Source of the DNA: Hypomesus transpacificus
Taxonomy: Eukaryota; Chordata; Actinopteri; Osmeriformes; Osmeridae
Length of the DNA stretch: 64,000 bases
Direction of reading: 5' to 3'
Assembly (NCBI RefSeq): GCF_021917145.1
Contig: NC_061067.1
Span: 1,276,154 to 1,340,153 of the forward strand
This document shows positions 1 through 64,000 of this stretch, one piece after another (within the stretch, counting starts at the first letter, position 1; every line of letters begins with the position of its first letter). The notes beneath the pieces are model-generated. The model was not told where the DNA came from. It was given only the letters and a program-made list of their open reading frames with translations, and ran no database searches. Position numbers and translations under genes: made by a program.

Positions 1-878
1 CACCTCCCCTCCCTCCCCCAGCTCTTACCCTCTGGATGGGGCCACTCCTCGGTGTCGATTGACTGGGTTAGGATTTAATTAATGAAATGTATGATAATGT
101 GATTTCTTTAATAGAATGACATAGTCTAATGGTGTTGTGTGATTATGATTAATATAGTACTTTAACATGGAGAGAACCTCGGCCAAGGGCTAAACGAGGC
201 CCTCTCCTCTCTGTGTTCCAGCCCGGGATGTGTGGATGTTTCTGGGCAGTCCTGGGTCCACTCACAGGTCCGGTGACTCAGTCCCTCCCTGTTGTGGACT
301 AAAGAATACAGGCATAAAGGTATATTCTCCTCTTTTGTTTCTCTAGAACATCAGGAGATATCAAACTAGTCGTGAACTCCTACAATACATGTTCTGCTGT
401 ATATCTTGTTAGTTCTACAATATTAATGTATTATTGTGCGCTGTCCCTGTCTTGAAATAAATACAAGTCAATTCAATATATCACCACGCTAGAGCTCTCA
501 ACCCTACTTCTGCTCTCTGCGAAACAACTTTACGTGTCCTAAAGCTCCGATGAAGTTATTAAGCCCTGTGATGCATTACTTCAACAAATGAGATAGGATG
601 TATGTCTCAAACGTCACATCCTGTGATCTGGATGTAATGAATGTTTAACTCTAGGAACACACTCGTCCCTTGTCTTCCCCTGGTGGGTGACAGCCAGCAG
701 GTCAAAGGTGCTTTCGTCCTCTTTGAAGCACTCAAGCATGATTTCACATTCTCTTTTTGTGAGGGTAATGATGTGAATCTTTCAATAGCTACTGTAAGTG
801 ACAATAACATTCACAGGCTATTTGATGACCCCTGCATAGAGACTTTGATGAGACCTAAAAATTTGGTTTTAATGTTAC

Positions 879-901
879 GGGGGGGGGGGGGGGGGGGGGG
901 G
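879..901. repeat. Poly-G homopolymer tract
   Basis: About 23 consecutive G residues, followed by a short A/T-rich stretch. Several similar tracts occur in the window (about 5750-5775, 23015-23030, 24233-24253; C runs at about 4933-4953 and 12303-12323). Their exact lengths are probably the least reliable bases of the assembly. Confidence 0.95.
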
Positions 902-2905
902 AGGGGATTTTTTTTTTCTTATTATAAAATATATATAAAAAACGGAAATTGGTGGGCAAATCAGGATTGATGTTCATTTGGATGGATTGCATTTCAAGCA
1001 ACTTCCCCAACCACCACTGTCCATCATGTCCAACTGTTTGAAGGTCGCCAGAAGGACGCAGGAAGCTGTCGTCTGAAGAAGCAGGAGGTTTTCGAGAGGA
1101 GAGTTCCTCGAGAACAGTTTGTCACTATGATACCTGGTAAATGTGATAATTAATACTGTAATTTAACTAAACCCACTTTCCCAGCTCTGTAATTAGAACT
1201 GATGTACCTACTTAGCACACCAAGCATCACAGGTGGGCCCAAATTAATCTGCAAATAGAGCTAAATTGCCTCCGCTTAGCGTTTTTCGTCAACGTCACTC
1301 AGTTTGGGGGGAAATATCTGTAATTAATTCTGATATAACAAAGTCATAAATTTGAGGTTAAATGCTGCCTTGCCAACAGACGCAGTGACAGAGAGAGACC
1401 TCATCTGACGATCCCAGATGGGACCCAAAACTGCTGTCTCTTGGCAAAGACTTTAGAAAACTGTGGTTTACTAGTTTCAGAGACAGATATCTTACATTAA
1501 ACATGTCTTGTATATCTATGTTTTTACTGGCTTCATTCAAATCAAGTTCAATTTTGTCCTTTTTTACAGGGCACAGATAACGTACTGCATTGGATTCATG
1601 TGTAAAGCAAAAATGATTTTAAAAACTTTAAGGCAAACTATTGTTTCAGCAGTTCACTGACAGGTCATGTGAAACTGATATATGAGACATTTAAGTGAAA
1701 CATTTAAGTGTGGAACTCTGACGGTCGTCATGCTGCGTTTTGATGTTTTTTAGCATGGGGTGTTCTTGCATATCATGAAATAATTTTGTTTTGTTTGGCG
1801 TACACAACACTGTTATGGTTTACCCCCCAAATTTAGATTATTCTGAACCACCATCAAATCAAGAAATGATCACACATTTATGAATATTTAACATGGTCAT
1901 GGCAAATAAGGGGAGTAATTAGGAGTTTCCAGAAAAATTAGCAATTGTTATTTTATGTTAATGTGAAATCTTCAAATTTTCCTATGAATAATTTATGAAT
2001 CAACAAGAAGTTTAACTGGGGGAAAAATTAAGTCTTGAATGGTATGTCCAGACACACATTCACAAACACATACGATGAAATGTTGCAGGTTTCAGTGGCA
2101 ACAAACCAACTCATTCGTACACACTGAACTTCCAGTCCTTGAACATACCTCTCTTGTCCTTTCCAACTAAATTACACAAAACAAAAGAGACGCGTAAACA
2201 TCTTGCAAAGGCCCGGGCCTGCAAGTGGCTGAGAGTTGTGGTTATTGAGTCAGGTTCAGTCCTTGAGCAGAGAGAATGTGTGGAGGGATGCAGGAGGGAG
2301 GCTGTGAAGGGGGGCAGCTTTGGGGGAAGGGGAGGTCTGACAAGAGAACCAGTGGGGTGTAGGGGAGCACGGGAGGAGAGCTTCAGTCACACAGGGATGA
2401 TGGGAGGGCGAGGTGGGGAGAAAGGGGACGGTTGTAGATTGGGGAGGGAAGACCGGCAGGCAGTTTGGGTGAGGGGTGATTGTGAGGGTGGAGTGGATGG
2501 GAGGTGGAGAGGGGAGGAGGGGGGGTCAGTGAGTCAGAAAACAAGAGCAAAACAAATCTGTGATCTGGAACTTCCCAAGCAGACACTCAGGGGGGATTAA
2601 TGAGGAGTAGGAGGCTGTGAAATTACGTGGCCTTTGAGTGGGGAGAATGGCCCTAGCAGAGCATGGCCCTGAAATGAGGTGAGACAAACTTCACCTGATC
2701 CACAATTAACGGCGTCACGCAGCCCCGGGGGGGTGGAGGGGCTGAGCTGGATGTGTGAAGGGGGGAGGGGGGAGGGGGGGGGGGGTCACAGCAGGCAATA
2801 GGGTGGGGGAAAAAATCACAATTCAGAGTGTGGCAAATCATCACCCTCCAAACAGGGGCAACCATCAGAAAACTGAGACTCGGTCAAAGGAGGAGAACGA
2901 GAATT

Positions 2906-3074
2906 TACACATCCACATTTACACATCCACATTTACACATCCACATTTACACATCCACATTTACACATCCACATTTACACATCCACATTTACACATCCAC
3001 ATTTACACATCCACATTTACACATCCACATTTACACATCCACATTTACACATCCACATTTACACATCCACATTT
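2906..3074. repeat. 14-bp minisatellite, about 12 copies
   Basis: Near-perfect tandem array of the unit ACACATCCACATTT. It is open in several frames, giving Thr/His-rich phantom ORFs on both strands. There are no spacers, so it is not a CRISPR array. It sits in intergenic DNA. Confidence 0.97.
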
Positions 3075-4611
3075 TATTACAGTGATGGAAAGACAGGGAA
3101 GGGAATGGAGAGGGGCAGAGATGAAGAGAACTGAAGAGTGAGAGCCAGGAAGAGAAAAGACAATTCCAGTAAGAAGAAAGAATAAGACAAGTTGGATAGC
3201 AAAGACAGGCACAGAAATTTGTGTGGAGAAAAAGAGGAGAGACAGAGAGGGTGGAGGGGGAGGTGGGCAGGTTGGTGGGGGGGCAGACATCATGGGAGGG
3301 GGGAGGAGGGAGGGGTGGTGAGCGTTTACTCCGTGGACATGGGAGGACTGAGGAGCCACAACAGGAGCACACATGATTAAATGGTGTTAGGGACCAGGAA
3401 CACTTGTTTGCCAGGACGATCTTTGTGTGCCTTTGTTGTCTGGCGGCCGCCTTTATCTTTGTGTAATTCTCCGTCTGATGAAATGTGTTTAAAGAGATGA
3501 ATTGGGATCGGAGGAGCCGTCCTGACGTGATTATGAGGGATTCATCTGCCGCCATCTGCCACCGTTATGAAATGGGTGGGGGGTGGGGGGAGGTAGCAGA
3601 GACAGAGACAGAGAGAGAGACAGAGAGAGAGAGAGAGACAGAGAGAAAGAGAGAGCAGAGTACAGACCTTCTGTTCAGCAGCCCTGCCATCACACAGGCC
3701 CCTGGCTCACGCTTCGCCATTCGAGCCTCCTTCAGTGTGGAGTCTGGAGGTTAGCGTGGTGATCACTTGGAACATGACCAGTTGAGCACTTACCAACTGG
3801 AATTCATTTAGAAACCTGTGAAAAAGTAAGTAAAGACAGAGGCTATAGTATTTTGCTATTGAATTGTATCTGTCTGTATCTACATTTCTGTCTCACTCTG
3901 AATGTATATACACATACATGCATATGTCTATACTGTAGAGTTTATACACACACACATATACATGTTTATATGGGAAGTATGTGAAACTTTGACGATCTCA
4001 ACAGATAAGTAAATACAAGATTTTCACACTGGAATTCAAGGTGTGATGTGTACGTCTCTGGGCATTTACCAGATATGAGATCAAAAGCCAGGTTGTCCAT
4101 AAGTCTCTGACAAGATTCACAATGGCCATGTTTGAAAACTCTTCTCCAGGTAGCACTGCTACCCTCTGTGGTGGATGGGAAATGTAAACAGCACTTTCAC
4201 ACACCAGTTGGAGAAGCGACCACACCAGATGGGTCCTATGCTCACCACCACGTCCACTAGCTGTTCTGCTGTGGAAGGCGGAGGCCTCAGCCAACAGCCA
4301 GGAGTTGTGTAACAGGCCCTCCATGTCACATGTTAAAATAACTAGCTTTCTTTCTCCTCGTTTTGCGTGTTTAAAAATGGAAGACTAAAAAAGGCAACGA
4401 TCCGGGGCGGAGGAAATACATTCTGTTTTCCTGTCGTTTTCATTCGAGTATTGACACTGCTCCTGTCGTACAGATTATGTGTTCGCTCAAAGTACATGAA
4501 AAGATTTGGGCTTGCAAAAACATAAATCACATGGATATGACTGTGGGGTGATTTTGTTTTGCAGAAGGTAGCACAATGAGGAAGTCCACTTGGGATCTTT
4601 GAAGCAGGTAT

Positions 4612-4802
4612 CTTACATTTAGTCATTTACCAGGCGCTCTTATCCAGAGGGACTTACGGTAAGTACAGGGACATTCCCCCCGAGGCAAGTAGGGTGAAGT
4701 GCCTTGCCCAAGGACACAACCTTCATTTGGCACGGTTGGGAGTAGAACCGGCAACCTACTGATTATCAGCCCGATTCCCTAACCGCTCAGCCATCTGACC
4801 CC
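4612..4802 (-). mobile_element. tRNA-derived SINE, copy A (diverged)
   Basis: Read on the minus strand it has three parts. The first is a tRNA-like head with a Pol III A box close to TGGCTGAGCGG and a degraded B box. The second is a central block around CCTTGGGCAAGGCACTTCAC. The third is a tail ending near GCGCCTGGTAAATGAC. The same modules recur at 15727-15900 and 25930-26130 with 80-90 percent identity by eye. The tail resembles 3' ends of L2-clade LINE-mobilised fish SINEs, and the central block resembles the V-SINE type core. These family matches are from memory, and the exact family name is not settled. Confidence 0.85.
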
Positions 4803-4839
4803 TTTTTCCTCAGGTTTCCTGTATTCTAACAAACTACCG

Positions 4840-4954
4840 GTCGCACCTCACCCCCCCAATCCCCCACCTCACCACCCCAACCCCCCACCTGAATCCCCCT
4901 AACCCCCCCCACCCCCCACCTGAATCCCCCTAACCCCCCCCCCCCCCCCCCCCA
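4840..4954. repeat. C-rich tandem repeat
   Basis: Imperfect tandem copies of units such as CCCCCCACCTGAATCCCCCTAA, ending in a C run of about 21. It directly follows SINE copy A. Confidence 0.85.
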
Positions 4955-5749
4955 TTACGACTCTGCCATCACTTCACATTACAGGTCAACGTTATGGTGC
5001 TTAATTATGTGCCGGCTGCTTGGGGCTCCTAATAACCTGTCATTGAGGGGAATTTGAATGTCACACCATATTGTTGAGCCCTAATGGTGGCCGGCAGATC
5101 CACTGATGAGCCGTTTTGGGACAATTACAGAAAAATATTCAAATCACAGGTGGGGCATAGGGTGACCCCCCCACACATGCAAAGACATCTACACGTATGT
5201 GTGGCCCCACATCAACACACATGCAGACAGAGATACACAGACACACATTGGCCTGCACATGCCTTATTTACAGTACCACGAAATGCTGTCATACGCGCTA
5301 ACTCTCTTAACCTTTCCTAAATGCGCACACACACACACAAAGGCACATCCATAAAATTCGCACACATACACACTTGACATCTCTTGACCTCATAATCCAC
5401 TGTTCTTGACACTGATAAAAACGAATACCTCCCTCCCGGCAGCTGAAATAGTTTAACTGTAGCCTGATCGCTTTTTATTATCCTCCTAATCCAGATATCA
5501 GCCATTTCATCAGGGCAGCAAGATATGCATATCATGAATTATTTTGACACTGGGACCTTTTAATTTTCGCCGGCAATATTTCATCCCACCAATCAGTGCC
5601 TGGAGTCCTTGTCGCCGGGCGGACCTGGCGGTGTCAGAGGACTAGGCTCCCCCTGCGGCACCAAATCATCCAGGGGCTATAATGAGCTACAGACACAATT
5701 ATGAGCAGTCTCTGTGTGCACGCATCTCATCAGGGTTTCAGTCACAGGA

Positions 5750-5775
5750 GGGGGGGGGGGGGGGGGGGGGGGGGG
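5750..5775. repeat. Poly-G tract next to CA-rich microsatellite
   Basis: About 26 G residues followed by ACAC-rich sequence to about 5880. It is a low-complexity insertion between two otherwise unique stretches. Confidence 0.9.
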
Positions 5776-7999
5776 ATTGCTTCAAATACACACACACATA
5801 CACACACACTTACACAGGTAGTAGATGCACAATTACAAGCCCACACACAGCAGGCAAGTCATAAACACACACACACCCACAGATATTATTCTGTACGTAG
5901 TACGAAAATCCACACATTTAGCAACCACTTAGCATGGCAATGACATGAACCTAAACCATCTCTTCCTTCTGTGTCTCTGCCACCCATGGAGACTGAAAGC
6001 TCCGTGAGCAGATTGGATCCCTTCAGATTCAGCCTGCGACCTTCTCTCATCCTGCATCTTGACCCCCGTCTGAAGAGAGACATTACATCTCGTTACACAA
6101 CAACACGCGGTTCGCTCTTCGCTCCAGATAAAGAAAAATGTCTCAATTAAATTTCCACCGAGGCCCCCTCTGCCAAAGAGTTATCGCACCCCGGTAACGC
6201 TGATCGCTCCACTCTCCCATCCTCAGAAGTTATTTGACATAAATTGCGGCAGTCACATCATTTCCTGCCAGCCTCTGAGTGGGATTTACGGCTGATCCCA
6301 TTGACTAGAAGCTGAACCACCAATAAAATCCTCAAAGAGCCCAGTGCACCCTGGGATATTCTCATATCAGCTCTCCATCAGGCCCTCGTCCCTGCTTTCA
6401 GATTAAACATGCAAATATGCAGGTGGGCTGGTGATATGGACTACGCAGTGACACACAAATAAGCAACTGGGCTGCTATCATCCAGGAACAAGGAGTGTGC
6501 GTGTGTGCAAGAATGACTCTGACTGTGTCTTATTTTACACTGTGTGAGGAGAGCTTATCTGAAGTTTTGGTTTTTGTGGAATCGACTTTGCTGAAAATAA
6601 GAATGGAGGACGGCAGATATTATTGGGGAACTCGACATAATCTAGATCTGTAAAAAGGTTTCTCCTGATTTAGTATTAGCTCAGCCTTGAGTCAGTTGGT
6701 GCATGTGATGCTGCTTCACTTACCTTCATTTGAGGGACATTGAGGGATCATTTGTTGGTTTAACCTAGTACCTGGTTAGCCAAGGTCATAGGTCATCCTG
6801 CAGACGTTCTATATGTGTTCCACAAGCTATCCGACAGTAAGGAGACAGTAGAGACTAGGTAACTTAAGGACTTACGATGAGAAACTAGATCCCCCCCCCC
6901 ATGCATGTACCCTAGAAGGAAAGAATTCTGTGGAAACTATATTTGTACAACTCCATTGTATATAAGGGACTCTGTAAACCTATCCATGTTAATCATTCGA
7001 CCACCTACAATTAGGCTTTGATGGACTAATGACCCAGGCCTGTCCTGATAAAACCTCTGAAATCAATTCTTTAAATAAGTATTTCAGTTCTTCCTCGGCT
7101 ACCAACAATTATTTCCTGTAAGAAATCATTACAACAGACCACAATAAGGCACACTCATACTGTCAGAGTATGAGTTTTTATCGGATCAGGTTATAAACCT
7201 GGTCACTGATTATAAAGCTAACACATCCTCTACTGAACAAATGGAACACAGAAACAGCATTGCAAAGATTTTTACTAAGCTAACTGGCTCCCTCTAGTGT
7301 CGAGCTCTTGAAGGACTTGGACTAGCCTCAAGAGTCTCATGAGTCTTGAGTTTCGCACGACCAAAACAATTACACACATCGTTCACTCTAATCTGCATAA
7401 AACCCACAGATTCATTCTGTCTGATTGTGCTCTCACACACACACATACGCACACACTGCATCCAGGTGGCTCCTGAAAGCAGAGCTGCAGGCTCCATCCA
7501 TGCCTGTCGGGGCCCCAGCGCCCTGCTAGACCTCCTCAGAGAAGCCGAGTGATGTGGACCAACATGCACCCCCTGGGGTGCAACAGCTGGGTCTAGCTGC
7601 CTCAGCCTGGTTGTCTGGATGTCTGGCTGGCTGTCTGGCTGACTGCCTGCCTGCTACCCCACAAGGGCTGAGGGAGGTGGTGTTGAGCAGGATACTGTTG
7701 CCCTCTGGCACATCCACTTGCAAGGAAAACAGATTTCTTCATCTGTCTCTCTCTCTCTCCCCCCCCCCCCTCTCCATTCCAAGTGTGGATGCTGCCCTCA
7801 GCGTTTTGAACTCTGTAACCGGGTAAAGCAGGTTCACAGCTGTTCTGTACCAGGGCAGACATGACAGCTGCCTAGGTCTTAGGTAGTGGATGTGGCAACT
7901 TAGGCAAGAAACAAAGTGGGATACAAATTAAAGACACTTGAAACTAAATCAACAAGTCAGCTTTCCTAGTCCTCATCCAATAACAATGACCCACACAAA

Positions 8000-10093
8000 T
8001 ATTTTGAATTTGAAGTTCTTTAATTGCCATTAGAGTAAATTGGAATGAACCGTTTCTTGACCTGTATTGTATAATACATTAGAGCAGATACACAATCTAC
8101 ACGAGAAGCTTCGGTTCTGAGGACGCTACATGGGTCTCTGTCAATCATCCTGATGTAGTGACTACCAAAACTAATTTAGTAAAATTTAAAGTTCTAACTT
8201 GCACACAAGAAAGAGGATTTACAGGTTCCCCAAAAAAACAAACATGTTCAAGTGTTTATGATATACAGTATAACGTATATCAAATACCCAAATATGTTTC
8301 ATATGGCAGAAAACTCCAATAAAGACTTTGATTCGGTGCACTTTAGACAAAAATAATGGAAGACTGATAACGAAGGGTTAGAAATTAATACTGATGATCT
8401 CAATTTCATCCTATGACTTGTTTAGGATCGTTATAAAGTGAGGGCTGGAGGGATGCTATTTTTCCTGCCCCCAAAACTGGTTAAGATTTTACCTCCAGTG
8501 ATTGTGACATCACAGGACCATGACAACAACGAACTGTCAAGTTAGCATTTTACTCAATGCAAATAATAATAAGCTATGGTTCAGTATGAGTCGAGAGGAC
8601 CATAAGCATGAAATTAAAATCTAACTGAAGACAACCTTCCGTCATCCTTAAACAGACTTTTTAATCAGCTGGATTGTGGATCAGGAACCTCCATTGTCTG
8701 GGTATCATTACAAAACAAAGTAAAATGGCGTGACCACTTACAATGTATCTGAACAAAAAAGTATTCTCTTCAAATAAGAACTAGGATACTGGGGCATCAG
8801 ACACCCCATACAAACATGTCCATATGCACAGCCCTGAACACACTGTGACTAACTCCGTTGACAGCTGCGGGAATATGTTGGTGTACACGTGTGTGCGTGT
8901 GTCTAAATGGATTGAAGGACACTACCGGATGATGGGGAGGACTCCAATAAAAGAGACAACAGTGTTTAGCGCGTCAAACTACCATGCAGCGACAAAGGAT
9001 TTAAGGAAAATGAATCACTAAATTTACATAAAGAAAACAAGAAAAAAAATCATCATAGGGTTTCCCCAAGTCCAAAAGAAAATACATGAATCAATCATTT
9101 CCCTTTTCTTGATGTATTAACAGTCAGTGAGGGCCTGGCCTGTGTCTATGCTGGTGTCTGAATTACCGTTATTTGACAGACCTGTATCTGGTCTCAGAGA
9201 GAGCAAAGCTGGAGAACAGACCTGTATCTGGTCTCAGAGCTGGAGTGACCCTCTGCTGTCTGGAGAGCCGAGCCCCCACCTCCATGAAGCACGAACAGAA
9301 GGCTCCGAATCAGAGAACTTTAAATGAAGTTCAAGTAAATTATTAAATAAATAACAAATGGGGTGAAGCATCAAAAAAGGCACACACACACACACCATAA
9401 CGACAAGGACCTAAACAAGATGGAGAGAGCAAGGCAGCCAGCTAGATCGGCACACAGGAGAGGTTCAGTGTGCTTTCAAAAGTGAGGGACAGGAAAATAG
9501 GGATGATCAAATAATTGGCAAGAAGAGAAAAGATTATCAAAAGAAAAATGAAAATTAGAAGTAAAAGACAGAAAACAGCACCCACACATGCAAAAAAAAA
9601 AATCAAATTCTTCCTGAAAGTGTGATCCAGGAATGACATAGGAACCCCGGTCAGACTCCAGCACCATGCACCCTCACGCCGTCATTTGGTTTACAAGAGA
9701 ACAAATGGACCCACTGCGTGGACAAAACAAATAAAACAAGCTACTTATTGTTTACATGAATCTGTAGTCCTCTTGTCTATGGCTTGTGAGGTGCATAATG
9801 TGCAGCGATAGAGTGTATAAGTAGTGCAGCCTGTGAGACGGTTTCTAGCTTGTTTCATCTTACGGATATATCATATATACAAGTTATGGTTATTGCAGGT
9901 TGCGCTTGGCAGTCCAGCACTAGCAGAGCACACAGCAGCAGGCCCTGTGTGGTTGGTAGCAGAGGGGAGTCTACTGTAGAGCAGGGACCGGTTGACCAGG
10001 GGTTTGGGACTCGGGCGGTGTTGGCGGTTGGCCGGGCTATGGCATCTGACAGGAACGGGAGGTTGAAGGCGAGAGCGCTGGCACAGGAAGTGG
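8000..10093 (-). other. armc1: Probable armc1 3' UTR and flank
   Basis: This stretch lies directly downstream of the armc1 stop codon on the minus strand and has no exon-like ORF. A minus-strand ATTAAA (plus-strand TTTAAT at 8019-8024) is a candidate poly(A) signal near the far end. The UTR length is inferred and transcript data would be needed. A local direct duplication (CAGACCTGTATCTGGTCTC, about 40 bp apart at 9178-9238) is also present. Confidence 0.4.
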
Positions 10094-15625
<5,532 letters not shown>

Positions 15626-15726
15626 GGTGTCTCCACTCCTTGTGCCATGCACATCCAACAGCCCTCGTTACCCTACTAAGGACAGAAAGATACAATGCAT
15701 ATCCGTTAACATGTCTACATAACATG

Positions 15727-15900
15727 TAGTCATTTAGCAGACGCTCTTATCCAGAGCGACTTACAGAAAGTACAGGGACATTCTCCCCCGAGGTGAAGTG
15801 CCTTGCCCAAGGACACACCGTCATTTGGCACGGCCGGGAATCGAACCAACAACATTCTGATTCCTAGCCTAACTCCCTAACCGCTCAGCCACCTGACCCC
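15727..15900 (-). mobile_element. tRNA-derived SINE, copy B
   Basis: Same element as at 4612 and 25930, read on the minus strand. The tRNA-like head starts at 15900 with an A box TGGCTGAGCGG and an intact B box GGTTCGATTCC. The central block follows, then the tail GAGCGTCTGCTAAATGAC at the low-coordinate end. It lies within the presumed first intron of armc1, in the same orientation as that gene. Confidence 0.9.
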
Positions 15901-16189
15901 ACGGTTAATGATTAATTTTTACAATAGATTTGTGTAATCTAGTCAATCTTTATCCAACTGACTGTTTGTAATAAAGAAATTCAATAATTAATTAATAGTG
16001 ACATGACAAAGCTCACGGCTGATATATTCTTTACTGTGACCTACATTTTCTGAAAGTGTACAGGTTTCCATAAAGTCCATAGTCAACAATGTCAATCAAG
16101 TAGACACATTGATACACAGCAAGTATAATGTTGGCTGGCTGTGTTCTGATCCATTTCCAGAGCACAAAAGACTACGTTTTTCTCGAAAG

Positions 16190-17280
16190 TGCTAGCTAGC
16201 TAGAAAGGGCAGCTATAGTGGTTAGTAGGTCACTTTAAATGATTAAAGATTAGCAATGCTTTGTCATTGACAGCAGATCATGATCAGCCACAACGAATTT
16301 GTTCGCTACTGTAGCTAACATTGTCTCACTACTACCTAGCTAGCTGAGAACACGATAGTCAGCTGGCGTGGAAAGCCATCTGTGCCGACAAAATGATGAA
16401 GGTTGGGGGCATTGTTGTCAATGCTCGGAAGCTAAAGCTAGCTCGACAGCAAGCTAGCCTAGCCAACCTCCGAAAACACGCTTAAGTTCTAGCAGCAACC
16501 CGGCTAGTTAGCAATAGCATACCTTTTCAGCAAGTAGTCTTCTTTCTACTCTATCATAAAATTTCTTTGAACCCTGCTCACACTAAAATAATGAAGACTA
16601 TGTTATAAGAGCCACAAATAAGTTTCGGTGACACTATGACAACCCCTAGATACAATGTGAGGAAAGACTTCATCAAACGTTGGCAGATTAATCGTCCCCT
16701 GCTAGCTAACTAGCTACCTAGCTAACCGGTCAGTGTTTGGGTCGGCGTTTAGCACCTCTTCCGATGGTGATATATGATTGGACGTTACATGTTGATTGAC
16801 AAAAGGTATATCCATTTAGAATGAATGATACTGTGGGGGAGGACTTTACATTAACTCGAGTCTTAGTTAAAATAAACAACAATAAACTCAATATAATTTC
16901 ATTGATACAATCATCACCTAAAATAGTAGTCTACTTCAATGTCAAAAACTCTGGTTTGTCCTCCTCCTCGTTTAATAAATCAAACGTAGTTTGATTGGTT
17001 ACTGTGTTGAATATCTCAATTTCTCATTGGTTATGAAATGTTCCACTTCAGTGGAGGTTCTTTCGGTTCTTTCACTAAAAAGAGAAGAGTCGTTTAGGTT
17101 TTTTCTGAACACTTTTGATTCATCAATCCATAGGATCCCATCAAATAACTCCGTATATTCGGTTCACTGTAAAGATTTGAATTGTATAGCTGTTTCAACG
17201 CAGTTCTCAACCAGCAGCACCGGGTGAATTGGAAGACATAAAGTATCCTAGGTTGTCGACAACAATTTATTTTGGTAAGT
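16190..17280. promoter_or_regulatory. Bidirectional promoter region of armc1 and mtfr1
   Basis: The two genes are transcribed away from this interval. A plausible armc1 first-exon donor (minus strand, AAAAG|GTATGC) is near 16523. A plausible mtfr1 first-exon donor (plus strand, TTTTG|GTAAGT) follows base 17274. CCAAT boxes appear in reverse as GATTGG near 16776, TTGATTGG near 16991 and TCATTGG near 17026. No TATA box stands out, as is usual for housekeeping genes. Flanking DNA is strongly enriched in GCTA/TAGC words (for example about 16193, 16335, 16703, 17390, 17530). Transcription starts are inferred only. Confidence 0.6.
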
Positions 17281-17861
17281 GTTTTTTTCATAACCGATTG
17301 AGATTCAGCTGTTTTTCTTAGTAAAAGAACACTGAGGTGGCTTGACTCTAAACGTTACTATAACTTTCCTTAGTTTACCAAAGTTATCTAGCTAACTAGT
17401 TTGCTAGCTCAGTACTACAAGCACTAGCTAGTTGTCAACGGGATACTGTATGCCTGGGAATTCCTGACCCACCAACGTTGTTATGTTAGCTACAGGACTT
17501 GTTGCGCTAGCGGATGTCATTGACGTTGGCTTAGCTAGCTTGTTAGCTAGCTACCACCAGTCATGTTTATCCAATCAAACTTACACTTTACCAATATTCA
17601 CCTGCTTGACTTGAATGTATTAGCTCTATAAACACAGATGAAAGATTGGAGCTTACTGTACACATATCTAATGATAATGTTATGATAATTCATATTTGTA
17701 GTATGCTGGTAGTACAGTCTGTAGGCTGGGTAGCTCACGTTATAAATTGTCTATGACAGTATGGGCCATCAGAATAAGTTTTACCCCAAATGTTCACACC
17801 ATTAACCCATCACCAACTTGCTTTTGATTTGTTTCTTCAGACCTCTGCTACCTAAGAAACG

Positions 17862-17912
17862 ATGCTGTTATCTGGAGTGTGGTTCCACTACCTCGGTAGT
17901 ACAGTTCGTTAA
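17862..17912 (+). other. Upstream ORF of 16 codons in the mtfr1 leader
   Basis: An ATG at 17862, inside the same exon as the mtfr1 start, opens a 16-codon frame. It stops with TAA at 17910-17912, one base before the main ATG at 17914, and is out of frame with mtfr1. Such an arrangement could limit or reinitiate translation. Whether it is translated is unknown. Confidence 0.5.
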
Positions 17913-17913
17913 C

Positions 17914-20900
17914 ATGACTAAAGAGTATGCAAACATAGAAATGGACCTGGTATGTGCAATATTCATTTATATATCATATATCTAGTTGGATCATTGACAA
18001 TTAGAGCTATGTTGTTGGAGTATGTATAGTTATAAAATGTAATGTCACCAAATGAATCTTTGTTTCTACAGGCTTTTGGTTCTGCCAAGCCGTATGGATC
18101 CACAAGAAGTATTGTCAGAAGAATTGCCTCCAGTCTTCCTTTTAAACCATGCCCCAGGGTCCATTTTCAGGTAGGGCAATGTTTTAAAGAGCCTCAAAGG
18201 ATTTCAAGTGTTAGATTGTTAATGACTGTATATCCTGACTCTTAACTAAGTGTGGTGTATGTATGGTCAGTGTTACCAAGTTCATGGGAAAAGTCAGGGA
18301 TAAAACCTTTTTATTTATTTATGGTGGGCTTGTCCTGGAAAAGTAATAGTCATGAACCAAACATTGCAAAATAGTTTTAAGATGGGCCCAACCACATGCG
18401 CACAGACCAACACCTGTTTGAAAGCCAGCATGGTTTTGATCACTTTTAGAAAGCACACACAGAAAACGTATAAAAATGTGCATTTGTGGTCACAGATGAG
18501 CAGACTTGATATTCTGTTTGTTCTTTTGTGATGTCAATGGTGAAGCCACCTTCATCAACATGGTTTACCTGTTTGAGCTGTGGCCTAAACAAATCTTGGA
18601 ATATCACATGACTAGTGATGTGTGCTTGAGTTCTTCAAATTACCGACAGTCAAAATAAATAGCCTGCTTCAATTGAAGACACATGAGTAACATGCTCTTA
18701 TATATTTATCAAAACTAGTTGTTATACCAATGAAGCTAATTGTTTTGTTAAGTTATTGATAAGTAAACACCATAATTCTGGATGGTTTAAAGTTCATGGA
18801 GGTAGTTTGGTTATGTATTGTAACTTTGCCCTGCTGTCAGAATTCTGCCTCTCATATACTGTCTCTGTCACCTATGTTTTCTCTTTTTCTCTTTTCTTGT
18901 CTCCAGCTGCCCATCCTAGCTTAGAGGAATGCAGTAGGTCTGCTTTAGGTCAGTTTACCTGAAACCTGCAATAATAACCTCATGCTGCCAGGCTGACAGT
19001 GTAATCAGCCTCGTCTCACACCTTTTCTATTGGACAATGCAGTCGGCATGTTTATCTCCCGCTCTCTTTTCTCCTTTGTTTCCTGTCCTAACTACACAAT
19101 AAAGAAAAGTTAAGACTCAAAAGGAAAGTTAATTCAGAAAACGAAAGCTCAAATGTCAATGTCATATCCAACGCTGACCTGTGTGTTATATATATTATGT
19201 GCTGCCATCTGATGTGTCTGATGAACTCTGCCCTGCCTCTCCCTAGCTGCACCCTTACACTGAGGAAGCTGGCTTGTTAAACAGCTCCCAGAGGCAGAGT
19301 GGGCTGTTGGCCTCTCTGGCTGATGTGGGCTGGATCGACCGGGAGGACGAACAGGATGGGGGCCTCAACGGAATGCCCAGGTGAGCAGGGGAGCCTAGGG
19401 TTTATACTGTGAAATGTTTAGCCACCTGATAACAACCCCATAAATGGGCCAACTAGTTAGTTCCCAATTAGGGGTGCCTGTTTTGAAAAACTGTTTTGTT
19501 TTTTTAACGATTACTGACAGTCTTTAGTGACCATTAACAAATTTAGAATGGGCAAGTGTCGGCTCCAATTTTTTGGGTTTTGAAGTTTTGTGATCAGAAC
19601 AGCAATTTTTTCTTGCTCAAATGTTTTCTGGCTACAGTTTTTGGGCCTCGATTTTTTTGGGCTTGAATAATTTGGCTGGAATGTTTTTGGCACAAATGTT
19701 GTCGGGTCAAATTTTCTGGGTTTGAATTTTTGGAATCTACATGTAACCATTTAATCTCAAATTGATTGAGAAAGCGGTTGTTTACTAGCAGCTCGTGGCA
19801 TTCAATGTCATATTCCTTAAGTAACATTAGGCTTGTTTGTTTTTGGTCCTGTTCCAACAGGTCAGGGGCTCCTTCAGGACTTATGTTCCGCTCCCAGCAG
19901 TCTCAGCCCAGCAGACGTCCTCTGACTAGGCAGAGGTCATTACCCAGCCTGAACCGGGCTGACCTGAACCCCCAGGGCCAGACGACCGTCAACAATGAGG
20001 CCATCCAGAAGATCAGTGCTCTGGAGACTGAGCTGGCTAAACTGCGGGCCCAGATAGCACAGATCGTTCTGGCCCAGGAACAGAATGCACAGCCAGCCGG
20101 TATGAGACAGAACAGTCACAAAAACACACAGAGGGAGTAGGAAAACATCATTTCAAGAGGATGACTCTTACTTTTTCCACTGTAATGACCTGTACCCGCC
20201 TGGAGGTGGCAGCATTTTTACATTCATCTCATAGATGTTTCACTTTCTCCCCTCTTGCTCAGCTCCTTCCGCAGGTGTACCTCCGCCTCCCCCTCCCTGT
20301 GCTCCTCCTCCTCCTCCCCCCCCCGCCCCCTCCCCCTCCCCCCGTCGGTCTCCAGAGGAGCTTCTCAGCTATTGACCTCATCAAAGAGCGCCGGGGGAAG
20401 AAGTCTGATAGTCTGCTCACGATTGTGGATGAGGGGCCTCGGCAGGCTGAGGTCCCAAGCATGCTGGATGTTCTGAAAGACATCGGCAAAGTCAAACTGC
20501 GTTCAGTCAAGAGGTGAGGACCGCCATCACCACCGACGTCTGTCCATATGCATGTGATGGTCAGCCTTAGGAAGGGCTTGACAGTTGTGGTATTTTCATG
20601 GTTGAGGAGACTCCATAACCAAATTGTCGTCTACGTCTGTTGTTGCAGTCGCTCTGACGAGGGCAAGGCCAAGGTCTGTGACCCCACAGATGCCGCCTCA
20701 CTCATCGCCGAGGCCCTGAAACGCAAGTTTGCCCACCGCCATCGCCACGACAGCCAGGAGGACGACCAGGAGTTCAACCTCCCTGCCCCAGAGGTCAAAC
20801 CTCGCCCAGAGGCACCGCTGGTGAGACGGCCGCTGTGGCTCCCTGACTGCCTGTTCTCTCCCATCGCTGAAAGACAGATGGTGTGTGTTTGTGTGGTATA

Positions 20901-20982
20901 GTGACACAGTTCTGTCCTTGTCTTGTCTGTGTAGTTTGGTCAGCACATGCTGAAGTCCACAGGGAAGAGACGGGTCCTGTAA
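17914..20982 (+). CDS. mtfr1: Mitochondrial fission regulator 1 (MTFR1), about 325 aa, seven coding exons; one-base frame break in a poly-C run
   Basis: Exons are 17914-17949, 18072-18170, 19247-19380, 19861-20099, 20263-20513, 20649-20820 and 20935-20982. The order of conserved blocks matches vertebrate MTFR1 (human 333 aa): KPYGSTRSIVRRIASSLP, SLADVGWIDRE, a coiled coil NEEAIQKISALETELAKLR-like, a proline run, SAIDLIKERRGKKSD, MLDVLKDIGKVKLRSVK, DAASLIAEALKRKFAHR and FGQHMLKSTGK. MTFR1 is a mitochondrial protein that promotes fission and antioxidant gene expression. The summed exons give 979 nt, one base too many. The frame entering exon 20263-20513 and the frame leaving it disagree across the C run at about 20316-20324. 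With 8 instead of 9 Cs the frame is open and reads through prolines. An assembly homopolymer error is the simplest explanation. Poly(A) signals follow at 22445. Confidence 0.93.
19511..19750. repeat. Degenerate TTTTGGG-type tandem sequence in mtfr1 intron
   Basis: The plus strand repeats loosely spaced TTTTGGG / TTTTCTGG / GAATTTTTGG phrases. On the minus strand they read as Pro-Lys-x-Phe-like repeats in an accidental ORF. The unit is roughly 20-27 bp and heavily diverged. No gene is supported. Confidence 0.5.
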
Positions 20983-22460
20983 GGAGCTGTTGAAGACGAG
21001 CAAGGACATTCGAGTCTGGACATTCGAGGGCTTCATCTCAGTCTGTTCCTCAGCTGTCACTTCAGAGGAACACGTTCATCTCTGCCACAGCAGTCAGCCT
21101 GCTCTCCTTCCCTGTTCACCCTCAGTGCTGCATCTCAAGACAGCCTCATCGTTTTTGCACTTTGATAACTTACAGTATCACTGCTCAGTTGGACCAAAAT
21201 GTTTTTATTTGTACTCAGTTGCTTGGTGTGAAATTTCCTGAAATTGAGGAAAATTCCTGTTCCGATAGGCCCTCTGTTCAAAGTCTTCAATTAACATTTT
21301 CTGTGTGACGTGCATAAGCCATACTGTGTGCATTATGAGTATGTTGTGGACTCACACGATTAACTTAGTAGTTCACTACAGAATCCTAATAGCCTTCCTG
21401 GTCTATTTGTTATCATATTGTATATGTGGGATTAGTGCACATTATCTTCTTTATTGTCTCTTTTGTTGGGAAGGTTGCTTTTCCTCAGAGCTAGTGTAGG
21501 CTCTAAACTTTGATCTAACACAGAGGAAAGGAATCCTTTTCTGACGTCTGGTCTCTTGTGGAGTAATGTGTATTTTTGTCTTTGTAGTGTAATTTATAAT
21601 TTGGGATACTTATTTATGTTTTGGTTTTAGGAAATCATTTATTTTTTTAACTGAACGCAGAAAATAATGTGATTGCTCTAACCCATTGCTGAGTGCATTA
21701 AGAGAATAGATGACTAAATGTATTTATAGCGGAATTTAGCCTGTTTCTATTTTAGCTGTGAGATTTGTATTGAGAGAACATAACAAGACCAGTTTCCAAG
21801 CAGAAACCTGCCAGTCTCAATACCTCAAGCCTGATCGCTGCCTGATCGCTGCCTGATCGCCACCTTATCACCGCCTGATCGCAGGAAACAACATTGACCT
21901 TGACGTTAATCTGTAGCAGGTATACGCTGCTTCTTGTCTAACCTTGCCAGTGGTAGAAGTTGTGTTTTCGTTCAACAGTAGAAGCTTTCACCTGTCGTTT
22001 GGGGCCTTAACTCTGTCCCACAGTTCAGAGACAAAAACATTCCATGAGGGAGGTCACTTAGTGACGACTTAGGTGCATTTGTATCATTCTGTTGTAATGA
22101 CACGGTACCTTGGTGCAAAGGGAAAGCTGCTTCAAACAACTCTAACCATAGTTCCGATATCATAGTTATAGTTATGGCAGTAATACTTGATGTTTTGAAA
22201 ACAAAACCGATATCCTTGACTAAAAACAAATAGCAACCGTTGAGAACAACCTCAGTGTTTTGTATCAGTATGACACTAATCATAAGGATTCCAGTTTGAT
22301 AGAAGAGGTCAGTGTTTTGTATATCATGGTTAGTTTCCATTGTTCTGTCAATGATGATTCAAGTGTGCCTTCAAACTACACTGTGACACTACATTGTTTC
22401 TTATCTGTTAAAAGTTCTGTACCTAGACTGGAATCAAATTCATTAATAAAATAAAAACAA
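20983..22460 (+). other. mtfr1: mtfr1 3' UTR
   Basis: Non-coding sequence from the stop codon to tandem AATAAA signals at 22445 and 22450. It contains a short GCCTGATCGC repeat (about 21829-21883). The convergent pde7a transcript ends about 240 bp further on. Confidence 0.7.
22445..22455 (+). terminator. mtfr1: Poly(A) signal of mtfr1
   Basis: Two overlapping AATAAA hexamers (22445-22450 and 22450-22455), the first strong candidates downstream of the mtfr1 stop. Confidence 0.7.
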
Positions 22461-22687
22461 AAGAAACTGTGCAGTGTTCTTAGTCACTCCAAGATTAGGG
22501 GGAGATATAAACTACTAGATTGACACAGGGCATAGAAACTAGCAAATGATTACATTTGTGGGGTTATTACAAATCACAGATAAGATCATTTTTGCTTCGA
22601 TTCAGATATAATATCAGGTTGTGACTCACCAAGGTCAAAGACCATGTCAGGCATAATTAAGGATTTGGGCCCATTATGTCAACTGGT

Positions 22688-22693
22688 TTTATT
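22688..22693 (-). terminator. pde7a: Candidate poly(A) signal of pde7a
   Basis: Plus-strand TTTATT, which is AATAAA on the pde7a strand. It would give a 3' UTR of about 1.7 kb and places the gene end just past that of mtfr1. Confidence 0.55.
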
Positions 22694-24382
22694 AATCAAA
22701 AGGCAACTGCAACAGGCATGTATCAAAAGGGGAATATGGCTAAGCCTTCACAAAGTCTGGCTTGAAGCTGAAGTCTTCATCCCAAAATGGCTGTTGCGAC
22801 AAATTGTAAACAGTTTTTATCAACAGTCTTACAGCACTTACAACAAAAATACAAGTCAGCTAAAATCAGAAAAGCACCTGTTATCGTTCAGAATGTCTAA
22901 ATACAAACACCTGTTTTTGTGCCACTGTACAAGATCAAAGCAGACAAACTAAAAACATCAGGAAATGGAATGTTCAAAAGTCACCTTTTTTTCCATATAA
23001 AGAAGGAACAGACTGGGGGGGGGGGGGGGGTTCAGTATTTTCTCCTTACAACAAAAGGCAAAAGGACTGGACAGTGCATTAAAAGGGACAAGCACACCAT
23101 GCACTTCGTGGGAGGAGCAGGAGCTGGTTTGGTCACTTAGCGTAGTCTGTGCATAGTTATAAGGCATCAGTCGAGCAGGTCTTCTTGGTTGCATGTGGTT
23201 AAAAGAGACATTCTGTAGAGGAGGGAGGGAGTCGCCTTCAGTAGTTGTAAAGGAAACCAGGCTGATCCTCTGGAGAGGTGGCCCCTCCCCCGCGTCTTGC
23301 AGTCCTTCCCTCCCCCTCCGGGTGGCGATAGGCGTACCCTGAGCCAGTGGAGCTGTGGTGAGATGTGCGTGTGATGACTGAGGGAGTGATCCAGGGTTCA
23401 ACGTCAGGTTCGGGAGGCCCAGGTCCTCCTGCCAGCTCTAACACCACTGACTGACTTGTTGCTTCATCTTCAAAACAGCTGGACTCCTTTCAGAAGAGCA
23501 AAGAGGAAGTGGAGTTGTGAAATACTTTTGTTGACTGTTCATCACGCCTCTGTTGGAGAGAGGCTGCGTGTCTGATACTGTCGCTGGGAGGGACTGAAAG
23601 AGAGGCTGGGAATACGAGGGAGCACAGGTGGAGCGATTTATGGCATCTGGTGTGTTTGTCCGTCTGACTGACTTGGGCGTTACTCATGGCTTCGAAGGTG
23701 ACAGTTTAAACCCAAGTGGTTTTTTCACATCTGTGCTTACAAGGCAAATCTGGACATTATTTGTTAGAGGGACAGATAGGACGAACAAACAGGACATCTG
23801 TAAACAGTCTTCATAGAGGCAGCAAAACGACAGGGCTTATCACATTATATTTCTCACACGAGGAAGAATATTTCGGTACGAATGCATCAACACACACGGC
23901 ATTTTTGTCAAGTCTTAAAGCGAGGCTTGTCTCTGAATACTCAAGGTGTTTTCAAATCGATTTCTTCAAAGTCATTCAAGGACATTTGAATGCAAATGGA
24001 ACTTCCCATCCAGGTGTTTATCCAGTTCTTGTTATTCCCTTAAATTTGCCATCCAAATAGTGGTGTGTCAAATCAGTAATGCCTACAAACTACAGAGGAA
24101 AAATAAATAAAATAAGCAAATTAAAGGAAATACAGCAGTAGCCAAATGAGGTATCTATGTATTGCTCTATGTCAAAGAAAGAAAGGAATTAAAATTAAAT
24201 AAATAAAAATCAGTGGTTTATCAAAATGAGATGGGGGGGGGGGGGGGGGGGGGAGCAACAAAAAGTGTCAGGATTTGGTGGGGGGGGGGTGACTGGTACA
24301 CTCATTCCTTCCCCACCCTCTTCCCAAGGGTGACAAAGACCCCAGGCCATGGATCAGGGGGTCAAAGGGCAAACATGGAGTG
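22694..24382 (-). other. pde7a: Probable pde7a 3' UTR
   Basis: Downstream of the pde7a stop codon. No coding exon is visible. It contains two G runs (23015-23030 and 24233-24253), which are C runs on the transcript strand. Confidence 0.55.
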
Positions 24383-37466
<13,084 letters not shown>

Positions 37467-40400
37467 TGAACTAAAACAGAGCTCAATCCAGATCAAAACT
37501 CAAAATGGAAAGGAAAAAAACCCAGTGAGTTAAGAGAGCTAAAAATGTGCAGAATTAAATGGAAAGCCAGGTAATGGGAAATTGTTGCAGAGTATTTATC
37601 CTTTTGCGTGTAAGGAAATCCTCAATGCTTGCCCTGTAAAGTTATTTTGTTCTCATTGACTTTAAACTTGACAAAATCCTCGTCATTAATATAGTCTCTG
37701 TATTTCTCTTCTCGCGTGTCTCCTTTGGTCTCATTCTATTCGAATTGCAACCATGCTGCTTTTTTTCTTCCTTTTTTCACACAAATCTGGGCCTTCAAAG
37801 GACAAGGCCTGTTTATTCTCTGTATGTTTATAAAATCGCTTCCTCATTTTTCTTTTCCAGGAAAAAAATCCTCTCATCAGACGGTCTTCATCGTGGCATG
37901 GCTCCCCAGTATGTCTCCAAATCAAAACAAAAGGCACGACCAGCGACCACTTCAAATGGGATATCTGCTGATGCACGACACCGGTGAATGAGGTGAAAGA
38001 AATCCTAGAAAAAATATATTCGACTTCCCTTTACAGTGGTTCGGTGGTTTTCATTCAGTGTTTTAAACCAGTAGAGTCACTGGTAGCATGTATTCTTTCA
38101 TTTTTTTTTGTAAATTCAAGGATTATTAGCACGAGTACTTCACCACGCATCGGACTCACTCAATGCAGCGCTGTCATTAAAACAAAGTGTCTGGCTTTGA
38201 GGGAAACCCGACGTTCATCAATCAGAAGCACTAGTCCGACGTAAATTGTCACATGGTGGAAATAACTGAAAAATAAACTGAACGCGAAACAAAAAACACG
38301 TAAATTGCTCTACCACTACCTAATCTTTCTAAACAGTCTAGTTTCAGCATACACCATAATCTCCTTGGCATACACACCACCTGCCAAAGATGGAGCTGTT
38401 GAAGCTTTCACAAAAAACGCCCTTGTGAAGCTTATCCAATCGCAGCAAGGCAACGTATACAACGCCAATAGAGATTTGACTGTTGTATGTCATTCGTTTG
38501 TAAAAGGATACGCTATTGGCTACACGTTCAGGGTGATCCCGAGACCGATTTGAGCAGTCATTTGCCGACGGCACGGACCTCCACAAGGGTATTCCACCAC
38601 AACGGGGTTTGCCCTACAGCGGTCCACATCATTGCCTGTGATTACCTTCCTTGCATGAGTCATCCAGTTGTAGACTACTTGAGTGGGACTCTCTACAAAC
38701 AGTTCTATAACGCGAGACAAAGTTGGAAAGCAACAGTTTCTAGATGTCGTTTTTTTTATTTATTAAGAACCACAGGCTGGACCTAATATTGTCTGGAAAT
38801 GGCTGCTTGTGGCTATTTGGCAGCTACCCACAATGAGTCAACTATAGCCTATGCTATTGTTTTGCTATTGTTATGCTATTTATTCTGGAATTGCCTATCG
38901 TTGACTATTTGGAAGATGTGGGGACAAAGGGGAGAGGGAATATTATCACTTCAGCAAACAGGACACGAAACAGCTCAGTCAAAAATACACTTTAATATGC
39001 CTACTTTCTTAAGGCTTAATTGATCAATCCTATACTACCTGGGAGTCAGAGACTAGTCATTTTCCATCTTAAATGCTCATCCAAGAAACCACGAATGTAA
39101 TTCTTGCAATTTTCCCCAAACCATCTTCAACGTTTTTAATGTATTTTTATTTTAAGTTTTTTTTGTCTCGTGCCGGGGATCTGGTGGACAATGGTGAGCT
39201 GCGCCATGGCAACAGTCAGGTTCACTGCCAGTTGAGGTCATAATGAGAGTAACACCCCCTTCCTTTCTACCCCCCCTCCCCCCACCCCTTCCCTCCATGG
39301 CTCACAATGCAATTCCACACAATCACACCCCCTGCCACAAGGTCCTGTGTCTTTTCCAGGCAACCAAGGCAACATTGTGGAAAATTGCAGCCGAAAACTA
39401 CAGTCAGTCGCCCTCAGCAAAGACCACCGATGACAGGGGAGAACAAAATCATCCTGACAGTCTTGAAAACAACGCTGAAGCGTTATATTTGGTTAGTTGT
39501 GTACTGTACATTTACATTGCAGGAATGAATAAAGGGAAATGTCTCTCAAAATCAATGTGAAATATAATACAGTGCTCTTGCTGTTGTTATTTAGTCTATT
39601 TGTTCCAAGTCCTTTCCTCTAAGCCACCATGAAACAAGACTCTCTGGTATGTACTGTATCCCAAAGTGTAGATTAGTGTACACATGCACTTCTACTGATG
39701 TGTGTGTGTTTGTGTATTGTTTGCATATGTGCATGTTTGTGTATAAAACTTATTAAGGAAGCCATTTTGTAACTACATATTTCCCATAGTCAGTACACAG
39801 CACACACACACACACACACACGTCCCTTGACAGACATAGTTAGCTGCCACAGTCACAGCTGGGGCCCCAGGGCTTTTGGGGGAAGGGGATGAACAGGTGA
39901 GTCGCATACCTGCTGAAAGCCTCAGGGGCTCCAGGTATCTGCTTGCAGTTCGGTCCCCCTCCCCTGCCCCCGGGACTTTCCAGAAGGTCTGAGGATCTCC
40001 CTGGGTCTTAATTGATTTACCCGTTATAAAACCAAAGTTATTTGAGATTAAAGATAATAGTGCTGTCAGCCTAACTGTTTGCAAACCAGCACACTGCTAT
40101 CAATGCATACATTGTAAGGCGACTGTTTATTTACTATAAAACAATCACCCAATAGTTGAATTTGTACTGTTTGTATGCACAATAATAAGAACAACATTAC
40201 TGAATTACAATTTAGTAGATTTTTGCATTACTCAGCCAGAGCTGAGGTGCCAAAAAATCTGTAATTAAATGAAAAGGTGCAACTCTCACAGTTCATAACT
40301 TGATTTGTAGTGTAAACGTTACCAAGTGTGCAGAGCCATCTAGTGGTGAAAAACCGCTTTTACAGGTTTTTTAAGGTGCCCCCCATAGAGGGCAGCAGAG

Positions 40401-41845
40401 GCATCAAATTGGTTGTTTGGCGTTTTATGGGTTAAACAGTATAATACCACTTAGCTCAGCGGGACGATTTAAGCTATAACTGTTTAGCTGTGACTGAATA
40501 AATAGTAAAAACAACAATTATAATAACTACAGTAACCAAGTCAAACATCATCACTAACATATAGATTTGAATTAACACATTATCAATATCCCCACTTGAT
40601 CCTGCACCGTATTTGCATTCATCTTACAGGAAAGCTTACCCTGGTCTGCCACCAGAGGATACTCTTGTGCTGTCTGTTTCTATTCTTTTTTATGTGTTTT
40701 GATAGCTGAACAAAAACATATAGAACCTTATCAGAGACCGAGGACAACTTAAAAATCATACTTTCACTGAAGCACATCACTGTGCAGAATGAAACCTTTT
40801 CATGCTCAGTGAATGATTCGGAAGCAGAATGATTCATTTAATGATTGAGGCCACAGAGGCTTCCCTTAGATTCAACAGGACATAAACAGCCCTGAATAGT
40901 CTGGCATCGTAGAACTGAATCATATTGGAGAACCCAATCATGTTGGAGACCCAGTAAGAATATCAGTGGCAAATTAACACTCATTAGCCAGCCCTGTCAT
41001 CGCCAAGTTCTCCCAGTTCACCATCTACCATTACCATGGGCCAGGGAAACTTGAGGCCATGACAAGCATGATGTTTTATTCATCCCTCAGCCTTCCACTG
41101 ATCCAGAGGCCCTGAGAGTAGATACCTGACTCCATTGACCTGACTGCCTCACAGGGTGAAAGACTGGAGCTCTGGACCTGAGGGAAAGGAACAGGTAGGA
41201 TCAGAAGAAGACGAGGAGATCTTCACAGCACCTGCTTTGAACCGTCAGTTAGGTGTGTTTGTTTGTTTGTTTTTGTGTTGTTTGTTCAATGACAACGTCT
41301 AATTAATCACCGAATGACAGATTCATACTTCTGGTCTCAATATGAGACATTGTTTTAACAGATTTGGATCCAGAGTCCAGATATTGACAAAGCACAGGAC
41401 TTGTAGTGGAAATAGAGTAAGTGGGTGAAATGTGTGTCCAAGTGGTAGCTTCTTTATGTTGAGAAAACGACATGGTTATTTATAACATCTCTGTAAATAA
41501 TGAATAGGCTTGATGCTCTAACAGTAGACCAGCAGATCAGTGGAGCTTAACAACCACATATCATGGAACTGTATGGCGTCATGTGTTCAGAGCAAACTCT
41601 GAACACACTGCATGAGTGGTGCTCATGCAGTTGCAATAGTGGCATTTGGTTACTAATGGGGTCCCTGATATAAGTGTGACAGATGTGTACCAATCTGATG
41701 TTGCTGTGGAACATGAGACCAACTGACGTTTAGGCATCATGCTGTTATGAGTGGTTGAGCTTTCAAAAAGGATGCCTGCGGTCCGAAAGGAAGTCCTTGT
41801 GGTGATTTCTCTCCATGTGTGCTGAACAGGTGCTGGTGAAGTGAG
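37467..41845. other. Intergenic region between pde7a and dnajc5b (divergent genes)
   Basis: The pde7a promoter should lie just above 37466 and the dnajc5b promoter and leader below 41846. I see no coding exon. An RFX X-box-like motif (GCGCCATGGCAAC) occurs near 39201. A unique block at about 39830-40090 with AT-rich cores looks like a conserved element candidate. Twin hairpins lie at 41582-41631. Neither promoter shows a clear TATA box to me. Confidence 0.5.
41582..41631. other. Two adjacent perfect hairpins upstream of dnajc5b
   Basis: The first hairpin is TGTGTTCAGAG / CTCTGAACACA with the 4-base loop CAAA. The second is ACTGCATGAG / CTCATGCAGT with the 5-base loop TGGTG. They share only base A41607 at their junction, so about 50 bases are almost fully self-complementary in two units. 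The site is about 215 bp before the dnajc5b ATG, in the promoter, leader or an intron. Confidence 0.8.
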
Positions 41846-44800
41846 ATGTCAGAGCAGAGGCAACGCACTCTGTCCACCTCAGGAGAGGCTCTCTATCTGG
41901 TTCTGGGTCTGGACAAGACCTGCTCACAGGACGACATCAAAAAGTCTTACAGGTAGTAAACACATCTACAAATGGACAATACGACGCAGCAGAATAACAT
42001 TGACTGTGTCATGAGAGAGGTGTAACCGCCAATGTCGACACAAGGAATTGACAGCGGCACGAGCATCTCTATCGGTTGACGGATTGCGAACATTACAACA
42101 ATTAGGGCTGGAGTGACCTTTTCTATGACATTTGCGATGCTCTTGAGCTCATGTGTTGCAGGTGCAATGTCACCACTGAGACTAGGCGCCGCACAGACTG
42201 TTTAATGGGGAAATGAAGTGACTGTCTGTGTCTGTTGATTGAAAGAGGTTACCTTGTTTCTGTTGACTGTTGAATGAGGTTGCTGAGGTCTGTTGTCAGT
42301 TGAAAGAGGTTGATAAGAGAACAGAGCAGACACTGAAAAGTAACAACATGAAGGATAAAACCGAAGAAGAAAAAATACTTTTGGAGAATGACTAACTGAT
42401 ACAAGTCCTTTTATAATCACAGCCAATGATTGTCTGACAGCTGCATGAATACAATATGACTTCCACAAAACTGAAATATTAATACTGCAGAGCAGATGGC
42501 AGGCCTTGTTCTGCTTAGGTCAGGCCTTATAAAAGACTCCCTCGTTTGCTGTGTGTGCCTGTTGCTGCGCTTTTTACGTTTATTTCCTTTCAACAGACCC
42601 TAAAGTACCTAACTGTGTGTGTGTGCGTGTGTCTGTTTTCCCATCCACGAGTGCTTGAAAACAAATCACACCCCCCATTGGGAATGGCATGGCCCTGTCA
42701 GCATGGCTGTAGTTCTACTTTCTATGCACACACTGCCTCTTCCTCTGCTACACAATGCAGCCGCAGGAAGATGCATCTTTACCTGGGAGATCAGCTATAA
42801 TGGAGGCCCACAGGCCCTGATGGTAGGAGTAGAATAGTGCTGCTTTTATCTGGCTGCCATGCGGTGTGTTGTTACTTGATCACCAGACAGGGTGATCTGA
42901 CCGCCAAATTTAGGAATACATTGTTGTCACACTGAGTTCTTAAGCCGTAAATGCTGTTAGTGTAATTATCTTTTCTCATAATCTATGTCTGAAGAGTTGT
43001 TTCGGGCATGAACCTAATTCCCTGCTGTATGGATTTTTTGAATCCTTGACATTCATATTTTCACTAATCTTGAGTTTTTCAGCTATCAATTCTCATCGCA
43101 TGTTCTTAAAACAAGTCACATCCTTATGGCTTAATAAAATGAATTCCTTTTCGAACTCATACACACGCCTCTACATAAGTACTCTTTAAATGATGTAATT
43201 TAAATTCACTTTTGGGACAATTCACATGGTTAGCGTTGGAGCAGCACTTGTTTGTTGTTAATGAATATGTAATCATAGCAGCAGTTCCCGAGCCGGTTGC
43301 CTTGATTAAAAATGAACGAGCATGATGCTCGTGGCATCATAAAATGTTGATGCAAACATTAGAACTTGGGGTGGAACTTAGGATGTAAAAAGATATCGCT
43401 AGAATTTGAAAACTTTTGAAAACAAATTTTAAAACAAATAAATTTTGAAAACAACCTACAAATATATGTTTATTAAATACTACAGTGTCCGTGAACTGTT
43501 GGTTTAATCCATGACAAGCAGATCTGTCTTGTCAAACTGGAGATCCCCTTCCCACTGACATATGAGCATCACTATAATACACACTCTCAGCGGTTGGTAG
43601 TTGACAAGAATTTAGGCCGTAGGAAACACATGAATCAGCCGTGATCAAGTTACCCATATCTATTCACTCTTCCAGGCCTCACTTAAACCCCTATCCCCCT
43701 TTTTGCCACTTTGAGACACCTCTACAGTTAAGTTAAACTTCTTCATTAACTAATTTGCGTTAATTCCTGCTACAATCCATTTTTTCAGAAAACTTGCGTT
43801 AAGATATCACCCGGATAAGAACCCTGAGAATCCTGATGCCACAGATAAGTTCAAGGAGCTGAATAATGCCCACTGTGTCCTGTCTGACACCACCAAGAGA
43901 AACATCTACGACAAATATGGTTCACTGGGGCTGTACGTGGCCCAGCAGTTTGGAGAGGAAAACGTCAATACATACTTCCTGCTGTCCAGTTGGTGGGCAA
44001 AGGTCTGTAGATCTCTCTCTTTCCAGATCATGTACGTGTTTCCCAATTTCTTGGCTTCAATTTGAAGATTTCACATTCATACAGCATGTATCGGACTCCC
44101 ATAACGTACACGTTTGCTCGTACACTTCTCTCCCTCCCTGTGCATCCAGGTTATAGAGGGTTGTTTTAGGCGTGAATGTTGGAACTGTGTTTTTGATCTG
44201 GCGTCCTCAGGGGTTGTTTGCAGTGTGCGGCGTGCTGACAGGCTGCTACTTCTGCTGCTGTCTGTGTTGTTGCTTCAACTGTTGCTGTGGGAAGTGTAAA
44301 CCCCACACGCCGGGAGACGACAACCCTGACAGCTACGCGTCTCCAGAAGACCTGGAAGAGCAGATACGCACAGACATGGAAACAGGTGAGTCTCACGCAC
44401 ACACGCTGAAGCTTGAATCTGGAACCACATCATGCTTGTGTGGTGAGCAAACCTGTTTAAAACATTCCAGATTCGCAGCTTCATAGTCTCAGTAACTCTT
44501 TAATAAACTCTTAATCTCAATAACTCAGCTTGCTAACACCACTGATAACACAATTTTATTTTGAATATGTGGAGTAGATACTTGAGACAGATGTTTTGCG
44601 TGTGATCCATTGTTCTGGTGCCAGTTAACAGTGGGAGGGTCTTTTCATGTTTTCTGCAGTCGTCAACATAACTAATAATTACAGTCTCTGCGTCACCTCG
44701 CTAAATGCGTTTCCATGGCAGTTATTTTGAGCCATATCTTGATAAAAGGGGAAACAATGGCTTTTGTTTCCGGCAATCACTGCAAACTAATTTGACACTA

Positions 44801-45343
44801 AATAAGCATTCAACTTCCTTTCCAAACACTTAGCTTGTGACAAATTTGTTGTTTGTGATTACTTATTTAATCTAAACCAAGAAGAATCAAAACGTTCCAA
44901 AGCAAAAAAGGGTTCTACTCAAATGGTACAATGTTTGAGTACATAATAATTAGGCACATCTTCGCACCTGTGTCTTCTTTGTAAGAGCACACTATAGGCT
45001 GAAAAAGGCTGTAACACCTGTGTAAGAAGCTAATAGATCCATATATTTCGACAAGAGATTAAGACATTACTAGACATTTTATGGACATCCGAAGGGTACT
45101 GAGATCTAACACCAACCAGGATATATGCTGGTCATCTCCTGACAAAGAAATACAGTTACAGATTCGGAGTTCAGTTTAACTCCAAAGGTACATGTATGAG
45201 GTGGACTGACAAACCCCCCAAACAACACTTCAAAAAAAGCTTGTCTCCTCTCTTCAGATGTTGACACCCCCATTATAACTCAGCCAGTCAATGCAAGTGA
45301 GAAGACCCAGCTGATTGGTGATGGACGACGCGCCTACACCTGA
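41846..45343 (+). CDS. dnajc5b: DnaJ homolog subfamily C member 5B (cysteine-string protein beta), 193 aa, four coding exons
   Basis: Exons 41846-41952, 43789-44002, 44211-44385 and 45258-45343 sum to 582 nt with phases fitting. Human DNAJC5B is 199 aa. The protein opens [20 protein letters not shown], then a J domain with HPD at residues 43-45, which activates Hsc70. A linker [20 protein letters not shown] follows, then the cysteine string (12 Cys between residues 113 and 136), which is palmitoylated to anchor CSP proteins to secretory and synaptic vesicles. Then comes [14 protein letters not shown] and a short tail. The start ATG lies inside a larger exon whose 5' end I could not fix. Intron 1 is 1.8 kb with no other gene. 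The family could also be read as dnajc5g-like, but the neighbours pde7a, trim55 and crh match human DNAJC5B. Confidence 0.92.
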
Positions 45344-45554
45344 GGAACATCATGACGAACAGAGGAATATGGAAGTGCTCCAGCTTATAAAACCTGATAA
45401 CATTTACAACTCCAGGATATTTGTAAATACGATATTTAAGTGTGTCAATCGTTACTGGACAGTTATTGTGTTTTCTGGAAATACTCAAATACAATATTCT
45501 TAATGTCGCTTAACTGGAGGTTATTATGTCTAGAAATTCATATATTTTTTCTGC

Positions 45555-45560
45555 AATAAA
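45555..45560 (+). terminator. dnajc5b: Poly(A) signal of dnajc5b
   Basis: AATAAA in CTGCAATAAAGACATTC, about 210 bp after the stop codon. Confidence 0.75.
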
Positions 45561-45698
45561 GACATTCAGTCATTTACATATCTATTTTTTGTATTTTCAC
45601 TTGTAAGTTACCAAATTGTCTCCGGACTTTGCTTCCACATATTCCTGAGCAATGAAAACAAGACGTTTTAAAGGGAGTAAAAAAAAAAAAAATTACCC

Positions 45699-45786
45699 TC
45701 CTTCGAGCCGGATTTGAACCAGCGACCTAAGGATTACAGTTCAGAGACTCTACAGTCCTCCGCTCTACCAACTGAGCTATCGAAGG
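45699..45786 (-). tRNA. tRNA-Tyr (GTA) with a 14-nt intron
   Basis: On the minus strand the acceptor stem CCTTCGA pairs with TCGAAGG and is followed by discriminator A. The D arm TAGCTCAGTTGGTAGAGC is an intact A box. The anticodon region reads GGACTGTAGA, then GTCTCTGAACTGTA, then ATCCTTAGG. This is the standard tRNA-Tyr layout with the intron one base 3' of the anticodon. The T arm GCTGGTTCAAATCCGGC is an intact B box. Downstream on the minus strand is a run of about 14 T (plus-strand A run at 45679-45692), a strong Pol III terminator. It is probably functional. Confidence 0.95.
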
Positions 45787-45989
45787 GGCCACATTCCAGA
45801 GGCAAAAACTTGGCAATTTAAAGTATTAAATAGTGACTTTTATATATATATCTTGTTTTAAGATCTTAACAGCGACATATTTCGATTAATCGTGAGCTAT
45901 TAAAATTCTTTCTAGTTTGTTTTGTGTTGCCATGATTACAGTTTCACAAGGGGAATTAGCGGCACCCGGAGCACATTCGACTGGCTATC

Positions 45990-46110
45990 GCGACCAATTA
46001 GCTACCTCGGTTCAAGGTTCGAGGGCCAATCGGATTCTCACTGTCCAATTGCGTCAGTCCGATTGCGCCAATCGGAACACGTACATCTCCAATTACGTCA
46101 CGCCGAGCTG
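45990..46110 (+). promoter_or_regulatory. CCAAT-cluster promoter of the DUF6729/transposase-like gene
   Basis: Five CCAAT boxes lie in about 100 bp: 45994, 46026, 46045, 46068 and 46089. Spacing is 19-32 bp. A CRE-like TACGTCA at 46094-46100 and a TGCGTCAG-type half-site near 46050 are also present. NF-Y plus CREB/ATF sites are typical of TATA-less cellular promoters. The cluster lies about 150 bp before a good splice donor (GCAAAG|GTAAAT, exon end 46257) that would close a non-coding first exon. Start sites are inferred. Confidence 0.65.
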
Positions 46111-46710
46111 AGCCGTAGCAACGGCGTCCACGACCCCAGAGACCCCCGCCGAGGTTGACCCCCGCCGAAGTTGTGAGATGAGTGACAGTAGTCGCGTCAG
46201 TTCATTCATTGAAGGATACGCTCTTTCAAGTTGTCTGTAGTACCGCGCACCGCAAAGGTAAATACATACATAGCTAATCAAAATAATTTTCCGTTTGACA
46301 TTTCAATACATGTTAGCATTCATCGGGTCAATGACAAGTAATATCACGAATATTAGAGTTTGTCATTTCAGAGTTTGTCATGTAGGCTAGTTAGTAGATT
46401 TCCTCAGGTAGTATTGCTGTCATTTAGCTAGCTACTTTTATAAGGGATTACTAATAGGTTACTGTAGCGACAGATGTTATTCCGACTAGCAAAAGCAATA
46501 TTTAACCTGTTATATATAATATATGTCACTGGGGACAAAACGAAATAAATATAACTTTTTCACTTGTGGTAATAAAGTGACCCAGAACAAGTACAAACAT
46601 ATTCTTCTGGAAATAGTAGCCAGCTAAATATTTGAAATGTTAAAAAGCTAATTATAACAATAAATACATGTTATTGTACTAGTGTAAAAATCGCTCCTTT
46701 TACCTATTAG

Positions 46711-49700
46711 ATGTCGAGTTCAAAGAGCCACAAAGGAATGGGGGATGGGGAATGGATGTCCCGTTTGAGGAGGTTTGCCAGCTCTGGGGTTTGGCCTGCT
46801 GATGCAGGCAACAGGCCAGCCCCAAGACAGAAGAGGTGGTATGACCTCTTTCAAAAGGTATATAAAATGAGCAAAAGATCACAGAAAAAAAATTCTGATG
46901 GCCTATAAAAGATGACTGAATTGCCAGAAATACCAGTCACAGTATGGGTCCTTGATAAACATAATGAACAGCAACTTCAGTGTCAATGTCATGTTTAGTC
47001 ACCAATAGAAGATATGTCAAAACGCTCCATTTCTATTGGGTTGTTTTCGTTAAAAAAGTGTTTGTTTTATTTGGAACAGATTGAGAAGTGCCCGTTACAG
47101 TCAGGGGGTCAAAGAATGCTGTTTGGTGGGACACAGCAGTGTGCTTGTGGCTTTCACAACCCAAAGGTAATGTGAATGAGACTTCTTGACACCAAAACAC
47201 TAAAAGAATCACTATGTGATGTGCTCAGTAATGTGATGTCTGACATGGATCTCTCTGTCCTTAATACAGCCAACCACTGGGCAAACTGTGGCAGAGACCT
47301 CTACCTGTGCTGCCCCTCCCCCACTGGGAACAGCCTCTACCTCAGCCTCTGCCTCTGCCCCTCCTCCACTGGGAATGGCCTCAGCCTCTGCCTCAGCCCA
47401 TGTCCCAGCACGGCCCACACTGAATTTGTCCATGGTGAGTATTTCAATATTATTGTCATACAAGCTTTCAAATATGGACAACCACTGATTACATATGATG
47501 ATGGCAAAATGGAAGAGCATTTCAGGTTTACAATGTATTCCTTTGATAAATGCTCTAATTGTCACCACAGTTTTCTAAACCACGATTTGGAGGCTCACAT
47601 GGCGCTGCTGCAAAGCCAAATGTGAATGTGGTTAGGAAAGCAAAGGTAAATATGATTATATGTAAATATAATATAATACATATTTATAGGTTAATATGAG
47701 CAAACCTACATCTTAAGAGCTTGATTTGAGTCCATTGATTTCTACTTTTTACAAATGCTTCCCCCCATCCTTCTCCCAGCCTCTGTCCAGTCCACCCACC
47801 ATGACAGGAGACACCCAGGCCACTGCCAGCTCACCCATGGCCTCTGTGAGGACCACCCCACCTGGCTTTGGTTCCCCTACAGCCTCTGTGAGGACCACCC
47901 CACCTGGCTTTGGTTCCCCTACGGCCTCTGTGAGGACCCCCCCACCTGGCTTCGGTTCCCCTATGGCCTCTGTGAGGCCCAGAACACCATCAAGCCCTGC
48001 CGTGGCTTTTGTGAGGACGGAATCACCGCTCTCAAAGCCCCCATCCACCCCCTACAAAGCCTCCATGAGGACAACTTCTCGCTCCAGCCCTGCGATGACC
48101 TCTGTGAGGCCCAGCACAGCTTCCAGCCTCAGCACTGTTGTCTCAGAGACCAGCACCAGCCCTGCAATGGCTGCTGTAAGTGTTGTGTTCTTGGAACTGT
48201 TTTAGTTTTATAAGATGAGGTTGTTCTCATATGATTGGGCTATTCTGTTTTTATAAATATATTTATTTCTCTTGTTTTGTAACAGGATGTGCATGATGAG
48301 GATGAGCTTGCTGCTCCTGGCCCTGCTCCTGGTCCAACTCCTGACTTCTGGCTTCCTGTCAGAATGAAGGAGACGATCCCAGTTCAGGACCAACGGTGGA
48401 TTGCGTCCACCCTTTTTCAGTCTGGCAAGCTGCGTTTGAACTTGAAGCTCTGGTATGAGCCACCAGCCTCTGCCCTGATATACCACCAGGCTCCAACACC
48501 GGACCGCTTTTTTGCCCACAGGCTCTTGGTATGGATGCCCTATCACTTGTGGAAAGTGAGGGTAGTCTGCCAAACCTGTGGGAAGCAGCTGACGGGGTAT
48601 GGTGTGCACAAGAGGGTGCGTAAGGTCCTGGACGTGGACCGCTACTACCTGATGGTGACGGAGACACTCAGGTGCACTGTGTGTCGCCTGACCCATCTGG
48701 CAACCAGTCAGGCTGTCCTGGACCAGCTGGACCTGCCTCACAGGAGGAAGTTCAGGATGATCCTGACACGCTTGTGAGTTAAAAATCTACAATCATTTTC
48801 TGATAATGCCTGCTGCAGGTCCTTACATAATTGAACAAGTTCTTGAAACTTATCTGTCTTTTCTTCAAGGTATGCTTGTGACATACGGGTCATCCGCATG
48901 TTGCGGGAACGGACCCTCGGCAATAGCCCGGCGTGCCTGGTGAAGCAGCTGCGGGAGAACCATGGGGAGGAGTGGTTGGACCGCCTGGCCGACTACTTGG
49001 GGGAGTGTGCGGCCTTCGTTGACCAGCCCAGCCTCTTCCCAGTGACCTGCCAGGAACCTCCACAGCCCCTCGATGTCCCAACCAGCCGGTGGGTGCTGTC
49101 GGTGTACGGCAGGGACATCATCAGCCGGATGGACCATATAAAGGCGTCCATCACGTCAACCTTTGGTAACATTTTGAAGATGGACTCCACCAAAAAGGTA
49201 ATAGGATGAAGAAAATCCATAGTGTAAATTATGTACAACACAATGAAAACATGAAACCTCAATGATTTGTATTCTTACAAGCACACATACACACACACAT
49301 CCATGCCTTTGATTAGACTGCAGTAATACATGAATAAATAAATACACTTCTGTGTTTATTTAACAGACTTTCTTTTGAAACCTCTCATGAAGTTTTTTGT
49401 GTGAATTTTGTCATTTCAGATGACAAAGAAGCTGGCTGGTGCAGCAAAGGGCACTGCATTCTGGGTGACCTCGGTGGGGAATGAGATCGGCCAGGTCCTC
49501 ATCAGTGTCCTGACTGCCCAGGAGGGACCGGGGCTGGACCCGATGGTCTCTGGCCTCATTGAGAGGTACACCCAGGCAGGTGCAGCTCCCCCGGTCCTGC
49601 TCTATGTGGACTGTGGCTGCTGCTCAGAGGAGGGGGAGACCAAGCTTCAGGCCAGGTTTGGTGGGTGGCCTGACCTGAAAATAAGGCTGGACATCTGGCA

Positions 49701-52672
49701 TTTTATGCGACGGCTGGCCGTGGGATGCACCACCGATGCCCATGCCCTGTACCCCCTCTTCATGAGCCGCCTGTCTGTGTGCCTGTTCGAGTGGGACGCA
49801 GCAGACGTAGCCCTACTGCGAAGGGTGAAGAGGGAGCAGCTCAAAAGGGAGGGTGTGCCCCTCATCACCAGTGACATGGTGGACAAGGCCATCACCAAGG
49901 CTGAGCTGTCCCAGTTCTGCAGGCGGAGGACACGTGGAGTGGACGCCACGGTCCTCCGCATTGAGCAGCTGCTGCAGGAGCTGATGGGGGAGAAGGGGAG
50001 AGACCTGCTCGGGGTTCCGCTGCTGGACCAGCCTAAGATGGAGCACATCTGGCGCACCCAGAAGAGGCACGTGAAGTGCATCCAGGATGTGCCAGGTGTA
50101 CTCCTGTACACTGAGACAGGCAGTTCCACCAGGGAGGGGATCCAGCTGACCACATACAGGTGTGCAAGAGGCTCCACCTCCTTGGAGTCCTTCCACTGCC
50201 ACCTGAACAGGTTTATTCCAGGTTGGTGTAGATCTTCATCTAAACATTATTCTTAATAATGAAATTATATTCAAATAGCCTTATTAATCATTGTTCACGT
50301 TCTCTCTTTTTTTTTAGGAACGAGTGCAAACCTGCTCAACTTCCAGCTGTACCTCCTGGAAGGCCTGAACAGGTGGAACCAGAACCGGGCAGCGGCCTCC
50401 ATCACCACCAAGCGCATGGCGCTGTTGACGTACGCGGGGGACGTGCTGGAGTCCGTCAACAGCAACAGCCTGAAGGTGTTTGGAAGGAAGTATGTCCCCT
50501 CCTTCATCCCGCCGAGAAAGTACACCGGTAAGTCTCAGGGCAAATATGAATAGAAATAATGATGTTGTTGAGAGCTCAGTATTTATGCATCATGGTAAGT
50601 TCCATATCTGTTTTTTAATACTCATTAGCATTGCATTGTTGTTCATGTTCAGGAGAGTTGCTTGGGGTGAACTACCTGCTTAGGCAGACAGGGCAGCCCT
50701 TGCAGGACATGGACCCCGACTCTGAGGAAACAGACCAACTGCTGGAGGACCACGCCACAGAGGAGGAACAGGCGGATGAAGGGTTTGAGGATGACGAACA
50801 GGACCTCACTATTGGTAGTGTTTCGGAAGACCTCCCGTCTTCCGCCCTGCCTTCCACCACCCTGCCTGTGGTCCCCACCCTGCCCCTCACCTCCTCCACC
50901 CTGCCTTCCACCACCCTGCCTGTGGTCCCCACCCTGCCCCTCACCTCCTCCACCCTGCCTTCCACCACCCTGCCTGTGGTCCCCACCGTGCCCCTCACCT
51001 CCTCCACCCTGCCTTCTAACACCCTGCCACTCACCTCCTCCACCCTGCCTTCCACCACCTTGTCTCTAACCACCTCCATCCTACCTGTCACCACCACCAC
51101 TCTGCCTGTCACCCCCATGCCTGTAGCTACCACCCTGCCTCCCCCCATAACCCAGCCTTGTGTCCCAGGTGCCTCCTCACAGGTGCCTGAAGAACAGCTG
51201 GTATGTTAACTTTCTACTAGTAATTAACTGTCATTCATAGAAACTAACAAGTTCAGTAGTTAGGAAAGTGTCTGAATACAAGCGCAATTCATTATTAGGA
51301 ACAACACACAGTAATTGACAGCAAACAAATAAAACACACAGCAGCAGCAGTCAATATAACATACCTTTGCCATGAGGTGTTCAGCGCTAATGTGAAATTG
51401 TTCAATGTTTCAGGCTGTGGACGAGCATGGCATGCCAGGCATGGATCGGGTGGATAGACTGGCAGAGTGCTTAGTGGAGCTGAGGCATCAGACCAACATG
51501 ACCCTCGATAACCAGCAGGTCAGCAAGACATTCATTGTACAACAGATATTTGTTTATATATTTATAATATATAAACATATAAAATATATGTTTTCTTTCC
51601 TTCTTAGGTCAGCAACATTGTGGGGCTGTGGCAAGACCTGCTGGATTACGACAAGCAGAGGGTCGTGTTTGCTGCGCGGCATCTGGACAGGCTGATAAAG
51701 GGAAGGTTCCGCCACAAAAAAAAGGTGGAGTTCACGCCAGGTGTGGAGAGTGTGGAGAGGTGTGTCCTGGGGTCCACTGGTTCGCCTGCTCAGTGGCCAG
51801 ACTGCTGCCGCCTTGTGGAGGCCATCTTTGTCCGGCTCTCGGACATCCATAAGAGTCCCAGGAAGCAGGGGAAGAGCAGCATGTCCAGGTGGACTCTGAT
51901 CCTGCAGGACTACCGCAAGGTCCGGCAGCTCATCCTGGGCAATGGGGCCATCATGCAGGGCACCACCCTGCAGCTGGTGGAGGTGAACCAGTCGACCCTC
52001 TCCCAGTGGTACAACCGGAGGGTGAAGAGGCAGGATCTGGCTGTGCTGCAGCAGGGCATAAACTTGCCAGGTCCTCTGTCTGTGGCTACCGAGCCTCTCC
52101 CGCCTGCCAACGTCCGCCCTGCTGTTGCTCCACCTCAACCCCAGGGAGCATCCCACACCTACCACCTGCCGCAGAGCACAGCAGGGCAGGCAAAGACCAA
52201 GAGGCGGGCAACATATGCAGCCACAGCACCACCTCCAGCGGTCCGACCCAGGCTGGCAGCCCAGAGGCAGCTCTTCCCTGGCCCTTCAGCCGCCCTTGGA
52301 GCCCCCACTCCCATCCCTATCATGCCCCGCCCTACCATCATTGCCCCTCGCCCTGCTGCCGTCCCCACTGTGGTGTTTGTCTCCCGAGCCCCTGGTATGA
52401 GGGCACCCTCTGCCCCCTCTCCATTGATGGTCCCCCAAGCCCTGCGTTTTGTCCCACCCTCTTCCTGCACCACCCACCTTCCCCAGCTTCGTCCTGCTCC
52501 TGGTCCAGCTCCCCGTGCCCACCAGAGGAGAGTGGAGGCCAACAAATGCTGGAGGTGTGGCCAGAACAGAACGGCAGAGACTGGCCACAGCCAGTATAAG
52601 GGGACTGTTTACTGCCCCTCTGCAGAGACTCTGTCCAGAGAGCAGTGGCTAGAGGAGCAAAAAAATAAATAA
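46711..52672 (+). CDS. Intact transposase-like protein with DUF6729-type Cys domain, 1,471 aa, 12 coding exons
   Basis: Exons: 46711-46857, 47080-47166, 47270-47434, 47571-47645, 47780-48175, 48286-48773, 48870-49197, 49420-50221, 50318-50527, 50653-51200, 51414-51518 and 51608-52672. All borders are GT-AG and the sum is 4,416 nt with no stop. Residues 1-78 are a small N-terminal module (C53, C70, C72). Residues 80-290 are a low-complexity Ser/Pro/Ala/Thr linker. About 315-540 resembles Pfam DUF6729 (FFAHRLLVWMPYHLWK; C385-x2-C388, C420-x2-C423; CDIRVIRMLRERTLGNSP). About 540-900 looks like an RNase-H-type transposase core: D558 in KMDSTKK, D626 in LLYVDCGCC, then LDIWHFMRRL, and E818 in GSTSLESFHCHLNRFIPG. 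A Ser/Thr/Pro minisatellite linker follows, then a basic HTH-like block (GLWQDLLDYDKQR) and a C-terminal knuckle C1431-x2-C1434-x9-H1444-x8-C1453. From memory this is a multi-copy fish family; Kolobok, KDZ or another superfamily is unresolved. It is a complete transposon gene or a domesticated one. Confidence 0.88.
47840..47980 (+). repeat. Coding 42-bp minisatellite (SVRTTPPGFGSPTA units)
   Basis: Three nearly identical 42-bp units (47840-47881, 47882-47923, 47924-47965), then a partial fourth, all in frame within exon 47780-48175. Each adds 14 residues. Confidence 0.95.
50850..51011 (+). repeat. Coding 54-bp minisatellite (STTLPVVPTLPLTSSTLP units)
   Basis: Three 54-bp units (starts 50850, 50904, 50958), followed by shorter degenerate copies to about 51140, in frame within exon 50653-51200. 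It encodes a Thr/Pro/Ser-rich linker. Confidence 0.95.
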
Positions 52673-52687
52673 TTCTTTGGGCCTTTG

Positions 52688-52813
52688 TATATAGTTTTCA
52701 TTGTTTAGATATAGTTAATGCTTAGATTTCCCGTGTGTATATCGTTTTCATTGTTTAGATATAGTTTATGCTTAGATTTCCATTGTGTATATAGTTTTCA
52801 TTGTGTAAATATT
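52688..52813 (+). repeat. 50-bp tandem repeat just after the transposase-like ORF
   Basis: Two full units (52688-52737 and 52738-52787) plus about half of a third, beginning TATATAGTTTTCATTG. It starts 15 bp after the stop codon, so it is in the 3' UTR or at the element edge. Confidence 0.93.
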
Positions 52814-59493
<6,680 letters not shown>

Positions 59494-62151
59494 CACCCAT
59501 GCACCCAGGCGGAGCTAAACCCACCTAGGAGAACGTGACCTGTAGCCTCTGATCTGAGTTCAGTTCTGAGGAGATTTTCTTTGGGGGGATCAGCACAGGT
59601 GAATCTCTATGGTTTACCTCTTGAGCGCTGGAGGGGTGATACCCACCTGCGGTCATTTTCTACCTGGATCAGAGAGTGAACATGGGGAGAGATGGGAAAG
59701 TCTGGACAGAAGTTTTCCTGGGTCTCACTTCAATGAGTCTGATTAGGTGGAACAGGGTTGGACTAGATTGTTTACCCAATTGCAACTATTAACCTGGTCA
59801 ACTTCACGAATGGAGTACTTATTTGGGGTAATTAAAGCATGTATGAATCATTCATTACCCACTTTTGGTTTTCTTTTAGATGCTTTATACAGAACAATTA
59901 TTTTTTCTATGCCTAAATGTTTTTCTTTGAACCAAACACAGCAATTTGTGTATTTCTTCCTAGATTTTTATTTCAGGTCTTCACCTACACAGGCAGTACT
60001 GTTGTGAATCTTTCCATGTCTTTTTATATAGTAGGCATGCCACCGTCTTCGGATCCACATCGTTAGAGAATGATTGAAGTAGAGCTTTTCAACTTGCTCC
60101 ACGTCCTCAGCTTTTTTGTGTGATTTTGTAATGAAAGCTGATCAGATCATACAAGTCATTAGGATAGAACAAATAATTATTCTAACGTGTGAAGACAGAT
60201 AGTTGACGTCACCCCCACCGTTCTAATTAACGCGGGAATCAGGAAGTGTCTCTTAATACAGAAATGTACCATACATTTTATGTTTCCAAATTGAAACAAT
60301 AATCCTTCCTCCATTGACACCCCCTCTACCTTCAGGTCTTGTACTTGTAATCCAAACCATTTTTGAGGTCATTAGGCTGACAAGAAGTCATTTCCTGTGG
60401 GCTCCAGTCCCCTTTATCCATGACTTACTCCTTCCCTTCCGTCTCTTCTTCTTGGCTGACAGTGGACAGGCCTATTTCACATGTCTCAGTGCCTAAGATG
60501 AGATAACAATGTGAGTGGGACTGTGTAATAATCCTCTTCACCTTCTCCTTCCAGATCAGCGGAGGGTGTCTGTGTGTGTGTGAGATGGACCCTGCTCGTG
60601 GGGCCTCATTACACTTCACACACACTGGACACACACACACAAAGAATCAGACGACTAAAGATTGTTTAGATGCCCAGGCTATTCTGTGTTATGATACATG
60701 ATGTGAAAACGCATTGTCCCACCCTTTCTCACGTACTGCGATGTATGCCAGCTCATCTCTTCAAAAGCTGTTTCTAATTCATTTGACACCAGTTTCACAA
60801 GAAACAAAACCGTGGTGTATGAAATGTGTGTTTAATAATCTGCTCTCTGGGCTGGATGGCAGTCAACCTCTTACCATAGGTTATACTTCAGCCTGCTGAG
60901 CTTACACCCTGCAGTCTTCTTCATGTCTCACTGAAGGTGACTTGGCTGGCAACAACTGGATGCAGAATCTGCCATTGACTCCTATCCAATCACTTGAGAG
61001 CATCTTTCAATGCCTGCACAATGTTGTTTCCAGGCTGTAATAAGCTCTCTGTGACTGTCAGGTTGAACAGTATGTGATGACTCACTCACACACACACACC
61101 CACACAGACTGTGCACTTGTTTTGTTTGGTTTATCCTGACTGCGAGGGTCAAGGATCGAGACACACACACACACTTCATCTCTGTTCCTTTTGGCAGATT
61201 GTCTCATTCATTGAATGCCAGTGTAATTAGGTCTACTCTCATGGATCTAGTTCTTTGAAACATAATGGCTGATGGTTACTTGAGTAACTATTTAAGGATT
61301 GTAAGTGACTTTTATTCCCCAGGTCACATTACGCCTTATTGTTGTACTACATTTACATTGATTTAAGAATATGTGAAGAAGTGTTATGGTAATAATGACT
61401 TGCAGAATTAATTGAATAACAAGTATATTCAATTGGATAGGCCTACATACTTAAAATTGAAGTTGGGTAATGGTAGATTTCACCATATTCCTGTAGTGGA
61501 GCAGTTGCGTTTTAAATAATCAATTAACAAAAGACAGACCAGTAATGCTATGTTTTTGCAAAAAACTATATTTCCGAGATTCGATAAGCATTTAGGTCCC
61601 TTTGTGAAATCCTTACAGTTTAACTCAAGATTATAAAATCAAATGTATGGCTATGCTTTGTGTTCGACCTGTGAGTTTAATAATATCCACAAAGAAGTGT
61701 AAAAACTTGCTTTTCAGATTTTATTGAAAAATATAAATATAAGACATTCTCTTGCACAACAAAAAATTACTGGTTGCTCATAAGTTTATTAACAAACTTA
61801 AATAACATATAGTACAATGGAACTCCATTTCAGATAAAGTATCAATTTCTAAATGCGTTACTAAGAATATCATTCCTATAGCCTATAATCAACCCAAAAT
61901 ATTTCCTTTTAACAGTGAAAGAATGGTGTATGCTACAGTTTTGAACACTTACACAAGAATAGAAATTGATAGTTTTTCTTTGCATGATACAATCTGATTA
62001 GACTACAAGCCCATTTACTCTCCGTCAATTTAAGTTAAAGCTATAAAATAAATACTTTTAGAACAATGATGTAAAAGCAGCACTATGGTACAGAATATCA
62101 TGTTTGTGCTAAATGTAAAAAAAAATCTTTGGTGGATGGAATGGTGATTAT
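59494..62151. other. trim55 3' flank and crh 3' UTR
   Basis: Convergent gene ends. The left part should contain the trim55 3' UTR (ATTAAA at 59831 is a weak poly(A) candidate). The right part contains the crh 3' UTR, with minus-strand AATAAA at 61785-61790 and 61720-61725. CA microsatellites occur near 60620 and 61085. No coding exon is seen; an extra C-terminal trim55 exon cannot be excluded. Confidence 0.5.
61720..61725 (-). terminator. crh: Candidate poly(A) signal of crh
   Basis: Plus-strand TTTATT, i.e. AATAAA on the crh strand, about 430 bp past the stop. A second one lies at 61785-61790. Confidence 0.5.
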
Positions 62152-62652
62152 TTATTTTCCGAAGATCTCCATCATTTTTCTGTTGTTATGCGCTTGTTGG
62201 GCTAACTGTTCGGCTCTGGACATTTCCATCATCTCTCGGAGCAGGTGGAACGTCAGATCCAGCGATATCGGCGGGTCCTCGGATCTTCTCTCCCTCTCCA
62301 TCGAGTCGTCGAGTTGGTTTGCTAAACCGCTGATGGGCCGGTTGATGTTCCCAACTTTGCCTTGTAGAAGACGCTGCGTCAGTTGGAGTTGTAAGGCTCT
62401 GTTGTAGATTGCCGGTGATCCCTCGGAGAACATTTTCGACGCGGTCCCAGCTGAGTTTGGGTTCCTGTTTCCCATCCGGATGAAGTTTTCCTCTCCTACA
62501 CGAGCTAGGATGGGAAGAGATTGATGCTGAGGGTCGGTCTGCGGCGCCAGCGCGCGCTGGATAGCGCCAGGGCTTTCAACAGCCCTACATTCATAGCGTG
62601 GTAAGAAGGCAACGAGCAGAACCACGGTGGTGACAAATAAATTGAGCTTCAT
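62152..62652 (-). CDS. crh: Corticotropin-releasing hormone precursor, 166 aa
   Basis: A single coding exon, as in other vertebrate CRH genes. The ATG at 62652 lies 20 bp inside an exon starting at 62672 (acceptor TTTCTTTCTCAG). Residues 1-24 form a signal peptide (MKLNLFVTTVVLLVAFLPRY...). The cryptic middle region is followed by the RERR cleavage site at 120-123. The 41-residue hormone spans 124-164, starting SEDPPISLDLTFHLLREMME and ending MMEIF, followed by GK, which supplies the C-terminal amide. CRH is the hypothalamic neuropeptide that drives pituitary ACTH release. Teleosts have crha and crhb paralogues, and I cannot say with certainty which this is; residues EMMEMS and HNN differ from the EVLEMA and HSN form that I recall for cyprinid crhb. 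The gene neighbourhood matches human CRH. Confidence 0.97.
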   Translation of the reverse strand: MKLNLFVTTVVLLVAFLPRYECRAVESPGAIQRALAPQTDPQHQSLPILARVGEENFIRMGNRNPNSAGTASKMFSEGSPAIYNRALQLQLTQRLLQGKVGNINRPISGLANQLDDSMERERRSEDPPISLDLTFHLLREMMEMSRAEQLAQQAHNNRKMMEIFGK

Positions 62653-63167
62653 GTCAGAGGATCAACAGGAATCTGAGAAAGAAAAGAGTGAATTAACTTC
62701 ACCTTTTGTCGCCATTACTATAATTACTTTAAAGTTATCAATTTTCAAAATGCGCACCCAGGCATTTTCACATGGATTTTGACCATTTTATGCACAGAAG
62801 CATTTTGGTATGGCGAAGTTGCATGAAACACTGTAATACATTTCATAAAAAGTTTCAATGAGGACTAATAGTTCCTGTCTCTTGTCCATGGTCACACAAG
62901 AAATGTAGCCTACTAGAATAACAGACTAAATCTTAGGTCTATGTAAAGTAATCCATTTAAGGGTCCATAAATCCAGGATTTGGTGAAACGTCCACAAAAG
63001 CAAATCGACATAATGACCACTTATGCTCTATTTCCAGGAGAGAGAATATATCCATTAAGTTATTGTAATGCAAGAAGGTATGAACATATCTTATGACACC
63101 TGTCTGCACAATAAAAATAAGTAAATATGAAGCGCGAGGGGACTGAATCAAGTAGAACTAGTCTCAC

Positions 63168-63245
63168 CTTAAACCGTTATTCTTTTGCCAATAGAAGGTT
63201 TCAGTTGAGATGTCTCCCTCTTCCAGTGTAGTATCAAGAAATTAG
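63168..63245 (-). other. crh: crh non-coding exon 1 (5' UTR)
   Basis: Inferred from a donor AAG|GTGAGA on the minus strand (last exon base 63168) and a TATA box about 27-30 bp upstream of the presumed start. The intron to 62672 is about 0.5 kb, matching the two-exon structure of CRH genes. Confidence 0.65.
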
Positions 63246-63271
63246 TCAAAGCAGTTCTTGAAAGAATGGAC

Positions 63272-63400
63272 TTATATAGCCAAGACCTGCTACAAGTGTC
63301 ACGCTCTGAGCTCAGAGATTGCGTCTGCGCAAAGTTGCATGGGTGTAACTTGAATGAACGAATCTGAGAAAGTCTAGAGTAGTTTGGATGGGATGAGTCA
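63272..63400 (-). promoter_or_regulatory. crh: crh promoter with TATA box and AP-1/CRE-like site
   Basis: The minus strand carries TATATAA (63272-63278). Further upstream is TGACTCA-type sequence (plus-strand ATGAGTCAT at about 63394), an AP-1/CRE-like element. Known CRH promoters depend on a CRE and a TATA box. I did not find a perfect TGACGTCA in the window. Confidence 0.6.
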
Positions 63401-63424
63401 TAAAGGTGGCGATGTGTGTGTGAT

Positions 63425-63475
63425 TGCGCTTGCGCTTGCGCTTCCCTGCGTGCGTGCGTGCGTGCGTGCGTGTGT
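63425..63475. repeat. GCTTGC / GTGC microsatellite in crh upstream region
   Basis: TTGCGC repeats followed by (GTGC)n, about 190 bp upstream of the crh TATA box. The rest of the window to 64000 is unique with no exon seen. Confidence 0.8.
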
Positions 63476-64000
63476 GCATATGTATTCTGATTATAGCCTC
63501 TTGCAAAAACACTTGACAGGGAGTTTGGCCTTGTAGCACATTTCAATTGCATCCCTGTTTGAAAGTGAGGAGACCAGTTCATTGATCAAATGCATGTCAG
63601 ATATTCGTCCAGAAAAGACACAGTTTGCAGTCAAATTCAATCACTTACATCATTCAGTAAAAATTGGAATGAGTCGATATTGTTGATCCTGACTTAAGAT
63701 GTACAGGTACAACACATTATCTCTCAGAATACATCCTACATTAACATAATTCTCAAGTTGAATCAGCACAGATGGTTCCCCTCACACCCATATTTCTGTC
63801 TCAAACCTGAATATGGCAGATGGGACCCAAAATACAGGTGTTTCTGTATATTGAACATGATTAGAGTCAGAGTTTGGAAAACCTTCTCTCTGGTCTTCCT
63901 AACTGTCGTACAACTACAGGGATGCACTTCTGAACAGTCGAAGCAAGATACATTCACCTGATCTGCTCGTGGCTTCCAGTGATTCATTCTTGCTGGCTGA

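Follow-up and report, generated by a model that had tools for sequence, protein, structure and literature searches.

The window, a stretch of 64,000 nucleotides from Hypomesus transpacificus contig NC_061067.1, very probably carries an intact and recently inserted DNA transposon of the Dada superfamily, as judged from sequence. The assignment rests on motifs, motif spacing, target, and ends. In the text of the two papers describing the superfamily (Kojima & Jurka 2013, PMC3706591; Kojima 2022, PMC8869645), Dada elements encode a DDE transposase with a DxxH motif, a CCCC motif, and a C-terminal CCHC motif, mostly in intron-bearing genes, and insert in small-RNA genes with 6–7 bp duplications and sub-terminal inverted repeats. 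The window element (7,736 bp, 45963–53698) stands between two copies of the hexamer TAGCGG inside a tRNA-Ala(AGC) gene, at tRNA nucleotides 8–13 and in the same orientation as the tRNA. When the flanks are joined with one hexamer, ARAGORN calls a 73-nt tRNA-Ala(AGC), the acceptor stem of which pairs across the junction; GGGGAAT stands to the left of the left hexamer, and the remainder of the tRNA to the right of the right hexamer. This context, a split tRNA-Ala gene and a hexamer repeated at both ends, had been overlooked in the earlier note on this DNA, which described the coding span only (46711–52672); the whole unit comprises 45963–53698 and the flanking hexamers. The features are as follows.

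45699–45786 (−), intact tRNA-Tyr(GTA), neighbour outside the element (ARAGORN, Rfam)
45950–45956 (+), first 7 nt of the split tRNA-Ala(AGC) (ARAGORN on the joined flanks)
45957–45962 (+), left hexamer TAGCGG, apparent target-site duplication (TAGCTC in the 31 intact tRNA-Ala genes examined)
45963–53698 (+), probable Dada transposon, 7,736 bp (ends from the split tRNA and from the ends common to other copies)
45973–45983 (+), sub-terminal inverted repeat, left arm, positions 11–21 from the end, 9/11 matching the right arm
46711–52672 (+), transposase gene, 12 coding exons, 1,471 aa and stop (exon joining; frame kept in 19/22 copies)
46711–46857, 47080–47166, 47270–47434, 47571–47645 (+), transposase exons 1–4
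47780–48175, 48286–48773, 48870–49197, 49420–50221 (+), transposase exons 5–8
50318–50527, 50653–51200, 51414–51518, 51608–52672 (+), transposase exons 9–12
48337–49122, approximate (+), DUF6729 region, aa 318–537, exons 6–7, with CCCC zinc motif C385, C388, C420, and C423 (Pfam, aa positions, and exon table)
49183–50361, approximate (+), predicted catalytic core, D558 (exon 7), D626 and D653xxH656 (exon 8), and E844 (exon 9) (homologue alignment and ISCth4 fold match)
52547–52615, from aa positions (+), C-terminal CCHC knuckle C1431, C1434, H1444, and C1453, exon 12
53678–53688 (−), sub-terminal inverted repeat, right arm, positions 11–21 from the end
53699–53704 (+), right hexamer TAGCGG
53705–53764 (+), remainder of the split tRNA-Ala(AGC), nt 14–73

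The tRNA-Tyr gene lies ~160 bp upstream of the split tRNA-Ala on the opposite strand. No terminal inverted repeat was found: comparison of the outermost 250 bp at either end gave no 8-mer common to both in inverted orientation. An 11-bp sub-terminal inverted repeat with 9/11 matches follows the first ten bases at each end, and 48 of 20,000 random pairs equal it in register; the test was post hoc, and shuffles also reach 9/11 when the register condition is lifted, so that the repeat is taken as supporting evidence. Reading the flanking repeat as 7 bp (TTAGCGG) would shift the arms one base out of register. A tRNA-like stretch in the 3′ region of the element (53420–53475, −), B-box-like by eye, is called by neither ARAGORN nor Rfam.

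Transposase gene and protein

Joining of the 12 coding exons gives 4,416 nt, equivalent to 1,471 codons and a stop, with zero internal stops and with GT-AG at all 11 introns, bearing out the earlier claim of an in-phase gene of this size. The other two frames of the joined coding sequence contain 59 and 37 stops, and 200 shuffles of it contain 46 on average (minimum, 29). The exon 11–12 junction is identical in the protein models P0241 (H. transpacificus) and P0360 (Osmerus eperlanus), and the closest relative of exon 12 is H. transpacificus LOC124465932 (384/390 aa identical). On these sequence comparisons, the 12-exon gene is confirmed as real and intact, its splicing being backed by the frame, the protein models, and the other copies. 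P0360 corresponds to O. eperlanus LOC134013581, in which exons 11–12 are ~97% identical and the model runs out of frame at both ends.

The Pfam check proposed in the earlier note recovered DUF6729 (aa 318–537; E, 2.4e-86) in the spliced protein as the sole significant domain, DUF6431 (E, 0.063) falling under its cut-off. A DDE triad with a DxxH motif following the second D is present as D558, D626, D653xxH656, and E844. Among the 120 listed of 277 homologues, these columns are conserved in 106 (D558), 114 (D626), 119 (D653), 114 (H656), and 102 (E844, with D in a further 15) sequences, and the zinc columns in 110–113 (CCCC) and 78–84 (CCHC), the remainder being mostly gaps. In Foldseek, the transposase core matched the fold of the ISCth4 transposase, of the IS256 family; superposition of the whole model was poor (TM, 0.19/0.38), and a sequence-profile search of the PDB with the window protein gave a single match (E, 0.2). 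Of the domain order proposed earlier, DUF6729, the transposase core, and the C-terminal Cys/His knuckle are confirmed, whereas the helix-turn-helix-like block is not: the exon 12 model is of low confidence (pLDDT, 63.8) and matched no PDB fold better than E 1.2, and a DNA-binding fold in this exon was dropped on the same grounds. The statement that the protein had no described function gives way as well, as the protein agrees with published Dada transposases in architecture and motif spacing.

Copies, neighbouring genes, and origin

The own-genome search returned at least 30 matches, of which 21 (including the window) span the query completely or almost so; with the left end as query, there were at least 27. 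From the genome, 26 stretches were taken, and 22 copies were compared with the window element. Five of them (L009 and L014 on contig C97, L010 on C51, L011 on C20, and L012 on C10) differ from the window by 3–5 substitutions in 7,682 bp, and L013, L015–L025, L027, and L030 by 0.08–0.46%. L026, with the left end missing, differs by 2.4%, and the incomplete L028 and L029 by 6.6% and 8.7%, partly from poorly aligned ends. A partial copy lies on C366. When laid on the window exon model, 19 of the 22 copies have no frameshift, stop, or splice-site defect; L019 has a single 1-bp insertion, and L028 and L029 are too incomplete to judge as a whole. Exon length changes among the copies are in-frame tandem units (42 bp in exon 5, 12 bp in exon 6, and 54 bp in exon 10), with the window carrying at least one more 54-bp unit in exon 10 than each other compared copy. 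Across the window and 20 other copies, the distinct codon variants comprise 14 non-synonymous and 19 synonymous ones, whereas the substitution model expects 71% non-synonymous (P, 0.0007, approximate, as the copies are related and may exchange sequence), demonstrating purifying selection among the copies as judged from their codons. The catalytic and zinc residues do not vary in this set.

Mutation rates were assumed to be 1e-9 to 6e-9 per site and year. At these rates, 3–5 differences per 7,682 bp correspond to ~0.03–0.33 million years, an age that gene conversion would make look younger than the true one. Neutral-age bounds from the intact frame (1.0–5.7 Myr) and from the tRNA halves (6.3–38 Myr) were set aside, both depending on assumed mutation rates and the latter also presuming unchanged halves, while an array tRNA differs from the window tRNA at one place outside the hexamer. 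The element therefore appears, from these sequence comparisons, to be recently mobile and not domesticated. Of the alternatives posed in the earlier note, a recent copy or one under selection agrees with both the near-identical copies and the constrained codon variants; by copy number, the family falls on the side of a live mobile element, and domestication as a single conserved copy is unsupported for a multi-copy family.

Several further sequences were noted during the search. L032 (C191:12799–18874) is internally deleted, with TTGCGG on both sides and a degenerate tRNA-like sequence uncalled by ARAGORN. L015 and L013 (C12:5314101–5329808) form a tandem pair joined by TGGCCG, which is the published target of Dada-tS, and the right end at this junction reads CAGCCC in place of the CAGCTT found elsewhere. 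L035 (C22:5552380–5552700) is an older relative, with its left end 70% identical, TAGTGG as the left bases, and no tRNA by eye. Within the window, a complete four-exon dnajc5g-like gene (193 aa, 41846–45345, +) lies upstream of the element and RING/TRIM exons (54927–55541, +) lie downstream. A single exon at 62155–62661 (−) encodes a corticotropin-releasing hormone b precursor, at most 80% identical to named relatives (Salmo; Esox, 74%; Dallia, 70%) and 93% and 99% to two transcript sequences. Two UnaL2 LINE 3′ elements (Rfam) are located at 15724–15777 and 25939–25992 (−).

The gene neighbours bear on the origin of the element, for in Dallia pectoralis a single gene model, P0004, combines parts of dnajc5g, Dada, and TRIM in the window order. 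P0004 has the closest full core among the best 120 homologues (85.3% of 565 aa; sister position, support 1.0), and divergence is just as large for dnajc5g (160/188). Together with the intact frame and constrained codon variants of the window, this suggested a domesticated host gene derived from an old Dada insertion between dnajc5g and the TRIM gene and common to both fishes, an explanation that was dropped after the own-genome search and the copy comparison and that we regard as very improbable. The 3–5 differences per 7,682 bp between the window copy and copies on other contigs are far too few for an insertion shared by Osmeriformes and Esociformes; in P0004, A replaces the first catalytic D and the DxxH segment is missing, whereas the window retains both, although the missing segment may reflect an error in the gene model; and no other protein among the best 120 homologues exceeds 81% core identity (next, P0003, 80.1%). 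Given the young age of the smelt copy, Dada probably inserted independently in the two orders, and the dnajc5g–TRIM locus seems to have been hit in both. Horizontal transfer between the smelt and Dallia lineages is not needed, since even much older fish lineages retain 74–77% identity in their cores, but it is conceivable. As for the multiplication within the smelt genome, the arrays on C97, C19, and C12 contain many of the copies, and the array flanks are nearly identical, as would be expected if tRNA array units bearing the element had been duplicated without recent transposition. Near-identical copies on C8, C10, C20, and C291 have unrelated flanks and involve three kinds of tRNA gene; transposition is therefore required, and passive spread is very unlikely, and excluded, as the only cause. 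Duplication of array units may account for part of the array copies.

Targets and flanking hexamers

Contig C97 contains a tandem tRNA-Ala(AGC) array with a spacing of some 670–695 bp, and C291 a tandem tRNA-Thr(TGT) array with a spacing of mostly some 520 bp; long tandem arrays were also observed in L037–L041, of tRNA-Thr and of tRNA-Ala, the latter including some tRNA-Ile on the opposite strand. Nucleotides 8–13 of the intact tRNA-Ala genes examined are TAGCTC in 31 of 31 cases (30 in three C97 stretches and one on C51), and no excision footprint, that is, an intact tRNA-Ala with TAGCGG, occurs among these 31 genes. In contrast to this target sequence, the left hexamer is TAGCGG in all 19 tRNA-Ala insertions with a left end (window, L009, L010, L012, L014–L021, L023–L025, L027, L028, L031, and L036). 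The right hexamer is TAGCTC in 11 tRNA-Ala insertions (L012, L016–L019, L023–L026, L029, and L034) and TAGCGG in eight (window, L009, L010, L014, L020, L021, L027, and L031). When both ends lie in a tRNA-Ala gene (n = 16), eight insertions are flanked by TAGCGG/TAGCGG, an exact duplication, and eight by TAGCGG/TAGCTC; these counts are non-independent, as many array copies may stem from one event via array-unit duplication. Unequal flanks of this kind have also been published for Dada (Kojima 2022, PMC8869645).

Insertions in tRNA-Asn and tRNA-Thr number one each. In tRNA-Asn, L011 (C20) reads GTCTCTG-TAGCGG-element-TGGCGC, its left hexamer being of the tRNA-Ala copy type and not that of the target. 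In tRNA-Thr, L022 (C291) reads GGTGCTG-TGGCGG-element-TAGCGG-TTAGCTGG, with the Ala-type hexamer on the right and two extra bases remaining, which runs against the left-side rule; the sequence GGTGCTG-TGGCTT-AGCTGG occurs in seven of nine neighbouring units, the other two being altered, one by a single change and the other by a rearranged start. L030 (C7) has TAGCGG on the left, and neither a tRNA nor a repeat on the right. Chance mutation is a poor explanation for the foreign hexamers, because L011, L022, and L030 are only 4, 13, and 8 substitutions from the window.

The text of the 2013 paper states that the target hexamer of Dada-tA is replaced ‘by an unknown mechanism’ (Kojima & Jurka 2013, PMC3706591), and Kojima (2022, PMC8869645) speculates that original flanking sequence is transposed with the element, reporting that replacement is frequently two-sided and at times one-sided. 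We take the copies described here as direct evidence, at the level of sequence, that a flanking hexamer may travel with the element. In the mechanism that we propose, the transposase would bind the short sub-terminal inverted repeats and cut the element out, and the element would be joined into the A-box region (nt 8–13) of tRNA genes, mostly tRNA-Ala(AGC) in H. transpacificus; with this tRNA also present in tandem arrays, loss of one gene should cost little. The element would exit the old site still joined to a hexamer, as would follow, for instance, from a cut six bases beyond its left end, and this hexamer or overhang would then be sealed into the new site. We give an even chance to the resulting view that there is no ordinary target-site duplication, Dada leaving the donor with a flanking hexamer, mostly the left one, so that the flank records the previous home. 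On the same premise, the right side could be either the hexamer of the target itself or a carried one. A left-side bias of hexamer replacement was not found in the text of the two Dada papers.

The flanks might instead involve no carried hexamer, if GG were part of the left end of the element and the true duplication were the 4-bp TAGC. The left ends of the close copies all finish in GG, except at the tandem junction TGGCCG, and the eight TAGCGG/TAGCTC tRNA-Ala copies would then need no replacement. Such a boundary fails, however, for the eight copies with TAGCGG on the right, for the tRNA-Asn insertion (left, TAGCGG; right, TGGCGC), and for the tRNA-Thr insertion, the right TAGCGG of which faces TGGCTT in seven of nine neighbouring units; we consider it fairly unlikely. 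If transport of the hexamer with the element is true, it would answer the published question of target replacement, and the Ala hexamer on the tRNA-Asn and tRNA-Thr copies turns that puzzle into a testable question of where the donor is cut. Dada is one of the few DNA transposons with strict target choice, and a near-identical family whose transposase frames and nearby target genes are intact is good material for studying how it finds tRNA genes.

Comparison with known Dada families

The traits of the superfamily were compared one by one with the window element. It occupies a fixed site in a multicopy small-RNA gene, in the window as well as in copies on C97, C19, C12, C51, and C10, the right flanks of L030 and L033, which lack a tRNA, being exceptions; a 6-bp repeat, TAGCGG, stands on both sides; and sub-terminal without terminal inverted repeats lie at equal distance from the hexamers. 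A link between DUF6729 and Dada under that name was not found in the literature searched. Fish DUF6729 proteins in public databases are probably Dada transposases, which matters for their annotation. DUF6729 is also borne by P0116, P0068, and P0077, public proteins that go by the names leptin receptor-like or surface protein bspA-like, or that have dehydrogenase domains, and that probably result from annotation having fused host genes to Dada copies.

The ISCth4 transposase and Hermes (hAT) are among the closest known systems. Within Dada, zebrafish Dada-U6_DR, as far as the text of its description goes, shares with the window protein a D–D distance of 68, a distance of 135 from the last CCCC Cys to the first D, and a CCHC spacing of 3/10/9, whereas the D–E distance is 176 in Dada-U6_DR and 218 in the window protein, and the first Cys–Cys distance of CCCC is 5 and 3, respectively. 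Both genes are intron-rich (11 exons and 1,402 aa in Dada-U6_DR; 12 exons and 1,471 aa in the window), and both elements have short sub-terminal but no terminal inverted repeats. The target of Dada-U6_DR is U6 snRNA, in place of tRNA-Ala, and its repeats are 9 bp long, differ in sequence, and match the target, while the corresponding match in the window element is weak (237/20,000).

With Dada-tY, -tK, -tN, -tR, and -tS (PMC8869645), the window element has in common the A-box site at nt 8–13, the TAGCTC target class, the 6-bp hexamers, and replacement of the target hexamer, and its insertion site is that of the Dada-tY/tK/tN group. In Dada-tY_CaAu, the target hexamer TAGCTC is replaced by TGGCGG (PMC8869645). 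The same paper lists tRNA-Ala with TAGCTC, but reports such insertions for Lys, Phe, and Tyr, whereas the main target here is tRNA-Ala(AGC) with the hexamer TAGCGG. Dada-tA also inserts in tRNA-Ala genes with target hexamer replacement (Kojima & Jurka 2013; Kojima 2022); in the published text, however, it lies around the anticodon and in the opposite orientation, and the window element, at nt 8–13 and in the same orientation, does not belong with it. The domesticated dDada of Cyprinoidei (Kojima 2022) is likewise Dada-derived, but has mutated D residues, DxxQ in place of DxxH, and one orthologous locus, whereas the catalytic residues are intact in the window and 20 copies and the family is multi-copy, setting the smelt element apart. 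Osmeriformes are absent as a Dada host from Table 1 and the main text of Kojima 2022 (PMC8869645). As far as the published main text shows, the family, the host order Osmeriformes, tRNA-Ala nt 8–13 as the main target, and the hexamer evidence appear to be new.
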